Origin: Planotetraspora silvatica
GTDB lineage: Bacteria > Actinomycetota > Actinomycetes > Streptosporangiales > Streptosporangiaceae
Length of the DNA: 64,000 nt
Reading direction: 5' to 3'
NCBI RefSeq assembly: GCF_016863315.1
Contig: NZ_BOOQ01000015.1
Span: 124,001 to 188,000, forward strand
Under the pieces are notes generated by a model. It was not told the DNA's origin. It ran no database searches and saw nothing but the letters and a program-made list of their open reading frames with translations. This document shows, one piece after another, positions 1 to 64,000 of this stretch; positions within the stretch are counted from its first letter, which is position 1; every line of letters starts with the position of its first letter. Made by a program: the position numbers and the translations under genes.

Positions 1-579
1 CCAGCGCCTCCCGCCGCCTTCCGGCGCGCCCTGGAGACGCTGCGCCCCGCCGAGGTGAGGCCGGAGATCGAGCTGGAGGACATCCCCGCCCCCCAGCGCC
101 TCGCGCCCTATTCGGGAGCGGTCGGAGCCTCCGTGTACCGCGAGGACGACGAGCTCGCCGTCGGCCGCCTGATCATGCTGTTCGACCCGGACGGCCAGCG
201 GGGCTGGGAAGGCCCGTTCCGCCTGGTCGCCTACGTCCGCGCCGACATGGAACCGGAGATCACCTCCGATCCGCTGCTCGGGCCGGTAGCGTGGAGCTGG
301 CTCACCGAGGCGCTCGACTCGCACGGCGCGAACTATGCCGCCGCCGGCGGCACGGTCACGCGCGCGGTGTCGGAGGGGTTCGGCAACAAGGCCGAGGATC
401 CCGTCACCACCGAGCTGGAGCTGCGGGCGTCCTGGTCGCCGCTGGACGAGGACCTGTCCGCACACGTCGCCGCCTGGTGCGACCTGATGTGCCTCGCGGC
501 GGGCATACCGCCGCTGCCCCCCGACGTCGCGGCGCTTCACCCGCGCCCGGCCCGCCGAGAAGATCCGAAAGTTCCTTAA
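1..579 (+). CDS. DUF3000 family protein (5' end outside window)
   Basis: The reading frame is open from base 1 and ends with TAA at 577-579, so only the last 192 codons are present. The first in-frame start-like codon inside the window (GTG at 55) is internal, because the residues before it (for example FRRALETLRP) already match the N-terminal part of DUF3000 proteins. The segment PAPQRLAPYSGAV and the later run LELRASWSPLDEDLSAHVAAW are typical of this actinobacterial family, whose function is not established. RNase D starts 17 bases downstream, so the two are probably co-transcribed. The identification is secure at family level; no biochemical role can be inferred. Confidence 0.85.
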   Translation, partial: PAPPAAFRRALETLRPAEVRPEIELEDIPAPQRLAPYSGAVGASVYREDDELAVGRLIMLFDPDGQRGWEGPFRLVAYVRADMEPEITSDPLLGPVAWSWLTEALDSHGANYAAAGGTVTRAVSEGFGNKAEDPVTTELELRASWSPLDEDLSAHVAAWCDLMCLAAGIPPLPPDVAALHPRPARREDPKVP

Positions 580-596
580 CCTGTGACCGAGAACCT

Positions 597-1820
597 GTGA
601 CAGAACCCGAAGTCCAGCCCCTGTTGGAGCCGCGAGAAGGTATCCCGCCCGTCATCGAGGACCCGGCGGCGCTCGAGGCTGTCGTGCGCGCGTTCGCCGG
701 GGGCACCGGCCCCGTGGCCGTCGACGCCGAGCGCGCGTCGGGCTACCGCTACAGCGGCCGGGCCTACCTCGTCCAGCTTCGCCGTACGGGCGCGGGCAGC
801 GCACTCATCGACCCGATCGGCTGCCCCGACCTGAGCGGGCTCGACCACGTCCTCGAGGACGCCGAGATCGTGCTGCACGCGGCGACACAGGACCTGCCGT
901 GCCTGTCCGAGCTCGGCTTCCGGCCGCGGCGGCTGTTCGACACCGAACTGGCGGGCAGGCTGCTGGGCTACGAGCGCGTCGGGCTCGGCACGATGGTGGA
1001 GGTCGTCCTCGGGTTGCGGCTGGAGAAGGGGCACTCGGCGGCCGACTGGTCGACCCGGCCCCTTCCGGAGGCCTGGCTTCGGTACGCCGCGCTCGACGTC
1101 GAGGTGCTGATCGAGCTCCGCGACGCCCTGCACGCGGAACTCGACTCCACCGGCAAGCTCGACTGGGCGCTGGAGGAGTTCGCCTCCATCGTGGCCGCTC
1201 CCGGGCACCCTCCGAGGAGTGATCCGTGGCGGCGGACCTCGGGGATACACCGTGTGCGCACGTTGCGCGGCCTCGCCGTCGTGCGCGAGTTGTGGGCGCT
1301 CAGGGACGAGATCGCGCGGACCTCCGACCTCGCGCCCGGCCGGGTGCTGCCGGACTCGGCGATCGTGCAGGCCGCGCTCGACCAGCCGCGCACCACCAAG
1401 GCGCTGACCGAGATCGCCCCGTTCACGGGCCGCAGCGCCCGGCGGCACCTGCGCGACTGGCTCGGCGCGGTGAACCGGGCACGCGGGCTGGCCGAGTCGG
1501 AGCTGCCCCAACCGGTCGGGCAGGGAGACGGCCCGCCTCCCGCCAACCGGTGGGCCGACCGCGACCCCGCGGCCGCGCGGCGGCTCGCGGCGGTTCGCAC
1601 GGTGGTCGCGGCGCTCGCCGACGCCCACCGCATGCCGATCGAGAACCTGCTCCAGCCGGACGCGGTGCGCCGGCTCGCGTGGGAGCCGCCCGCGGATCTG
1701 TCCGAGGAGGCCATCGCCGAGCGGCTGCGCGGGCTCGGAGCCCGGCAGTGGCAGATAACGCTGACCGCTCATCCGATGGCCAAGTCCCTCGAACGCCTGG
1801 AGATCAAGGGCGAGGTCTGA
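597..1820 (+). CDS. rnd: Ribonuclease D (DEDDy 3'-5' exoribonuclease with HRDC domain)
   Basis: A 407-residue protein starting at GTG 597, 17 bases after the DUF3000 stop. The exonuclease domain (about residues 25-205) shows the DEDDy metal ligands: D43 and E45 in VDAERASG, D99 in HAATQDLPCL, and the Y163/D167 pair in YAALDVEVL. A helical HRDC domain follows (about 225-305, with the run LRGLAVVRELWALRDEIARTSD) and a second helical C-terminal segment, as in bacterial RNase D. The enzyme trims 3' ends of structured RNAs such as tRNA precursors in the cytoplasm. A longer upstream open frame exists but overlaps DUF3000, so the GTG at 597 is the sensible start. Confidence 0.9.
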   Translation: MTEPEVQPLLEPREGIPPVIEDPAALEAVVRAFAGGTGPVAVDAERASGYRYSGRAYLVQLRRTGAGSALIDPIGCPDLSGLDHVLEDAEIVLHAATQDLPCLSELGFRPRRLFDTELAGRLLGYERVGLGTMVEVVLGLRLEKGHSAADWSTRPLPEAWLRYAALDVEVLIELRDALHAELDSTGKLDWALEEFASIVAAPGHPPRSDPWRRTSGIHRVRTLRGLAVVRELWALRDEIARTSDLAPGRVLPDSAIVQAALDQPRTTKALTEIAPFTGRSARRHLRDWLGAVNRARGLAESELPQPVGQGDGPPPANRWADRDPAAARRLAAVRTVVAALADAHRMPIENLLQPDAVRRLAWEPPADLSEEAIAERLRGLGARQWQITLTAHPMAKSLERLEIKGEV

Positions 1821-1908
1821 GCGGCTCCTCGATTCCTGGGGTGCCCGTGAGCTTTGTCCGGGTCTGACCCCTTGCGTGGTGCCTGTGCCCAGCGATGTTA
1901 TTCTCGCC

Positions 1909-1924
1909 GGGAAAGCGCTTTCCC
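1909..1924. promoter_or_regulatory. LacI-family operator upstream of the sugar operon
   Basis: GGGAAAGCGCTTTCCC is a perfect 16-bp palindrome lying 23 bases before the start of the Gfo/Idh/MocA gene, just after a -10-like TATTCT (1899-1904). The central CG with flanking A/T-rich half-sites is the classic form of LacI-family operators. A one-mismatch copy lies in front of the nearby lacI-type gene (6482-6495), which makes that regulator the likely ligand-responsive repressor of both units. Confidence 0.8.
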
Positions 1925-1947
1925 CTCGTCGATCAGGAGTGCCTCGG

Positions 1948-3093
1948 ATGAGCGACCGCGTTCTCGGCGTCGTGATGAGCGGTGTGACCGGGCGGATGGG
2001 ATACCGCCAGCATCTGGTCCGTTCCGTTCTCGCCATCAACGAACAGGGCGGGGTGGCCCTTTCCGACGGCAGCCGGGTGCGCCTGCGGCCCGTGCTCGTC
2101 GGCCGCACCCTCGGCAAACTCGCCGACATCGCCGCCCGGCACGGCGTCGCCGACTACACCACCGACCTGGACGCCGCCCTGGCCGACCCGGCCAACGAGA
2201 TCTACTTCGACGCCCAGGTGACGCAGGCCCGGGTTCCCGCGACGCTCAAGGCGATCGCGCGGGGCAAGCACGTCTACACCGAGAAGCCGACCGCGGAGAC
2301 CGTGGCCGACGCCGTACGGCTGGCCGAGGCCGCCCGGGAGGCCGGGGTGAAGAACGGCGTCGTCCAGGACAAGCTGTTCCTGCCTGGGCTACTCAAGCTC
2401 AAGCGACTCGTCGACGGCGGGTTCTTCGGGCGGATCCTCTCGGTGCGGGGCGAGTTCGGCTACTGGGTGTTCGAGGGCGACTGGCAGCCGGCGCAGCGGC
2501 CCTCGTGGAACTACCGTGCCAAGGACGGCGGGGGCATCGTGCTCGACATGTTCCCCCACTGGGCCTACGTGCTGGAGAACCTGTTCGGCCGGGTCGAGTC
2601 GGTGTACGCGCACGTCAGCACCCACATCACCGAGCGCTGGGACGAGAGCGGCAAGCCGTACGAGGCGACCGCGGACGACGCGGCCTACGGCGTCTTCGAG
2701 CTTGAAGGCGGGATCGTGGCCCAGATCAACTCCTCCTGGGCGGTCCGGGTGAACCGCGACGAACTGGTGGAGTTCCAGGTGGACGGAACCCACGGCAGCG
2801 CGGTCGCCGGGCTGCGGGAGTGCCGGATCCAGCACCGCGCGGGCACGCCCCGGCCGGTGTGGAACCCCGACCTGCCCGTCACCGAGTCCTTCCGCGACCA
2901 GTGGCAGCGGGTGCCGGACAACACCGACTTCGACAACGGCTTCAAGATCCAGTGGGAGATGTTCGTCCGGCACGTGCTGGAGGACGCCCCCTTCCCGTAC
3001 TCGTTCGCCTCCGGCGCCCGTGGCGTGCGGATCGCCGAGCTCGGCCTCCGCTCGCACGCCGAGGGCCGCCGTCTCCAGGTGGAGTCGCTGTGA
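1948..3093 (+). CDS. Gfo/Idh/MocA family oxidoreductase
   Basis: A 381-residue NAD(P)-dependent dehydrogenase starting at ATG 1948, eight bases after AGGAG (1935-1939). The N-terminal Rossmann segment begins GVVMSGVTGRMGYR. The motif YTEKPTAETV near residue 110 is the EKP signature of the family, which supplies a catalytic lysine, and is followed by the C-terminal sugar-binding alpha/beta domain with GGGIVLDMFPHW. It is the first gene of a three-gene operon behind a LacI-type operator and overlaps the next gene by four bases (GTGA). Members oxidise hydroxyls of sugars or inositols; the exact substrate is not visible. Its partners suggest an oxidation, isomerisation or elimination, then cleavage scheme. 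Confidence 0.85.
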   Translation: MSDRVLGVVMSGVTGRMGYRQHLVRSVLAINEQGGVALSDGSRVRLRPVLVGRTLGKLADIAARHGVADYTTDLDAALADPANEIYFDAQVTQARVPATLKAIARGKHVYTEKPTAETVADAVRLAEAAREAGVKNGVVQDKLFLPGLLKLKRLVDGGFFGRILSVRGEFGYWVFEGDWQPAQRPSWNYRAKDGGGIVLDMFPHWAYVLENLFGRVESVYAHVSTHITERWDESGKPYEATADDAAYGVFELEGGIVAQINSSWAVRVNRDELVEFQVDGTHGSAVAGLRECRIQHRAGTPRPVWNPDLPVTESFRDQWQRVPDNTDFDNGFKIQWEMFVRHVLEDAPFPYSFASGARGVRIAELGLRSHAEGRRLQVESL

Positions 3094-4262
3094 CCGGTCC
3101 CGTCATCTCGCTGCCGGGGGTGCGAGAGCCGTACGAACTGGGGGAACCCGTCACCTGGACGCGCCCGAGCGGCCCGCCGGGCCGGCGGGTCGCCTACGCG
3201 GCGGCGCACGTGGTCGCGGACGTCCACGGGGGCAACGGTCCCGGACGGCCGGCCGCGGTCGACTGGGACGCCACGCTGCGGTTCCGGCGGCACCTGTGGT
3301 CGTACGGCTTCCGCGTCGCGGACGCCATGGACACCGCGCAGCGGAACATGGGCCTCGACTGGGCGGCGACGCGCGAGCTGATCGCCCGCAGCGCGGCCGA
3401 GGCCCGTGCGCTGGGCGACCCCGCCGACCTGGTGGCCTGCGGCGCGGGGACCGACCACGCACCGGACGCCGGCTCACTCGATGAGATCACCGCCGCCTAT
3501 CTCGAGCAGGTGGAGACCGTCCGCGCGGCGGGGGCCGGCGTGATCCTGATGGCCAGCCGGCAACTCGCCCGGGTCGCGCGGGGGCCCGAGGACTACCACA
3601 CGGTGTACGGCAGGCTGCTCGGCCAGGCGGACCGGCCGGTGATCCTGCACTGGCTGGGCGAGATGTTCGACCCCCTGCTCGCCGGGTATTGGGGGTCGCC
3701 CGACGTGGAGACGGCGACCGAGTCGTTCCTCGCCCTCGTCCGCGAGCACGCCCCCAAGGTGGAGGGCGTCAAGGTGTCGCTGCTGGACGAGGACCACGAG
3801 GTGCGCCTGCGCGCGGCCCTGCCGGAAGGCGTGCGGCTGTACACGGGGGACGACTTCAACTACCCCTCGCTCATCAGGTCGGGGTCGCACGCACTGCTGG
3901 GGATCTTCGACGCCATCGCGCCGGCGGCCGCGGCCGCGCTGGAGGCGCTGGATCGGGCCGAGTCGGCGGAGGACGCGACCGCTCGGGCCCGACATTTCGC
4001 CATTTATGAGGAGATATTTGGGCCGACGGTGGCGTTGTCGCGGAAGATCTTCGAGGCTCCGACGTACCACTACAAGACGGGGATCGTCTTCCTCGCCTGG
4101 CTGGCGGGGCACCAGGACGACTTCGTCATGGTGAACGGCGCCCAGTCGGCCCGGTCGATCGAACACCTCGCCGAGGTGTTCCGCCTCGCCGACCAGGCCG
4201 GCCTGCTCCCCGACCCCGAGTTGGCCGCCCACCGCATGACCACCCTCCTCCCCCAGGCGTGA
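3090..4262 (+). CDS. DUF993 / dihydrodipicolinate synthase-like protein
   Basis: A 390-residue protein with GTG start at 3090 inside the stop of the preceding gene, indicating translational coupling. It matches the DUF993 family, which is related to class I TIM-barrel lyases of the dihydrodipicolinate synthase type. The segments VILMASRQLARVA, PVILHWLGEMF and EGVKVSLLD resemble successive barrel strands, and the last contains a lysine that could be the Schiff-base residue; that is inference. An aldolase role in the same sugar pathway is plausible. Its stop codon TGA (4260-4262) is the first three bases of the 53-bp-period repeat array, so array and gene abut exactly. Confidence 0.75.
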   Translation: MTGPVISLPGVREPYELGEPVTWTRPSGPPGRRVAYAAAHVVADVHGGNGPGRPAAVDWDATLRFRRHLWSYGFRVADAMDTAQRNMGLDWAATRELIARSAAEARALGDPADLVACGAGTDHAPDAGSLDEITAAYLEQVETVRAAGAGVILMASRQLARVARGPEDYHTVYGRLLGQADRPVILHWLGEMFDPLLAGYWGSPDVETATESFLALVREHAPKVEGVKVSLLDEDHEVRLRAALPEGVRLYTGDDFNYPSLIRSGSHALLGIFDAIAPAAAAALEALDRAESAEDATARARHFAIYEEIFGPTVALSRKIFEAPTYHYKTGIVFLAWLAGHQDDFVMVNGAQSARSIEHLAEVFRLADQAGLLPDPELAAHRMTTLLPQA

Positions 4263-4622
4263 TCATGCACAGGTTCGTGATCATGCCACCCGACCAGGCA
4301 CTCCCCTGGTCGTGATCATGCACAGATTCGCGTACGGCATGCCCGGCCTGCGGAAACGCCCGCCGTGATCATGCACAGGTTCGGGATCAACCAGCCTGAC
4401 CTGCGGGAACGCCGATCGTGATCATGCAATGGCCCGGGCGTCCACCGGACCATTGCATGATCACCATTCGCGTCGACACAGCTCGGACGGCTTGATCCCG
4501 AATCTGTGCATGATCACCGATTGGATACGCCCAGGCCAGGCGGCCTGATCACGAACCTGTGCATGATCACCACAAAGAAAGGGGCTGGTGAGGGGCCATG
4601 TCGACGAACCTGTGCATGATCA
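4260..4622. repeat. Inverted array of 53-bp-period repeats, copy 1 (3 forward, centre, 3 reverse)
   Basis: Forward motifs TGATCATGCACA(G/A)(G/A)TTCG begin at 4260, 4313 and 4366, and a shortened copy begins at 4419. Each step is exactly 53 bases. From 4419 to 4463 a central hairpin forms: GTGATCATGCAATGG (4418-4432) pairs with its complement at 4450-4464. Reverse motifs then end at 4516, 4569 and 4622, again exactly 53 bases apart and 53 from the end of the centre. The 35-base spacers are semi-conserved, with a core near GACCTGCGGNAAC. The array fills the gap between the DUF993 gene and the isomerase-like gene of the same operon. Its function is unknown. It is not a CRISPR array, because spacers resemble one another and orientation flips. 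Confidence 0.9.
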
Positions 4623-4641
4623 CGCCGGAGGGGTGGGGGCG

Positions 4642-5478
4642 GTGAGGCGGTTGGCTTTGAACCAGTGGACGACCCGGCGGTGGTCGGTGGCGGAGGCCGT
4701 CGACGGGTGTGTACGGCACGGCCTCGAGGCCATCGGACTGTGGCGGCAGGACGTGGCGGCCCAGGGCCTCGGCGAGACGATCGAGCTCGTCCGGAACGCG
4801 GGCCTGCGCGTGTCGTCCCTCTGCAGGGGCGGGTTCCTCACCGCGCCCGGCTTCGAAGAGGACAACCGGCGGGCCATCGACGAGGCGGCCGCCCTGGAGG
4901 CCGCCTGCCTCGTCATGGTGGTCGGCGGACTGCCCGGGGTCGTGCCGGGCGAACCCCTCGGCACGATCTCACGCGACCTCACGGCCGCCCGGAATCACGT
5001 CGAAGACGCTCTCACGCTGCTCGCCCCCTACGCCGCCGAGCGCGGTGTGCGGCTGGCCCTGGAGCCGCTCCATCCCATGTACTGCGCCGACAGGGCCGTC
5101 CTGTCGACCCTCGGCCAGGCGCTCGACCTCGCCGCGCCGTACGCGCCGGAGACGGTCGGGGTGGTGGTCGACACCTTCCACGTCTGGTGGGATCCCCAGG
5201 TCTTCGGCCAGATCGAGCGGGCGGGAGCGGAGGGCCGCATCGCCTCCTACCAGGTCTGCGACTTCCTCAGCCCGCTGCCCGCCGACGTGCTGCTCGGCCG
5301 CGGCATGATGGGCGACGGGGTGATCGACTTCGGGAAGCTGACCGACGCCGTCGCCGCGGCGGGATACACGGGCGACATCGAGGTCGAGATCTTCAACGCG
5401 GACGTCTGGGCCGCGGATCCCGACGAGGTCGTGACCACGATGAAGGCCCGCTACGGCACCCTCATCGAAGGCGCCTGA
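4642..5478 (+). CDS. Sugar-phosphate isomerase/epimerase family protein (xylose isomerase-like TIM barrel)
   Basis: A 278-residue protein starting at GTG 4642, about ten bases after GGAGG (4627-4631). The longer frame upstream runs through the repeat array and is not credible. Metal ligands typical of AP-endonuclease 2-like barrels are visible: the glutamate in LALEPLHP, the aspartate and histidine in VVDTFHVWW and the glutamate in EVEIFN. Members act as epimerases, isomerases or, in some 3-keto-glycoside pathways, beta-eliminating lyases. With the dehydrogenase and DUF993 protein it probably forms a catabolic route for a modified sugar. Its 3' end overlaps the convergent LacI gene by 17 bases. 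Confidence 0.85.
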   Translation: MRRLALNQWTTRRWSVAEAVDGCVRHGLEAIGLWRQDVAAQGLGETIELVRNAGLRVSSLCRGGFLTAPGFEEDNRRAIDEAAALEAACLVMVVGGLPGVVPGEPLGTISRDLTAARNHVEDALTLLAPYAAERGVRLALEPLHPMYCADRAVLSTLGQALDLAAPYAPETVGVVVDTFHVWWDPQVFGQIERAGAEGRIASYQVCDFLSPLPADVLLGRGMMGDGVIDFGKLTDAVAAAGYTGDIEVEIFNADVWAADPDEVVTTMKARYGTLIEGA

Positions 5479-6460
5479 CGCTGTCCCGCAGGACGACCCG
5501 GCCCTCGACCCCGGCCACGACCGGCGGATCCCCGTGGTCGCCTGACAGGGCCAGTTCGACCGCCCGGGCCCCCATGTCCGCCAGCGGCAGCCGTACGGTC
5601 GACAGGGCCGGCGTCAGGTCGCGGAGGGTGGCGATGTCGTCGAAGCCCGCCACCGAGACGTCGTCCGGCACCCGCACACCCCGTTCCCGCAGGGCGGCGA
5701 GCGCGCCGACGGCCATGACGTCGTTGACGGCGAACACGCACGTGGCGTCCGCGACCTCCTGGACCGCGGTGTGGCCGCCACCCCGGTCGAACGAGCCGTA
5801 CACGATCTGCGGCTCGGGCAGGCCGAGGTCCGCGAGCGCCTCGGTGAAGCCGGTGCGGCGGTCGATCGCCGTGACCAGATGGGGCGGTCCCGCCAGCACG
5901 GCGAACCTGGTGTGCCCGAGCGCGGCGAGCGCCCTCGCCAGGTCGGCCGCCCCCTCCCGGTTGGCGGGGGCGACGGTCGCGACGCCGAGCAGATCCTGCC
6001 CGACGCAGGCGACGCGGCCGCCCGTCTCCCGGTAGCGGCCGAGTTCGGCCCGCAGCCGGTCGGTCACGGCGGCGTCGGCGACGCGGGAACCGGCGATCAG
6101 GACCGCTCGCACCCGCTGCGCGTGGAGGGTCGAGACGTAGGCGATCTCACGCTCGGGGTCGCGGTGGGTGGTGCCGACCATGACCATGTGACCGCGGGCG
6201 TCGGCGGCCCGCATGGCGCCGTCGGCGATGGCCGCGAAGTAGGGGTCGACGAGGTCGTGGACGACCAGCCCGATGACGTCGCTCGCGCCGCGGGCGAGGG
6301 TCTGCGCGGCCACGTTGGTCCGGTATCCGAGCTCGGCGGCGGCCTTCTCGACCCGCTCCCGCATCGCCCGCCCGACCTGGCGCGAGCTGCCGTTGAGCAC
6401 GCGCGACGCCGTGGCGAGCGAGACGCCGGCATGCCGCGCCACGTCCTCGAGTGTGACCAC
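5462..6460 (-). CDS. LacI-family transcriptional regulator
   Basis: A 332-residue repressor with GTG start preceded by GGGAGGT. The N-terminal helix-turn-helix is classic (TLEDVARHAGVSLATASRVL), followed by the hinge helix around residues 45-60 and a periplasmic-binding-protein-like sensor domain with VIGLVVHDLVDPYF and DDVSVAGFDDI. It lies convergent to the sugar operon. A near-perfect copy of the operon's palindrome occurs just upstream of its own start, so it likely represses itself and the dehydrogenase-DUF993-isomerase operon until its sugar effector binds. The effector is unknown. Confidence 0.92.
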   Translation of the reverse strand: MVTLEDVARHAGVSLATASRVLNGSSRQVGRAMRERVEKAAAELGYRTNVAAQTLARGASDVIGLVVHDLVDPYFAAIADGAMRAADARGHMVMVGTTHRDPEREIAYVSTLHAQRVRAVLIAGSRVADAAVTDRLRAELGRYRETGGRVACVGQDLLGVATVAPANREGAADLARALAALGHTRFAVLAGPPHLVTAIDRRTGFTEALADLGLPEPQIVYGSFDRGGGHTAVQEVADATCVFAVNDVMAVGALAALRERGVRVPDDVSVAGFDDIATLRDLTPALSTVRLPLADMGARAVELALSGDHGDPPVVAGVEGRVVLRDSVRRLR

Positions 6461-6481
6461 ACGACCTCCCGCCGACGATCA

Positions 6482-6495
6482 GGAAAGCGATTTCC
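6482..6495. promoter_or_regulatory. LacI-family operator (autoregulatory)
   Basis: GGAAAGCGATTTCC lies 22 bases upstream of the lacI-type start. It differs by one base from the core of the operator at 1909-1924 (GGAAAGCGCTTTCC). The shared site links the regulator to the sugar operon 4.5 kb away. It also lies about 100 bases upstream of fadA, but that gene pair has its own palindrome nearer its start. Confidence 0.75.
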
Positions 6496-6539
6496 AGTAT
6501 GGCAAGGCGGTCCGCGCACCCCCCGATCCGGCCGCTGGT

Positions 6540-6551
6540 TACTGGCCAGTA
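6540..6551. promoter_or_regulatory. Palindrome upstream of fadAB
   Basis: TACTGGCCAGTA is a perfect 12-bp palindrome centred about 48 bases before the fadA start. Its position suits a repressor site for the fadAB operon; fatty-acid operons in actinobacteria are often controlled by TetR-family acyl-CoA sensors. No candidate regulator gene adjoins it, so the cognate protein is unknown. Confidence 0.5.
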
Positions 6552-6593
6552 GCATTGGCTTCGGAAGCTGCCGAACCGTAGGAGCGAATCCCC

Positions 6594-7778
6594 GTGCCCG
6601 CATCCCGTGAAGTCGTCTTCGTCGACGGCGTTCGGACACCTTTCGGCAAGTCGGGCCCCAAGGGCCTGTACGCCGAGACGCGTGCCGACGACCTGGTCGT
6701 CCGTGTCATCCGTGAGTTGATGCGGCGCAATCCGAACCTTCCGCCCGACCGGGTGGACGAGGTCGCCATCGCGGCGACCACGCAGATCGGCGACCAGGGC
6801 CTGACCATCGGCCGGTCGGCGGCCGTGCTCGCCGGGCTGCCCAAGTCGGTTCCCGGCTACGCCGTCGACCGCATGTGCGCCGGCGCGATGACCGCCGTGA
6901 CCAGCGTCGCGGGCGGCATCTCGTTCGGCGCCTACGACGTGGCCATCGCCGGCGGCGTCGAGCACATGGGCCGCCACCCGATGGGCGAGGGCGTCGACCC
7001 CAACCCCCGTTTCCTGTCCGAGCAGCTCGTCGACGGCTCGGCCCTGGTCATGGGGATGACCGCGGAGAACCTGCACGACCGGTTCCCCTCCATCACCAAG
7101 GACCGCGCCGACGCGTTCGCGGTGGCGTCGCAGGAGAAGGTCGCCAAGGCGTACGCCGACGGCAAGATCCAGCCCGACCTGGTGCCGACGGCGACGCGCA
7201 AGGCCGCCGAGGGCTGGGGCCTGGCGACCGTCGACGAGGCCCCCCGCCCGGGCACCACGCTCGAGGGGCTGGGGGCGCTGAAGACCCCGTTCCGCGCGCA
7301 CGGCCGGGTCACCGCGGGCAACGCCTCCGGAATCAACGACGGCGCGACGGGCTGCCTCGTCGCCGCCGAAGAGGTCGCGCGGGAGCTGGGCCTGACGCCG
7401 CGCATGCGGCTGGTCTCCTACGCGTTCGCCGGCGTGGACCCCGAGGTCATGGGCGTCGGTCCCATCCCCTCCACCGAGCGGGCGCTGCGCCTCGCCGGCC
7501 TGTCGATCGGGGACATCGGCCTGTTCGAGATCAACGAGGCGTTCGCCGTCCAGGTGCTCGCCTTCCTCGAGCACTTCGGCATCGCCGACGACGACCCCCG
7601 CGTGAACCCGTACGGCGGCGCGATCGCGTTCGGCCACCCCCTCGCGTCCTCGGGCGTGCGGCTGATGACGCAACTGGCGCGCGAGTTCTCCGAGCGGCCC
7701 GACGTCAGGTACGGGATCACCACGATGTGCGTGGGCATGGGCATGGGCGGCACTGTGATCTGGGAGAACCTGGCATGA
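6594..7778 (+). CDS. fadA: Acetyl-CoA C-acyltransferase (thiolase) of beta-oxidation
   Basis: A 394-residue thiolase starting at GTG 6594, nine bases after AGGAG (6580-6584). The nucleophilic cysteine sits in DRMCAGAMTAV (about residue 93). The second active-site histidine is in GGAIAFGHPLA and the general-base cysteine in TTMCVGMGMGG near the C terminus. It cleaves 3-ketoacyl-CoA with CoA in the last step of fatty-acid beta-oxidation in the cytoplasm. Its stop overlaps the start of the fadB-like gene (ATGA), so the two subunits of the trifunctional complex are translationally coupled. Confidence 0.93.
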   Translation: MPASREVVFVDGVRTPFGKSGPKGLYAETRADDLVVRVIRELMRRNPNLPPDRVDEVAIAATTQIGDQGLTIGRSAAVLAGLPKSVPGYAVDRMCAGAMTAVTSVAGGISFGAYDVAIAGGVEHMGRHPMGEGVDPNPRFLSEQLVDGSALVMGMTAENLHDRFPSITKDRADAFAVASQEKVAKAYADGKIQPDLVPTATRKAAEGWGLATVDEAPRPGTTLEGLGALKTPFRAHGRVTAGNASGINDGATGCLVAAEEVARELGLTPRMRLVSYAFAGVDPEVMGVGPIPSTERALRLAGLSIGDIGLFEINEAFAVQVLAFLEHFGIADDDPRVNPYGGAIAFGHPLASSGVRLMTQLAREFSERPDVRYGITTMCVGMGMGGTVIWENLA

Positions 7779-9883
7779 GCGACGTCGAGCAGTGGAAGTC
7801 CCTCCTCGCGGGGAAGAACGCCGACGAGGTCGTCACCAACGCACTCGTGCGCGACGTCGACCTGCCGTACGGCGCGGGCACGATGGCCCTGATCACGCTG
7901 GACAACGGCTTCGACCACACCAAGCCGAACACCTTCGGCCCGCTCGGCCTCCTCGCCCTCGACGAGGCCCTCGACGGCGTCGCCGCGCGTACGGACGTCG
8001 TGGCCGTCGGCGTCACCGGCAAGCCGTTCATCTTCGGTGTCGGGGCCGACCTCAAGGGGGCGGCCGAGGTGACCTCCCACGAGGAGGCCGCGGCCATCGG
8101 CGCGCTCGGCCACCACGTCTTCCGCCGGCTCGGTGAGCTGGGCGTCCCGTCGTTCGCCTTCGTCAACGGCGCGGCGATGGGCGGCGGCCTGGAGATCGCC
8201 CTGCACTGCGTCTACCGGACGGTCTCGTCCGGCGTGCCGGCGATCGCGCTCCCCGAGTGCTTCCTCGGCCTGGTGCCCGGCTGGGGCGGAACTCAGCTCC
8301 TCCCCCGCCTCATCGGGCCGGAGAAGGCCATCAAGCTGATCATCGAGAATCCACTCTCGCAGAACCGCATGATCAAGGGCCGGGACGCGTTCGAGCTGGG
8401 CGTCGCCGACGCCGTGTTCGAGCCCGCGGACTTCCTGGAGGAGTCGCTGCGCTGGGCCGCCCAGGTGCTCCGCGGCGAGATCACCGTGCGGCGGGCGTCG
8501 CACACCGACGCCGACTGGACGCCCGTGATCGAGCAGTCGCGTACCCTGGTCGACCTCAAGCTCCGCGGCGCATCCCCCGCGCCGTACCGCGCGCTCGACC
8601 TCATCGCCCTGGCCCGTACGGCGTCGCGGGACGAGGGCTTCGCGGCCGAGGACGAGGCGCTCGCCGACCTGCTCATGGGCGACGAGCTGCGGGCGGGGCT
8701 GTACGCGTTCGACCTGGTGCAGCGCAGGGCCAAGAGGCCCGCGGGCGCACCGGACCGGGCGCTCGCCCGCAAGGTCACCAAGGTCGGCGTCGTGGGCGCC
8801 GGGCTGATGGCGTCGCAGCTCGCGTTGTTGTTCGCGCGCAGGCTCGAGGTCCCCGTCGTCCTGACCGACCTCGATCAGGACCGCCTCGACAAGGGCGTCG
8901 GCTACGTCCACGCCGAGGTCGGCAAGCTGCTGGCCAAGGGCAGGATCTCCGGCGACCAGGCCAACCGGCTGAAGGCCCTGGTCACCGGCTCGCTCACCAA
9001 GGACGCCTTCGCGGACGCCGACTTCGTCATCGAGGCCGTCTTCGAGGACCTCAAGGTCAAGCAGCAGGTGTTCGCCGAGGTCGAGGCCGTCGTCTCCGAG
9101 ACGTGCGTGCTGGCCACCAACACGTCCTCTCTGTCCATCACGGAGATGGCCTCCGGGCTGCGGCACCCCGAGCGGGTCGTGGGCTTCCACTTCTTCAACC
9201 CGGTCGCCGTGCTGCCGCTGCTGGAGATCGTCCGGGGCTCGGCCACCGACGACGCGACGCTGGCGACGGCCTTCTCCGTCGCCAAGTCGCTCAAGAAGTC
9301 GTCGGTGCTGGTCAAGGACGCCCCGGCGTTCGTCGTCAACCGGCTGCTGACGCGCTTCATGGGCGAGGTGATCGCCGCCGCCGACGAGGGCACGCCCCTG
9401 GAGACGGCCGACCACGCGCTCGACGGCCTCGGACTGCCGATGACCCCCTTCGCCCTGCTCCAGCTCGTCGGCCCGGCCGTCGCGCTGCACGTGGCGGAGA
9501 CCATGCACGCCGCCTTCCCCGGCCGCTACGGCGTCTCGGCGAACCTGGCCAGGCTCGTGGCGGCGGGCAAGCCGGGCGTCTATGGGGCCGACTTCCAGAT
9601 CGACCCCGAGGTGCGGGCGCTGTTCGAGGGCGGCACGCGGCCGTCCACGGGCGAGGAGGTACGGCTCCGCGCGCTCAGGGCGCTCGCTCAGGAGATCAGG
9701 CTCATGCTCGACGAGCGCGTCGTGTCGGCGGCCGAGGACATCGACCTGTGCATGATCCTCGGGGCGGGCTGGCCGTTCCACACCGGCGGCGTCACGCCGT
9801 ACCTGGACAGGACCGGCATCTCCGAGGAGGTCAGCGGCAGCCGCTTCCTGGCCCCCGGCGTCGCGTCCGTCCCCGCGGCCTGA
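7775..9883 (+). CDS. fadB: Multifunctional enoyl-CoA hydratase / 3-hydroxyacyl-CoA dehydrogenase
   Basis: A 702-residue fused enzyme starting at ATG 7775, overlapping fadA by four bases. The N-terminal crotonase domain (about 1-250) carries the oxyanion-hole segment GAAMGGGLEIAL (about residue 135). The NAD-binding 3-hydroxyacyl-CoA dehydrogenase domain starts at VGVVGAGLMASQ (about residue 338), contains the catalytic-type segment GFHFFNPVAVLPLLEIV, and is followed by the C-terminal dehydrogenase domains (about 520-690). It performs hydration and oxidation of enoyl-CoA and hands 3-ketoacyl-CoA to FadA. Length and domain order fit FadB/FadJ alpha subunits. A strong terminator follows 17 bases after its stop. 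Confidence 0.93.
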   Translation: MSDVEQWKSLLAGKNADEVVTNALVRDVDLPYGAGTMALITLDNGFDHTKPNTFGPLGLLALDEALDGVAARTDVVAVGVTGKPFIFGVGADLKGAAEVTSHEEAAAIGALGHHVFRRLGELGVPSFAFVNGAAMGGGLEIALHCVYRTVSSGVPAIALPECFLGLVPGWGGTQLLPRLIGPEKAIKLIIENPLSQNRMIKGRDAFELGVADAVFEPADFLEESLRWAAQVLRGEITVRRASHTDADWTPVIEQSRTLVDLKLRGASPAPYRALDLIALARTASRDEGFAAEDEALADLLMGDELRAGLYAFDLVQRRAKRPAGAPDRALARKVTKVGVVGAGLMASQLALLFARRLEVPVVLTDLDQDRLDKGVGYVHAEVGKLLAKGRISGDQANRLKALVTGSLTKDAFADADFVIEAVFEDLKVKQQVFAEVEAVVSETCVLATNTSSLSITEMASGLRHPERVVGFHFFNPVAVLPLLEIVRGSATDDATLATAFSVAKSLKKSSVLVKDAPAFVVNRLLTRFMGEVIAAADEGTPLETADHALDGLGLPMTPFALLQLVGPAVALHVAETMHAAFPGRYGVSANLARLVAAGKPGVYGADFQIDPEVRALFEGGTRPSTGEEVRLRALRALAQEIRLMLDERVVSAAEDIDLCMILGAGWPFHTGGVTPYLDRTGISEEVSGSRFLAPGVASVPAA

Positions 9884-9900
9884 CCGGCCCCTGAATAGCC

Positions 9901-9935
9901 GTAGGTGCCGCGATCTTCCCGGTCGCGGCACCTAC
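9901..9935. terminator. Strong terminator after fadAB
   Basis: GTAGGTGCCGCGA (9901-9913) and its exact complement TCGCGGCACCTAC (9923-9935) form a 13-bp stem with a nine-base loop, followed by GTTTCGTTGT. It lies directly after the fadB stop in the same direction. Confidence 0.85.
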
Positions 9936-10207
9936 GTTTCGTTGTCTCCCGGCCCGTCGGCCATGTGCTGCTCGACGACGATTCCGGCGGGGCCGGCGAG
10001 GGGCGCGATGCTTGCCGAAGACATCCGCCTACCCTCATCCCTATCTGTATGCGGTATGCAATATCGCTCGAACATGCGATACGGGGACCGCCGTCCAAGG
10101 CCACGATGCTCAGAGCCGCCCCGATCCAGGCGGGCCCGATGGTCGCACGGCGTTCGGGCCACGGGGCGGTCACGGCAGAACGCCGACGATCCGGTGAGGA
10201 GGTCTTC
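9936..10207. other. Intergenic region upstream of the orphan sensor kinase
   Basis: No credible gene is seen in these 272 bases. The stretch 10040-10085 is less GC-rich than its surroundings and contains a direct repeat GTATGC (10047-10052 and 10054-10059) and an inverted repeat TATCGC / GCGATA (10062-10067 and 10076-10081). These may be the promoter and a binding site for the kinase gene that follows. Confidence 0.4.
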
Positions 10208-11638
10208 GTGCGCGCGATACCGCTGTCCGCCCCTTTCGCACGGCCGTTCCCATGGTCCATACGATCTCGCACGGCCCTGCTGATCACCGTGCTGATCGTG
10301 CTCCTCATGGTGCCCGCGTGTGCGCAGAAAGAGCTGTTGACGCGTCAGACGGAGCGGCAGACCGCCTGGCTGGCCGTCCAGCGGCAGGCCGAGCTGACCG
10401 CGGCCTCCGTCCGTTTCGGCCATCTGCGGAACCCGGTGGAACCACAGGTCCTCGGCGTCGACCTGATCCAGGTCGTCGGCCTGCGCCGCCGAATACTCGC
10501 CGCCTCGACGGCCGCCCACGGGCTCGCCCCGCTGACCCAGGTGTGGCCCTCGGCACGCAATCCGCAGCAGGACGTCCGCACGTGTGCGCAGCGGCGTTTC
10601 GGATGCCTCTACGTCGCGGCCTTCAGGGTCGACCCCGCCATGGGCTCCGCCGTCGTCTACGCGGCCCGGCGGGTGCCGGGCGGAGCCTCCGTCTCGATGG
10701 GCGGGCTCCTGTTCGGCGTCGAGGCGGCCGTGCTGGTCATGGTGGCCACCTGGGCGATCTGGACGATCACCGGCCGCCTCCTGTCCCCGATCGAGGCCAT
10801 CCGCAGGGAGTTGTCCACGATCACCGCGGACGACCTCGGCCGCCGCGTTCCCGAACCGCGGGGGATGACGGAGGTCGCCCGGCTCGCCACGACGATCAAC
10901 GGCACTCTCGACCGGCTGGAGGAGGCCGGCGGGCGTGCCGAGCGGGCACTGACGCGGCAGCACCGGTTCGCCGGCGACGCCTCGCACGAACTGCGCACCC
11001 CCCTCGCCGGATTGCGCGTCCTCCTGGAGGAGGCACGGTTGCATCCCGGCCAGGCGGAGGGGCACCTGGTGATCCGCGACGCCCTGAGCGCCGTGGACAG
11101 GCTTCAGGCGATCACCACCGACCTGCTCCTGCTGGCGCGCGCGGACGCGGGGACGCCGGCCGAACACGAACCGATCGACCTGTCCGGCTTGGTCGAGGAG
11201 GAGACTTCCCGGCGCCTGGACCGGTTTCCGGTGCGGCTTCGGCTCGAGCCCGGGGTGACCGTCCACGCCTCACGGATACAGATGGCCCGCGTGCTGACCA
11301 ACCTGCTGGACAACGCCCAGCGGCACGCGGCGCACGCCGTACAGGTCGAGGTTCGCCGCGACGCCCGCTTCGCCGAGTTGTCGGTCTCCGACGACGGAAC
11401 AGGGGTCCCCGAGGCGGAGCGGGAACGGATCTTCGAGCGATTCACCAGACTGGATGCCGCGCGCAGCCGCGACCGGGGAGGCACCGGTCTGGGTCTCGCG
11501 ATCGCGCGCGAAGTCGCCGACGCCCACCAGGGAAGCCTGACGGCCAGAGAGTCGCCGCAAGGCGGCGCCCGATTCGTCCTGCGCATCCCCATCGACGGAT
11601 CCGCCCGGCCCACGGCTCCCGGTCAGCGGCCGCCCTGA
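10208..11638 (+). CDS. Sensor histidine kinase (HAMP type), no adjacent response regulator
   Basis: A 476-residue membrane kinase starting at GTG 10208 after GAGGAGG (10196-10202). Two membrane segments are visible (about residues 20-40, ALLITVLIVLLMVPAC, and about 168-190, LLFGVEAAVLVMVATWAIW), flanking an extracytoplasmic domain of about 130 residues with two cysteines. A HAMP-like linker follows. The phosphoacceptor H260 lies in DASHELRTPLAG, the N-box is NLLDNAQRH and the G2-box is GGTGLGLAIAREVAD. It should autophosphorylate in response to an outside signal, but neither neighbour encodes a response regulator, so the partner must be elsewhere. The longer upstream frame is rejected because this start has an excellent ribosome binding site. 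Confidence 0.88.
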   Translation: MRAIPLSAPFARPFPWSIRSRTALLITVLIVLLMVPACAQKELLTRQTERQTAWLAVQRQAELTAASVRFGHLRNPVEPQVLGVDLIQVVGLRRRILAASTAAHGLAPLTQVWPSARNPQQDVRTCAQRRFGCLYVAAFRVDPAMGSAVVYAARRVPGGASVSMGGLLFGVEAAVLVMVATWAIWTITGRLLSPIEAIRRELSTITADDLGRRVPEPRGMTEVARLATTINGTLDRLEEAGGRAERALTRQHRFAGDASHELRTPLAGLRVLLEEARLHPGQAEGHLVIRDALSAVDRLQAITTDLLLLARADAGTPAEHEPIDLSGLVEEETSRRLDRFPVRLRLEPGVTVHASRIQMARVLTNLLDNAQRHAAHAVQVEVRRDARFAELSVSDDGTGVPEAERERIFERFTRLDAARSRDRGGTGLGLAIAREVADAHQGSLTARESPQGGARFVLRIPIDGSARPTAPGQRPP

Positions 11639-11743
11639 CCGGATTCGCGGCCGGCCTGAATGGAAGGCCGCGGCCGAGACCGGCTCGACTGCCGGCGGCC
11701 CTCTCGATAGCCTCCCCAGAACATCTATCCGGAGGGGCGCCGC

Positions 11744-12358
11744 GTGACGGAGTTGCTGCTGGGGCTCAGCCTCGGGCTGGGAGCCGGAGTCACTCCGGGC
11801 GCGCTGCTGAGCCTCGTGATCGCGGCCAGCCTGCGCGGCGGCTTCCGGTCCGGAGTGCGCCTGGCGTGTGTGCCGCTCCTGTCGGACCTCCCCGTGGTGC
11901 TCCTGTCCCTCACCGCCGTCGGGGCGATGCCCGGGACGTTCGTGCGCGTGTTGTCGGCCGTAGGCGGGCTCTACGTCGTCTACCTGGGCGTCTCGACCAT
12001 CCGCGAGGCCCGTGCGGCCGAACCGCCGCGGCCCGGCGACGCCGAGCCGTCCTCCGCGCGGCAGGTCCTGAGCGCGGTCGTGGTGAACCTCCTCAACCCC
12101 CATCCCTGGCTGTTCTGGATCGCCGTCGGCGCACCGGCCTTCGACGCCGCGTGGGAGCACTCCCCCGCGTCGGCCCTGGCCTTCGTGGGCGGCTTCTACC
12201 TGGTCCTGTGCGGCTCCAAGGTGGCCCTCGCCTGGGCGGTGGGGGCGGGCAGGCACCGTCTCAGCCTCAGGGGCTACCGGCTGCTGCTCGGCGGCAGCGG
12301 CCTCCTGCTGACCGCCGCGGGCGCCGTCCTCAGTTTTCGAGGACTGGCTCCCCAGTGA
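11744..12358 (+). CDS. LysE family amino-acid/metabolite exporter
   Basis: A 204-residue integral membrane protein starting at GTG 11744 after GGAGGGG. It has six predicted hydrophobic segments and the LysE/RhtB signature near the N terminus (GLGAGVTPGALLSLVIAASLR) plus VNLLNPHPWLFWIAVGAP in the middle. LysE proteins export amino acids or related small molecules from the cytoplasm. Substrate is not predictable. Its 3' end overlaps the convergent permease gene by 29 bases, so the two transcripts are antisense to one another at their tails. Confidence 0.82.
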   Translation: MTELLLGLSLGLGAGVTPGALLSLVIAASLRGGFRSGVRLACVPLLSDLPVVLLSLTAVGAMPGTFVRVLSAVGGLYVVYLGVSTIREARAAEPPRPGDAEPSSARQVLSAVVVNLLNPHPWLFWIAVGAPAFDAAWEHSPASALAFVGGFYLVLCGSKVALAWAVGAGRHRLSLRGYRLLLGGSGLLLTAAGAVLSFRGLAPQ

Positions 12359-13805
12359 CCTGGACGCGGCTCCTGCGGTGGCCGTACCCGAAATAGACCG
12401 CGGCGCCGATCACCATCCACACGGCGAACCTGAGCCAGGTCTCGACCGGCAGGTTGAGCATCAGGTAAACGCAGGCCAGCACCGCCAGTACGGGCACCAG
12501 CGGCACCCACGGCGTCCGGAAGGACCGCGGCAGTTCCGGCCGGGTGCGCCTGAGGATGATCACCGCGATCGAGACCACGACGAACGCGAACAGCGTGCCG
12601 ATGTTGACCAGTTCGGCGATCGCCGCGAGCGGGATGAACGCCGCGAGGAGCGCCGTCACCACCCCGATGACGACAGTGATCCGGTACGGCGTGCGGAACC
12701 GGGGGTGGACGCGGGCGAGGGACCGCGGCAGCAGGTTGTCCCGGCACATCGCGAACAGCACCCGGCTCTGTCCCAGCATGAGGATCATCACGACCGTGGT
12801 CAGCCCGGTGATGCCGCCGACGCTGATGAGCGTCGCCAGCCACGGCTGCCCCACCGCCCTGAAGGCGTCGGCGAGCGGCGCCGACACGCTGAGCGAGGAG
12901 TAGTGCTGCATCCCGACGACGACGAGGGACACCACCACGTAGAGGATCGTGCAGACGGCCAGCGAGACGATGATGCCGATGGGGAGGTCACGCTGCGGCC
13001 TGCGCGTCTCCTCCGCCGCCGTGGCGACCACGTCGAACCCGATGTAGGCGAAGAAGACCAGCGCCGCACCCGTGAAGATCCCGAAGACACCGAAGACCAC
13101 GGGCTGCACGCCGAACAGCACCTGGATGAGCGGCGCGGCGAGCCCGCCCCTGCCCTCGACCACATGGGACGGCGGGATGAACGGCTGGTAGTTGGCGCCC
13201 TTCACGAAGAACAGGCCCGCGACGATGACGAGCAGGACCACCGCCATCTTGATCGCCACCATGGTCGCGTTGAACCGCGCGGAGAGCTTGATGCCGGCCA
13301 CCAGGACGGCCGTCAGCGCCAGCACGATCAGCGCCGCGGGCACGTTGACGACGGCCTGGTCACCGGCCAGGGAGGCCGGCAGGTCGATCCCGAAGTTCCT
13401 CAGCAGCGACGTGAGGTATCCCGACCAGCCGGAGGCGACGACGGCGGCGCCGAGAGCCATCTCGAGCATGAGGTCCCACCCGATGATCCACGCGGGGAAC
13501 TCCCCGATCGTCGCGTAGGCGAAGGTGTAGGCCGACCCGGCGACGGGGACGGTGGACGCGAACTCGGCGTAGCAGAGCGCCGCCAGCCCGCAGGCGATCC
13601 CGGCGACGACGAACGACAGCGCCACGGCCGGACCGGCCGTGTTGCGCGCCGCCACGCCGGTCAGGACGAAGATGCCCGTGCCGACGATGACGCCGATTCC
13701 GAACACGGTCAGGTCGAGGGCGCTCAGGGTCCGCTTCAGGCGATGCTCGCCGCCCTCGGCGTCCTGGATCGACTGCTCAACCGTCTTGGTCCGGAACACG
13801 CTCAT
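12330..13805 (-). CDS. APC family amino-acid permease (cationic amino-acid transporter type)
   Basis: A 491-residue, twelve-segment transporter. The start ATG at 13805 (MSVFRTKTVEQ) is chosen because AGGAG sits seven bases upstream; an upstream start five codons earlier (13820) would place that site inside the gene. The first transmembrane region DLTVFGIGVIVGTGIFVLTG is the glycine-rich APC signature, and FFAYIGFDVVATAAEE is typical of bacterial YfnA/CAT-like members. It probably imports amino acids by proton symport. It is convergent with the LysE exporter, so uptake and export genes face each other. Confidence 0.88.
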   Translation of the reverse strand: MSVFRTKTVEQSIQDAEGGEHRLKRTLSALDLTVFGIGVIVGTGIFVLTGVAARNTAGPAVALSFVVAGIACGLAALCYAEFASTVPVAGSAYTFAYATIGEFPAWIIGWDLMLEMALGAAVVASGWSGYLTSLLRNFGIDLPASLAGDQAVVNVPAALIVLALTAVLVAGIKLSARFNATMVAIKMAVVLLVIVAGLFFVKGANYQPFIPPSHVVEGRGGLAAPLIQVLFGVQPVVFGVFGIFTGAALVFFAYIGFDVVATAAEETRRPQRDLPIGIIVSLAVCTILYVVVSLVVVGMQHYSSLSVSAPLADAFRAVGQPWLATLISVGGITGLTTVVMILMLGQSRVLFAMCRDNLLPRSLARVHPRFRTPYRITVVIGVVTALLAAFIPLAAIAELVNIGTLFAFVVVSIAVIILRRTRPELPRSFRTPWVPLVPVLAVLACVYLMLNLPVETWLRFAVWMVIGAAVYFGYGHRRSRVQVTGEPVLEN

Positions 13806-13927
13806 CCGCAGGCTCCTCATCGTTCCGATGACCTGCAGACTTCCCGTAATCGCCGGTGTTACGCCCGGTTCACGCCGACGGGCACGGACCCGGCGGGCGG
13901 GTCCGGCGCCGCCGGATCACGCACCGG

Positions 13928-15832
13928 TCACTGCGGCTGGCGCGCGGGATGCCGCTCCAGCACGGGCGAGCGCTTGGCGACCGCCTCGGTGATCTCCCGG
14001 GCGAGGTCCTGACCGGTGAGACCGATCTCGGCGAGGATCTTCTGGCGCTTGGCGTGGTCGAGGAACCGCTGGGGAATTCCGTAGGTCCGCACCGGAACGT
14101 CCACGTCGGCGTCGCGCAGCATGCGGGCGACGGCGTCGCCCACGCCCCCGGACCGCCCGCCGTCCTCGACGACCACGACCAGTTTGTGCGCCGCCGCCGC
14201 GAGCACCAGGGCCTCGTCGAGCGGCTTGGCCCAGCGGGGGTCCACCACCGTGGCGGAGATGCCCTGGGCGTCGAGCAGGGTCGCCGCGTCCATGCAGATG
14301 TCGGCCATGGGGCCGACCGCGACCAGCAGGACGTCGGGGTCGCCGGCCCGCAGCACGTCCATCCCGCCGAGGTGGCCCACGGCCTCGATCTCCCGCGGCA
14401 GCGCACCCTTGGGGAAGCGGACGACCGACGGGCCGCCCTCGACGGCGACCGACTCGGCGAGCAGTTCGCGCAGCCGTACGGCGTCGCGGGGCACGGCGAT
14501 CGACAGGCCGGGGATCACCTGGAGCATCGACAGGTCCCACATGCCGTTGTGGCTCGGCCCGTCGTCGCCGGTGACGCCGGCGCGGTCGAGCACGACCGTG
14601 ACCGGAAGCCGGTGCAGGGCGACGTCCATCAGAAGCTGGTCGAAGGCCCGGTTGAGGAAGGTCGCGTAGATCGCGACCACGGGGTGCAGACCGCCGAGGG
14701 CGAGACCGGCGGCGCTGGTCAGCGCGTGCTGCTCCGCGATGCCCACGTCGTAGATCCGCTGGGGATAGGCGTCGGCGAAGGCGGCGAGCCCGACCGGGTG
14801 GAGCATGGCCGCGGTGATCGCGACGACGTCCTCCCGCTGCGCGCCGATCTTCACCATCTCCTCGCTGAACACGTTCGTCCAGCTGTGCGGCCTCGCCCGC
14901 TCCTCACCTGTCTCGACGTCGAAGGGCTGCGGGCTGTGGAAGCAGTCCTCGTCGTGGTTCTCCGCGTGCGCGTACCCGTGTCCCTTGTGCGTGAGCACGT
15001 GGACGATGACCGGCCCGCGGTAGGCCCTCGCCCGGCGCAGCGCCGCCTCGACCGCCGGCTCGTCATGGCCGTCGATCGGGCCCACGTACTTCAGGCCCAG
15101 GTCCTCGAACATGACCTGCGGGGTGAAGATGTCCTTCAGCCCCTTCTTGACGCCGTGCAGCGTCTCGTACAGGGGCGCGCCGACGACGGGCACCCGGCCG
15201 AGGTTGTTCTTGACCAGTTCCAGCGCCTGCTCGTACCGCTGCGTCATCCGCAGGGTCGACAGGTGTGAGGCGAGGCCGCCGATCGTCGGGGAGTAGGAGC
15301 GCCCGTTGTCGTTGACCACGACGATCAGGGGCAGGTCCTTGCGCGCGGCGATGTTGTTCAGCGCCTCCCAGGCCATGCCGCCCGTCAGCGCCCCGTCGCC
15401 GATCACCGCGACCGCGGTGCGGTCGGTCTCGCCGCGGAGGGCGAACGCCTTGGCCAGGCCGTCGGCGTAGGACAGCGCGGTGGAGGCGTGCGAGTTCTCG
15501 ATCACGTCGTGCTCGGACTCCGCCTGGCTGGGGTAGCCGGACAGCCCGCCCTCCTGCCGCAGCGTGCCGAAGTCGCCCGCGCGGCCGGTCAGCATCTTGT
15601 GCACGTACGTCTGGTGGCCGGTGTCGAACAGGAGCCGGTCGCGCGGCGAGTCGAAGACGCGGTGCAGGGCGATGGTCAGCTCCACCACACCGAGGTTGGG
15701 ACCCAGGTGGCCACCCGTGCGGGCCACGGCGGAGACCAGCAGGTCCCGGATCTCCATGGCGAGTTCCGGCAGATCGCCGGCGGCCAGGTTCTTCAGATCG
15801 AGCGGGTCCTTAATCGTCTCCAGAATCCCCAC
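13928..15832 (-). CDS. dxs: 1-deoxy-D-xylulose-5-phosphate synthase
   Basis: A 634-residue thiamine-diphosphate enzyme, the usual DXS length. It condenses pyruvate with glyceraldehyde 3-phosphate in the first step of the MEP isoprenoid pathway. The ThDP-binding motif is [16 protein letters not shown], the substrate-entry histidine region is [16 protein letters not shown], and the transketolase-type acceptor region includes [18 protein letters not shown] and [14 protein letters not shown]. It is transcribed leftwards from a 244-base gap that follows a ROK regulator. No other MEP gene is in the window. Confidence 0.96.
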
Positions 15833-16065
15833 CGAGTCATCCCTTTCGCTCGTCTTCGAACAGACCAGAGTGTAGTTCGCGAGAGCGTCTCTCCCTCTAG
15901 GAACCGCACTGAACCTTCACACCCCGAGAGGGAATTCTCGTTAATTGTGCTTTACCGCCCATTCACCTCGACATCGGGGGTCCCCCCTTCCCCGTACGGC
16001 GCTTCCATATGGGGTGGAATGCCCATTCGCGCTTCGTCTTAGGCTTTCGCCCGACTTCGCGGGCC

Positions 16066-16081
16066 TGTGACCCAGGTCACG
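16066..16081. promoter_or_regulatory. CRP-like palindrome between ROK gene and dxs
   Basis: TGTGACCCAGGTCACG matches the CRP pattern TGTGA-N6-TCACA at nine of ten fixed positions. It overlaps the last codons of the ROK gene and lies about 235 bases upstream of dxs. A perfect version occurs upstream of sepH (63291-63306). Whether a cAMP receptor protein binds here is inference. Confidence 0.45.
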
Positions 16082-17285
16082 AGGTCTGGCGGGACAGGAC
16101 GTCGAGAGGGTCCGCGAGCACCTTGCCGAAGGCGAGTTCGGCGGCTCCCAGCAGGGGCGCGTCGTCCCCCAGTCCCGACGTGCGCAGCCGCAGGTGCTCC
16201 CTCGACGCGCCGAGGGTCCCGGTGTTGATCTGGCTGCGGACCTGGGCCGCGGACCCCAGGTACATCTCTCTGAGCGTGCCCCCGAAGATCACCATCTCGG
16301 GGTTGAAGATGTTGACCAGGTTGGCGACGCCGAGGCCGAGCCAGTTGCCCACCCCATGGAGCGCCTCCTGGGCGACCACGTCGCCCCGGTCGGCGGCGTC
16401 GACCACGGACCGCACGCCGTCCCGGCCGACCGCCTCACCGCCGCCGCGCCCGGCGTGCTCCATCAGCGCCCGCTCCCCCACCTCGGCTTCGAGGCAGCCC
16501 CGGGAGCCGCAGGCGCACGGCCGGCCGCCGGGGTTGACGATCATGTGGCCGACCTCTCCCCCGTAGCCGGCGAAACCCCCGAGGAGCTGGCCGTTCACCA
16601 CGATGCCGCCGCCGATCCCCACGTCGCCGTGCAGGTACACCAGATCGCGGCAGCCCAGCCCGATCCCCCGCGTGTGCTCGGCGAGCGCGCCGAGGTTGGC
16701 GTCGTTCCCGACGTTCACCGGCAGCCCGAGCGCGAGCTTCCCGGAGAGCTCCTCGCCGAAGGGCATCTCCTCCAGGCCGATGTTCGGCCCGATCCTGACG
16801 ACCCCGTCCGACTTCCGTACGGCGCCGCAGAACGCCGCGGCCGCCCCGACGCAGATCGTGTCGGGGCGCGTCTTGCGGAGCATCTGCCTGGCGAACCCCG
16901 CCAGGATGGCGACGACCTGCGGCATGTCGAACGACCCGCGTTGCCGCAGGGCGACCCGGCGGTCCAGGATCACCCCGCCGAGGCCGACGCGGGCCGCGGC
17001 GAGCCGGTCCACGCCGACGTCGAACGCCAGCACGTAGACCCTTGACGACTCCGGCCGGACGACCAGCGACGGGCGCCCCGCCTTGCCGGTGTCCTTCGGG
17101 AGCTCCTCCCGGACCAGGCCCGCGGCCGTCAGGTCGGCGGTCAGCGCCATGATGGTGCTGCGGTTCAACCCCATCAGGCTGGTCAGCTCCGCCCGGGAGG
17201 TGGGCCCTCCCAGGTGGACGTGGCGGAGCAGTGTGCCGAGGTTGTGCTTGCGGATCTCCTCCTGTGAGGGACCTGCGCGCATCAT
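16077..17285 (-). CDS. ROK family transcriptional regulator
   Basis: A 402-residue protein with two in-frame ATG codons at the start (17285 and 17282) after GAGG. An N-terminal winged helix-turn-helix (about residues 15-75, SRAELTSLMGLNRSTIMALTADL) is joined to a ROK sugar-kinase-like domain. The ROK zinc site is intact (PCACGSRGCLEAEVG), as is GGGIVVNGQLLGGFAGYGGEVGH. It lies immediately downstream of, and in line with, a sugar ABC importer, so it most likely controls that importer in response to a sugar ligand, like XylR/NagC proteins. Confidence 0.9.
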   Translation of the reverse strand: MMRAGPSQEEIRKHNLGTLLRHVHLGGPTSRAELTSLMGLNRSTIMALTADLTAAGLVREELPKDTGKAGRPSLVVRPESSRVYVLAFDVGVDRLAAARVGLGGVILDRRVALRQRGSFDMPQVVAILAGFARQMLRKTRPDTICVGAAAAFCGAVRKSDGVVRIGPNIGLEEMPFGEELSGKLALGLPVNVGNDANLGALAEHTRGIGLGCRDLVYLHGDVGIGGGIVVNGQLLGGFAGYGGEVGHMIVNPGGRPCACGSRGCLEAEVGERALMEHAGRGGGEAVGRDGVRSVVDAADRGDVVAQEALHGVGNWLGLGVANLVNIFNPEMVIFGGTLREMYLGSAAQVRSQINTGTLGASREHLRLRTSGLGDDAPLLGAAELAFGKVLADPLDVLSRQTS

Positions 17286-17368
17286 CTGGACAGCCTCGGT
17301 TCTCCTCGGGGGTCAGGGACCGGTGATCACCTTACGGCGGCGATCACCTTGTTGTGTTCATAGGGGGT

Positions 17369-18619
17369 TCATCGTCGGCCGGTCGAGGCCGCCCGCTTCC
17401 TGGACAGGGCGTCGACGCCGGCGGCCAGCAGCAGCACCGAGCCGGTGACGACGTACTTCACCCCCGCGCTGTAGCCCATCAGGCCCATGCCGTTCTGGAT
17501 GACGGCCACGACGGCGCCGCCGAGCACCGCGTCGAGGGCCCGGCCCTTGCCGCCGAACAGGCTGGTGCCGCCGATGACGGCCGCGCCCACGGCGAACAGC
17601 AGCACGTCGCTGCCGCCCGTGTTCGGGTCGACCGAGTTGGCGCGGGACGCCGCGATGATGCCGCCGATCGACGCCATGAACGAACAGATGACGAACGCCG
17701 AGATGCGGATGCGGTCCACGTCGATGCCGGCGCGGCGCGAGGCCTCGGCGTTGCCGCCCACGGCGTAGATGTGCCGGCCGTACGCCGTGCGGCGCAGGAC
17801 GAACGTCCACACGAACAGCAGCACCACGATGACCGGGACCACGATCGGCACGCCCTTGAGGGACACGATGATGGCGTTGCGGCTGCGCTCCAGGTTCAGC
17901 ACGTAGACCGCCACACCGCTGATCACGGCGAGCGACAGGACCCGGAACGCGATGAGCGTGAGCGGGTCGGCCAGCAGTCCGCGGCCGATGCGGCGGCGGG
18001 CCCTGAAGAGCTGGATGCCCGCGTAGACGACCACGCCGACGACCAGCACGATCCAGCTCACGATCGGCGGCACGTTCTTGTTGGCGATCGCCAGAATCGT
18101 GGTGTCCCTGATCGAGATGTTCGTGCCGCCCTTGACCAGCAGCAGCAGAACGCCCTGGAAGCCCAGGAAGGCGGCCAGCGTGACGACGAACGAGGGGACG
18201 CCCAGCTTGGCGACCAGCGCACCGAGGACCAGGCCGATGACGACACCGGTCAGCATGGCGGCGGCGACGGCGGTGTACCAGGGCCAGCCGTTGTTGGTGA
18301 GCGACACGGCCAGGACGGCCGCGCAGACGCCGCTGGCGTAGCCCGCGGACAGGTCGATCTCACCGAGCAGGAGGACGAAGATCAGGCCCATCGCGATGAC
18401 CACGACCGCCGCGCCCTGGGTGAACAGGTTCGCGAAGTTCCCCGGCGTCAGGAAGGCGGGCCTGAGGATCGAGAACAACACGCAGAGCACGATGAGGCCG
18501 AAGACCGCCGGCAGGGCACCCAGCTCGCCGCCGCGGACCCGGTCGAGGTAGTTCTTCACATAGCCGCCGATGGACGCGTCGGCTTTGTGCGCCTGCTCCG
18601 GGAGCGTTTCCGTCGTCAT
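17369..18619 (-). CDS. Sugar ABC transporter permease (XylH/RbsC type)
   Basis: A 416-residue inner-membrane permease whose ATG overlaps the ATPase stop by four bases. About ten hydrophobic segments are visible. The family motif GEIDLSAGYASGVCA follows the first conserved helices, and GRHIYAVGGNAEASRRAGID is the cytoplasmic loop that contacts the ATPase. The length (over 400 residues) and the long middle section are closer to XylH than to the shorter RbsC. It forms the membrane channel of the importer encoded with the next two genes. Confidence 0.9.
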   Translation of the reverse strand: MTTETLPEQAHKADASIGGYVKNYLDRVRGGELGALPAVFGLIVLCVLFSILRPAFLTPGNFANLFTQGAAVVVIAMGLIFVLLLGEIDLSAGYASGVCAAVLAVSLTNNGWPWYTAVAAAMLTGVVIGLVLGALVAKLGVPSFVVTLAAFLGFQGVLLLLVKGGTNISIRDTTILAIANKNVPPIVSWIVLVVGVVVYAGIQLFRARRRIGRGLLADPLTLIAFRVLSLAVISGVAVYVLNLERSRNAIIVSLKGVPIVVPVIVVLLFVWTFVLRRTAYGRHIYAVGGNAEASRRAGIDVDRIRISAFVICSFMASIGGIIAASRANSVDPNTGGSDVLLFAVGAAVIGGTSLFGGKGRALDAVLGGAVVAVIQNGMGLMGYSAGVKYVVTGSVLLLAAGVDALSRKRAASTGRR

Positions 18620-19392
18620 GATGCCGCTCCGTTGCCGTTCTTGATGCCGAGCTCACCGCTGCGCCCGGCCGTGATGAGTTCCACGACCTGCGAGTGGGTC
18701 ACCTCGGAGGTCTTGACCTGGGCGGCCATCCGTCCCAGATAGAGGGCCGCGATCCGGTCGGAGACGGCGAACACGTCGTTCATGTTGTGCGAGATGAGCA
18801 CCACGGCGAGCCCGTTGTCGGCCAGCCGCCGGACCAGTTCGAGCACCTGCGCCGTCTGGGCGACGCCCAGCGCGGCGGTCGGCTCGTCGAGGATGACGAC
18901 CTTGCTGTTCCACAGGACGGCCTTGGCGATCGCGACGGTCTGGCGCTGACCTCCCGAGAGGCTGGCGACGTACTGGCGGAGCGAGGTGACCGTGCGGACG
19001 GACAGACCGTCGAGGGTCTTGGCCGCCATCTCCTCCATCGTTGCCTCGTCGAGGACCAGCCCGCTCTTGCGCTCGCGACCGAGGAACATGTTCTGGACGA
19101 TGTCCAGGTTGTCGCAGAGGGCGAGGTCCTGGTAGACGATCTCGACGCCCAGGTCGGCGGCGTCCCTGGGCCCGCTGACGTGGACCTTCTCACCTTCGAA
19201 GAAGTAGTCGCCGGCGTCGATGGGGTGGATCCCACCGATGCATTTCACCAGCGTGGACTTACCGGCGCCGTTGTCGCCGACAAGTGCTGTCACCTCTCCT
19301 GAGTACACCGAGAAGGCGACGTCGTGAAGGACCTGAACGGCACCGAAGCTCTTGTTGATGCCGCGCAGTTCCAGGACCGGTCCCTGGGACAC
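18616..19392 (-). CDS. Sugar ABC transporter ATP-binding protein (single-domain, XylG/RbsA-like)
   Basis: A 258-residue ATPase with GTG start nine bases after GGAG. Walker A is GDNGAGKST, the signature is LSGGQRQ, Walker B is VVILDEPTAAL and the switch histidine is in VLISHNM. Classical XylG and RbsA proteins carry two ATPase domains; this one has a single domain, as in several actinobacterial importers, and must act as a homodimer. It powers the XylH-like permease with which it is translationally coupled. A stem-loop separates it from the binding-protein gene. Confidence 0.9.
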   Translation of the reverse strand: MSQGPVLELRGINKSFGAVQVLHDVAFSVYSGEVTALVGDNGAGKSTLVKCIGGIHPIDAGDYFFEGEKVHVSGPRDAADLGVEIVYQDLALCDNLDIVQNMFLGRERKSGLVLDEATMEEMAAKTLDGLSVRTVTSLRQYVASLSGGQRQTVAIAKAVLWNSKVVILDEPTAALGVAQTAQVLELVRRLADNGLAVVLISHNMNDVFAVSDRIAALYLGRMAAQVKTSEVTHSQVVELITAGRSGELGIKNGNGAAS

Positions 19393-19415
19393 GATGGATG
19401 ACTCCGTACTTCAAG

Positions 19416-19445
19416 GGGCCGGTACGGCTGCTGCCGTACCGGCCC
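19416..19445 (-). promoter_or_regulatory. Intercistronic stem-loop between binding protein and ATPase genes
   Basis: GGGCCGGTACGGC (19416-19428) and GCCGTACCGGCCC (19433-19445) form a perfect 13-bp stem with a TGCT loop. It lies 13 bases after the binding-protein stop on the coding strand and lacks a T run. Such hairpins commonly protect the upstream message or attenuate read-through, so that the binding protein is made in excess over the membrane complex. Confidence 0.75.
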
Positions 19446-19458
19446 GATCGGGTGGAAC

Positions 19459-20574
19459 TTAGCTGACGCCGGCCTCGGTGCACTTGGCGGCGAAGTCGCC
19501 GGTGCACAGCTCGTCCTTGGTCACGTAGCCGTCGGCGACGACGTCCTTGACGCTGTCGAAGTAGATCGGCTGCGGGTCGAGCAGGACCGAGGGGACGTCA
19601 CGGCCCGACTCCGGGTCCTTGGTGCTCGAGGGAGCGGCCGGCTTCTCACCCTTGGCGAGGGCGATGGCCAGCTGCGAGGCCGCGTCCGCCTCCTTCTTGA
19701 TCGCCTTGTAGACCGTCATGCACTGGTCGCCGGCGAGGATGTTCTGGAGGCCCTGCACGGTCGCGTCCTGGCCGGTGACCGGGACCTTGCCGTTGAGCTT
19801 CTCCTTCTTCAGCACCGCGATGGCGGCGTTGCCGAGGCCGTCGTTCGCGGCGAGCACGCCGGCGATCTTGGGCTCCTGGGTCAGCATCGTCTCGAAGATG
19901 GTGCCGGCCTGCGCGTTGTCCCAGTCGGGAACCGACTGGTCCGGGCCCTTGACGTAGTCGCCGGAGTCGTACTTCGCCTTGAGGACGGAGTCGTAGCCGT
20001 TCTTGAACAGCGTCGCGTTGTTGTCGGTCGGCGAGCCGTTCAGCTCGGCGATGATCGGCTTGTCGGCCTTGTCGTCGGTGAGGCACTTCACCAGGCCCTC
20101 ACCCTGCAGCTGGCCGACCTTCTCGTTGTCGAACGACACGTAGTAGGAGGCGCTGCCGCCGAGGGTCAGGCGGTCGTAGTCGATCGTCGCGACGCCCTGC
20201 GACTGGGCCTTGTCCAGCACGGCCTTGCCGGTGCCGCTGTCCAGGTTGACGATCACCAGGACCTTGGCGCCGTTCGTGATCATCTGGTCGGCGATCGTCT
20301 GGAACGCGGTCTTGTCGCCCTGGGCGTTCTGGATGTCCGACTCGACACCGGCCGCGTCGAACGCCTCCTTGAGGTACTTCCGGTCGGCGGTCTCCCACCG
20401 GGCCGACGACTTGCTGTCGGGGAGGATGACGCCGATCTTGCCGACCGAGGCGCCGGTCGCCGACGGCGCTCCGCTCGCCGAGGCCGAGGTGCCACCGTCA
20501 TCGCCCCCGCAGGCGGTGAGACCAAGGGAGAGCGCCGCCACTGTGGCGCCGATTGTGAGGATCCCCTTGCGCAT
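19459..20574 (-). CDS. Sugar ABC transporter substrate-binding lipoprotein (XylF-like)
   Basis: A 371-residue secreted lipoprotein preceded by GAAAGGA. The signal peptide ends in the lipobox LTAC with C22 as the acylation site, followed by a Ser/Ala/Gly linker. The mature part is a periplasmic-binding fold of the type 1 sugar class (KIGVILPDSKSSARWETADR; later TGQDATVQGLQNILAGDQCMTVYK), close to D-xylose-binding XylF. It captures sugar outside the membrane for the permease/ATPase pair. Being first in the operon and followed by a hairpin fits higher expression. Confidence 0.92.
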   Translation of the reverse strand: MRKGILTIGATVAALSLGLTACGGDDGGTSASASGAPSATGASVGKIGVILPDSKSSARWETADRKYLKEAFDAAGVESDIQNAQGDKTAFQTIADQMITNGAKVLVIVNLDSGTGKAVLDKAQSQGVATIDYDRLTLGGSASYYVSFDNEKVGQLQGEGLVKCLTDDKADKPIIAELNGSPTDNNATLFKNGYDSVLKAKYDSGDYVKGPDQSVPDWDNAQAGTIFETMLTQEPKIAGVLAANDGLGNAAIAVLKKEKLNGKVPVTGQDATVQGLQNILAGDQCMTVYKAIKKEADAASQLAIALAKGEKPAAPSSTKDPESGRDVPSVLLDPQPIYFDSVKDVVADGYVTKDELCTGDFAAKCTEAGVS

Positions 20575-20714
20575 TGGCGTGGGTCCTTTCTGACTGGGGG
20601 TCTATGAAGAGGTGCGGCCCACCACGCTTGCGATCTCAGAAGCCGGCACTGAGATTGCTGGTCGACCGCCCGGTTCGGCAACGCCGGGTCACGGCACTCA
20701 CCGCTCCAGGGAAT

Positions 20715-20729
20715 GTTGTTTGAGACAAC
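20715..20729. promoter_or_regulatory. Candidate ROK-regulator operator upstream of the ABC importer
   Basis: GTTGT-TTGAG-ACAAC is an inverted repeat 140 bases upstream of the binding-protein start. A second, looser inverted repeat TTGTT / AACAA lies at 20775-20793. ROK regulators such as XylR and NagC bind A/T-rich sites with TTG...CAA-like arms, and the ROK gene of this locus is the obvious candidate. Not proven. Confidence 0.5.
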
Positions 20730-20822
20730 GTAAGTCAGAACCAAAGCGGGAGGTAAGACACAGGACGGTAACTTTTGTTGTCCGCGGTAACAATGAAGAA
20801 ACGAGAGTTGGCCGGACCGTCA

Positions 20823-21548
20823 TCACCTGGCAAGACTCTGGCCGAGGAGTGTGCACGCGGACACGGTCGCGACCGCGAGCACCGCGACGCGCAGCCTGCC
20901 GCCGTCGAGGCGACGCCGGAGGGGGCCCGACACGGCGAACCCGAGGATCATGAAGGGAATGAGAGCCGCTCCGGTCCCGAGCGCGCGGGCGGGCAATTTG
21001 CCGACGATGGCGAGAATGCCCAGCGACTGCACGGCGCTCACCAGGAAGAACAGCGCCAGAGTGGCCCTGATCTGCGGCCCCCGGGCGCTCTGGTAGACCA
21101 GGGCCATCGGCGGGCCGCCGATGCCGGTCGCCGTCCCGGTGATCCCGGAGAGGAACCCGGCGGCCGTGGTCGTGATCCCGTTGCGCGGCACGGCCGGCGC
21201 CCGAGCCGTCAGCGCGACCGCGACCATCACCATCACGCCGACGAGGACGCCCAGCACGCTGGTGCTCACATAGACCACGACGACGGCCCCGATGACACTG
21301 CCGGGCAGCCTTCCCAGGAGGGCGAAGCCGAGGCCGCGCCAGTCGATCCTGCGCCACTCGGCGGCCAGCGTGAACAGCGGCAGCGTGGCGTTGACGACCT
21401 GGACGGCGCCCGGCATGACACCCGGGTTCGTGATGGCGATCAGCGGTGCGGCCATGAGGCCCAGACCGAATCCGATCCCTCCCTGGACGACCGCACCCAC
21501 GAATACCGCCACACCACCCGCGAGCAGCGGGAGCAGTTCAGACCACAT
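20823..21548 (-). CDS. TauE/SafE family sulfite/anion exporter
   Basis: A roughly 241-residue membrane protein with eight hydrophobic segments. The first half contains GAVVQGGIGFGLGLMAAPLIA and the second TGTATGIGGPPMALVYQ, the paired glycine-rich motifs of the family. Members move sulfite, sulfoacetate or other small anions. The start is uncertain: ATG at 21548 is used, while an upstream TTG (21557) has GGAGG about 13 bases before it. It is monocistronic and transcribed toward the promoter region of the sugar importer. Confidence 0.85.
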   Translation of the reverse strand: MWSELLPLLAGGVAVFVGAVVQGGIGFGLGLMAAPLIAITNPGVMPGAVQVVNATLPLFTLAAEWRRIDWRGLGFALLGRLPGSVIGAVVVVYVSTSVLGVLVGVMVMVAVALTARAPAVPRNGITTTAAGFLSGITGTATGIGGPPMALVYQSARGPQIRATLALFFLVSAVQSLGILAIVGKLPARALGTGAALIPFMILGFAVSGPLRRRLDGGRLRVAVLAVATVSACTLLGQSLAR

Positions 21549-21713
21549 GCCGGGCAACCCTGCCGCCCGACCTCCTCCCCCGGCAACAGGTTAAGCCGTC
21601 AATCACCGTCAGTAATCGAATTCTCTTGCGAACGCCGATCGACGGCTCGTATGGTTGTATCTCGATGACGTCGTCATAGACCCATCTGTAGACATCGGCG
21701 TAGCCTCTTTCGT

Positions 21714-22043
21714 ATGAACGGCGAGCAGAAGCACACGACGATCAGGGTCACCACTCTTACTCGCGACAAGATCGCGCACATCGCCGAACAGGAAGGCAGA
21801 CCCATGACCGCAGTGATCGACGACGCCGTCGCCGACTACGAGACGAAGATGTTCTGGCAGACCCTGCGCGAACAGATCGAGCGGACGCAACGAGAGGACC
21901 CGGAGAGCTGGGCCGAATACGTCGCGGAGACCGAACTGTTCGACAACGCCGCGGCGGACGGCCTCGGCACCGATGACATCCCCTCCTACACGATTGCGGA
22001 GAACCCCCATGAGAGTCCTGCAGGGAGAGATCTGGCTGACTGA
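21714..22043 (+). CDS. Antitoxin-like protein of a MazEF-type module
   Basis: A 109-residue protein. The N-terminal 45 residues (TTIRVTTLTRDKIAHIAEQEG then TAVIDDAVADYE) look like a ribbon-helix-helix DNA-binding domain; the rest is acidic and probably wraps the toxin. It overlaps the next gene by 35 bases in another frame, the usual tight coupling of antitoxin and toxin. It should neutralise the MazF-like RNase and repress the shared promoter. The C-terminal tail lies in the overlap and so is constrained by both genes. Confidence 0.8.
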   Translation: MNGEQKHTTIRVTTLTRDKIAHIAEQEGRPMTAVIDDAVADYETKMFWQTLREQIERTQREDPESWAEYVAETELFDNAAADGLGTDDIPSYTIAENPHESPAGRDLAD

Positions 22044-22341
22044 GTTCGGCCAGGATGTCGGCAACGAACGGTCGGGTCGGCGACCTGTATTGATCATCAG
22101 CAACGACAACTTCAACGACACGATCCCGGGGCTCACCATCGTCGCCCCGATGACCTCGCGTTCGCGAGGCTGGATGAGTCACGTGAAGGTCGAGCCGGCA
22201 GCCACCGGGCTGGACCGAGTCAGCTGGATCATGACCGAACAGGTTCGCGCCGTCTCCAGAAGACGCTTCATGACGCAGATCGGAACAGCGTCCAAGGAAA
22301 CCGTCGCGGAAGTCACGGATCTGATGCGCAAGTTGCTGTGA
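22009..22341 (+). CDS. mazF: MazF/PemK-family endoribonuclease toxin
   Basis: A 110-residue protein starting at ATG 22009 within the antitoxin gene. The N terminus VLQGEIWLTEFG and the following RRPVLIISNDNFN are characteristic of MazF beta-barrels, with the conserved arginine in SGRRP and a threonine-serine pair in VAPMTSRSR. MazF toxins cut single-stranded mRNA at short motifs and cause reversible growth arrest. The length is standard and no frameshift is seen, so the toxin looks intact. A bidirectional terminator follows seven bases after the stop. Confidence 0.88.
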   Translation: MRVLQGEIWLTEFGQDVGNERSGRRPVLIISNDNFNDTIPGLTIVAPMTSRSRGWMSHVKVEPAATGLDRVSWIMTEQVRAVSRRRFMTQIGTASKETVAEVTDLMRKLL

Positions 22342-22347
22342 ACGCAC

Positions 22348-22381
22348 TTGAGCCGCCCGGACGGAGGTCCGGGCGGCTCAA
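22348..22381. terminator. Bidirectional terminator between mazF and acnA
   Basis: TTGAGCCGCCCGGAC (22348-22362) and GTCCGGGCGGCTCAA (22367-22381) form a perfect 15-bp stem with a GGAG loop in the 51-base gap between the convergent mazF and acnA genes. Confidence 0.88.
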
Positions 22382-22392
22382 TGCGGTTGAGG

Positions 22393-25197
<2,805 letters not shown>

Positions 25198-25267
25198 TCA
25201 CGTTGTATGCATCCTGCCGCACCTGCGGTACGCGCCGGGCAACGAGGTGCGCCCTAACGCGTTGGAT

Positions 25268-25310
25268 GTCTCGACATCAAGATATCTCGGAAGATATCTC
25301 GACATCAAGT
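25268..25310. promoter_or_regulatory. Duplicated operator-like elements upstream of acnA
   Basis: TCTCGACATCAAG occurs twice (25269-25281 and 25297-25309), 28 bases apart. Between them lies the inverted repeat AGATATCT-CGGA-AGATATCT (25280-25299 region). The block is about 105-145 bases upstream of the aconitase start and is markedly more A/T-rich than the surroundings. It looks like the promoter/operator of acnA; the regulator is not in the window. Confidence 0.6.
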
Positions 25311-25334
25311 TACTTGCCAGTACGCCGAATCCGC

Positions 25335-26054
25335 TCAGGCGGGGATCAGGCGAAGGCAGAGCAGGGCGACCACCGCCACGGACAGGGCCGGGCCGAGAAT
25401 CTTGTTCTCGAAGGTCTTCCCGGTCTTGATGCCGATGTCGAACGGCAGCAGCCACCGCGTCTTGATGGGCCAGAGCACGGGGCATCCCCGCTCGGTCAGG
25501 CAGTCGCCGATCACGTGCGCGAGACAGCCGACCCCGATCGCGAATCCCAGCCAGGAGTACGTGACGCCCAGCATGTGGAACAGGATGAACATCGCGGCGG
25601 TGAGGGCCACGTTGACCACGGCGGAGGTGATCGTGCGGCCGGGGACGCCGATGCCGATGGCACGCAGGGCCAGGCCGATCATCAGCACGATGAGGACGTC
25701 ACGCCCGATCGGGGAGTATTGCCCCAGCAGGTGGGCGCCGACGCCCGCGAACGCGGCGAACAAGAGGGAATGGGTGGCGTGGCGGTGCCCCCCGCTGACG
25801 AAGTTCACGCCCTTGCTGAGCAACCACGTGGCCGGACCGAAGGTCTGCGCGATGGTCGCGCTGGGATGGTCGAGATCGGGCAGCATCGCCGCGCCCGCGC
25901 AGACGACCGCGCCCGCGATCAGCTCCGGCGGACTCAGCACCGTCCCCGTCACCGTGGCCAGTTCCGGCGAGGTCACACCAGGTAACGCTATGAGTGCCGG
26001 CGTGACCGCCAGCCAGACGACAGCCCCACTGAGGGCATGGGAATGCCCCATCAT
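25335..26054 (-). CDS. Membrane-bound metal-dependent hydrolase (YdjM/LexA-regulated type)
   Basis: A protein of about 239 residues; the start is taken at ATG 26054 (MMGHSHALSGAVVW), because family members begin with the metal-binding MxxxTH/SHAL-like segment and the longer frame runs into an intergenic hairpin. Several hydrophobic helices are visible, along with ACAAMLPDLDHPSAT, HRHATHSLLF and GCLAHVIGDCLTERG, which hold the conserved histidines and aspartates. The family is predicted to be membrane-embedded zinc hydrolases with unknown substrates. No strong ribosome binding site is seen at the chosen start. Confidence 0.75.
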   Translation of the reverse strand: MMGHSHALSGAVVWLAVTPALIALPGVTSPELATVTGTVLSPPELIAGAVVCAGAAMLPDLDHPSATIAQTFGPATWLLSKGVNFVSGGHRHATHSLLFAAFAGVGAHLLGQYSPIGRDVLIVLMIGLALRAIGIGVPGRTITSAVVNVALTAAMFILFHMLGVTYSWLGFAIGVGCLAHVIGDCLTERGCPVLWPIKTRWLLPFDIGIKTGKTFENKILGPALSVAVVALLCLRLIPA

Positions 26055-26154
26055 GACAAGATCACGGCGGAGATCGTACGGCACCGGGCCGACAAAATCA
26101 TCGAACCAGTCATTTGCCGCGTGTCGCCCGATATGGGCGAGGACCCCGGAGATA

Positions 26155-26224
26155 CAGCAGACGGGATTGTTCCTCTCCGAGAGCACCCCCCAGCCCTCTC
26201 AGAGCAGAACAATCCCGTCTGCTG
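26155..26224. repeat. Long inverted repeat downstream of the MFS gene
   Basis: CAGCAGACGGGATTGTTC (26155-26172) and its exact complement (26207-26224) are 18-bp arms around a 34-base loop; the loop itself contains CTCTGAGAG/CTCTCGGAG, which extends the pairing with one wobble. On the minus strand it begins 17 bases after the MFS stop and could terminate that transcript. The stem is far longer than normal terminators here and lacks a T run. Confidence 0.7.
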
Positions 26225-26241
26225 GAGATAACGTGCCGGTC

Positions 26242-27603
26242 TCAGGTCCTGTTCCCGTTTGGGCGGATATTCTCGTGATCTGCGTCACTATCCTCCCCGG
26301 TATCCGATTCGGCGGCTCGGCGCAGTTGCGCCGCCGTGACGTTCCACAGAAACGGTACGGTCAGCGCGGCCACCGCCACGGCGAAAACGGCGAAGGCCAC
26401 GCGGAGTCCGTAGACCTCGGCGAGCACCCCGGCAAGCGCCGCGCCGAGGGGCAACGTCCCCCATCCGAGCAGGCGGGCCGCCGAGCCGTACCTGCCGAGG
26501 AGGCGGTCGGGCACGAGGGCCTGCGCGATCGTCCGGGAGTTCACCGTCCAGAGGGTGCCGCCCATTCCCCCGGCGAACGCGGCGACGCCGACGGCCCAGG
26601 CGACCGGGAACACCGCGGGGACGACCATCATGAGGAAGGTGCCGACCAGGTCGGCGAACAGCGCCCATCGCACGCCCAGCAGCCGGTTGACCACGGCGGT
26701 CAGCCCCGCGCCCGCGAGCCCGCCCAGGCCGATGGCGCTGATCAGCAGGCCGTATCCGCGGGGATCGGCCGCCAGCACCGCGGTCGCGTAGGACGGCATG
26801 AGCGCCAGCCACGCGCTCCACGCTCCCGCGAGAACGGTGATCGTCAAGGAGAGGGTCCGCAGCAGCCGGTCGCGCCACAGGAACCGCAGTCCCTCCCCGA
26901 TCTCGGCGATCACGCCCGCCACGCCCTCCCGCGCCTCGGGCTCAGGCTCGGACGCGAGCCCATCGGCTCCCCGGTGGACAGGCCGGAACGAACCGGCGAG
27001 CAGCGCGATCAGCACGGCCCCCACGGCGAACGCCGCGGCCGAGGAACCGAGGGCGAGCGCGGCCCCGACGCCCACGAGCAACCCGCCGACCGCCGGCCCG
27101 CAGAATTCGTTGGCCAGGGTCTCCACGCCGGCGATCCACGCGTTCGCCCTGGCCCGGCGTCGCCGCGGGACGGCCGCGGGCACGACGGCGCCGGTGGCCG
27201 TGTTGGCCACGACCTCGGCGGCGCCGATGACCAGTCCCGCCGCGTACAGGACCGCCATGGACAGCCCGTCGCCGGTGGCGACGACGAGCAGGGCCAGCGC
27301 CGTGACCAGGCGCACGAGGTCGGCGAGGATGATCAGCCGCCGCCGGTCCGCCCGGTCGGCGAGTACGCCCACGGGGAGCGAGACGAGCAGCCAGGGCAGG
27401 GTGAGCGTGAGCCCGACGACGGCCACCTGTCCAGGAGTACCGCCGAGCCCGACGGCCAGCAGCGGCAGCGTGATCTTCAGGACGCCGTCGGCCATGTTCG
27501 TCATCGCCGTGAAGGCGACCAGCACGACCTCGTTGCGGCCGGAGCGCGATCTCTCCTTGTCCGGGGACGCGACCAGGGCCTGATTCGCCGGTGTGTCGCT
27601 CAC
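26242..27603 (-). CDS. MFS transporter (drug/metabolite efflux type)
   Basis: A 453-residue, twelve-segment major-facilitator protein with GTG start after GGAG. The loop between helices 2 and 3 carries a motif-A-like GVLADRADRRRLIILADLVR, and the overall pattern (VAFTAMTNMADGVLKITLPLLAVG at the start) resembles the MFS_3/enterobactin-exporter-like group of efflux pumps. It is divergent from a CGNR-type regulator with a long palindrome in the 81-base gap between them, so expression is probably induced by a ligand of that regulator. Substrate unknown. Confidence 0.88.
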   Translation of the reverse strand: MSDTPANQALVASPDKERSRSGRNEVVLVAFTAMTNMADGVLKITLPLLAVGLGGTPGQVAVVGLTLTLPWLLVSLPVGVLADRADRRRLIILADLVRLVTALALLVVATGDGLSMAVLYAAGLVIGAAEVVANTATGAVVPAAVPRRRRARANAWIAGVETLANEFCGPAVGGLLVGVGAALALGSSAAAFAVGAVLIALLAGSFRPVHRGADGLASEPEPEAREGVAGVIAEIGEGLRFLWRDRLLRTLSLTITVLAGAWSAWLALMPSYATAVLAADPRGYGLLISAIGLGGLAGAGLTAVVNRLLGVRWALFADLVGTFLMMVVPAVFPVAWAVGVAAFAGGMGGTLWTVNSRTIAQALVPDRLLGRYGSAARLLGWGTLPLGAALAGVLAEVYGLRVAFAVFAVAVAALTVPFLWNVTAAQLRRAAESDTGEDSDADHENIRPNGNRT

Positions 27604-27622
27604 GGCACTCCAAACCTTCTAT

Positions 27623-27657
27623 CCACTTAGACGGTTAGAGGCTAACCGTCTAAGTGG
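27623..27657. promoter_or_regulatory. Palindromic operator between the MFS and CGNR genes
   Basis: CCACTTAGACGGTTA (27623-27637) and TAACCGTCTAAGTGG (27643-27657) are perfect 15-bp arms separated by five bases. It fills the divergent promoter region and is positioned to control both genes at once. The CGNR protein encoded on the right is the probable binder. Confidence 0.8.
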
Positions 27658-27684
27658 TTTGATGGAAGACATGAAGGCAGGACG

Positions 27685-28227
27685 ATGAACATGACCGAGC
27701 CGTCCCGGCATGCGGCGCTGATCCGCGATTTCGCCAACACGGTGGACGTCGAGGAGGGCACCGACACGATCACGTCGCCCGAGGGACTGGCGGCCTGGCT
27801 GCGGGAACAGGGGCTCTCCCCCGGCGGTGTGGACGAGGCCGCCCACCGGCAGGCGATCGTCCTGCGCACCGGCCTGCGGGCCCGGCTGCTGGCCAACAAC
27901 GCCGGGGCGGCCGATCCGCGGGCGATGGAGGAGGCCCAGGCCGTACTGGACGGACTCCCGCTCAGGGTGCTCCTCGGGACGGAGCACGAGCCGGGCGAGC
28001 CCCTGCGCGGCGCCGGGCCGCTCGCCGCGATCGGCGCTGCGTGGGCGCTCGTCGTGGCCGGCGGGGAGTGGCGGCGGCTCAAACAGTGCCCGGACCATTC
28101 GTGCGAGTGGGTGTTCTGGGACGCCACCCGGAGCCGCACCCGGCGCTGGTGCACGATGCGGGTCTGCGGCAATCGCGCCAAGTCGCGGGCGTACGCCGAT
28201 CGCCAGAAGGCGGCACGCGACACCTAG
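27685..28227 (+). CDS. CGNR zinc-finger / ABATE-domain regulator
   Basis: A 180-residue protein. The N-terminal ABATE-like region (RDFANTVDVEEGTDTITSPE) is followed by a helical middle and a C-terminal zinc finger with CPDHSCEWVFWDATRSRTRRW and then C-x4-CGNRAKSRAYADRQK. CGNR proteins are DNA-binding regulators, often of the transporter next to them. Here it is divergent from an MFS pump across a strong palindrome, which supports local control of efflux. An internal ATG two codons later is an equally possible start. Confidence 0.87.
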   Translation: MNMTEPSRHAALIRDFANTVDVEEGTDTITSPEGLAAWLREQGLSPGGVDEAAHRQAIVLRTGLRARLLANNAGAADPRAMEEAQAVLDGLPLRVLLGTEHEPGEPLRGAGPLAAIGAAWALVVAGGEWRRLKQCPDHSCEWVFWDATRSRTRRWCTMRVCGNRAKSRAYADRQKAARDT

Positions 28228-28254
28228 ATCCGGGCAATCGCGAGATTTGGGGTT

Positions 28255-28280
28255 GTTCTTTAGAACGATCGCGATATATC
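28255..28280. promoter_or_regulatory. Candidate PadR operator/promoter
   Basis: GTTCTTTAGAAC (28255-28266, five-base arms) and the palindrome GATATATC (28273-28280) lie 47-72 bases before the PadR start in an A/T-rich island. PadR proteins often bind ATAT-containing palindromes and autoregulate. Assignment is by position only. Confidence 0.45.
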
Positions 28281-28326
28281 TTTGAAGCATCAAGAGGTAG
28301 TCGAGACCGTTCGAAGGAGGACGACC

Positions 28327-29049
28327 ATGACAACGCCTTTCGTCATGGACGGGCCATGGGCCCATCGAGATGAGTTCCGCCGGTTACGGCATGCGCTGCG
28401 TGCCGCCATGAGAGGAGCAGCCATGTGGCAGGACGAGCATCACAATCCCGGTCCGCACGAGCATCGGCACAGGGGCGGCCACCGGGGGCGCGGCCCGTGG
28501 GGCGGCTTCGGGCCGGGCGGGCCGTTCGGACCGGGAGGACCGTTCGGACCGGGCGGCACGCCGTTCGGCCGAGGGTTCGGCAGGCCCAGGAAGGCCAAGC
28601 GCGGTGACGTCCGCGCCGCCATCCTCGCGCTGCTCGCCGAGGAGCCCCGCAACGGATACCAGATCATCCAGGAGATCGCCGAGCGCAGCGAGGGCGGCTG
28701 GAAGCCCAGTCCCGGCGCCGTCTACCCGGCTCTCCAGCAGCTCACCGACGAGGGCCTGGTCCGCACCGAGGAGACGGACGGCCGCAAGACCTTCCAGCTC
28801 ACCGAGGCCGGCCGCGCGTACATCGAGGCCCACCCGGACGAGGTGCGAGCCCCCTGGGAGGACATGACTCCGGACATCGGGGACAACGTCCACGAGCTGT
28901 TCGACCTGTCCCGTCAGGCCGCCTCGGCCCTGTTCCAGCTCGCGCAGACCGGAACCGACGGCCAGGTGAGGCAGGCCAAGCAGGTGCTGACCGAGACGCG
29001 GCGCAAGCTCTACCAGATCCTCGCAGACGGCGACCCCGCCGAGGAGTGA
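28327..29049 (+). CDS. PadR family transcriptional regulator
   Basis: A 240-residue protein starting at ATG 28327 with AAGGAGG nine bases upstream. The first about 75 residues are unusual: a His/Arg-rich stretch (residues about 35-55) and a Gly/Pro/Phe repeat (GGPFGPGG repeated). The PadR winged helix follows (RAAILALLAEEPRNGYQIIQE, then PSPGAVYPALQQLTDEGLV), and then a helical dimerisation region. PadR proteins repress efflux or stress genes. It is followed four bases later by a DUF1707 gene, probably in one transcript. The low-complexity segment is typical of actinobacterial PadR homologues. Confidence 0.9.
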   Translation: MTTPFVMDGPWAHRDEFRRLRHALRAAMRGAAMWQDEHHNPGPHEHRHRGGHRGRGPWGGFGPGGPFGPGGPFGPGGTPFGRGFGRPRKAKRGDVRAAILALLAEEPRNGYQIIQEIAERSEGGWKPSPGAVYPALQQLTDEGLVRTEETDGRKTFQLTEAGRAYIEAHPDEVRAPWEDMTPDIGDNVHELFDLSRQAASALFQLAQTGTDGQVRQAKQVLTETRRKLYQILADGDPAEE

Positions 29050-29053
29050 CGAA

Positions 29054-29590
29054 ATGGCCTCTCAGGACGAGATGCGGATCGGCGACAAAGAGCGCGACGA
29101 GGTGACCCGGAGCCTGCACGACGCGTTCGTGCAGGGCCGGATCACCCGCGACGAACTCGACCAGCGCCTCGACGCCACCCTTTCCGCCCGCACCGCGGGC
29201 GACCTCCGGCAGATCACCGCCGACCTCCCGGGCGCCTACGTGCCGTACGGCCCGGGCACCACGCTTCGCGACCCCGCCCCCGGACCGCACGCAATGCCAT
29301 GGGAGGGCGGGCCGCCCTGGCGCCGGGATCACGGAGACCTCGCGACCTGGGGAGTGCACCTGGCCGCGGCACGCCGGCGGGCCCACCGCGGGCATGCTCA
29401 CCGGGGCAGGCCTCCGTTCCCGTTCATGGTCATCGGGGCGCTGGTGCTCCTCGCGGTGCTGACCGGTGCGGCATGGCCGCTGTTCGCCGTGATCAAGGTC
29501 CTGTTCCTCGTCTGGTTGATCATGACCGTGGCGGGCCTGATCCGTCACCGCCGCGGTCACGGACACCGGCGGTCCGGAATTGGGTCTTGA
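29054..29590 (+). CDS. DUF1707 domain membrane protein
   Basis: A 178-residue protein starting four bases after the PadR stop. The N-terminal 55 residues are a DUF1707 domain (MRIGDKERDEVTRSLHDAF, then GRITRDELDQRLDATLSARTAGDLRQI). A His/Arg-rich linker leads to one or two membrane helices near the C terminus (FMVIGALVLLAVLTGAAWPLF). Function is unknown; co-occurrence with PadR is common in actinobacteria. Its last codons and stop lie in the first copy of a 22-bp direct repeat that flanks the ThiF-like gene. Confidence 0.85.
   Translation: MASQDEMRIGDKERDEVTRSLHDAFVQGRITRDELDQRLDATLSARTAGDLRQITADLPGAYVPYGPGTTLRDPAPGPHAMPWEGGPPWRRDHGDLATWGVHLAAARRRAHRGHAHRGRPPFPFMVIGALVLLAVLTGAAWPLFAVIKVLFLVWLIMTVAGLIRHRRGHGHRRSGIGS
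29569..29590 (+). repeat. Direct repeat copy A flanking the ThiF-like gene
   Basis: These 22 bases (core CGGAATTGGGTCTTGA, 29575-29590) recur at 30846-30867 with one mismatch. Copy A is the 3' end and stop codon of the DUF1707 gene. The two copies bracket the ThiF-like gene. They may be a duplicated promoter element or the scar of an insertion. Confidence 0.75.
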
Positions 29591-29741
29591 ACAACCGGGC
29601 ACCAGATGATGACTTGGCGAGCGGGGCCTGTCTCGGTCGGCTGCGGACACGTCGCGACAACGGTTCCGGCCGCGTGACCTCCGAGCAGACGGTGGAGCGG
29701 GCGCCCGCTCCGCCGGCCGTCTCGCGAGGGGAACCGGACAG

Positions 29742-30845
29742 GTGCTGCTGCCACGGGTCAAGCGGAGGCACGAGCCGCACCGGCTCGACGACGGCACCGT
29801 GCGCATCGGAGGCGAGATCTACGGGCTCGCCTCCGAGATCACCGATCCGCTCGGGGGGGCGTGGGCCGCGCTGTCCCTGATGGACGGCACGCGGACGCCC
29901 GACGACATCGCCGAGATCATCTGTGGCTCCGTGCCCGGCCTCTCGGCGCCGGAAGCGCGCGAGATCGTGAGCATCCTGATCGATTCCGGCCACGTGGAGG
30001 ACGCGTCCGCCCAGGTGCCCGACGAGATCAGCGTGCGGGAGCGCGATCGGTACGGCAGGAGCCAGGCGTTCTTCCACCTCGTCGACCTGACCCCGCGCCC
30101 GCACGCCTGGGAGGCCCAACTGCGCCTCAAGAAGGCCCGGGTCGTGGTCCTCGGTCTCGGCGGGACCGGCAGCCACGCCGCGTGGGCGCTCGCGGCGACC
30201 GGGGTCGGGCGCATCCACTGCGTCGACGCCGACGTGGTGGAGTTGTCGAACCTCAACCGGCAGGTCCTCTACACCGAGGACGACATCGGCCGCATGAAGG
30301 TCGACATCGCCATGGAGAGGTTGCGCCAGCTGAACTCCGACATCGAGATCACCGGCGAGAGCCGCAGGGTGGACGGCGAAGCGGGCCTCCGGCTCCTCCT
30401 CGAGGACTGCGACGTGCTCGCGTTGTGCGCCGACGAGCCGCGAGGGCGCGGCCTGGCCGAGGGGATCAGCATCTGGGCCAACCGCGTCTGCGCGAGTCTG
30501 GGCGTTCCCTGGGTCGGGGGTGGATACAACGGCCCACTGGTCACCGTGGGAACGTTCGAACGCGGGCGCGGAGCCTGCTTCGAGTGCCTCATCGAAGGGG
30601 AGGCACGCAGGCGGCGGCCCGATCTTCCCGTGGACCTCGGAGGGCCGGGCGTGCTGGCCATATCGGCCGGCATCTCCGGTCAACTCGTCGCCCATGCGGT
30701 CATCTCCTTGATCACCGGCGTGCCTCAGCCCACGACGGGAACGTTCCTGGGGCTGAACCTCATCGCCCCCGAGCACCACGTATGGGTCCGCCACCCGCCG
30801 CGCCCCGACTGCCCCGTGTGCGCGCCCTCCGGCCTGACCGCGTGA
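29742..30845 (+). CDS. ThiF/MccB-like E1 adenylyltransferase with N-terminal peptide-recognition-like domain
   Basis: A 367-residue protein, GTG start after GAGGGG. Residues about 5-95 resemble a winged PqqD-like peptide-recognition element (TVRIGGEIYGLASEITDPLG... then REIVSILIDSGHVEDA). The E1 core follows: GLGGTGSHAA (from about G138) binds ATP, then VDADVVELSNLNRQ with the conserved Asp and Arg, and IGRMKVDIA with the lysine. Two CxxC pairs (C279/C282 and C357/C360) form the structural zinc site. This layout is that of MccB, which adenylylates the C-terminal Asn of the microcin C precursor; TOMM-associated ThiF proteins are also similar but would need a YcaO partner, absent here. A 41-codon peptide gene follows. 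Confidence 0.82.
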   Translation: MLLPRVKRRHEPHRLDDGTVRIGGEIYGLASEITDPLGGAWAALSLMDGTRTPDDIAEIICGSVPGLSAPEAREIVSILIDSGHVEDASAQVPDEISVRERDRYGRSQAFFHLVDLTPRPHAWEAQLRLKKARVVVLGLGGTGSHAAWALAATGVGRIHCVDADVVELSNLNRQVLYTEDDIGRMKVDIAMERLRQLNSDIEITGESRRVDGEAGLRLLLEDCDVLALCADEPRGRGLAEGISIWANRVCASLGVPWVGGGYNGPLVTVGTFERGRGACFECLIEGEARRRRPDLPVDLGGPGVLAISAGISGQLVAHAVISLITGVPQPTTGTFLGLNLIAPEHHVWVRHPPRPDCPVCAPSGLTA

Positions 30846-30867
30846 GCGGTACGGAATTGGGTCTTGA
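30846..30867 (+). repeat. Direct repeat copy B flanking the ThiF-like gene
   Basis: This copy matches 29569-29590 at 21 of 22 positions and begins directly after the stop codon of the ThiF-like gene, 83 bases before the peptide gene. If it is a promoter element, both the enzyme and the peptide gene would carry it. Confidence 0.75.
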
Positions 30868-30949
30868 CCGGTCGTGGCCCACGGCGAAACATCAACCTGT
30901 CGCTTTCGGGGGGAAACGGGCGCGGCCACACCGAACAACGGAGGGCGAG

Positions 30950-31075
30950 ATGCACCCGACCGAGGCAGAGCCCGAGCCAGAGGACCGGAACGAGCGGCAG
31001 GCCACCACGAAGATCCTGATCAGAAAGCTGGACACGACGGAGACGACCGTGTGCAGCAACTCCACAGGGAACTAA
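30950..31075 (+). CDS. Candidate modified-peptide precursor (41 residues, C-terminal Asn)
   Basis: A small gene with ATG at 30950 and GGAGG (30940-30944) five bases upstream, 104 bases after the ThiF-like stop and 105 before the DUF6879 gene. The product has an acidic N-terminal half (MHPTEAEPEPEDRNERQ), a basic hydrophobic middle (TKILIRKLD) and a Thr/Ser-rich tail TTETTVCSNSTGN with one cysteine. This leader/core-like polarity, the neighbouring E1 enzyme and the C-terminal Asn fit a ribosomally made peptide whose end is adenylylated. Reality of the gene rests on its ribosome binding site and context; the modification is inference. Confidence 0.6.
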   Translation: MHPTEAEPEPEDRNERQATTKILIRKLDTTETTVCSNSTGN

Positions 31076-31084
31076 GACCACCAC

Positions 31085-31099
31085 GTTCGTCAGACGAAC
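31085..31099. promoter_or_regulatory. Inverted repeat just after the peptide gene
   Basis: GTTCGTC-A-GACGAAC lies nine bases after the stop of the 41-codon gene. It could be a short hairpin (GTTCGT, CAG loop, ACGAAC) at the message end or a protein-binding site ahead of the DUF6879 gene. Confidence 0.4.
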
Positions 31100-31180
31100 C
31101 GCGGCGAGGTTCCACATCCGGGCTGGGGCCTCGACGCGGGTCCCACGACTCGATCTCGGCGTACAGCCGGAGGAGACCCC

Positions 31181-31795
31181 ATGCCCGGAGAGGCGATCGA
31201 ACGCGTCAGACAGGCCGCAGGAGTGATCCTGCCCGTCACCGACTACCTCGCGGAATTCTACGAGTGCTTCCAGGACGTCGAGGGAGTCGTCTGGAAGCTC
31301 GAACGAGCGCAACACTTCCACGAGCCGGACGTGCCGAGCTGGGTCGCCATGATGGAGGGCGACTGGCGCCGCGCCCTGACGCTGATCAAGGAGATGCGCT
31401 TCTCCCGCGATCTGCCGTCCCAGATCCAGCTCCGCCGTCTGCGGATCGTGGAGACGCCGCTCACGCCGTACATGCACTGGGAGTTGGTGCTGCTCGCGGC
31501 GCGGACCCGCGCGGGTGAGCGGGCCCGTGTGCTGCCCGCGCCGGCGGTGCGATGGCTGGAGCGCGACGCCCCGCTTCCCGAACTGGTGATCCTGGGGCCC
31601 GATCTCATGTACGAGGTGCTCTACGACCGGACGGGCGCCCACACCGGAGGGCGGCGGATCACCGACCCTCGCGTGATCGAGGAGTGCGTGGGCATCATGG
31701 CCGAGCTGTACGGCACGGCAGAAGAACTGCTCGACCACTACGAACGGGAGGTCGTCCCGTTGCCCCCGCCGGTGATCAGCCCGGTCTCCTCCTGA
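31181..31795 (+). CDS. DUF6879-like protein
   Basis: A 204-residue protein starting at ATG 31181 with CGGAGGAG upstream. The stretch VVWKLERAQHFHEPDVPSW, then RRLRIVETPLTPYMHWELVL and PELVILGPDLMYEVLYD, fits the actinobacterial DUF6879 group, of unknown function, often beside small regulatory or peptide genes. Here it follows the candidate precursor in the same direction and is likely part of that cassette, perhaps as an accessory or immunity factor; this is inference. Its last 58 bases overlap the convergent DNA-glycosylase gene. Confidence 0.65.
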   Translation: MPGEAIERVRQAAGVILPVTDYLAEFYECFQDVEGVVWKLERAQHFHEPDVPSWVAMMEGDWRRALTLIKEMRFSRDLPSQIQLRRLRIVETPLTPYMHWELVLLAARTRAGERARVLPAPAVRWLERDAPLPELVILGPDLMYEVLYDRTGAHTGGRRITDPRVIEECVGIMAELYGTAEELLDHYEREVVPLPPPVISPVSS

Positions 31796-32355
31796 GCGCC
31801 GGGCACGGCTCGCGCGTGGGCGGCCGCCGGGCGCAGGCGGGCCATCTCCGCGGCGATGGCCTCCAGCCGCCAGTGGGCGTTGAGGCCGCTCGGGTTGGGC
31901 AACACCCACAGCTCCGCGCCGCCGATCGCGTCGTCCTGCGGGCCGATCGCGGCCCTGGGCCGCCCGAATGCGACGCGGTAGGCGGACACGCCGGCGACGG
32001 CCACCACCCGGGGACCGTTGACCCGCACGAGATCCGCGAGCAGTACGCCGCCCTCGCGGATCTCCTCGGGCGTGAGCTCCTCGGCCCGCGCGGTCGCCCG
32101 GGCCACCAGGTTGGTGATGCCGAGGCCGTACGACGGGAGCAGCCATTGCTCGTGCGGTTCCAGCCTGCGCGGGACCAGGCCCGACAGGTGCAGCGCGGGC
32201 CAGAAGCGGTTGCCCGGCCGGGCGAAGTGGTGGCCGGTCGCCGCGGAGTACAGGCCCGGGTTGATCCCGCAGAACAGCACGTCGAGACCGGGCCCGATCA
32301 CGTCGGGGATGGTCGCGTCCCTGGCCGCCTCGAGCTCGGCCTTGGTCGGAGGCAT
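31738..32355 (-). CDS. mug: Mismatch-specific uracil/thymine DNA glycosylase (Mug/TDG)
   Basis: A protein of about 205 residues; start taken at ATG 32355 (MPPTKAELEAARD), which matches the usual N terminus. Motif 1 GINPGLYSA contains the catalytic asparagine of the Mug class and motif 2 is NPSGLNAHW. It removes uracil or thymine from G:U and G:T mismatches during base excision repair. A longer frame to 32424 (GTG) is possible. The C-terminal about 30 residues extend beyond the catalytic fold and run through the 3' end of the convergent DUF6879 gene. Confidence 0.88.
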   Translation of the reverse strand: MPPTKAELEAARDATIPDVIGPGLDVLFCGINPGLYSAATGHHFARPGNRFWPALHLSGLVPRRLEPHEQWLLPSYGLGITNLVARATARAEELTPEEIREGGVLLADLVRVNGPRVVAVAGVSAYRVAFGRPRAAIGPQDDAIGGAELWVLPNPSGLNAHWRLEAIAAEMARLRPAAAHARAVPGAQEETGLITGGGNGTTSRS

Positions 32356-32437
32356 GACCAGATCGTAGGCCTCACCCCCGCTCCCCTCGTCGGCGAGGGG
32401 AAGCGGGGCGAGGCCCGCGATCACCGGCCCACACAGG

Positions 32438-32525
32438 TCACAGACCCGGGTCGACGGGCTCGGGCTCCAACGCCAGCACGGATCACAGACGCGGGTCGAC
32501 GGGCTCGGACTCCAGCGCCAGCACG
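32438..32525. repeat. Tandem duplication of the pnkp 3' end
   Basis: Two 43-base copies (32438-32480 and 32483-32525) match at 40 positions with a 45-base period. The right-hand copy is the last codons and stop of pnkp (VLALESEPVDPRL); the left-hand copy lies beyond the stop in the same frame and would read VLALEPEPVDPGL plus its own stop. A 15-codon terminal duplication has therefore occurred. Confidence 0.85.
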
Positions 32526-34966
32526 GCGAACACCGTCTCGTGCACGCGCCACAGCGGGTCGCCCTCGGCCAGGCGGGTGAGCGCCTCCAGCCCGAGGGCG
32601 TGCTCGCGCGACGCCAGCGACCGCTTCTTGCCGAGGAAGCGGCCGCGCAGGTCGCCGAGCGACTCCGTGTAGTCCGGGCCGTAGATGATCCGCAGGTACT
32701 CGCGCCCGCGCACCTTGATCCCCGGCTGCACCCGGCCGGGCGTGTGCTCGACCGGCTTGACGACCATGCCCTCTCCCCCGCCTGCGGTCAGCTCCGACCA
32801 CCAGCCGACCGCGGCCGATCGCTCCTCCTCCGAGTCCAGCGACACGTACACATGCCGGGTCGGCGCGAGGATGCCGGAGCTCAGGCGCCCGAGCACGTCC
32901 AGATGCCACGAGTGCGGTTCGAGCACGGCCGTCGCCCGGCCCTCGCAGGCCAGGATCTGGAACGGCGCGAGCCGTACGCCGTCGAGCCCGGAAACCGGCC
33001 AGCAGTACCGCGCATAAGCGTCGCGGAACAGGGCAGCGTTGTCCGCACGGCGTCGGGTGCGGTCCAGTAACCCGCCTACATCCAGGCCGCGCCCGGCCGC
33101 CGTCTCCAGGAGCGCCACCGCCTCGGGCAGGGCGACCCGCGCCGCGGCGCCGACGGAGGCGTACTGGTCGCGGATCAGCCCCTCCGCCTTCGCCGACCAG
33201 GGCAGCAACTCGCAGTCGAGCACCACCCAGTCGGTCTCCAGCTCGTCCCAGAGCGGGCTCACCGCGTCGCGGAGCCGGTCGACGAGCTCCCCGGTGAGAG
33301 CGTCGAAGAAGGGCCGCCCGGTGCGCGTGTAGACGCTGCCGGTCGTGCCGTCCGTGACGCCGAACCGCTTGGCCGCCGCCTCGGGGGTCCTGGCCAGTAC
33401 GGCTATCGCCCGCGATCCCATGTGCTTCTCCTCGCACACGACCCGGGACACGCCCGCCCTGGCGTATTCATCGAACGCCTGGTCCGGGTGCTCGAGGAAG
33501 CCGTCGAGCGCCGAGGTCTCCGGCGGGGCCATGGTCGGCGGAAGGTAGACGAGCCAGCGGGGGTCCACGGAGAACCGGCTCATGATCTCCAGCGCCGCCG
33601 CCGAGTTCTCCTCCGCGATCTTGACGCGCCCGCCGTACCTGGTCTCCACATACCGCGTCCCGGTCACGTCGCCGATGTCGAGGACTCCGGGATCCCGGGC
33701 GTACTGCGACGTGAGCGGCCTGACCGGCTCGTACCAGACCTTCTCCGCCGGGACCGAGACGATCTGCCGCTCGGGGTAGCGGAGCGCGGTCAGGCTTCCG
33801 CCGAACACGGCTCCCGTGTCCAGGCAGATGGTGTTGTTGACCCACTCGGGCTCCGTGGTCGGCGTGTGGCCGTAGACGACCATCGCGCGCCCCCGGTACT
33901 CGTTCGCCCACGGGTACCGGACCGGCAGGCCGTACTCGTCGGTCTCGCCCGTGGTGTCGCCGTAGAGCGCGAACGAGCGGACCCTGCCGGACGCGCGCCC
34001 GTGGTAGGCCTCCTTGAGCCCGGCGTGCGCGACGACGAGGGCGCCGCCGTCGAACCGGTAGTGGCTGATGAGGCCGTCCATGAACGCCTTCGCGGCGTCC
34101 CGGAAGTCCTCGGGCTCGGCGGCGAGCTGCTCCAGCGACTGCTCCAGGCCGTGGGCGACCCGGACCTTGCGCCCGTTGAGCGCGCGGACGAGTTTCTGCT
34201 CGTGGTTGCCGGAGACGCACAGCGCCGTCCCCGCCTCGACCATGCCCATGACCAGGCGCAGCACGCCCGGGGTGTCGGGGCCGCGGTCGACCAGGTCGCC
34301 GACGAACACGGCCGTCCGTCCTTCGGGGTGGACGGCGCCCGTGGGCGTCACCGTCCAGCCGAGGGTCCGCAGCAGGGTCTCCAGCTCGGAACGGCAGCCG
34401 TGGACGTCGCCGATGATGTCGAAGGGACCGGTGAGCTCGGTCCGGTCCGACCACGCCCTCTCGTAGGTGATGACGGCGTCGTCGATATCGTCACCGCGCA
34501 GCACGTGAACCCGGCGGAAGCCGTCCCTGTTGATCTTGCCGAGCGAACGGCGCAGGTCCTTCCTCTGACGGGTGACGACGTGCGGGCCGAAGGCGCGGTC
34601 GGGCCTGGCGGCGTTGCGGGCGATCGCCACCTCCTCAGGGACGTCGAGCACGATCGCGTCGACCAGCACGTCATGGCTCTTGGCCAGCTCGATGAGCTTC
34701 TTGCGGGCCTCCCACTGGACGTTGGTCGCGTCGACGACCGTCAGCAGGCCACGCCTCAGCCGGGTGCCGACGATGTAGTGGAGGACGTCGAAGGCGTCGG
34801 GCGTGGCCGACTGGTCGTTCTCGTCGTCGGAGACCAGGCCACGGCAGTAGTCCGAGGAGATGACCTGGGTGGACGCGAAATGCCGGGCGGCGAAGGTCGA
34901 CTTCCCGCTGCCCGAGATCCCGACGAGCACCACCAGTGCCATCCGCGGAACACCGATCTCAATCAC
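32483..34966 (-). CDS. pnkp: Polynucleotide kinase-phosphatase-ligase of the Pnkp/Hen1 RNA-repair system
   Basis: An 827-residue trifunctional enzyme. The start GTG 34966 has GGAGGGG five bases upstream. The N-terminal kinase has Walker A GISGSGKST; the central metallophosphatase shows GDVHGCRSE, GDLVDRGPDT and GNHEQ; the C-terminal adenylyltransferase has K514 in EEKHMGSRA (KxxG motif). It heals 5'-OH and 2',3'-cyclic phosphate ends and forms part of the ligase with Hen1, repairing tRNAs cut by ribotoxins. Hen1 lies upstream in the same orientation, but array copy 2 is inserted between them. The presence of Hen1 indicates repair with 2'-O-methylation that resists re-cleavage. Confidence 0.93.
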   Translation of the reverse strand: MIEIGVPRMALVVLVGISGSGKSTFAARHFASTQVISSDYCRGLVSDDENDQSATPDAFDVLHYIVGTRLRRGLLTVVDATNVQWEARKKLIELAKSHDVLVDAIVLDVPEEVAIARNAARPDRAFGPHVVTRQRKDLRRSLGKINRDGFRRVHVLRGDDIDDAVITYERAWSDRTELTGPFDIIGDVHGCRSELETLLRTLGWTVTPTGAVHPEGRTAVFVGDLVDRGPDTPGVLRLVMGMVEAGTALCVSGNHEQKLVRALNGRKVRVAHGLEQSLEQLAAEPEDFRDAAKAFMDGLISHYRFDGGALVVAHAGLKEAYHGRASGRVRSFALYGDTTGETDEYGLPVRYPWANEYRGRAMVVYGHTPTTEPEWVNNTICLDTGAVFGGSLTALRYPERQIVSVPAEKVWYEPVRPLTSQYARDPGVLDIGDVTGTRYVETRYGGRVKIAEENSAAALEIMSRFSVDPRWLVYLPPTMAPPETSALDGFLEHPDQAFDEYARAGVSRVVCEEKHMGSRAIAVLARTPEAAAKRFGVTDGTTGSVYTRTGRPFFDALTGELVDRLRDAVSPLWDELETDWVVLDCELLPWSAKAEGLIRDQYASVGAAARVALPEAVALLETAAGRGLDVGGLLDRTRRRADNAALFRDAYARYCWPVSGLDGVRLAPFQILACEGRATAVLEPHSWHLDVLGRLSSGILAPTRHVYVSLDSEEERSAAVGWWSELTAGGGEGMVVKPVEHTPGRVQPGIKVRGREYLRIIYGPDYTESLGDLRGRFLGKKRSLASREHALGLEALTRLAEGDPLWRVHETVFAVLALESEPVDPRL

Positions 34967-34972
34967 GACAAC

Positions 34973-35016
34973 CCCTCCCACAACCCATTAGTGGCCCTCC
35001 CACAACCCATTAGTGG
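34973..35016. repeat. 22-bp tandem duplication at the pnkp ribosome binding site
   Basis: The 22-base unit CCCTCCCACAACCCATTAG followed by TGG occurs at 34973-34994 and identically at 34995-35016. On the coding strand each copy ends in the GGGAGGG of the pnkp ribosome binding site, so that site is doubled. The second copy touches the first motif of repeat array 2. Confidence 0.85.
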
Positions 35017-35420
35017 TGATCATGCACACCTTCGCCAAACCCCCCACCCACCAGCCCCAACGCCCCCCGTGATCATGCACACCTTCGTGACCATGCCACC
35101 CCACGCGCGCAAACGTCTGCCGTGATCATGCACAGGTTCGGCGGCACCCGGCCTGACCAGCCCAAACCTCCGTCGTGATCATGCACAGATTCGTTGTCGC
35201 ACGGTTCCACCTGGCCGAACTCATTTCGTGATCATGCACGCACCCGATCGGTGCCAGATCACGAAGGACATCTCCGCAGCCAGGAGCGGGTGCGCACGAA
35301 TCCGCGCATGATCACGATCCGCGCCCGCGCCGGTCAGGGGGTGATTCCACGAACCTGTGCATGATCACCACCCATGAAGGGGGAGGCCATCCTCATGATC
35401 ACCGAATCTGTGCATGATCA
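35017..35420. repeat. Inverted array of 53-bp-period repeats, copy 2 (4 forward, centre, 3 reverse)
   Basis: Forward motifs begin at 35017, 35070, 35123 and 35176 (the first two read TGATCATGCACACCTTCG), and the centre begins at 35229: every step is 53 bases. In the centre TTCGTGATC (35225-35233) pairs with GATCACGAA (35257-35265), and GCACC/GGTGC inside. Reverse motifs end at 35314, 35367 and 35420, each 53 bases apart and 53 from the centre end (35261). The last reverse motif lies in hen1 and encodes its final residues DHAQIR plus the stop. The array separates hen1 from pnkp. Confidence 0.9.
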
Positions 35421-36925
35421 CGGCGAGGGGGTTGGGTGGGGAGGTGGAAGACGGCCATTTGGGTGGGCGGGCCCACTTCTGGGTCGTCCTCCCCCACCGG
35501 CCTGAAGGTCACCTCGTACCCGTACGCCTCGCAGACTCCCGCCGCCCACGTGGTGAACTCGGCCCTGGTCCATTCGAACCGGTGGTCCGGATGACGCCTG
35601 CGTGAGGGCCCGCCATCCGTATCCGCCAGGCCTTCGTATCGGACGTTGTACTCCACGTTGGGCGTGGTCACGACGACATGGCGCGGCCTGGCCACCCCGA
35701 AGACCACCCGCTCCAGAGCGGGAAGCCGTGGCGGGTCGACGTGCTCGACGACTTCCATGAGAACGGCCGCGTCATGTCCGGCGAACCGGGCGTCCGTGTA
35801 CGTCAGCGACCCCTGGAACAGCTCCAGGCGCGCCCGCTTGGCGTCCGCCATGCGCTCCAGCTTGAGCTTCCGCGCGGCCATCGCGAGCGCCCGCGCCGAC
35901 ACGTCCACCCCTGTGATCTTGGCGAACGACGGCCGGCTCAGCAGCGCCGACACCAGTTGCCCCGGACCGCAGCCGAGGTCGATCACGGAACGGGCGCCGA
36001 TCTCCTCCAGCACCGACACGACCGCGTCACGCCGAATGGTGTTCAGTGGTGTCCGCGGCTCGAGGACCGGAAGCTCCTCAGCCTCAGCCACATCACCGGC
36101 CGCGGTCGGCGCATCATCGGCGTCGTCGACGGACGGCGCCTCCGTGATCTCCTCCTCGGAGGGCGGCTCCAGCGACTCCTCGACGTCGTCGCCGATCTCG
36201 GCCAGGCGGGCGAAAGCCGTACGGGCCAGGGCCCAGCGGCGGCCGAGGTAACGGCGCGTGATCAGCACGCGCTCCGGATGGGCGCCCAGCCAGCCGCCGC
36301 CCGCCCGGATCAGCTTGTCCACCTCGTCGCCCGCGATCCAGTAGTGCTTGGCGTCGTCCAGCACAGGAAGCAGCACGTACAGATGGTTGAGCGCGTCGGC
36401 CAGGCGGACCTCGCCGCGCAGCGTCAGCCGGACGTAGCGCGAGTCGCCCCATTCCGGGAAGTTCTCATCGAGCGGCACGGCCGTCGCGTCCACCTGCCAG
36501 CCGAGGGGCTCGAACAGCCTGCGCGCGAGGTCGGCGCCACCCCTGCAGGGCAGCGCGGGTAAGCCGAGTTCCAGGGGGATCGGCCGGTCGGCGAGCTCCT
36601 GCCGGGAGGCACACCGCCCGGTCCTCGCCGTACGGAACACGTCGGCGAGGGCGACCGCGAGCAGCGACGACGCGGCGTACGGCCGGTCGTTGACGTACTG
36701 CCCGAGCGAGAAGTCGGGCGACGACTTCCCGCGGGATCGGACGAGCCGGATCGGATCGACCTCCAGCAGCAGCGCGGCCGTGCACCGATGCTCACTCGCC
36801 TCGGGATACAGGACGCGGGCCGTGCCGAACGACTGGCCGAACTCCTGCACGCGGTCTGGATGCTTGTGCAGGAGGAAGCCGAGATCCGTGGCCGGCGACA
36901 GGGTCGTCGAGATGGTGAGGAGCAC
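35399..36925 (-). CDS. hen1: 3'-terminal RNA ribose 2'-O-methyltransferase Hen1
   Basis: A 508-residue protein, GTG start at 36925, giving the conserved N terminus LLTISTTLSPATDLGFLLHK; the longer frame upstream is spurious. The N-terminal half (about 1-240) is the ligase-activating domain that partners Pnkp. An acidic linker (about 265-310) leads to the methyltransferase, with the SAM motif DLGCGPGQLVSALLS and the Mn-binding segment MEVVEHVDPPRL. It methylates the 2'-OH at the cleaved RNA end before Pnkp seals it. The extreme C terminus (RRDHAQIR) is encoded by the repeat array, not by conserved family sequence. No clear ribosome binding site precedes the start. Confidence 0.92.
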   Translation of the reverse strand: MLLTISTTLSPATDLGFLLHKHPDRVQEFGQSFGTARVLYPEASEHRCTAALLLEVDPIRLVRSRGKSSPDFSLGQYVNDRPYAASSLLAVALADVFRTARTGRCASRQELADRPIPLELGLPALPCRGGADLARRLFEPLGWQVDATAVPLDENFPEWGDSRYVRLTLRGEVRLADALNHLYVLLPVLDDAKHYWIAGDEVDKLIRAGGGWLGAHPERVLITRRYLGRRWALARTAFARLAEIGDDVEESLEPPSEEEITEAPSVDDADDAPTAAGDVAEAEELPVLEPRTPLNTIRRDAVVSVLEEIGARSVIDLGCGPGQLVSALLSRPSFAKITGVDVSARALAMAARKLKLERMADAKRARLELFQGSLTYTDARFAGHDAAVLMEVVEHVDPPRLPALERVVFGVARPRHVVVTTPNVEYNVRYEGLADTDGGPSRRRHPDHRFEWTRAEFTTWAAGVCEAYGYEVTFRPVGEDDPEVGPPTQMAVFHLPTQPPRRDHAQIR

Positions 36926-36982
36926 CCGGCAAAGTGTGCCGGATGCCCCATTCGTCCGCGACCGATTTGTGCCCAGAACGTG

Positions 36983-37037
36983 CCGAGCGTTCCCCGCACC
37001 CCAGACACGGCCGAGCGTTCCCCGCACCCAGACACGG
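36983..37037. repeat. Tandem duplication between hen1 and the LLM oxidoreductase gene
   Basis: CCGAGCGTTCCCCGCACC followed by (C)CAGACACGG occurs twice in tandem (36983-37010 and 37011-37037), differing by one C. It lies upstream of hen1 in the 130-base gap after the oxidoreductase gene. Confidence 0.8.
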
Positions 37038-37055
37038 GAGTACGGCGTCCGCCGC

Positions 37056-37979
37056 TCAGACGTGCGGCATGACCTCGGCGGCGAGCAGCTCCAGGTGGTC
37101 GAGGTCGGCCAGGTCGAGCACCTGGAGGTAGATCCGCTCCGCGCCCAGCCCGGCGAACTCGCCGATCTTGTCGACGACCTCCGCCGGCGTCCCGGCGAGC
37201 CCGCCCCTGCGCAGCTGCGCCACGTCGGAGCCGGCGGCCTCGGCCCGCCGGGCGATCTCTGCCTCGTCCGTCCCCACGCAAACGGTCTGGGCGGCCGACA
37301 GCAGCACGGTGTCGCGCCCGGCCTCCTCGCACGCCGCCCGCACCCGGCCGTAGGCGGCGCCGGTCTCCTCCACGGTGCGGAACGGCACGTTGTACTCATC
37401 GGCGAACCGGGCGACCAGCCGGGGCGTCCGCCGTGCACCGGAACCGCCCAGGATGAGCGGCGGGCGCGGGCTCTGGACCGGCTTGGGCAACGCCGGAGAG
37501 TTCACCAGGCTGTAGTGGGTGCCCTCGAACGAGTAGGGCTTGGTGGCCGACCAGAGACCGGTGATGATCTCCAGCTGCTCCTCCAACCGCTCGAACCGCT
37601 CCCCCACCGGAGGGAACGGGATGCCGTACGAGTGATGCTCGTCGTCGAGCCAGCCGGTGCCGAGCCCGAGCTCGACCCGGCCGCCGCTCATCTGGTCGAC
37701 CCCGGCGACGCTGATCGCGAGCGGACCCGGAAGCCGGAAGGTCGCGGGCGTGACCAGCGTGCCCAGCCGGATGCGTGACGTCTCCCGCGCGAGGCCCGCC
37801 AGCGTCACCCACGCGTCGGTCGAGCCGACGCCCGGGTCGCCCGGACCGATCCGCTGGTAATGGTCGGACCTGAAGAACGCGTCGAACCCCAGCCGCTCGG
37901 CGGCCTGAGCCACCACGAGCAGGTCGTCGTAGGTCGCACCCTGCTGCGGCTCAGTGAAGATCCTCAATTTCATCCGCAC
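37056..37979 (-). CDS. LLM-class F420-dependent oxidoreductase
   Basis: A 307-residue luciferase-like TIM-barrel protein. It begins MRMKLRIFTEPQQGATYDD, very typical of the F420-dependent subgroup; ATG at 37973 (MKLRIF) is an alternative start two codons in. The central GGRVELGLGTGWLDDEHHSYG contains the cofactor-binding region, and LVNSPALPKPVQSPRPPLILGGSG is the conserved substrate/F420 loop. Such enzymes use the deazaflavin F420 to reduce or oxidise small molecules. It lies 130 bases upstream of hen1, but nothing ties it to RNA repair. Confidence 0.88.
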   Translation of the reverse strand: MRMKLRIFTEPQQGATYDDLLVVAQAAERLGFDAFFRSDHYQRIGPGDPGVGSTDAWVTLAGLARETSRIRLGTLVTPATFRLPGPLAISVAGVDQMSGGRVELGLGTGWLDDEHHSYGIPFPPVGERFERLEEQLEIITGLWSATKPYSFEGTHYSLVNSPALPKPVQSPRPPLILGGSGARRTPRLVARFADEYNVPFRTVEETGAAYGRVRAACEEAGRDTVLLSAAQTVCVGTDEAEIARRAEAAGSDVAQLRRGGLAGTPAEVVDKIGEFAGLGAERIYLQVLDLADLDHLELLAAEVMPHV

Positions 37980-38066
37980 ATTATCCCCTCCGCCCCTGAG
38001 AGCGATTGCTAAAGTGCAAGCCTCCTGTGCGCAACGTAGTCACAAGACGACTGAGGGTGGCGAACG

Positions 38067-39140
38067 GTGGATTCGGCACGGCATACCCGCGAGGCGGGGA
38101 ACCCACCTCGTTTCCTGGTGATGCTGGGCGCGGTCGCACTGGTCACGACCACGGGGGTCGCCCTCTGGCTGCTTCCCGCACAGATGCGCGCCGACTGGGG
38201 CTCGGCGCCGGAGCCCACGAGGTCGCTGGCGGCCGCGGAGCCGCCCCTGACGACCGGCCCCGGAACGCCTCCGGCGCAGCCCTCCGGCGCCCCCGCGCCC
38301 GGCAGGACCCACACCAGCGGCCCTTCCGGTTACGTGGGGTTCGTGGACGCCACCCGCAACCCGAGGTTCGACCTGTCGGCGAACGCGCGGCGCACCGGGA
38401 TCCGGTGGTACATGGTCGGCCATCTCACGGCGGGGCTCGACGGCTGCTCCCCCATCTGGGACGGCGCACCCGGCAGGGACGACCTGGTCGCCGATCGCAT
38501 CGACCGGCTGCGGGCGCAGGGCGGGGACGCCGGGCTGGCGTTCGGCGGGCCGTACGGACCGGAGCTGTCGGCGACCTGCCCGAGCCAGGCCCGCCTGACG
38601 GCGGCCTACCAGCAGATGATCGACGCCTTCCAGCCCATCGCGATCGACTTCGAGCTCGGCGACCAGGGCGACGGAGCCACCGTCGAGCGCCGGGGCGTGG
38701 TCATCGCGACCCTCCAGCACGAGGCCCAGGACGCCGGGCGCCCGCTCGGTGTCACCTTCACGCTCCCCGTGACCGAGGACGGTCTGGCGCCCGCCCACGC
38801 CGACATGTTGCGCGCCACCCACGAGGCGGGAGCGGAGATCGACACCGTCAACCTGCTCATGAGGTTCGTCCCCGGCTCCCGTGACAACCTGCGCAGGCTC
38901 TCCGTCGCCGCCAGGGCGGCACACGCCCAGCTCGAGCGGGCCCTCGGGGTCGGCGGCCGGGCGGGCTGGCAGCGGATGGGGCTCACCCCCGTCTTGGTGA
39001 GCCCGGACGACCTCAGCGTGTCCGAGGCGGAGAGGCTCATGGCGTTCCGGTCGAGGACCGGGCTCGCCTGGCTGTCGGTCCGGGGCGCCCGGCCGGCGGA
39101 CGAGGTCCTTCGCCTGCTCAGCGCCCCGACCGCCACGTGA
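38067..39140 (+). CDS. Secreted GH18/chitinase-like protein
   Basis: A 357-residue protein, GTG start after GAGGGTGG. An N-terminal membrane/signal segment (LVMLGAVALVTTTGVALWLLP, about 17-37) is followed by a Pro/Thr/Ala linker (about 45-85). The rest resembles a glycoside-hydrolase 18-type TIM barrel: YVGFVDATRNPRFDLSANARR, GDAGLAFGGPYGPELS and the strand IAIDFELGD at about residue 192, which corresponds to the DxE end of the GH18 catalytic motif. Some GH18-like proteins bind rather than cut glycans. The protein is probably exported or membrane-anchored. Substrate unknown. Confidence 0.6.
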   Translation: MDSARHTREAGNPPRFLVMLGAVALVTTTGVALWLLPAQMRADWGSAPEPTRSLAAAEPPLTTGPGTPPAQPSGAPAPGRTHTSGPSGYVGFVDATRNPRFDLSANARRTGIRWYMVGHLTAGLDGCSPIWDGAPGRDDLVADRIDRLRAQGGDAGLAFGGPYGPELSATCPSQARLTAAYQQMIDAFQPIAIDFELGDQGDGATVERRGVVIATLQHEAQDAGRPLGVTFTLPVTEDGLAPAHADMLRATHEAGAEIDTVNLLMRFVPGSRDNLRRLSVAARAAHAQLERALGVGGRAGWQRMGLTPVLVSPDDLSVSEAERLMAFRSRTGLAWLSVRGARPADEVLRLLSAPTAT

Positions 39141-39654
39141 CCTTCCCGCGGACGTCGGTTGATCAGACCGGTGGATCGGCCCCCGGAGGACGGGCCGACG
39201 CATGTGCCATGAGAGGAGGGAGGGGGCGGAAACGGGTAGCCCGCGGTCCCGGCGAGCATCAAGCCGGAGGTCAGGCTTTTACGCACAGCACATAGGCAGT
39301 GCCGCCGGTCGCGCGCATCCCTGTGAGGCAGAACGCCTGCCCGGTGCCGTTGAGGCCGCATGGCGAGGATTCCGATCACGGGACCGACGGGGCGTTGAGC
39401 GCTTTCCGACTCTTCAAGGTCCGCCCGGCTTCGGTCCATCGGACCAGGCGGTCACGTCTTGCCGGCGGGCTGCCGGCTCTTGGGCCGGACGGTCGATTCG
39501 CGTAGCGTCTGGCGACCGTGTCCGCGGTGCCCTTCTGTCCCGTGTACACGACCTGTCCCGTGTACACGACTTCGGAGAAGGGGCTCGGCCGGCATCCCAG
39601 GACCCCGATCGCCAGGCATGCCCGCCGGCGATCAGGGACCATGCGGGTCAGGGG
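39141..39654. other. 514-base intergenic region without a convincing gene
   Basis: Short frames exist on both strands but none has a good start site or a recognisable sequence. The left end holds a weak hairpin TCGGCCC/GGGCCGA (39176-39182 and 39192-39198) that could end the upstream gene. Near 39535-39570 is a tandem pair of palindromes described separately. The region may be remnant DNA. Confidence 0.6.
39535..39570. repeat. Tandem pair of 18-bp units each containing a CGTGTACACG palindrome
   Basis: CTGTCCCGTGTACACGAC occurs twice head to tail (39535-39552 and 39553-39570). Each unit contains the perfect 10-bp palindrome CGTGTACACG, so the palindromes are 18 bases apart. This resembles a double operator, yet no gene starts close by on either strand. 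Confidence 0.75.
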
Positions 39655-40896
39655 CTAGATCGGCTCCTTGACCAGCAGCGCCACGCACTCCACATGGTGG
39701 GTCATCGGGTACTGGTCGAACGCCCTCAGCCCGTCGACGCGATAGCCGTGCCCGGCGAACCAGGCGATGTCGCGCGCCAGGGTCGCGGGGTCGCAGGAGA
39801 CGTAGACGATCCGCGACGCGCGCAACGACGCGACGCGGTCGACGACCGGACGGCCCAGACCGGCCCTGGGCGGGTCGGCGACGACGAGATCTGCCACCTC
39901 GAGGTCCAGCCGGTCGAGGGCCTCCTCCACCCGGCCGCGCTCGAACGTGGCCTGTGGCAGGTCACGCAGGTTCCAGCGGGCGTCCTGGACGGCCTGCGGC
40001 TCCGACTCGATCCCCAGGACCGCGCCCTCGGGCCCTACGGCACGAGCCAGGCCCGCGGCGAACAGGCCGGCGCCGCAGTAGAGGTCGAGGGCCCACTCCC
40101 CCTCCTTCGGCTGCGCGAAGTCGAGCACCGCGTCGAGCAGCGTCTCCGCCGCCCCGGGGTGGACCTGCCAGAAACCACTCGCCGTCACCCGGAAGTCCCG
40201 GTCGCGGACCCGCTCGACCAGCGACGCCTGTCCCCGGAGCGCGCGCGTTCCGCGTTTGCCCTCGTCGAGGAGGACTGACGCGTCCACATCCGGTACGGCC
40301 ACGCGGCGGTGAGGCCGGGGTTCCACGATCACCGCCCGGTCGCCGCCCGCCGCCGCGACCACTTCGACCGACGCGCCGCCGCGCCAGTTGAGCGTCTCGG
40401 CTCCGACCTCCTCGACGGCGGGGTGGGCGATCAGGCACCGGTCGATGTGCTCGATGTCGTGGGACCGATGGCGGCGGAGCCCGGCGGAGCCGTCGGTGTC
40501 GACGGCGAACTGCACACGCGTGCGCCAGCCGAGCCCGTCCGGCGCGCCCGGCACCTCCTCGACCACGACCTTCCACTCGAGTCCCGCCAGCCGCTGGAGC
40601 TGCTCGGCGACGACGTCGGCCTTCATCCGCCGCTGCGCGTCGAGTGACGCGTGCTGCCAGTCGCAACCGCCGCACCGTCCGGGCCCGCTGAAGGGGCATG
40701 GCGGCGTCACCCGGTCAGGGGAGGCCTTGAGGATCTCGACGGCGTCGGCTCTGAGGAATCGGGCGGTCTCCTCGGTGATCTCGGCCAGGACCCGCTCCCC
40801 TGGCAGGGCGTGCCGTACGAACACCACGCGGCCCTCGTGCCTGGCCACGCACCAGCCGCCGTTGGCGACTCGATCCACGGTCAGCTCAACCGGCAC
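39655..40896 (-). CDS. Class I SAM-dependent RNA 5-methyluridine methyltransferase (TrmA/RumA family)
   Basis: A 413-residue enzyme, GTG start after AAGGAGG. An N-terminal TRAM-like beta-barrel (about 1-55) is followed by cysteines CPFSGPGRCGGCDWQ that may bind an Fe-S cluster, as in RumA. The SAM motif is ALDLYCGAGLFAAGLA. The catalytic region has VVADPPRAGLG and the nucleophile cysteine in VSCDPATLARD. The family methylates C5 of uridine in rRNA or tRNA. Which RNA is targeted cannot be told from sequence alone. It lies downstream of, and in line with, the potassium permease gene with a 30-base gap. Confidence 0.9.
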   Translation of the reverse strand: MPVELTVDRVANGGWCVARHEGRVVFVRHALPGERVLAEITEETARFLRADAVEILKASPDRVTPPCPFSGPGRCGGCDWQHASLDAQRRMKADVVAEQLQRLAGLEWKVVVEEVPGAPDGLGWRTRVQFAVDTDGSAGLRRHRSHDIEHIDRCLIAHPAVEEVGAETLNWRGGASVEVVAAAGGDRAVIVEPRPHRRVAVPDVDASVLLDEGKRGTRALRGQASLVERVRDRDFRVTASGFWQVHPGAAETLLDAVLDFAQPKEGEWALDLYCGAGLFAAGLARAVGPEGAVLGIESEPQAVQDARWNLRDLPQATFERGRVEEALDRLDLEVADLVVADPPRAGLGRPVVDRVASLRASRIVYVSCDPATLARDIAWFAGHGYRVDGLRAFDQYPMTHHVECVALLVKEPI

Positions 40897-40926
40897 CGTG
40901 GCCTCCTTCGCATGTCATGCGGTCAA

Positions 40927-42972
40927 TCATGCCTTGACCTGATCGTCCTTCGGCGCGGGCGCCGAGTATGAGCGCCGGGCCGCGCCGGGCGCGAGACCGA
41001 CCGGGCGGCCCTTGAGGCGATCGGAGGAGGCCAGCTGCCACGGCACGCTGGTCACCATGACGCCGGGCTTGAACAGCAGCCGGCCCTTGAGCCGCAGCGC
41101 GCTCTGGTTGTGGAGCAGGTGCTCCCACCAGTGGCCCACGACGTATTCGGGGATGTAGACGCTGACCACGTCGCGAGGGGAACGGCGGCGCAGCGACTTC
41201 ACGTACTCGAGCACCGGGCCGGTGATCTCGCGGTAGGGCGAGTCGAGGATCTTCAGGGGCACGGGGATGCCCCGGCGGTCCCATTCCTCCTGCAGCCTGG
41301 CCGCCTCGTCGGCGTCGACGCTCACCGTGACCGCCTCCAGGGTCGAGGGGCGGGTCGCCTTGGCGTACGCCAGGGCGCGCAACGTCGGCTTGTGGACCTT
41401 GGAGACGAGCACGACGGCGTGGTTGCGCGCGGGGAGCATCGACTCATCGGTCTCGCCGTCCTCCGGCGCGGCCAGTTCGGCGGCGACGCGGTCGTAGTGG
41501 TGGCGGATGCCCTTCATCATCAGGAACAGGACGGGCATGGCGATGCAGACGATGTACGCGCCGTGGGTGAACTTGGTGAGCAGGACGACGACCAGCACGA
41601 TGCCGGTCATGATGCCGCCGAAGCCATTGATGACCCGCGCCCGCAGCATGCGGAACCGGGCCTTGGGGTCGGTCTCGGTCTTCAGGTGACGGGTCCAGTG
41701 CCGGACCATGCCGAGCTGGCTGAGCGTGAACGAGACGAAGACACCGACGATGTAGAGGTTGAGGAGCTTGCTCACATCGGCGTTGAAGGCCCAGATCAGC
41801 AGTCCCGCACCGGCGGCCAGCAGGACGATGCCGTTGCTGAACGCGAGGCGGTCACCCCGGGTGTGGAGCTGGCGCGGGAGGTAGCGGTCCTGGGCGAGGA
41901 TCGAGCCCAGCACGGGGAAGCCGTTGAAGGCCGTGTTGGCGGCGAGGAAGAGGATCAGCGCGGTCACCGCCGAGATCACCACGAACAGGGCGGAGCCGTC
42001 GCCGAAGACGGCCGACGCGACCTGCGCGATGATCGGCTGCTGGTAGTAGCCCGCCCCGGCCGGGTGGCCGTTGATCAGGATGTCCCTGGCGGCGTTGGCG
42101 GGCTCGGTGACCTTCACCCCGGACTTGAGCCCCAGGAAGATGATCCCGCTGAACATGGTGACCGCGATACCGCCCATCAGCAGCAGGGTCGTGGCCGCGT
42201 TCCGGCTCTTGGGCTTCTGGAAGGCCGGCACGCCGTTGCTGATCGCCTCGACGCCCGTCAGGGCGGCGCACCCGGACGAGAACGCCCGCAGGACGAGGAA
42301 GGCGAGGGCGAACCCGGCCAGGTCCGCCTGTTCGGACACGATCTTGTAGTCGGCCGTCGGCGCCCGCAGATCGTCCCTGAGCACGAGCAGCCGGAACATG
42401 CCCCACAGCACCATGCCGATGACCGCGATCATGAAGGCGTAGGTGGGGATGGCGAACGCGACACCGGACTCGCGCAGGCCGCGCAGGTTGATGACGGTCA
42501 GGATGACCACGATCCCGATCGCCACCAGCGGACGGTGCTCGGCCACGAACGGAATTGTGGCGCCCACGTAATCGGCGCCGTTGGCCACCGACACCGCGAC
42601 CGTGAGCACGTAGTCGACGAGAAGCGCGCTCGCCACCGTCAGCCCGGCGTTCGCCCCGAGGTTGGTGGTCGCCACCTCGTAGTCGCCGCCACCGCTGGGG
42701 TAGGCGTGCACGTTCTGCCGGTACGACGCGACGACGACCAGCATCACGAGGACGACGGCGGCCGCCACCCACGGGCTGTAGCTGTAGAAAGTGGCACCTG
42801 CCAGTGACAGGATGACCAGGATCTCCTGCGGCGCGTAGGCCACGGAGGACAGCGCGTCGCTCGCGAAGACCGGTAGGGCCACGCGTTTGGGCAGCAGCTG
42901 ATCGTGGAGCTGCGTGCTTCGGAGAGCGCGCCCCACGAGGAGCCGTTTGACAAGATCCGTCACCTTTGACAC
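40927..42972 (-). CDS. KimA-like APC-superfamily permease (probable potassium importer)
   Basis: A 681-residue membrane protein. Start GTG 42972 (SKVTDLVKRLLVGRAL) gives the usual family N terminus; the longer frame would overlap the divergent TrkA gene. About twelve membrane segments lie in residues 40-500 (ASDALSSVAYAPQEILVIL opens the first pair), followed by a cytoplasmic C-terminal domain of about 170 residues. This plan matches KimA high-affinity K+/H+ symporters. The divergent pair of TrkA-type K+ regulatory proteins next door supports potassium transport. No typical ribosome binding site is seen, so translation could be leaderless. Confidence 0.8.
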   Translation of the reverse strand: MSKVTDLVKRLLVGRALRSTQLHDQLLPKRVALPVFASDALSSVAYAPQEILVILSLAGATFYSYSPWVAAAVVLVMLVVVASYRQNVHAYPSGGGDYEVATTNLGANAGLTVASALLVDYVLTVAVSVANGADYVGATIPFVAEHRPLVAIGIVVILTVINLRGLRESGVAFAIPTYAFMIAVIGMVLWGMFRLLVLRDDLRAPTADYKIVSEQADLAGFALAFLVLRAFSSGCAALTGVEAISNGVPAFQKPKSRNAATTLLLMGGIAVTMFSGIIFLGLKSGVKVTEPANAARDILINGHPAGAGYYQQPIIAQVASAVFGDGSALFVVISAVTALILFLAANTAFNGFPVLGSILAQDRYLPRQLHTRGDRLAFSNGIVLLAAGAGLLIWAFNADVSKLLNLYIVGVFVSFTLSQLGMVRHWTRHLKTETDPKARFRMLRARVINGFGGIMTGIVLVVVLLTKFTHGAYIVCIAMPVLFLMMKGIRHHYDRVAAELAAPEDGETDESMLPARNHAVVLVSKVHKPTLRALAYAKATRPSTLEAVTVSVDADEAARLQEEWDRRGIPVPLKILDSPYREITGPVLEYVKSLRRRSPRDVVSVYIPEYVVGHWWEHLLHNQSALRLKGRLLFKPGVMVTSVPWQLASSDRLKGRPVGLAPGAARRSYSAPAPKDDQVKA

Positions 42973-43079
42973 GTCTGTTGAGCCTAGTACGCGACGGCCC
43001 TCCCGGCGCACATGGTCTGGACGAGAGCGCGACATACTGTCTGCAACAGGAGTCCGCCACAAACCCACGGCGGGAGAGT

Positions 43080-43748
43080 ATGCATATCGTGATCATGGGA
43101 TGTGGACGGGTCGGCTCGACCCTTGCCCACATTCTCGAGGACAACGGCCATTCGGTCGCCATCATCGACCGCGACCCGCAGGCCTTCCGCAGGCTCCGCG
43201 CGGGCTTCCGCGGCCGCAGGGTGACCGGCATGGGCTTCGACCGCGACGTGCTCGGGGAGGCCGGCATCGAGTCCGCGGCCGCCTTCGTCGCCGTCAGCAG
43301 CGGCGACAACTCCAACATCATCTCGGCGCGGGTCGCGCGGGAGATGTTCGGCGTCGAGAACGTCGTCGCCCGCATCTACGATTCCCGCCGGGCCGAGGTG
43401 TATCAGCGGCTCGGCATCCCGACCGTCGCCACCGTCCGCTGGACGGCCGACCAGATCCTGCGCAGGGTCCTGCCCGAGGGCGCGGAGCCGCTCTGGCGCG
43501 ACCCCACGGGCACGGTGATCCTGGCCGAGGTGCCCTTCCATCCCGGGTGGATCGGCTTCCGGAGCATGGCCGTCGAGAGCGCCGCGGGCGCTCGCGTGGC
43601 CTTCGTCAACCGCATGGGTGAGGCACTGGTGCCCAAGGACGACACCGTGGTCCAGGAGGGCGACATCCTCCATCTGATCGCGGCGGAGAACGACATGGAG
43701 CGGATCAACAAGGTGTTGTCCAGCGCGCCGTCGGACGAGGAGCACTGA
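43080..43748 (+). CDS. trkA: TrkA/Ktr-type potassium uptake regulatory protein (first copy)
   Basis: A 222-residue protein starting at ATG 43080 after CGGGAGA. The RCK_N domain (MGCGRVGSTLAHILEDNGHSVAIIDRD) binds NAD(H) or nucleotides, and a C-terminal RCK_C domain (about 140-215) follows. It gates a K+ channel or transporter from the cytoplasmic side. Its stop overlaps the start of a second TrkA-like gene (TGATG). Together they form the two-subunit arrangement seen in many actinobacteria. Confidence 0.88.
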   Translation: MHIVIMGCGRVGSTLAHILEDNGHSVAIIDRDPQAFRRLRAGFRGRRVTGMGFDRDVLGEAGIESAAAFVAVSSGDNSNIISARVAREMFGVENVVARIYDSRRAEVYQRLGIPTVATVRWTADQILRRVLPEGAEPLWRDPTGTVILAEVPFHPGWIGFRSMAVESAAGARVAFVNRMGEALVPKDDTVVQEGDILHLIAAENDMERINKVLSSAPSDEEH

Positions 43749-44407
43749 TGCGCGTCACCATCGCGGGCGCAGGCGCCGTGGGCCGCTCCATCGCGGCCGA
43801 ACTGCTCGAGAACGGCCACGAGGTCCTGCTCATCGACATCGACCCCAGAGCCATCAAGATCGACAGCGTCCCCCGGGCCGAGTGGCTCCTCGCCGACGCC
43901 TGCGAGATCTCCTCGCTCGACGAGGCGGGGCTCAACGGCTGCCAGGTGGTGATCGCGGCCTCCGGCGACGACAAGGTCAACCTCGTGGTCTCGCTGCTCG
44001 CCAAGACCGAGTACGGCGTGCCGCGCGTGGTCGCCCGGATCAACCACCCGAAGAACGAGTGGCTGTTCAACGAGTCATGGGGGGTGGACGTCGCGGTCTC
44101 GACCCCACGTCTGCTGTCCGCGCTGGTCGAGGAGGCGGTGAGCGTCGGAGACCTGGTCCGGCTGATGACCTTCCGCCAGGGCCAGGCGAACCTCGTCGAG
44201 CTCACCCTCGCCGAGGACGCGCCCGTGGTCGGGCAGCGGGCCGGTTCCGTGCCGTGGCCGGAGGACGCCGCCCTGGTCGCCATCCTCCGCGAGGGACGGG
44301 TGCTCGTCCCCTCGGCCGACGATCCGCTGGAGGCGGGCGACGAACTGCTCTTCGTGGCCAACCAGGAGGTCGAGCACGAGCTCGCCCACCTGCTCTCGTC
44401 CCACTGA
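43748..44407 (+). CDS. TrkA/Ktr-type potassium uptake regulatory protein (second copy)
   Basis: A 219-residue paralogue of the previous protein, translationally coupled to it. The N terminus is IAGAGAVGRSIAAELLENGHEVLLIDID and a RCK_C domain occupies the last 75 residues. It probably hetero-oligomerises with the first copy. A strong terminator lies 18 bases after its stop. Confidence 0.88.
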   Translation: MRVTIAGAGAVGRSIAAELLENGHEVLLIDIDPRAIKIDSVPRAEWLLADACEISSLDEAGLNGCQVVIAASGDDKVNLVVSLLAKTEYGVPRVVARINHPKNEWLFNESWGVDVAVSTPRLLSALVEEAVSVGDLVRLMTFRQGQANLVELTLAEDAPVVGQRAGSVPWPEDAALVAILREGRVLVPSADDPLEAGDELLFVANQEVEHELAHLLSSH

Positions 44408-44424
44408 CAGGCCGATCCGCGGGT

Positions 44425-44450
44425 ACGGCCGCCGCCTCGGCGGCGGCCGT
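44425..44450. terminator. Bidirectional terminator between trkA pair and DUF3159 gene
   Basis: ACGGCCGCCGCC (44425-44436) and GGCGGCGGCCGT (44439-44450) form a perfect 12-bp stem in the 45-base gap between convergent genes. Confidence 0.8.
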
Positions 44451-44452
44451 GC

Positions 44453-45136
44453 TCAGCTCGCGGGCCTGGCCGTACCGGGTTGAGCGGGCTGCAGGGGCGT
44501 GCGGCCCCGGGTGAGCAGCCACAGCATCGCGGCGAGCCCGGCGACCTGGAGCGGCCAGCCCAGCGCGAGCTTGGCGATGCCGAGGGTGGCCACCTGGCCC
44601 GACCAGTAGAGCGGAAGCTGCACCACGACACGCAGCAGGCACGGCAACATCAGCAGCCACGTCAGCCGGGTGCAGAGGCGGACCAGGCCGGGATCCTTGT
44701 GCCACGCCGTCGGGTCGCCGGTGACCGATCCGACGAGGAAGCCGACGATCGGCCAGCGGACGATGATCGACAAGAGCATCCCCGCGGCGTAGACGCCGTT
44801 GTAGTAGATGCCCGGCAGGAACACGTCCTTGGCCTCGCCGGTGCGGGCCGCGAAGAAGGCGCCGACGCCGATGCCCACGAGGCTGTTGAGCACGAACTGC
44901 GGTGTGCTCCGCTGGACCAGCCGTACGACCAGGAGGACCACCGAAGCGGCGATGCTGACGATCAGCGACGTCTTCAGCTCGTTGGTCGTGATCCACATCG
45001 CGGTGAAGGCGACCGTGGGAACCGCCGCCTCGACGATTCCCCGCTTGCCGCCCAGCGCCTTCGACAGCTGGGCACGGACGGCCGACTCAACGGTCGCGTG
45101 CGCCTCCGGCGCGGCCGTCGTGTCCGCTGTGCTCAT
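44453..45136 (-). CDS. DUF3159 family membrane protein
   Basis: A 227-residue protein; ATG 45136 (MSTADTTAAPEAHA) is chosen because CAGGAGA lies seven bases upstream, against a longer frame to 45163. Five or six hydrophobic segments are visible, starting with AAVPTVAFTAMWITT, and GIYYNGVYAAGMLLSIIVRWPIVGFLVG is highly typical. DUF3159 proteins are restricted to actinobacteria and of unknown function. It lies downstream of the OB-fold gene within a conserved gene block. Confidence 0.87.
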   Translation of the reverse strand: MSTADTTAAPEAHATVESAVRAQLSKALGGKRGIVEAAVPTVAFTAMWITTNELKTSLIVSIAASVVLLVVRLVQRSTPQFVLNSLVGIGVGAFFAARTGEAKDVFLPGIYYNGVYAAGMLLSIIVRWPIVGFLVGSVTGDPTAWHKDPGLVRLCTRLTWLLMLPCLLRVVVQLPLYWSGQVATLGIAKLALGWPLQVAGLAAMLWLLTRGRTPLQPAQPGTARPAS

Positions 45137-45152
45137 ACCGTCTCCTGAAAGA

Positions 45153-45545
45153 TCAAGGGCCACCAGCAGGGCGCAGCTCGTAGCGAGGATTGAACATGAC
45201 CTTGCGGCCGTCCTGGAAACTCACCAGGCCCTCGGCCCGTACGACGCGGCCGGGCTCGATTCCGACGATCTTCCGGCGGCCCAGCCAGACCAGGTCGATC
45301 ACATCCGACCCGTCGTACAGCTCGGCCTCCAGAGCAGGCGCACCCCCGCGCGGCCGCAATGTCACGGTACGTAGCGTACCCGCCACACAGAACCGGCGGC
45401 GTTCGCCACACGCGGCGATGGGGGTGGCTCCTTGCCGCCCCAGGTCCTCACGCAGCTCAGCCGCCTCAAGGTCGGCCTGGCTGGTGGCCAGCCGCTGAAA
45501 GAAACCCCGCAGTCCGCCTCGTTTGGCAGGCTCCGGCGTACTCAT
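45153..45545 (-). CDS. Small OB-fold nucleic-acid-binding protein
   Basis: A 130-residue protein. After a basic N-terminal segment (KRGGLRGFFQRLATSQADLEAAELRED) comes an OB-fold-like beta region, RRRFCVAGTLRTVTLRPRGG, then LEAELYDGSDVIDLVWLGRRKIVGIEPGRVVRAEG. This is the tRNA_anti-like fold seen in an actinobacterial family next to DUF3159. Binding of RNA or DNA is inferred from the fold. It ends 16 bases before the DUF3159 start. Confidence 0.85.
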   Translation of the reverse strand: MSTPEPAKRGGLRGFFQRLATSQADLEAAELREDLGRQGATPIAACGERRRFCVAGTLRTVTLRPRGGAPALEAELYDGSDVIDLVWLGRRKIVGIEPGRVVRAEGLVSFQDGRKVMFNPRYELRPAGGP

Positions 45546-45692
45546 CGGTCGCTCACCAGCTTCCCAGCTCGCAGTTCAGAGGACCCGTCATCATGCCTTC
45601 AAGCGTAGGGGACGCTCTCATCGCAGACTACTTGAGCACATCCGAAGCCTAAAGGACAAGGATGGACGATCTCCGCACCGCGGGCAGGGTCG

Positions 45693-46358
45693 TCAGCGCG
45701 TCTCGGTGATCTCCGGGCCGCGCTCGAACGGGTACTTCGGCTGCTGAGCGGCCTGCTCCTCCATCGCCTGCCTGGCCTCCGCCGGCAACCTGAGCTGGAT
45801 CGGGTCCTTGGGGGCCATGGGCTCCTCGCCCCGGACCACCACGATGTCCCTGACGACGTTCTCCAGGGTCTCGGCCACGGCGGCGTCAACGGCCGCGCGC
45901 CCGCTGATGACCGCCCTGAGGAACCAGCGAGGGCCGTCGATCCCGATGTACCGGACGGGCTGCGGCTCCTGACCCTGCGTCGGGACCACGGCCGCCAGTT
46001 CGGTGCCGAACGGACCTTCCTGCTCCTGGACCGTGCCGCCCACGGCCACGACCTCACGGGAGAGTTCGGTGCGAACCTCGTCCCAGATGCCGCTGCGCTT
46101 GGGGGCGGCGAACGCGTGCACCTGGAGCGCACTCTCGTTCACCAGGACGAGAGCACCGTCGATCTGGTCCCCCGCCAGGCTGAGCTGCACCTCGAACCCC
46201 GGGCCGATGGGGAGGTGGAGACCTCCGAGATCGACCCGCTCGGCCTCCGGGTAGCCCTCCTGGGCGTCCCACGGGCCCGATGTCCGCGCGGGAGCGGGCC
46301 GGTCCTCCGAGACGGCCGGTGCCGCCTCCACCTCCGCGCTTCGCCTGCGTCGGAACAC
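45693..46358 (-). CDS. DUF3710 family protein
   Basis: A 221-residue protein. GTG 46358 is taken as the start (MFRRRRSAEVEAAP), which resembles the usual MF-basic N terminus and places AGGAG ten bases upstream; an earlier GTG at 46367 would sit one base from that site. After an acidic/Pro region comes the conserved core RVDLGGLHLPIGPGFEVQL and GPRWFLRAVISGRAAVD. Function is unknown. The gene lies in the order dut, DUF3710, OB-fold, DUF3159, all on the minus strand, as in other actinobacteria. Confidence 0.87.
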   Translation of the reverse strand: MFRRRRSAEVEAAPAVSEDRPAPARTSGPWDAQEGYPEAERVDLGGLHLPIGPGFEVQLSLAGDQIDGALVLVNESALQVHAFAAPKRSGIWDEVRTELSREVVAVGGTVQEQEGPFGTELAAVVPTQGQEPQPVRYIGIDGPRWFLRAVISGRAAVDAAVAETLENVVRDIVVVRGEEPMAPKDPIQLRLPAEARQAMEEQAAQQPKYPFERGPEITETR

Positions 46359-46411
46359 GTCCTTCACACTCCTCTATATGCCTTTATATGCCTTGCCGCG
46401 ATTCACGGCTC

Positions 46412-46849
46412 TCAGCTGCCCGTGGATCCGAATCCATTGGCGCCGCGCGCCGATCCCGGCAGACGCTCCACCTCGTGGAACGCCGCCTTCTCCACACGCT
46501 GGACGACCAACTGGGCGATACGGTCGCCTCGCTTGAGCCGTACCGCCTCTTTGGTGTCGGTATTGATCAAGGTCACCTTGATCTCCCCCCGGTACCCCGC
46601 GTCCACCGTCCCCGGCGCGTTCACGAGCGTGATGCCGAACTTGGCGGCCAGCCCTGAGCGGGGATGGACGAACGCCGCGTAGCCGTCGGGAAGCGCGATG
46701 GCGATCCCGGTTCCCACCACGGCCCGCTCTCCGGGCAGCAGTTCGACGTCCACCGTGGCGCACAGGTCCGCCCCGGCGTCACCGGGATGGGCGTACGACG
46801 GCAACGGCAGCCCGGCGTCCAGCCGATGGATCAGGACCTCAACGCTCAT
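46412..46849 (-). CDS. dut: dUTP diphosphatase (trimeric Dut)
   Basis: A 145-residue enzyme that hydrolyses dUTP to dUMP, keeping uracil out of DNA and feeding thymidylate synthesis. The five trimeric-dUTPase motifs are present: [30 protein letters not shown] (with the catalytic aspartate), [11 protein letters not shown] and the C-terminal GxxGFGSTG loop. Length is standard. Confidence 0.95.
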
Positions 46850-46860
46850 GAGGCAAGACC

Positions 46861-48129
46861 CTACCCGTTGTGCTGCGGAGACACCGCGCCTCCCGCGTTA
46901 GACGACGGTTGCTCCCGATCCGGGGCGGTGGGTTCGGGAACCGACGGCTGCACGTCCGGCCGTGTCCGCTCCGAGGAGGGTTCCGGGGCCTGCGGAGGGA
47001 CCTCCGGGGACGGCGTCTCGTCTGTCCCCGCGGCTTCGCCGGAGGACGGGCCGGATTGCGGCGGGGTCGCGGGCCGGGCGCGCCTCAGCTCGGGCAGTGC
47101 GCGGTAGATCACGGCCGTCACGGGCACCGCCACCGCGGCTCCGGCGATTCCGCCGAGCACACCGCCGACGGCGAGGACCAGGATGATCGCGAGAGGGTGG
47201 AACGCCAGGGCCCGCCCGACGATGAGCGGCTGGAGAACATGGTTCTCCAGTTGCTGCTCGACGACGAGGACTCCCACGAAGATCAGGGCGTACAGCCAGC
47301 CCTGCGAGCCGAACGTCACGAGGGTCGCGATGGTGCCGGCGAAGAAGATGCCGACGATCGGAATGAAGCTGGCCAGGAACACCACCACCGCCAGCGGCGC
47401 CCAGAGCGGGACCTGCATGCCGGCGAGGACGACTCCGATGACGACCCCGTGGATGGCCGCGACGGTCACGGTGCCGTGGACATAGTGGGAGATCGTGACC
47501 CAGGCGGCGCGCCCGGCGCGGTCGACGCGCGGCGACGTCCTGCCGAACGCGCACAGGAACCAGGCCCAGATGCGGTCGCCATCCTTGAGCAGGAAGAACG
47601 TCACGAACAACATCAAGACGATGGACGTGAGCACCTCGACGATCGCCGTGGCCCCGGTGAGCAGGGTGTCGGTGATCCGGCTGCGCTGGTCGTTGACCTG
47701 CTGGGTCAGCTGGTCGACCATGTCGGCCAGCTGGGCCTCCTTGAGCTGGAGCGGCCCGTGGAGCAACCAGTCCTGCACGCTCCGGGCGGTCAGCTGGATC
47801 TGCTCGACCAGCCGCGGGAACTCCTCGTTGGCCCGCAGACCGATCATGAAGCCGACGCCCACGATGATCGCCAGGCCGAACAGCATGGTGATCCACGTCG
47901 CGTAGATGGGACGCAGGCCGAAGCTGCGCAGCCGCCTGGTCATCGGGAACAGCAGTGCGGTGAGGAGGAAGGCGATGGCCACCGGCAGGACGACGAAGCT
48001 CAGCCGCCCGATGATCAACGCGAAGACATAGATCATCGCGCCGAGCAGCAGCATGCGCCAACTCCATGCGGCCAGCGTGACGAGAACGCGGGGAACCGCG
48101 GCGTCTTCACGCTCACTAGGCGAGATCAC
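46861..48129 (-). CDS. AI-2E family transporter (PerM-like)
   Basis: A 422-residue protein, GTG start. Eight hydrophobic segments are visible in residues 10-345, with the typical [18 protein letters not shown] and later [21 protein letters not shown] and [23 protein letters not shown] disordered Pro/Ser/Glu tail of about 75 residues follows. Family members export small molecules or ions; autoinducer-2 export is only proven for a few. The gene is divergent from DUF4235 across repeat array 3. It lies 11 bases downstream of dut by coordinate but begins its own unit. Confidence 0.87.
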
Positions 48130-48237
48130 GCGTCAAGCCTGGCACGTTCTCCGCCCGAACGCGCACGCCTTTTGTTCACGCTCTGCATTTGCCACAAACG
48201 CAGCGTCCACATGAGGTATGCACGCCTCCCCTGGGCG

Positions 48238-48641
48238 TGATCATGCACAGGTTCGCGGAAGTGTGCCCTGACCTGCGTCGCCACCGGGCGTGATCATGCA
48301 CGGATTCGGAAAAACATGCCACGACCTGGCCGTTTCCGCTCCGTGATCATGCATGGGTTCCCAGACGTATGCCCTGATGTGCAGAAACACCATCCGTGAT
48401 CTGACAATGACAGCGGAACTGCCAGATCACGGCGCAGCCCGCACCTGCTCAGACGGCGCATTCGCGAATCTGTGCATGATCACACTCGGCTTCTGCGCAG
48501 GTCAGAGGGCATGTTTCCGAACCTGTGCATGATCGCGCCCGGTGAAGTGGCAGGTCAGGGCGCACTTCCGCGAACCTGTGCATGATCACGACCCGGGGAG
48601 GGGCTGGCCGGGAAGGAGATCTACGAATGTGTGCATGATCA
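48238..48641. repeat. Inverted array of 53-bp-period repeats, copy 3 (3 forward, centre, 4 reverse)
   Basis: Forward motifs begin at 48238, 48291 and 48344 and the centre at 48397, each step 53 bases. The centre pairs CCGTGATCTG (48394-48403) with CAGATCACGG (48423-48432). Reverse motifs end at 48482, 48535, 48588 and 48641, each 53 bases apart and 53 from the centre end (48429). The spacer after the outermost forward motif and the reverse complement of the spacer of the third reverse motif, which lie at mirror positions, match at 30 of 35 bases. The array lies between the divergent AI-2E and DUF4235 genes, 63 bases from the latter. Confidence 0.9.
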
Positions 48642-48703
48642 CGCCGAATGGCGTGGGGGTGTTTGCGATGGGTAGAGACTAAGGTCATCACTGAGGAGGA
48701 ACC

Positions 48704-49003
48704 ATGGCGGACAATACGCGGGCTGACGCGGACAAGCCCGACATGCAGTGGCGGATCGTGGGCGGTCTCGTGGGGCTCGCCGTGGGCTTCGCCTCACGCA
48801 AGGTGCTCTCGTACGCCTGGGAGAAGTCCACGGGCAAGAAACCCCCGGCGAGCGCCGACTCTCTGGAGATCAGCCTCGGCGAGGCCATCGCCTACGCCGT
48901 CGTGATGGGCCTCGGCATGGAGGTCGCCCGGATCGTGGCCACCCGCGCCGCCGCCAGGAAGTGGCGGTCGTGGAAGGACGCGGCGAAGGACCTCCAGCCC
49001 TAG
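48704..49003 (+). CDS. DUF4235 family membrane protein
   Basis: A 99-residue protein with ATG at 48704 after GAGGAGGAACC. It has two hydrophobic stretches ([21 protein letters not shown] and [21 protein letters not shown]), typical of small actinobacterial DUF4235 proteins of unknown function. Its last four bases overlap the convergent otsA gene. Confidence 0.85.
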
Positions 49004-50376
49004 TGGGCGTCGAGGGCCGTGAGGAAGTCGCTGGCCCACTTGTCGACGTTGTGCGTGGCGACCCTGCGCCTCAGTGAGCGCATCCTGCGGCCCAGTTCGT
49101 GCGGGGTCGCCCGCATGGCCGCGATCATGGCCCGTTTCATCCCCTCGATGTCGTACGGATTGACCAGGAACGCCTGCCGCAGTTCGTCGGCCGCCCCGGC
49201 GAACTCGCTCAGCACCAGCGCGCCCCGCAGGTCGTGCCGGCAGGAGACGTACTCCTTGGCCACCAGGTTCATGCCGTCACGCAACGGGGTGACCACCATG
49301 ACGTCGGCCGCGCAGTAGAGCGCCGCCAGTTCGGCCTTGCTGTACGACTGGTGGAGATAGGTGATGGGCTGGCTGCCCAGCATGCCGTGCTCGCCGTTGA
49401 TCCGGCCCACCTTCAGCTCGATGTCGTTGCGCAGCCGGATGTACTCCGCGACCCGTTCCCGGGTGGGCGTGGCCACCTGCACGAACGCCGCCTCGCCCGG
49501 CTTGACCGTGCCGTCGCCGAGCAACTCGCCGAACGCCTTGAGCCGCTGGCCGATGCCCTTGGTGTAGTCGAGCCGGTCCACCCCGAGCAGCACATGTTCG
49601 GGATCGCCGAGTTCCGCCCTGATCTCCTTGGCCCGGGCCTGGATCCGCGGCTCGCGGACCATCTGGTCGAGCTCGCCGAAGTCCACGGAGATCGGGAACG
49701 CGTCGGCCCGGACGGTCCGGCCGTCCACGAGGATCTCGTTGCGGTGGTTCTGCAGGCCGAGCAGGCGGCGGCAGAGCCGGATGAAGTTCGAGGCGCCACC
49801 GGGACGCTGGAATCCGACGAGGTCGGCGCCCAGCAGTCCCTCGAGGATCTCGTTGCGCCAGGGAAGCTGCCAGAACAGCTCCGCGGGCGGGAACGGGATG
49901 TGCAGGAAGAACCCGATCTTCAGGTCGGGGCGCAGCCTGCGCAGCATGGCGGGCACGAGCTGGAGTTGGTAGTCCTGCACCCACACGACGGCCCCCGGGG
50001 CGGCGGCGTCCGCGGCGGCGCGGGCGAACCTGTCGTTGACCGCCCGGTAGGCGTCCCACAGCACTCGCGAGTAGACCGGGGCCGCGACCACGTCGTGGTA
50101 AAGCGGCCACAGGGTCGCGTTGGAGAAGCCCTCGTAGTAGAGCTCGACTTCGAGGGCGGACATCGGCACCGGGATCAGGTGCATGCCGTCGTCGTCGAAG
50201 GGTTTCAGCTCCTCCTCGGCGGCGCCGGTCCAGCCGAGCCAGGCCCCGTTGCGCCGCTGCATCACCGGCGCGATCGCCGTGACGAGTCCGCCGGGGCTGC
50301 GCCGCCATTCCTTCTCGCCCACGCGGTCCACGGGAAGCCGGTTCGCGACGATCAGAAACGAGCTGGTGCCATGCAT
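49000..50376 (-). CDS. otsA: Alpha,alpha-trehalose-phosphate synthase (UDP/GDP-forming)
   Basis: A 458-residue GT20 glycosyltransferase; ATG 50376 has GGAGGGG five bases upstream. It makes trehalose 6-phosphate from an NDP-glucose and glucose 6-phosphate. Characteristic segments are [11 protein letters not shown], the SPGGLVTAI loop, [41 protein letters not shown] and [15 protein letters not shown]. No otsB phosphatase gene lies nearby. A GTGAG-N6-CTCAC palindrome sits about 95 bases upstream. Confidence 0.94.
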
Positions 50377-50469
50377 GAAGCCCCTCCAGGGTCGCCTGTG
50401 CCCCACCATATGAAAGGCCACTGCGATCGCCCATACCCGTAAGGACGTGCACAATTCGCAAAGGGCGAT

Positions 50470-50485
50470 GTGAGGATGATCTCAC
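50470..50485. promoter_or_regulatory. Palindrome upstream of otsA
   Basis: GTGAG-GATGAT-CTCAC has perfect five-base arms and lies about 95 bases before otsA and 100 bases after the next gene upstream. It may be an operator. The spacing differs from the CRP consensus. Confidence 0.4.
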
Positions 50486-50586
50486 GCAGCTCACAGCCAC
50501 CCGCCAAGAGGTTTAGACCAATTGGCCATACTTCGCTACCGGGCTTCACGGGCCTGCCCCAGATCAGGCGAGGGACAGGCCGGAAA

Positions 50587-51339
50587 TCAGGCGGGAGGCA
50601 GGGCCCGTTGCCGGCGCAGATCCGCGCGTACGGCTTCCGCGAGCCTCTTGGTGGCCGCCCGGTTGAGCGCGCCACCGGCGACCGCGCCGGTCAGGAAAGG
50701 GCCGAGGGTGGTGAGGTGCCGGCCGAGCGTCCGCATCAGGCGGTTGCGCAGCGCCGTCTTCGCCGCCGCCCCCAGAGCGAAGGTGGCGGAGCCGGGAGTG
50801 AGGGGGTTCACACCACGCTGCTTCGACCAGGCCATGGTGTAGGCGGCCGCCCGCTGAGAGCCGTTGCCCTCGACCGACACGCCGTACACCTCGTGCAACT
50901 CGGCGAGGAGCTTGACCTCGATCGCGGCGACGACCAGCGTCTCGGCCACGAGCTGCGCCGGAGCGGACAGCAGCAGGGGTGGGGCCGCGAACTCGGCGGC
51001 GGCGAGGGCTCCCCCCACCGCGCCGATGGCCGTCGTGGCCTTCGCCGCTGTACGGACCAGATCGTCGGCCAGTTGCTCTCCCGTCAGGCCGTAATGATGC
51101 TCCTGCAAGGTCGCGTAGTCGCGGATCGGCAGCCGCTGGGCGATGTTGACGAACACGTCGGCCAACCATCGTCCCCGCCCCGCACCTGACCCGCGGGCGT
51201 TCTTCGCAGACCTCGCGAGCGCCTTGCTGAGGCGGCCGAGCAGCCGACGCCGCTCGGCCCCGTCCGCCTCCTCAGGGGCCACCAGCTTGCCGACCAGGTC
51301 GGCGACCTCTTCGTTCGATCGATCCGTTTCGGGAGTCAA
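50587..51339 (-). CDS. Conserved actinobacterial protein, possibly EcsC-like
   Basis: A 250-residue protein with a TTG start preceded by AGGAGG. A polar N-terminal region is followed by an Ala/Gly-rich hydrophobic stretch (TTAIGAVGGALAAAEFAAPPLLL, about 105-128) and a second near the C terminus (TLGPFLTGAVAGGALNRAATK). The pattern is reminiscent of EcsC membrane-associated proteins, but no decisive motif is seen. It lies 21 bases after the DUF4193 gene by coordinate and is probably expressed separately upstream of otsA. Confidence 0.6.
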   Translation of the reverse strand: MTPETDRSNEEVADLVGKLVAPEEADGAERRRLLGRLSKALARSAKNARGSGAGRGRWLADVFVNIAQRLPIRDYATLQEHHYGLTGEQLADDLVRTAAKATTAIGAVGGALAAAEFAAPPLLLSAPAQLVAETLVVAAIEVKLLAELHEVYGVSVEGNGSQRAAAYTMAWSKQRGVNPLTPGSATFALGAAAKTALRNRLMRTLGRHLTTLGPFLTGAVAGGALNRAATKRLAEAVRADLRRQRALPPA

Positions 51340-51360
51340 CGGACCCTCCTCAAGAGACTC

Positions 51361-51660
51361 CTAGGCCGCACACTCTCGGCAGACCTGCTGACCGTTCTTC
51401 TCGGAGGCCAGCTGGCTGCGGTGATGCACCAGGAAGCAGCGAGAGCAGGTGAACTCGTCCGCCTGCCGCGGAATCACACGAAGAGACAGCTCCTCGTTGG
51501 AGAGATCAGCCCCCGGCAGCTCGAGCGACTCGGCAAGATCCGTCTCGTCGATGTCGATGCTGCCCGACGACTTGTCACTGCGCCGCGCCTGAAGCTCCTG
51601 AAGGCTGTCCTCATTCAGGTCGTCATCAGTCTTGCGCGGGCTGTCGTAGTCGGTTGCCAT
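51361..51660 (-). CDS. DUF4193 zinc-ribbon protein
   Basis: A 99-residue acidic protein with ATG start after GGAG. The N-terminal half is disordered and rich in Asp/Ser (MATDYDSPRKTDDDLNEDS). The C-terminal half has two CxxC pairs, FTCSRCFLVHHRSQL and VCRECAA, forming a zinc ribbon. This is a very conserved actinobacterial protein of unknown function; nucleic-acid or protein binding is a guess from the zinc ribbon. A 260-base gap upstream shows no further gene. Confidence 0.92.
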   Translation of the reverse strand: MATDYDSPRKTDDDLNEDSLQELQARRSDKSSGSIDIDETDLAESLELPGADLSNEELSLRVIPRQADEFTCSRCFLVHHRSQLASEKNGQQVCRECAA

Positions 51661-51920
51661 TTGCGTACTCCATCCCCCTCATCTATCTGTCTGCGCCTAC
51701 GTCGCGCGTCTTCAACGCTCGGGAGGCGGAAATTGTGCCCGTCGCCGCCGGGAGATTTGCAATCGGTACCCGCATCGACGAACACTCAACCTCCCAACAC
51801 GAGAGGGGCATCCCGCACTAGGCTCTGGTTAGCCAAATATGGCGAAAACCACAGTATCGACGGTATGACCCACCGCGTTTCGACGGCACATCCAACCACA
51901 TGTGCGGCGCGGGCGCTCCA

Positions 51921-53366
51921 TCAGCGCGCCGACTGCACCCCACCGGTGGTCACCCCGACCCCCGACAGACGCACCGTCATCACGAGTCCTCCGCCGTCAC
52001 GGGGGACGGCGCTCACCGATCCGCCGTGCGCACGGACGATCCCGCGCACGATGGACAAGCCGAGACCCGCGCCTTTGGCCGACTGGATCCGGTCGGCGTT
52101 CAGTCTCCTGAACGGCTCGAACAGACTGTCCACCTCGTACGCGGGGACATGCGGTCCCGTGTTCGCGATCTGAACAACGGCACCCCCGTCGACAATTCCC
52201 GTCCGGACCCACACTTTTCCTGAAGGACCGGCATTGTGCTTGATGCCGTTCTCGATCAGGTTCGAAACGCAGCGTTCGAGAAGAACCGGATCACCTGTCG
52301 TGGTCGCGGGATGAAGGTCGTATTCGACGGCGATCTCTTCCTCCGCCGCGAACGAGGCGAGTTGGTCGATGGCCGTCCTCGCGACCTCCTGAATGTCCAC
52401 CGGTTTGCGTACGGACAACTCCCGATCACTTCGCGCGAGCAACAACAGCCCCTCGATGAGACGCTCATTGCGCGCGGTGGTCCCCAGAAGAGTACGGCCG
52501 AGCACCTTCAGGTCTTCGGACGCCTCTGGATCGGCGAGCGCGACCTCCAGAACCGTCCGGTTGATGGCGAGAGGCGTCCGGAGCTCGTGGGAGGCGTTGT
52601 CGACGAACCTGCGCTGGGCGTCGAAGGCCGCGTTGAGCCTGATCAGCATCGCGTCGAAGGTGTCGGCGAGCTCCTTGAGCTCGTCGTCGGGTCCGGTCAG
52701 GTCGATGCGCTCGTGGGCGAGCGACGTCTCGGACAGCTTCCGCGCCGTGGCGGTCATCTGCTTGATCGGGCGCAACGCCCGGTCGGCCACGACGTACCCG
52801 AGGATGAGCGCGATGACGCCGACACCCAGGAGCGCCAGGAGGCCGCGGGTGACCAGCGCGCCGAGCACCGCGTCGCTCACGGAGGCGTTCCTGACCGTGA
52901 TCTCCTGCTTCCAGTAGTCGATGAGCCACTGGGGCGTGTCGCCCGGGACGGTGAGGTAGAGGTCGAGGGCATTGGTCAGAACCGGCCGTACCAGCAGGTA
53001 CATCACGAGGAGGAGCAGGGCTCCCGCCACGAAGAAGAGCGCGCTGTAGGTGATCGTCAGCCGCCATCGGATGCTCATGCGGTCCGACAGGGCCTTGATC
53101 TGGTCGAGGAGGCTTACCTTCACGGGGTTGGCCACGAGGGGTGGCGGTCCGTCCCAGGCGGGCGGGCCGCTGGGAGGCGGCGGGACCTGGCCGCGATAGT
53201 GCCCGCCGGCACCCGGCCCGGACCGCCTGCCGCCTGCCGCGACGGGCAGTTCCTCGGTCCGCTGACGTTCCTCTACGCGCGGCGCCACGGCGGGCGGGGA
53301 GAGCATCGGCGGGCTCTCCGTCCTGTCCCCCGGGCGGGCGCCGGATTCATCCGGTCCGCTCACCAT
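51921..53366 (-). CDS. cutS: Sensor histidine kinase, CutS-like
   Basis: A 481-residue kinase paired with the response regulator 52 bases upstream. ATG 53366 is taken as start (GAGGTG just before); a Pro-rich cytoplasmic N terminus of about 95 residues precedes the first membrane helix (YSALFFVAGALLLLVMYLL). The extracytoplasmic loop is only about 50 residues and has no cysteine. The second helix, a HAMP domain and the H-box with H260 (DNASHELRTPLAI) follow, then the N-box SNLIENGIKHN and G-box KGAGLGLSIVRGIV. In Streptomyces, CutRS is linked to secretion stress; reported sensor cysteines are missing here, so the input signal may differ. Confidence 0.85.
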   Translation of the reverse strand: MVSGPDESGARPGDRTESPPMLSPPAVAPRVEERQRTEELPVAAGGRRSGPGAGGHYRGQVPPPPSGPPAWDGPPPLVANPVKVSLLDQIKALSDRMSIRWRLTITYSALFFVAGALLLLVMYLLVRPVLTNALDLYLTVPGDTPQWLIDYWKQEITVRNASVSDAVLGALVTRGLLALLGVGVIALILGYVVADRALRPIKQMTATARKLSETSLAHERIDLTGPDDELKELADTFDAMLIRLNAAFDAQRRFVDNASHELRTPLAINRTVLEVALADPEASEDLKVLGRTLLGTTARNERLIEGLLLLARSDRELSVRKPVDIQEVARTAIDQLASFAAEEEIAVEYDLHPATTTGDPVLLERCVSNLIENGIKHNAGPSGKVWVRTGIVDGGAVVQIANTGPHVPAYEVDSLFEPFRRLNADRIQSAKGAGLGLSIVRGIVRAHGGSVSAVPRDGGGLVMTVRLSGVGVTTGGVQSAR

Positions 53367-53418
53367 GTCACCTCGAACTCCTGGCGGCCGCGGAAGCCCA
53401 TGCCGCCGACCTGCCCGT

Positions 53419-54072
53419 TCACAACCGGTATCCCACCCCTGGGACGGTCTCGATGGCCTGGGGCTCACCGAGCTTCTTTCGCAGGGTCATCATGGTCACC
53501 CGTACGACATTGGTGAACGGGTCGATGTGCTCGTCCCACGCCTTGTCGAGGAGATCCTCCTGGCTCACGACCGCGCCCTCGGCGCGCATCAGCTCCTCGA
53601 GGACCGCGAACTCCTTCTTGGTCAGCGCGATCTCCTTGCCGTCCCGCGCGACGAGTCGCTTGCCCGGGTCGAGGCGGATCCCCGCCCGCTCGAGCACGGG
53701 GGGCAGCGGCGGCGCAGACCTGCGGCCCAGCGCGCGCACCCGGGCGACCAGCTCCATGAAGGCGAACGGCTTGGCGAGATAGTCGTCGGCGCCCAGTTCC
53801 AGGCCCTCGACCTTGTCGTCCACGTCGCCGGCGGCCGTCAGCATGATGATCCGCGAACCCGACCGCTGGGTGACGAGCTCGCGTGCCACCTGGTCACCGT
53901 GGACCTTCGGCAGATCACGATCGAGCACGATCACGTCGTAGTCGATGTAGCCGGTCTTCTCCAGCGCGGCGGCACCGTCGTACGCCACGTCCACGGCCAT
54001 CGCCTCGCGGCGCAGCCCGGTCGCGATGGCATCCGCGAGCACACGCTCGTCTTCCACCACAAGTACGCGCAT
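53419..54072 (-). CDS. cutR: OmpR-family response regulator, CutR-like
   Basis: A 217-residue regulator; ATG 54072 (MRVLVVEDERVLADAIATGL) has AGGAGG six bases upstream, against a longer frame to 54105. Phosphoacceptor D51 lies in VLDRDLPKVHG. The C-terminal winged helix includes LTKKEFAVLEELMRAEG and NVVRVTMMTLRKKLGEP. Length and sequence closely follow Streptomyces CutR. A GTAAGC direct repeat with 11-base spacing upstream suits binding of a tandem OmpR-type dimer and autoregulation. Confidence 0.9.
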   Translation of the reverse strand: MRVLVVEDERVLADAIATGLRREAMAVDVAYDGAAALEKTGYIDYDVIVLDRDLPKVHGDQVARELVTQRSGSRIIMLTAAGDVDDKVEGLELGADDYLAKPFAFMELVARVRALGRRSAPPLPPVLERAGIRLDPGKRLVARDGKEIALTKKEFAVLEELMRAEGAVVSQEDLLDKAWDEHIDPFTNVVRVTMMTLRKKLGEPQAIETVPGVGYRL

Positions 54073-54121
54073 GTAGGTCCTCCTCAGCTGGAATGACGTC
54101 CTCATTCTCCCAACACCCGGC

Positions 54122-54138
54122 GTAAGCCTGCGGTAAGC
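54122..54138. promoter_or_regulatory. Direct repeat upstream of cutR (candidate CutR box)
   Basis: GTAAGC occurs at 54122-54127 and again at 54133-54138, an 11-base period, about 50 bases before the cutR start. OmpR-family regulators bind head-to-tail half-sites one helical turn apart, so this is the natural place for CutR autoregulation. Confidence 0.6.
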
Positions 54139-54207
54139 GGTTCCCCGCGATCACGTGATGCAGAGCACATGAATTGGGTGGTTTGCGGCAAGCCCGTCAA
54201 TGGGTAC

Positions 54208-54223
54208 TGGGGTCTACACCCCA
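54208..54223. promoter_or_regulatory. Inverted repeat upstream of a small gene
   Basis: TGGGGT-CTAC-ACCCCA lies about 90 bases before the 54-residue gene at 54312, in the divergent gap with cutR. Function unknown. Confidence 0.35.
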
Positions 54224-54311
54224 ATTGTCGTGCGCCGGGGAAGGTTTACCCTCCCCAGGATCCGCTGCGGGGTCTGCACACGGCATGTTTCGCCCCGAGA
54301 AAGAAGGTGAG

Positions 54312-54476
54312 ATGGGCGAGTTCACCAGCACGATCGAATCCCGGCTCGACCAGGCCTACAAGGGTCTCGAGGAGGCCCGGTCGAGCGGAGACGCTTTCCT
54401 CGCCGACGCCCTCACCGCCGAGATCGAGGACTTACGCCGCCTGGCCGACGATCACGGCATCCCGATCCAGCGATAG
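54312..54476 (+). CDS. Small helical protein (54 residues)
   Basis: ATG 54312 follows AAGGTGAG. The product (MGEFTSTIESRLDQAYKG, then ALTAEIEDLRRLADDHGI) is acidic and predicted to be one or two amphipathic helices, perhaps a coiled coil. The frame extends upstream to 54174, but that part is rich in Gly/Pro/Ser and includes intergenic sequence. Small proteins of this type are found near cutR in actinobacteria; function unknown. Confidence 0.7.
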   Translation: MGEFTSTIESRLDQAYKGLEEARSSGDAFLADALTAEIEDLRRLADDHGIPIQR

Positions 54477-54589
54477 GACGGCACACACCTCAGGGGGCTC
54501 GCCAGTACGGCGGGCCCCCTTCGCCGTCTTCGACCGGCGCTCAGCCTTTGATCCGGGTCGGGCAGCGCTCAGTCGTGGTCGAGCGGCGC

Positions 54590-55381
54590 TCAGTCGTGGT
54601 CAGGGTCGAGCGGGGCCAGCAGGTCGTGCAACTCCTCGAACAGCCCAGGTGCGGCGCACATGACCAGGTCGGGATGGACCGGCCTGCCGTACAGGCCGTC
54701 GATCCTGGCGCCGGCCTCGGCCGCGATCAGCCCGCCCGCCGCGTGGTCCCAGTAGTTGGTGCCGCGCTCGAAGTAGGCGTCGACCCGGCCGGCGGCGACG
54801 GAGCAAAGGTCGATGGCGCAGGAACCCGACCTCCGGATGTCCCGGATCCGCGGCATGACCTGGGCGAGCACCTCGGCCTGGACGCGCCGCCGGTCGGCTC
54901 CGTAGCCGAACCCGGTGGCGACGAGCGCCCGGTCGAGGGGGACACCGGTGTTGCACCACAGGCGCTCTCCGTCCAGCCACGCCCCCTCGCCCTTGGCGGC
55001 ACTGAACAACTGGCCGCGGGGGATGTTGTTCACCACTCCGGCGACGATCTCACCGTCCACCTCCACACCGATGCTCACCGCCCAGTCCGGCAGGCCGTAC
55101 AGGAAGTTGACGGTGCCGTCGATGGGGTCCACGATCCACCGGGCGCCGCCCTCGCCAGGGGTGTCGCCGCCCTCTTCGCCGAGTACCGCGTCGCCGGGCC
55201 TGGCCTGGCCGATCCGGGCGCGGATCAACTCCTCCGCGGCTTTGTCCAGGGCGGTCACGACGTCGGTCGGGCTGGATTTGGTCGCCAGGACCTCGGGCCG
55301 TGCGGGACGCTTGGCGAGGAGCATCTCCCCTGCCTCACGGGCGATGTCGGTAGCCAGCGCCAGCAACTCCCCCGCCGTCAC
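54590..55381 (-). CDS. Inositol monophosphatase family phosphatase
   Basis: About 263 residues. The Mg-binding motifs are present: GEEGGD, then WIVDPIDGTVNFLYGLPDWAVSIGV, and the C-terminal NYWDHAAGGLIAAEAG. The family dephosphorylates inositol phosphates, histidinol phosphate or nucleotide derivatives; substrate not resolved. The start is uncertain: GTG 55381 lies 11 bases from the first motif of array 4, while an upstream GTG would add VHDHGEG encoded by the repeat itself. No regular ribosome binding site is visible, so the repeat may influence its translation. Confidence 0.85.
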   Translation of the reverse strand: MTAGELLALATDIAREAGEMLLAKRPARPEVLATKSSPTDVVTALDKAAEELIRARIGQARPGDAVLGEEGGDTPGEGGARWIVDPIDGTVNFLYGLPDWAVSIGVEVDGEIVAGVVNNIPRGQLFSAAKGEGAWLDGERLWCNTGVPLDRALVATGFGYGADRRRVQAEVLAQVMPRIRDIRRSGSCAIDLCSVAAGRVDAYFERGTNYWDHAAGGLIAAEAGARIDGLYGRPVHPDLVMCAAPGLFEELHDLLAPLDPDHD

Positions 55382-55391
55382 CCCTTCGCCG

Positions 55392-55747
55392 TGATCATGC
55401 ACACCTTCGCGATCATCCACGGTGACCTGCCCCCTCACATTTCGTGATCATGCGCAGGTTCGAGATCATGCCCCGCCACCTGCGCGGACTCCTCGCATGA
55501 TCATGCAGTCCGGATATTTCCGGACTGCATGGTCACGAACGACATCCTCCCAGACCAGCGTTCACCGGCCCGAAGACGTGCATGATCACGGCCGGTGACG
55601 CCGCAGGTCACGACGCCGATCCCCGAACCCGTGCATGATCACGGACAGCGTCGGTGCAGGTCAGCGGGGATACAACCGAACCTGTGCATGATCACGCGCG
55701 GAGGGGCGGGAGGTCAGGGCGGGTGAACACGAACCTGTGCATGATCA
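55392..55747. repeat. Inverted array of 53-bp-period repeats, copy 4 (2 forward, centre, 4 reverse)
   Basis: Forward motifs begin at 55392 and 55445 and the centre at 55498, each 53 bases apart. The centre is the best hairpin of the four: ATGCAGTCCGGA (55503-55514), loop TATT, TCCGGACTGCAT (55519-55530), extended by TGATC/GGTCA. Reverse motifs end at 55588, 55641, 55694 and 55747, all 53 apart and 53 from the centre end (55535). Several spacers contain GTGACCTGC. The array separates the inositol monophosphatase gene from the S9 peptidase gene, both on the minus strand. Confidence 0.9.
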
Positions 55748-55768
55748 CCACAAGTGTTCAGGGGGAAT

Positions 55769-57739
55769 TCAGCTCAGGGACTCGGGGGGTGTCCAGGGGG
55801 TGCCGAGGACGTGGTGGGACAGGAAGGCCAGCACGGTCTCGTACCAGGCGATGGCGTTGCCCGGCTTGAGGACCCAGTGGTTCTCGTCGGGGAAGTAGAG
55901 GAACTTCGACTCCACACCCGACCGCTGGAGATCCCACCAGAGCCGCAGGCCCTCCCCGATCGGCACCCGGTAGTCCTTGTCGCCGTGGATCACCATCATC
56001 GGGGTGGTGATCTTGTCGAGCGAGTGGTGCGGCGACAGCCGTGCGTAACGGTCGGAGCCGGGCGTGCCGAACTCCCGCTGCCAGTACATCGAGGCGTCCG
56101 TGGTCCCGGCGAACTGGTCCAGGTTCCACAACGAGGCGTGGGTGACGATGGCCTTGAACCGGTCGGTGTGCCCGGCGACCCAGTTGGCCATGTATCCGCC
56201 GAACGATCCGCCCATGGCCGCGATCCGCTGGTCGTCGATCTCCGGCCGCTTGAGGCACTCGTCGGTGATCGCCATCAGGTCGGCGTGCGTGACCGGTCCC
56301 CAGTCGCCCCAGCCTCTGTCGATCATCGACTGGCCGTATCCGGTGGACAGCGCCGGGTCCGGCAGCAGCACGGCGTAGCCGCTCTTGGCCATCAGCCACG
56401 GGTTCCAGCGCCAGGACCAGTCGTTCCAGCTGGACACCGGGCCGCCGTGGATCCACAGGAGGAACGGCGCCGGGTTCTCCGCCGATGCCTCGGAGGGCAC
56501 GACGAGCCAGCCCCGGATCTCCGTCCCGTCCTCGGCGGTGGCGCTGACCTCGGTCAGCGTGCCGGGCAGGTCCAGGGACGGCGCGGGCGAGGGCAGGTCG
56601 GCGACGGAGCCGTCCGGGGAGATCCGCACGGGGCGAGGGGGCGAGTCGACGGCGCCGCGCAGGGCGTAGAGCGAGCCGTCGGGAGCCGGGCACAGCTCCT
56701 GGTAGGCCCCGTCGTCCGAGGTCAGCCGGGTGACGACGCCATCGAGCGCGATCCGGAACACCGGCCGGCGGCCCAGGTGATCGGCCACGATGTAGATCAC
56801 GTCCGACGAGGGCGCCCACGCGACGGCGGACGGGAACAGTTCGCCGCCCAGCGCGCGGCCCTCTCCGGTCTCCAGGTCGACGACCCACAGCTCGAGCGAC
56901 GTCGAGAGTTCCTGGTCCCCCAGCCGTTCCCGCGTGCAGGCGACGTGACGCCCGTCCGGCGACACCACCACGGGGCCGCCGAACTCGTGACCGTCGGACG
57001 CGGCCAGTGTCCGCCGGGAGCCCGTCTGGATGTCGACGGCGACGAGGTCGGCCCGCATCTCGCCGTTGGGCAGGAAGACCTGCCAGGTCGTGATGACCGA
57101 GGCCCCGTCGGGGGTGACGGCGAACGACGCCCTGTCGAGCGCCCGTCCCGGCTCCGGCGTCAGGTCCGCGGCGTCGTCCAGGCCGTCCCGTACGGCACCG
57201 GCGAGCAGACGGGTCTGCGCCGGCCCGAGGTCGTGGTCCCAGTACCGGATGGGGTACTGCTCGTGCAGGATCGCGCTGATGCCGGCGTCCTTGCGAGCCT
57301 TGCGGCGGTCCTCCTCCGTGGCGGAGTCCCCGGGCAGCACGTCGGCGGCGAAGACCACCACGCCGCCCGCGGACCGCACGCCGCCGATCCCGCCGGGTCT
57401 GGACGCGATCCGGCGGGGCTCGCCGCGCTCGGGCAGCAGCCACAACGCCGGGACGTTCTCGTCGTTGTCCTTGACGGTCTCGTCGGGCCGCCGGGAGACG
57501 AACAGCAACTCGCCCTCGGCGGTGAACTCCGCGCCCGCCTCCCCCTTCGCGGACCGCGTCAGCCGGTACGGCTGGGCCTCGGCGCCGAGGGGGATCTCCC
57601 ACAGCGCGGTGCCGTACGACGAGCGGTCGGGGCTGAGTGACTGGACCACGGACACGAGCCTGGTCCCGTCAGGGGAGAGCCGCAGCGACACCACGCGCGG
57701 CAGGGCAACGTATTCACGGATGTCCGGAAATTGGCTCAC
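55769..57739 (-). CDS. S9 family prolyl oligopeptidase/acylaminoacyl-peptidase
   Basis: A 656-residue serine peptidase. The first about 390 residues form a WD-like beta-propeller (repeats with SPDG, TPDGAS, SPDGRHVACT). The alpha/beta-hydrolase domain has the nucleophile in MGGSFGGYMANWV, the oxyanion-related LLWIHGGPVSSW, the aspartate in IHGDKDYRVP and the histidine in DENHWVLKPGN. It lacks a signal peptide and is likely cytoplasmic, degrading short or N-acylated peptides. Its stop lies 22 bases beyond array 4 and its start is 88 bases from the divergent ferrochelatase gene. Confidence 0.93.
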   Translation of the reverse strand: MSQFPDIREYVALPRVVSLRLSPDGTRLVSVVQSLSPDRSSYGTALWEIPLGAEAQPYRLTRSAKGEAGAEFTAEGELLFVSRRPDETVKDNDENVPALWLLPERGEPRRIASRPGGIGGVRSAGGVVVFAADVLPGDSATEEDRRKARKDAGISAILHEQYPIRYWDHDLGPAQTRLLAGAVRDGLDDAADLTPEPGRALDRASFAVTPDGASVITTWQVFLPNGEMRADLVAVDIQTGSRRTLAASDGHEFGGPVVVSPDGRHVACTRERLGDQELSTSLELWVVDLETGEGRALGGELFPSAVAWAPSSDVIYIVADHLGRRPVFRIALDGVVTRLTSDDGAYQELCPAPDGSLYALRGAVDSPPRPVRISPDGSVADLPSPAPSLDLPGTLTEVSATAEDGTEIRGWLVVPSEASAENPAPFLLWIHGGPVSSWNDWSWRWNPWLMAKSGYAVLLPDPALSTGYGQSMIDRGWGDWGPVTHADLMAITDECLKRPEIDDQRIAAMGGSFGGYMANWVAGHTDRFKAIVTHASLWNLDQFAGTTDASMYWQREFGTPGSDRYARLSPHHSLDKITTPMMVIHGDKDYRVPIGEGLRLWWDLQRSGVESKFLYFPDENHWVLKPGNAIAWYETVLAFLSHHVLGTPWTPPESLS

Positions 57740-57827
57740 CGCTCGAACCTACCCGGATCTCCACGTGATCCCAACGGAGCGCACCTCCGGAGGAGACCGG
57801 GCCGGATCCTGCGTAGGCTGGACAGTC

Positions 57828-58799
57828 ATGGGGAGCACCTTGCCTTACGACGCCTTGCTCGTCGTCTCGTTCGGCGGGCCGGAGAAGCCCGCCGACGTCA
57901 TGCCGTTCCTGGAGAACGTCGTACGCGGCCGGGGAGTGCCACGCGAACGGCTGCTCGAGGTCGAGGCGCACTACCAGGGCTTCGGCGGGGTCAGCCCGAT
58001 CAACCAGCAGTGCCGTGACCTGATCGACGCGCTCGACGTCGACCTGCCGATCTACTGGGGCAACCGGAACTGGCACCCCTTCCTGGAGGACACCGTCCGC
58101 CAGATGAAGGCCGACGGGGTCAGGAAGACGGCGGCGTTCGTCACGGCCGCCTACAGCTCCTACTCGAGTTGCCGCCAGTACCTCGACGACATCGCCCGCG
58201 CGCGGGCCGCGGTCCCCGGCGCACCCGAGATCGTCAAGCTGCGGCACTACTACGACCACCCCGGCTTCATCGCGGCGATGGCCGACCACACCCGTGCCGC
58301 TCTCGACGCACTTCCGCCGGCCGTACGGGACACCGCGCGCTTCGTCTTCACCGCGCACAGCATCCCGGTCTCGATGGCGAGGTCCGCGGGCCCCGCGGGC
58401 GGGGCGTACGAAGCCCAGCTCAGGAAGGCCGCCGCGCTGGTCACCGAGCAGGTGGACGCCGGCCGGCCCTGGGACCTGGTCTGGCAGAGCCGCAGCGGCC
58501 CGCCGAGCGTCCCCTGGCTGGAGCCGGACGTCTGCGACCACCTGGAGGCGCTGCACGAGGACGGCGTCCGCGCTGTCGTGGTGGTGCCGATCGGGTTCGT
58601 GTCCGATCACATGGAGGTCGTCTACGACCTCGACGTCGAGGCGGCGACCCTGGCTGAGAAGCTCGGCATGGCGCTCAGCAGAGCGGCCACGGCGGGCACG
58701 CACCCGCGCTTCGTCTCCATGGTGAGCGAGCTGATGGCCGAGCCCGAGCCCGTCCCCTGCGCCGCGACCTGCTGCCCGGCGCCGATCCGCCGGTCCTGA
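57828..58799 (+). CDS. cpfC: Coproporphyrin ferrochelatase
   Basis: A 323-residue enzyme, ATG 57828. It inserts iron into coproporphyrin III in the actinobacterial haem route (HemH by older naming). YDALLVVSFGGPEKPADVMPF is the conserved N terminus, FTAHSIPVSMA carries the metal-site histidine and VVPIGFVSDHMEVVYDLD the partner glutamate. C311, C315 and C316 in PCAATCCP, with an upstream cysteine in SYSSCRQY, fit the [2Fe-2S] cluster known in actinobacterial ferrochelatases; cluster binding here is inferred. The long upstream frame is a shadow of the divergent peptidase. Confidence 0.92.
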   Translation: MGSTLPYDALLVVSFGGPEKPADVMPFLENVVRGRGVPRERLLEVEAHYQGFGGVSPINQQCRDLIDALDVDLPIYWGNRNWHPFLEDTVRQMKADGVRKTAAFVTAAYSSYSSCRQYLDDIARARAAVPGAPEIVKLRHYYDHPGFIAAMADHTRAALDALPPAVRDTARFVFTAHSIPVSMARSAGPAGGAYEAQLRKAAALVTEQVDAGRPWDLVWQSRSGPPSVPWLEPDVCDHLEALHEDGVRAVVVVPIGFVSDHMEVVYDLDVEAATLAEKLGMALSRAATAGTHPRFVSMVSELMAEPEPVPCAATCCPAPIRRS

Positions 58800-58854
58800 G
58801 CCGGCGTCGAAGCGGCCCCGAGAGCGTCACCGAACCGCGTCCTGACACCGGCAC

Positions 58855-58891
58855 CCGATCCGCCGGCCCTGGGCGCCACCGGGCGGATCGG
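58855..58891. terminator. Bidirectional terminator between cpfC and the transglycosylase gene
   Basis: CCGATCCGCC (58855-58864) and GGCGGATCGG (58882-58891) form a 10-bp stem. An alternative outer pairing AGCGGCCCCGA (58811-58821) with TCGGGGCCGCT (58888-58898) also exists. It lies between convergent genes. Confidence 0.7.
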
Positions 58892-58897
58892 GGCCGC

Positions 58898-60049
58898 TCA
58901 GGGATACTTCCGCGCGTACGACGTCGCCAGGCCGAGGACCTTGTCCACGTACGACCACGAGTGGTTGTAGAACCAGACGGCCTTCCTGAGCTTGTCCCCG
59001 CCGCTGCCGGCGCCGTTCGCGCAGAGGTATTTCGCGGCCGCCGGGACGGCGTCGTAGGGGCTCCATATGTCCGACTCGCCGTCGCCGTCGCCGTCGACGC
59101 CGTAGGACTTCCAGGTGGCGGGCATGAACTGCATCGGCCCGAGCGCGCCCGCCGACGACGGCCCGTTGTTGCGCCCGTGGCCGCTCTCCACCTGCCCGAT
59201 GGCGGCGAGGACGGTCCACGACAGGCCGGGGCAGACCGTCGCGGCCCGCTGGTAGAGCTCCAGGTAGCTGCCCGGCCGTCCGACCAGCCCCGACGTCGAG
59301 GTGGTCTTCGCCGGGGTGGTGGCGGGGGCTCGGCTCGCCCCCACGGTCACGATCTGCGCCTTCTGCCCGAGCAGCCGGCCGACCGCGCGCTTGTCGGGCG
59401 TGCCACGATCCGCGTGGATGAGGACCACGACGTCGGCGGCGAGCCCCAGTCGCCGTCCCAGGTCGGTGCTGACCAGGCCGTCGACACCGGGCAGCCCGAG
59501 CGGCGCGGACGCCGCCAGGCGCACCCGCGGGCCACCGTCGATCTGGAGATCGGTTCCGAGGGCCATGCCCGGCCGGTCGACCGTCTTGCTGTCGGCCACG
59601 ACCTCGTTGCGCGCGAGCGCACTCCAGACCTCGGGCTGGTCGGCCACGGGCTTGGGCGTCCACGAACGGAATTCGGTGGGGTCGACGGCGAGCAACTGCA
59701 GCCCCTGGCCCGCCGTGCGCACCGCACCTCCGCCGGCGCCCGCCACCTTCCGCACATGCTTCAGACCGGCGATCGCCTGCAACGTCCCGGCGGACACGGG
59801 AGCCGGGGTGATGGCCAGCATGCTCGGCGGCGTGACCCGCACGCTGACGACGTCGACGACGGGCGGGCTCGAGGGGAGCGCCACATCGGGGACGACCGTT
59901 CCCGCGGCCGGATGATCGGCCGCGACGGGCTGCCGGCCCTCATCGGCGGAGACCAGCAGGACCACGCCTCCGGCGATGACCCCGACGATCAGGACGGTCA
60001 GCCCGGCCACAAGTGCACGAAGACGCGTGGACCGGGGAAGAAGGCGCAC
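58898..60049 (-). CDS. Lytic transglycosylase domain protein
   Basis: A 383-residue secreted or membrane-anchored protein, GTG start. One N-terminal membrane segment (LRALVAGLTVLIVGVIAGGVVLLV, about 10-33) is followed by an unassigned region of about 220 residues. The SLT-type catalytic domain starts near residue 270: SWTVLAAIGQVESGHGRNN holds the catalytic glutamate, then AGALGPMQFMPATWKSYGVDGDGDGESDIWSPYDA with a calcium-binding-like loop. It cleaves peptidoglycan glycan strands outside the membrane during growth. No c-di-AMP riboswitch was found upstream. Confidence 0.87.
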   Translation of the reverse strand: MRLLPRSTRLRALVAGLTVLIVGVIAGGVVLLVSADEGRQPVAADHPAAGTVVPDVALPSSPPVVDVVSVRVTPPSMLAITPAPVSAGTLQAIAGLKHVRKVAGAGGGAVRTAGQGLQLLAVDPTEFRSWTPKPVADQPEVWSALARNEVVADSKTVDRPGMALGTDLQIDGGPRVRLAASAPLGLPGVDGLVSTDLGRRLGLAADVVVLIHADRGTPDKRAVGRLLGQKAQIVTVGASRAPATTPAKTTSTSGLVGRPGSYLELYQRAATVCPGLSWTVLAAIGQVESGHGRNNGPSSAGALGPMQFMPATWKSYGVDGDGDGESDIWSPYDAVPAAAKYLCANGAGSGGDKLRKAVWFYNHSWSYVDKVLGLATSYARKYP

Positions 60050-60274
60050 CCGACCCAGGTTAATCCCTTCACCCCAAAGACGTAAAAATCACTTGCCATA
60101 CGCCGGGGTTGTGCGCGAGGGTCGAGCTGCGTAAGCCACGTCCGCGTGCCATGAGGAAGATGCTCATGGCCGCCGCCGCTCCCAACCGGTGTGCCCGGAC
60201 GCACAGCGTGCTCTCATCAGCCGGCCCCGACCGGAGCGGGAGCGCGCGGCGACACAGTGCCGAAGGGATGCGAC

Positions 60275-61465
60275 ATGGTGGGGCAGTACCGAGGCCTGTT
60301 CGGCACGCCCGGGGCCAAGGGCTTCGTCATCACCGGCTTCATCGGGCGGATTCCCATGTCGATGCTCGGCATCGGCGTCGTGCTCCTCGTCTCCGCGATC
60401 ACGGGCTCGTATGCCACCGCCGGCGCGGTGTCGGCCGTCTTCTCGCTCGCCTACGCCATGGCGGCCCCGGTGTCCGGCCGTCTCGTCGACAGGTTCGGCC
60501 AGGCGAAGGTCCTGGTGCCGTTCGCCCTGCTCCACGGGGTCGCCCTGAGCGGCCTGATGGTGTGCGCCCACGCGACGGCCCCGATCTGGACGCTGTTCGC
60601 GACGGGCGCCGCCGCGGGGGCCACCGCCACGTCGCTGGGCTCGATGGTGCGCGCCCGCTGGTCGCACGTCCTCAAGGACTCCTCGCAACTGCACACCGCG
60701 TTCTCGTTCGAGTCGGTGGCCGACGAGGTCATCTTCGTCGGCGGCCCGGCCTTCGTGACCGCGCTCGCGACCACGGTGAACGTGTACGCCGGGATCATCG
60801 TCGCCATCGTCCTCACGCTCGTGGGCACGCTGGCGTTCTCCGTGTTGCGCGGCACCGAACCGCCCGCCGTCCGGCACAGGGAACACGCGGGCTCCCCCAT
60901 CGCGATCCCCGGGGTGGCCCTGCTGTCGGCCGTCTTCCTCGCGATGGGCGCGGTGTTCGGCTCGGTCGACGTCATCACCGTCGCCTTCGCCGACGAACAG
61001 GGCAGCAAGGTCGCGGCGGGATTCCTGCTCGCGTCGCTCTCCGGCGGGAGCATGGTCTCCGGCCTCTGGTACGGCTCCCGCCACTGGAAGATCAGCCTGC
61101 GCAGCCGGTTCATCAGAGGGCTTTCGATCTTCGCGGTGGGGCTCACGCCGGTCCTGCTGATGAACGACATCCGCCCGATGGCCGTGGCCCTGTTCTTCGC
61201 GGGCCTCGCGATCTCGCCCACTCTGATCACGGGCTTCTCCCTCATCGAGCGCCTGGTGCCGACGTCGCAGCTCACCGAGGGCATGTCGTGGATCTCGACG
61301 TCGATCGGGTTCGGCGTGGCCATCGGCGCCTGGGCGGGCGGTCACCTGACCGACGTGTACGGCGCGTCGAACGCCTACGGGTTCACCTTCGCCTGCGCCC
61401 TCGCCGCGGCGGTCGTCGGCGTGGCGGGGTCCACGCTGGTCCGGATGGAGCACCGCACCAACTGA
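60275..61465 (+). CDS. MFS transporter
   Basis: A 396-residue, twelve-segment major-facilitator protein; ATG 60275 (MVGQYRGLFGTPGAKGFV) has AAGGGA seven bases upstream. Motif A is seen in the first cytoplasmic loop as GRLVDRFGQAKVLVPF. The group resembles actinobacterial MFS proteins of the sugar-efflux/SetA-like or unassigned class. Substrate unknown. It lies 99 bases before the lactone oxidase gene on the same strand, but a functional link is not evident. Confidence 0.85.
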   Translation: MVGQYRGLFGTPGAKGFVITGFIGRIPMSMLGIGVVLLVSAITGSYATAGAVSAVFSLAYAMAAPVSGRLVDRFGQAKVLVPFALLHGVALSGLMVCAHATAPIWTLFATGAAAGATATSLGSMVRARWSHVLKDSSQLHTAFSFESVADEVIFVGGPAFVTALATTVNVYAGIIVAIVLTLVGTLAFSVLRGTEPPAVRHREHAGSPIAIPGVALLSAVFLAMGAVFGSVDVITVAFADEQGSKVAAGFLLASLSGGSMVSGLWYGSRHWKISLRSRFIRGLSIFAVGLTPVLLMNDIRPMAVALFFAGLAISPTLITGFSLIERLVPTSQLTEGMSWISTSIGFGVAIGAWAGGHLTDVYGASNAYGFTFACALAAAVVGVAGSTLVRMEHRTN

Positions 61466-61564
61466 GGCGCGGCGCGGCGGCGGGGCCATAGGCAGCCGCC
61501 GATTTTATGAGTAGTGTTCATGTTCCACGACGGGGGCGTGCGGTTTCACTGCGCGAGGAGGAAC

Positions 61565-62890
61565 ATGGGCGCCTTCGTCAACTGGGCACGCAACCAGTCG
61601 GTCACTCCCTCGGAGTTCCGGACGCCCACGTCCGCCGCCGACGTGGCGCGGGCTGTCACGGATGCCGCGCACGGTGGGCGGCGGGTCCGCATGCTGGGCA
61701 CCGGACACTCGTTCACCGGCGTCGCGCTCACCGACGGCATCCTTCTCAGACCGGACGCGCTGACCGGGATCATCGAGACCGGCGACGGCCGCGTCAAGGT
61801 CGCCGCCGGCACACCGCTCCGCGCGCTCAACGAGGAACTGCAGGCACGCGGGCTGGCCCTGGCCAACATGGGGGACATCACCGCCCAGACGGTCGCCGGT
61901 GCCATCCAGACCGGCACCCACGGCACGGGACGCGAGATCGGCGGTCTCGCCGACCAGGTCCTCGAGATGGACATCGTCCTGGCCGACGGCTCGACGACCA
62001 CCGTGAGTGAGGGCGATCTGTTCGACGCGGCACGTGTCGGCCTGGGCGCCCTCGGCATCCTCACCGCCGTGACGTTCCGGGTCGAGCCGTCGTTCCTCCT
62101 CCACTCGCGCCGCGAGCCGATGCCGTTCAGCCGCATCCTGGACTCGCTCAACGAGCTCACGGGAGACAACGAGCACCTCGACTTCTTCTGGTTGCCGCAC
62201 ACCGACACCTGCCTGGTCAAGCGGAACAACCGCTCCCCCGGCCCGGCCAGGCCGCCGGGCGCGTTCAAACACTGGCTGGACAACGTCTTCCTGGAGAACA
62301 CCCTCTTCGGGGCGATGTGCGCGGTGGGAGCCCGCGCCCCCGGGGCCGTCCCGCGCATCAACAGGCTCTCGGCGAGTGTGCTGAGCGCGTCGGAATGCGC
62401 GGACGCCTCATACAAGATCTTCACGTCGGTCCGCGAGGTGCGCTTCCTCGAGATGGAGTACGCCATCCCCCGCCACCACCTCGCCGAGGCCCTCCGTGAG
62501 ACACGAGACCTGATCGAGCGGTCGGACTGGAAGATCACCTTCCCGGTCGAGGTCAGGGTCACGCCGCCGTCCGACGCCTGGCTCTCCACCGCGTACGGCA
62601 GGCCGTCGGCGTACATCGCGTGCCACATCTACCGCCCGACGCCGAACCCGGATTACTTCGCGGGCGTCGAAGAGATCATGATGCGGTTCCAGGGCCGCCC
62701 GCACTGGGGCAAACTGCACACCCGGGACGCGGCATACCTCCAGACGGTCTACCCGAGGTTCGCCGACTTCCACGCGTTGCGTGCCAGGCTCGACCCCGAC
62801 GGGCTGTTCGCCAACGACTATCTGGACCAGGTGCTCGGGACGGCACGCGCGAGTTCCCCCGTAGACGGCCCGGAAACCACGGCCACGTAA
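61565..62890 (+). CDS. FAD-linked D-arabinono-1,4-lactone oxidase family protein
   Basis: A 441-residue oxidase starting at ATG 61565 after GAGGAGGAAC. The VAO-type FAD domain includes RVRMLGTGHSFTGVALTDG and the aldonolactone-oxidase pattern GAIQTGTHGTGREIGGL. The C-terminal ALO domain ends in RPHWGKLHTRDA, which contains the HWGK motif of the family. It oxidises sugar-1,4-lactones or alditols with O2 and makes H2O2. Precise substrate unknown. A hairpin terminator follows shortly. Confidence 0.9.
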   Translation: MGAFVNWARNQSVTPSEFRTPTSAADVARAVTDAAHGGRRVRMLGTGHSFTGVALTDGILLRPDALTGIIETGDGRVKVAAGTPLRALNEELQARGLALANMGDITAQTVAGAIQTGTHGTGREIGGLADQVLEMDIVLADGSTTTVSEGDLFDAARVGLGALGILTAVTFRVEPSFLLHSRREPMPFSRILDSLNELTGDNEHLDFFWLPHTDTCLVKRNNRSPGPARPPGAFKHWLDNVFLENTLFGAMCAVGARAPGAVPRINRLSASVLSASECADASYKIFTSVREVRFLEMEYAIPRHHLAEALRETRDLIERSDWKITFPVEVRVTPPSDAWLSTAYGRPSAYIACHIYRPTPNPDYFAGVEEIMMRFQGRPHWGKLHTRDAAYLQTVYPRFADFHALRARLDPDGLFANDYLDQVLGTARASSPVDGPETTAT

Positions 62891-62903
62891 AGAGAACCCC
62901 CTT

Positions 62904-62936
62904 GTGAGGCTTTCCCGGCGTGTCGGGTTGCCTCAC
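62904..62936. terminator. Terminator after the lactone oxidase gene
   Basis: GTGAGGC (62904-62910) pairs with GCCTCAC (62930-62936), and TCCCG/CGGGT pair inside, giving a 33-base hairpin 13 bases after the stop. Confidence 0.7.
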
Positions 62937-63010
62937 CTGACCGGCTTACGGGCACATTGCGAGGCACGGGCAGCCTGAGCCCGGCGTGCCACTCGAACCC
63001 GGGGGAGCAA

Positions 63011-63280
63011 GTGCACATCAACCCCTCCCGCAGGCGGGGCCTGACGGCCTCTTCAGCGGGGGCCGCCGCGACCGCCGCGGCGACCACGACGCCACCCGTC
63101 GCCGTGCCGGCGCCGGGACGGCCGCATCCACGGACAGTGAGCGCGCATCACCTCAGGAAGAACGACCCACCATTCTCTCGCGTCATGAGCCGACTCCACC
63201 CCGCGGGGCGGCGTCGTACGGGACAATCCGTCGAGGACACCTGCCCGCTTGCCGTACCCCGGCGGGCTGTAGCAAGGTGA
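63011..63280 (+). pseudogene. Possible decayed secreted-protein gene (89 codons)
   Basis: GTG 63011 is preceded by GGGGGAG. The first about 30 codons read VHINPSRRRGLTASSAGAAAT and then Ala/Thr/Pro residues, resembling a twin-arginine-like signal peptide. The remainder (RTVSAHHLRKNDPPFSRVMS onward) has no recognisable content and codon positions look random. It may be the remnant of a secreted-protein gene or chance. The region 62937-63432 otherwise holds only the CRP-like site. Confidence 0.25.
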
Positions 63281-63290
63281 GCGCGGAAAA

Positions 63291-63306
63291 TGTGACCGGC
63301 GTCACA
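63291..63306. promoter_or_regulatory. Perfect CRP-type palindrome upstream of sepH
   Basis: TGTGACCGGCGTCACA matches TGTGA-N6-TCACA exactly and lies 127 bases before the sepH start. Actinobacterial Crp proteins recognise this pattern. Control of a septation gene by Crp would be consistent with the role of Crp in Streptomyces development, but is inference. Confidence 0.65.
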
Positions 63307-63432
63307 ACATCTGCCCCACCCCTGGGCGAGGCGATGTTCGGACATGCCGGGTACGGTGCTGGAAGGCAACCGGCTCACGCGAGAGACTCAAGGGTCCGGG
63401 GGAAGACGCAGCACGATGACGAAGGGACTCGC

Positions 63433-64000
63433 ATGCAGGAGCTCCGTCTCGTCGCGGTAAGTGAGGACGGCACGTATCTCGTCCTGGCCACGGCCGGACG
63501 GGGCACGCGGTTCACGCTTCCCGTCGACGACCGGCTCCGCGCCGCGGTCCGCGGCAACTTCTCCCGTCTCGGCCAGTACGAGATCGAAGTGGAGAGTCCG
63601 TTGCGCCCCAAGGAGATCCAGGCTCGAATCCGCGCCGGTGAGACGGCGGAGGAGATCGCGGCCACCGCCGGCATCCCGGTGGAACGCGTCCGCTGGTTCG
63701 AGGGACCCGTTCTCCAGGAGCGCGAGTACATGGCCCAGCAGGCGCAGCGCGCCCCGGTCCGCATGCCCGGAGACAACACCCCGGGTCCGACGCTGGGCGA
63801 GCTCGTCGCCGAGCGTCTCACCCGCCGCGGCGTCCCCGCCGACGAGATCGACTGGGACTCCTGCAAGCGCGACGACAACCTGTGGCGGGTGAAGCTGGGC
63901 TTCGTCTGGAACGGGCACACCCGGCACGCCGAGTGGCTGTTCGACCCGCGGCGCCGCCACATCACCCCCAACGACGACGAGGCCATGCGCCTGTCGGCGG
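63433..64000 (+). CDS. sepH: Septation protein SepH (3' end outside window)
   Basis: ATG 63433 after AAGGGA; the frame is open to the window end, giving 189 codons. The N-terminal DUF3071 domain is clear: QELRLVAVSEDGTYLVLAT, then RLRAAVRGNFSRLGQYEIE and the helix-turn-helix-like RPKEIQARIRAGETAEEIA with AGIPVERVRWFEGPVLQERE. SepH binds FtsZ and promotes Z-ring assembly in Streptomyces and mycobacteria. The disordered C-terminal half that normally follows is beyond the window. Confidence 0.92.
   Translation, partial: MQELRLVAVSEDGTYLVLATAGRGTRFTLPVDDRLRAAVRGNFSRLGQYEIEVESPLRPKEIQARIRAGETAEEIAATAGIPVERVRWFEGPVLQEREYMAQQAQRAPVRMPGDNTPGPTLGELVAERLTRRGVPADEIDWDSCKRDDNLWRVKLGFVWNGHTRHAEWLFDPRRRHITPNDDEAMRLSA

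Follow-up and report, generated by a model that had tools for sequence, protein, structure and literature searches.

Organization of the Locus

Planotetraspora silvatica is a soil actinobacterium, and the stretch of its DNA analysed here (64,000 nt, referred to as the window) contains three genes oriented in one direction between positions 29742 and 31795. The first gene (29742–30845, + strand, GTG start) encodes an RRE–ThiF/E1 adenylyltransferase of 367 residues, MccB/PaaA-like and referred to as E1, which matches the Pfam ThiF family (PF00899) with 152.7 bits. The second gene (30950–31075, + strand) is an ORF of 41 codons preceded by a GGAGG ribosome-binding site, whose product MHPTEAEPEPEDRNERQATTKILIRKLDTTETTVCSNSTGN is the putative precursor peptide. 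The third gene (31181–31795, + strand) encodes a DUF6879 protein of 204 residues, presumed accessory, with a match of 107.3 bits to PF21806. Both the ORF calls and the Pfam matches bear out the cassette of E1, small ORF, and DUF6879 gene that had been proposed in an earlier sequence-only reading.

In addition, the first two genes share a 22-nt element present in two copies that are 95% identical. The upstream copy GCGGTCCGGAATTGGGTCTTGA (29569–29590, + strand) lies 151 nt before the start codon of E1, while the second copy GCGGTACGGAATTGGGTCTTGA (30846–30867, + strand), a direct repeat of the first one, is located directly 3' of the E1 stop codon and 82 nt before the start codon of the peptide gene. 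When at most one mismatch is allowed, the 15-mer core GGAATTGGGTCTTGA occurs at two places only in the 8.66-Mb genome, namely before E1 and before the peptide gene. Apart from their proximity, E1 and the peptide gene are thus linked by an element that precedes both and is found nowhere else in the genome. Its position and uniqueness suggest that the element may function as a promoter or operator; a scan with the sigma-70 consensus between 29 and 32 kb of the window revealed no promoter-like site. The shorter sequence ATTGGGYCTTGAC appears once per genome, upstream of the peptide gene, in the genome of the window, in four other Planotetraspora, and in Microbispora siamensis, while in two further genomes searched the copies are on other contigs. 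Moreover, the DNA flanking the second copy of the element is conserved with Microbispora.

The E1 Enzyme

The E1 protein is composed of an RRE (residues 1–90) and an E1 domain (residues 98–363) with a Zn tetrad formed by C279, C282, C357, and C360. In the AlphaFold2 model (pLDDT 89), residues 1–87 are predicted to form strands followed by three helices, which supports a PqqD/RRE-like N-terminus. The full length of the model is matched by MccB (Z 31, 322 residues, rmsd 4.1); PaaA follows with a Z of 27, and both align from residue 1–2 onward. A search of solved structures with the single sequence placed E1 closest to PaaA (PDB 5ff5; 4e-28, residues 4–203, RRE included), MccB, and ThiF, and the profile of the E1 family matched MccB at 3e-48, MoeB at 7e-44, PaaA at 8e-44, and ThiF at 3e-39. 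MccB is, thus, the nearest solved enzyme both by profile and by fold.

In order to compare relatives, 80 E1 loci from the family of the host and 80 from named genomes were gathered, yielding 112 distinct E1 enzymes. The ATP/Mg adenylation site is intact, with its residues conserved in all or nearly all of these relatives: G138, G140, G141, G143, D164, R173, Q174, K186, and D231 are identical in 112/112, as are the zinc ligands C279, C282, and C357, while C360 is retained in 111. The PqqD-like N-terminus, intact ATP site, and two CxxC pairs recognized in the sequence-only reading are therefore confirmed by the model and by this conservation, and its description of an MccB-like RRE–E1 enzyme accompanied by a gene for its own peptide substrate agrees with the profile, the fold, and the gene content of 101 of the 112 loci.

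The Precursor Peptide Family

These 101 loci encode a related short peptide scoring at least 15 bits, a recurrence well above chance; because of it, the 41-codon ORF is a real gene that belongs with E1, in line with the good ribosome-binding site noted at the outset. The remaining 11 loci have no peptide above the cut-off, although two of them (L187 and L218) carry divergent candidates. In the genome of the window, the family profile, which includes the 41-residue peptide itself, matches this peptide (E 2e-16) and nothing else. No NCBIfam model matched any of the 23 aligned precursors, and no Pfam model matched the peptide of the window.

The consensus of the family is IxIR(R/K)L(D/E)KxET(T/A), followed by a tail of 6–13 residues (median 8). 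In the 23-row alignment, L27, E31, and T32 never vary, while the conservation of R25 is 90% or higher. The peptide of the window carries the recognition motif ILIRKLDTTETT in its leader and ends in the tail VCSNSTGN, and the last 20 codons of its gene differ little among Planotetraspora species. Tails in the near clades include SNSTGN, SNSVGN, SNSYGN, SQGNST, SSGNSN, and YSGNSNS, while GLREGG, IERDEG, GGQSG, and CPIHGDC are found in far clades. At least one Ser, Thr, or Cys is present in 87 of 94 parsed tails and none in the other 7; since no residue is common to the tails of the whole family, no single nucleophile can be named. Moreover, two Nonomuraea precursors (L173 and L181; DKVGPT... and DKAGPT...) have lost the conserved Glu, while their tails and the active sites of their E1 enzymes are intact.

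RiPP clusters often hold several precursors, and several loci of this family contain two or three (L130, L212, L219, and L220). Among them, L219 and L220 (Nonomuraea sp. SBT364 and Glycomyces dulcitolivorans) have three different precursors around one E1. In precursors from Streptomyces (L198, L199, L202, L205, L208, and L217), IETI or IETV replaces IETT, and the tails end in KAVSR, KAISR, KHQDG, KQIDS, or KHVDG.

Partner Genes and Apparent Reduction of the Locus

Within 4.5 kb of the 112 E1 loci, an M50-like membrane protein is encoded at 61 and a DUF6879 protein at 47. The HExxH motif is at least 90% conserved among 36 aligned M50-like proteins, whose N-terminus bears a weak resemblance to an RRE (hhalign probability 75%) and whose match to the Pfam M50 family is only below the cut-off. 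M50 proteases are known to act on epipeptides and pearlins (PMC10885120). Likewise, the membrane proteases EpeP (epipeptide) and TglG/TmoG (pearlin) are encoded beside RiPP precursors, as in those 61 loci; however, their clusters rely on radical SAM or PEARL chemistry, and the locus of the window has no protease of its own. A search of the genome of the window, run without a positive control, found no M50 relative. The cassette does not contain a dedicated exporter, and a divergent MFS gene lies 2.1 kb upstream of it.

The gene order is peptide, E1, and M50 in distant clades and mostly E1 and peptide in nearer ones. In Microbispora, the genes after the single E1 are, in order, peptide 1 (...GNST), the M50-like protease, DUF6879, peptide 2 (...SNSTGN), and a second DUF6879. 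Since the peptide of the window and its upstream DNA match Microbispora peptide 2, the Planotetraspora locus looks like a reduced form from which peptide 1, the M50-like protease, and the DUF6879 gene after it are missing. Microbispora also contains solo E1 copies (L108, L109, L113, L115, L119, and L124), 52–55% identical, next to which no precursor, protease, or DUF6879 was detected; their active sites are conserved except for N170D in two of them, and they may act in trans.

Regarding the DUF6879 protein, its model (pLDDT 92) shows a predicted PLD-superfamily/TrmB-effector-like fold with no evident HxK motif, and the best structural matches are PLD-family nucleases and TrmB-type regulators with middling Z values of about 8–10. 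No paper on DUF6879 was found among the open-access papers searched.

Proposed Mechanism and Alternative Readings

E1 very probably modifies chemically the 41-residue peptide encoded beside it. With a probability of roughly 0.7, the locus represents a RiPP cassette in minimal form that belongs to the ThiF-like adenylyltransferase (TLAT) type, in which E1 would adenylate a carboxylate of the precursor. Leader binding, activation site, and product are proposals. The known RRE–ThiF enzymes (MccB, PaaA, GrcB, EnfB, and IndF) all adenylate a carboxylate that is subsequently captured by a nucleophile (PMC12250964, PMC12150305). Firstly, the N-terminal RRE of E1 would bind the conserved stretch of the precursor, as in EnfB, PaaA, and IndF. 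In EnfA, the leader carries a (V/I)RKA motif similar to the IRKL or IRRL found here (PMC12250964, PMC12150305), which suggests that the conserved block serves as a docking strand for the RRE, with the variable tail as the core. Secondly, the E1 domain would use ATP/Mg to adenylate the precursor, most likely at its C-terminal carboxylate, which is the group adenylated by IndF and EnfB (PMC12150305, PMC12250964). C-terminal activation is favoured because the motif is placed at a nearly fixed distance (6–13 residues) from a variable and usually small end. Moreover, the tails have nothing universally in common except a free end, and the two Nonomuraea precursors lack Glu31 while enzyme and tail are intact. 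The acyl-adenylate would then be captured by a nucleophile, most plausibly a Ser, Thr, or Cys side chain of the tail or a backbone amide, so that water is lost and a small ring or another modification of the C-terminus is formed. The M50-like membrane metalloprotease present in many relatives probably takes off the leader or exports the product; since its gene is missing in Planotetraspora, processing would need a protease encoded elsewhere. The DUF6879 protein could play an accessory role as a sensor, a regulator, or in immunity.

The pairs EnfB/EnfA and IndF/IndA of lactic acid bacteria and streptococci also combine a minimal RRE–ThiF enzyme with a short precursor, and the core of IndA starts with EDTT where the family of the window has ETT (PMC12250964, PMC12150305). 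However, enterofaecin and indolylamide cores end in hydrophobic residues (WWIVI or NWYFI), whereas the tails described here are mostly small and polar (SNSTGN, GNSNS), LREGG also being found, and IndP is an M16 protease, while the present loci have an M50-like protease or none.

A possible but unlikely alternative is the activation of a side chain, with E1 adenylating Glu31 (or Asp28) and a Cys, Ser, or Thr of the tail acting as the nucleophile; GrcB activates a Glu in this manner for its thiolactone, and PaaA for a Glu-Glu bicycle. Glu31 is, along with Leu27 and Thr32, the best conserved position of the precursor, and GrcB, an RRE–ThiF fusion of the GRC cluster of Streptococcus that acts on a 39-residue precursor, joins Glu35 to Cys39 (PMC12250964). 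Moreover, the match to PaaA is strong and extends through the RRE, and its substrate PaaP is likewise a precursor with a leader. The profile match to PaaA ends before the second half of E1 with its CxxC pairs, and pantocin A formation takes place at an internal Glu-Glu-Asn, while no equivalent EEN core is found here. The GRC cluster, in turn, includes two radical SAM enzymes and generates a Glu–Cys thiolactone, whereas many tails of this family, SNSxGN ones included, have no Cys, and no radical SAM partner was seen at the locus, as the sequence-only reading had stated. The conserved block IRxLDKxETT resembles a docking strand more than a reaction site, and the loss of Glu31 in Nonomuraea with tail and enzyme intact argues against the Glu side chain as a universal site of reaction.

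C-terminal activation could also be extended to a broader reading, quite unlikely as a whole, in which these loci would form a separate actinobacterial class of E1-modified peptides combining a universal leader motif, diverse C-termini (SNSTGN, GNSNS, LREGG, or Cys-rich), and a C-terminus-activating enzyme. The peptide would thus serve as a scaffold or carrier that can be programmed: its end would undergo cyclisation, conjugation, or thiocarboxylation before being freed by the membrane M50 protease.

Little probability is given to a carrier or scaffold role in the strict sense, where the E1-activated C-terminus takes a small molecule, sulfur, or an amine, and the M50 protease later frees the C-terminal residue. 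ThiF/MoeB-type E1 enzymes classically lead to thiocarboxylates, pearlins and the sulfur carriers ThiS/MoaD serving as models, and the short tails of distant clades end in GLREGG or ALREGG, resembling the ends of sulfur carriers. In addition, the M50 proteases TglG and TmoG cut C-terminal residues off scaffold peptides (PMC10885120). However, the tails are widely varied for a carrier, the M50 gene is absent from the clade of the window, and no sulfurtransferase, PEARL/LanB-like gene, or small-molecule cluster was recognized among the recurrent neighbours, most of which are unannotated by profile.

The sequence-only reading had assigned the locus to a microcin C-like pathway, in which E1 would adenylate a C-terminal Asn and, through a succinimide, end with a nucleotide attached to the peptide as a phosphoramidate, the product being a Trojan-horse antibiotic. 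MccB of E. coli (PDB 3h5n, 6om4) shares with E1 the RRE-like N-terminus fused to the E1 domain, the ATP site, the paired CxxC motifs, and a dedicated peptide, apart from being the nearest solved enzyme, and all Planotetraspora orthologues of the peptide end in ...SNSTGN. Furthermore, longer McC precursors with a leader exist (McC-Yps, PMC10885120), although the usual MccA has 7 residues and ends in Asn (length: PMC6495379), whereas here the peptide has 41 residues, a leader motif, and an end that varies within the family. The small ORF does recur beside E1, but an Asn end is found in only 51 of 102 distinct peptides, while the others end in G, S, A, T, R, D, Q, M, C, or E and their enzymes retain the same active site. 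Homologous small ORFs with other terminal residues are an outcome that the sequence-only reading had itself named as refuting. The Asn end is a clade feature: it is present in 49 of 72 peptides whose E1 is at least 52% identical to that of the window and in 2 of 30 below this value, and a FastTree phylogeny of E1, not rooted on MccB/PaaA, requires at least 8 changes between Asn and other residues, or 21 for the exact residue. Moreover, a single Microbispora E1 adjoins both a ...GNST and a ...STGN precursor. No MccC/D/E/F-like gene was seen at the locus and, in agreement with the initial remark that exporter and immunity genes are not obvious, none resembling MccC, MccE, or MccF was recognized within the interval 27.6–32.5 kb. 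Since the end residue of the precursor varies, membership in the microcin C group is rejected and this chemistry becomes distinctly improbable for the family, although an Asn-specific reaction may occur inside the Planotetraspora clade alone.

Finally, a housekeeping (MoeB/ThiF) or defence (CBASS/Bil-type E1–E2) enzyme with an incidental small ORF and DUF6879 gene has a negligible probability, given that its generic similarity to MoeB/ThiF NCBIfam models reaches no cut-off (best equivalog 140.1 bits vs. 449), that further genes with a ThiF domain, one scoring 283 bits, lie on contig C9 of the genome and are distinct from E1, that PADLOC E1–E2 profiles match the E1 core alone and neither the peptide nor DUF6879, that E2, effector, or deubiquitinase partners are absent, the other neighbours being PadR, DUF1707, and a UDG-family glycosylase, and that the recurrence of the peptide contradicts an incidental partnership.

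The TLAT-type cassette apparently represents an unstudied and undescribed branch of RRE–ThiF RiPPs. The open-access papers searched, taken without supplements, contained no description of the E1–peptide family; the sequence-only suggestion of an undescribed variant may thus hold with respect to novelty, but not as a variant of microcin C. The network of Rajput et al. (2025) comprises 27,400 RRE–ThiF fusions with several unexplored clusters and may include this family. Few RiPP ThiF reactions are known, i.e., nucleotide transfer, bicycle, thiolactone, imide, and indolylamide formation, and none of the characterised examples in the literature covered comes from actinobacteria. The family supplies more than 100 enzyme–substrate pairs together with a leader motif clear enough to guide the design of substrates, and its minimal three-gene version is suited to in vitro work with one enzyme and one synthetic peptide. 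If many C-terminal residues are indeed tolerated, these enzymes would be useful for peptide C-terminal chemistry.

Distribution and Genomic Neighbourhood

E1 homologues at an E value of 1e-30 or better are found in 62 of 201 genomes of the family of the host, while at 1e-40 they are sparse elsewhere (2 of 396 genomes of the phylum, that of the window among them). Named carriers include Planotetraspora, Microbispora, Planobispora, Herbidospora, Sphaerisporangium, Microtetraspora, Nonomuraea, Streptosporangium, Streptomyces, Verrucosispora, Glycomyces, and Crossiella. The E1 of P. mira is 98% identical to that of the window. The PadR and DUF1707 genes upstream of E1 (28330–29590) are retained in Planotetraspora, Microbispora, and Herbidospora, although from one genus to another the identity of the E1 enzymes drops to about 59%, which indicates that the locus is inherited in place.

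Downstream of the cassette, the reverse strand (32483–36640) encodes a bacterial Pnkp with kinase, phosphatase, and PNKP_ligase domains followed by Hen1, an ordinary and intact RNA-repair pair. On the upstream side, a 24-nt inverted repeat (27615–27665), 88% complementary and with a 3-nt loop, is located between the divergent MFS gene (26242–27603, − strand) and a gene for a CGNR zinc-finger regulator (27685–28227, + strand), where it likely constitutes an operator or a hairpin.
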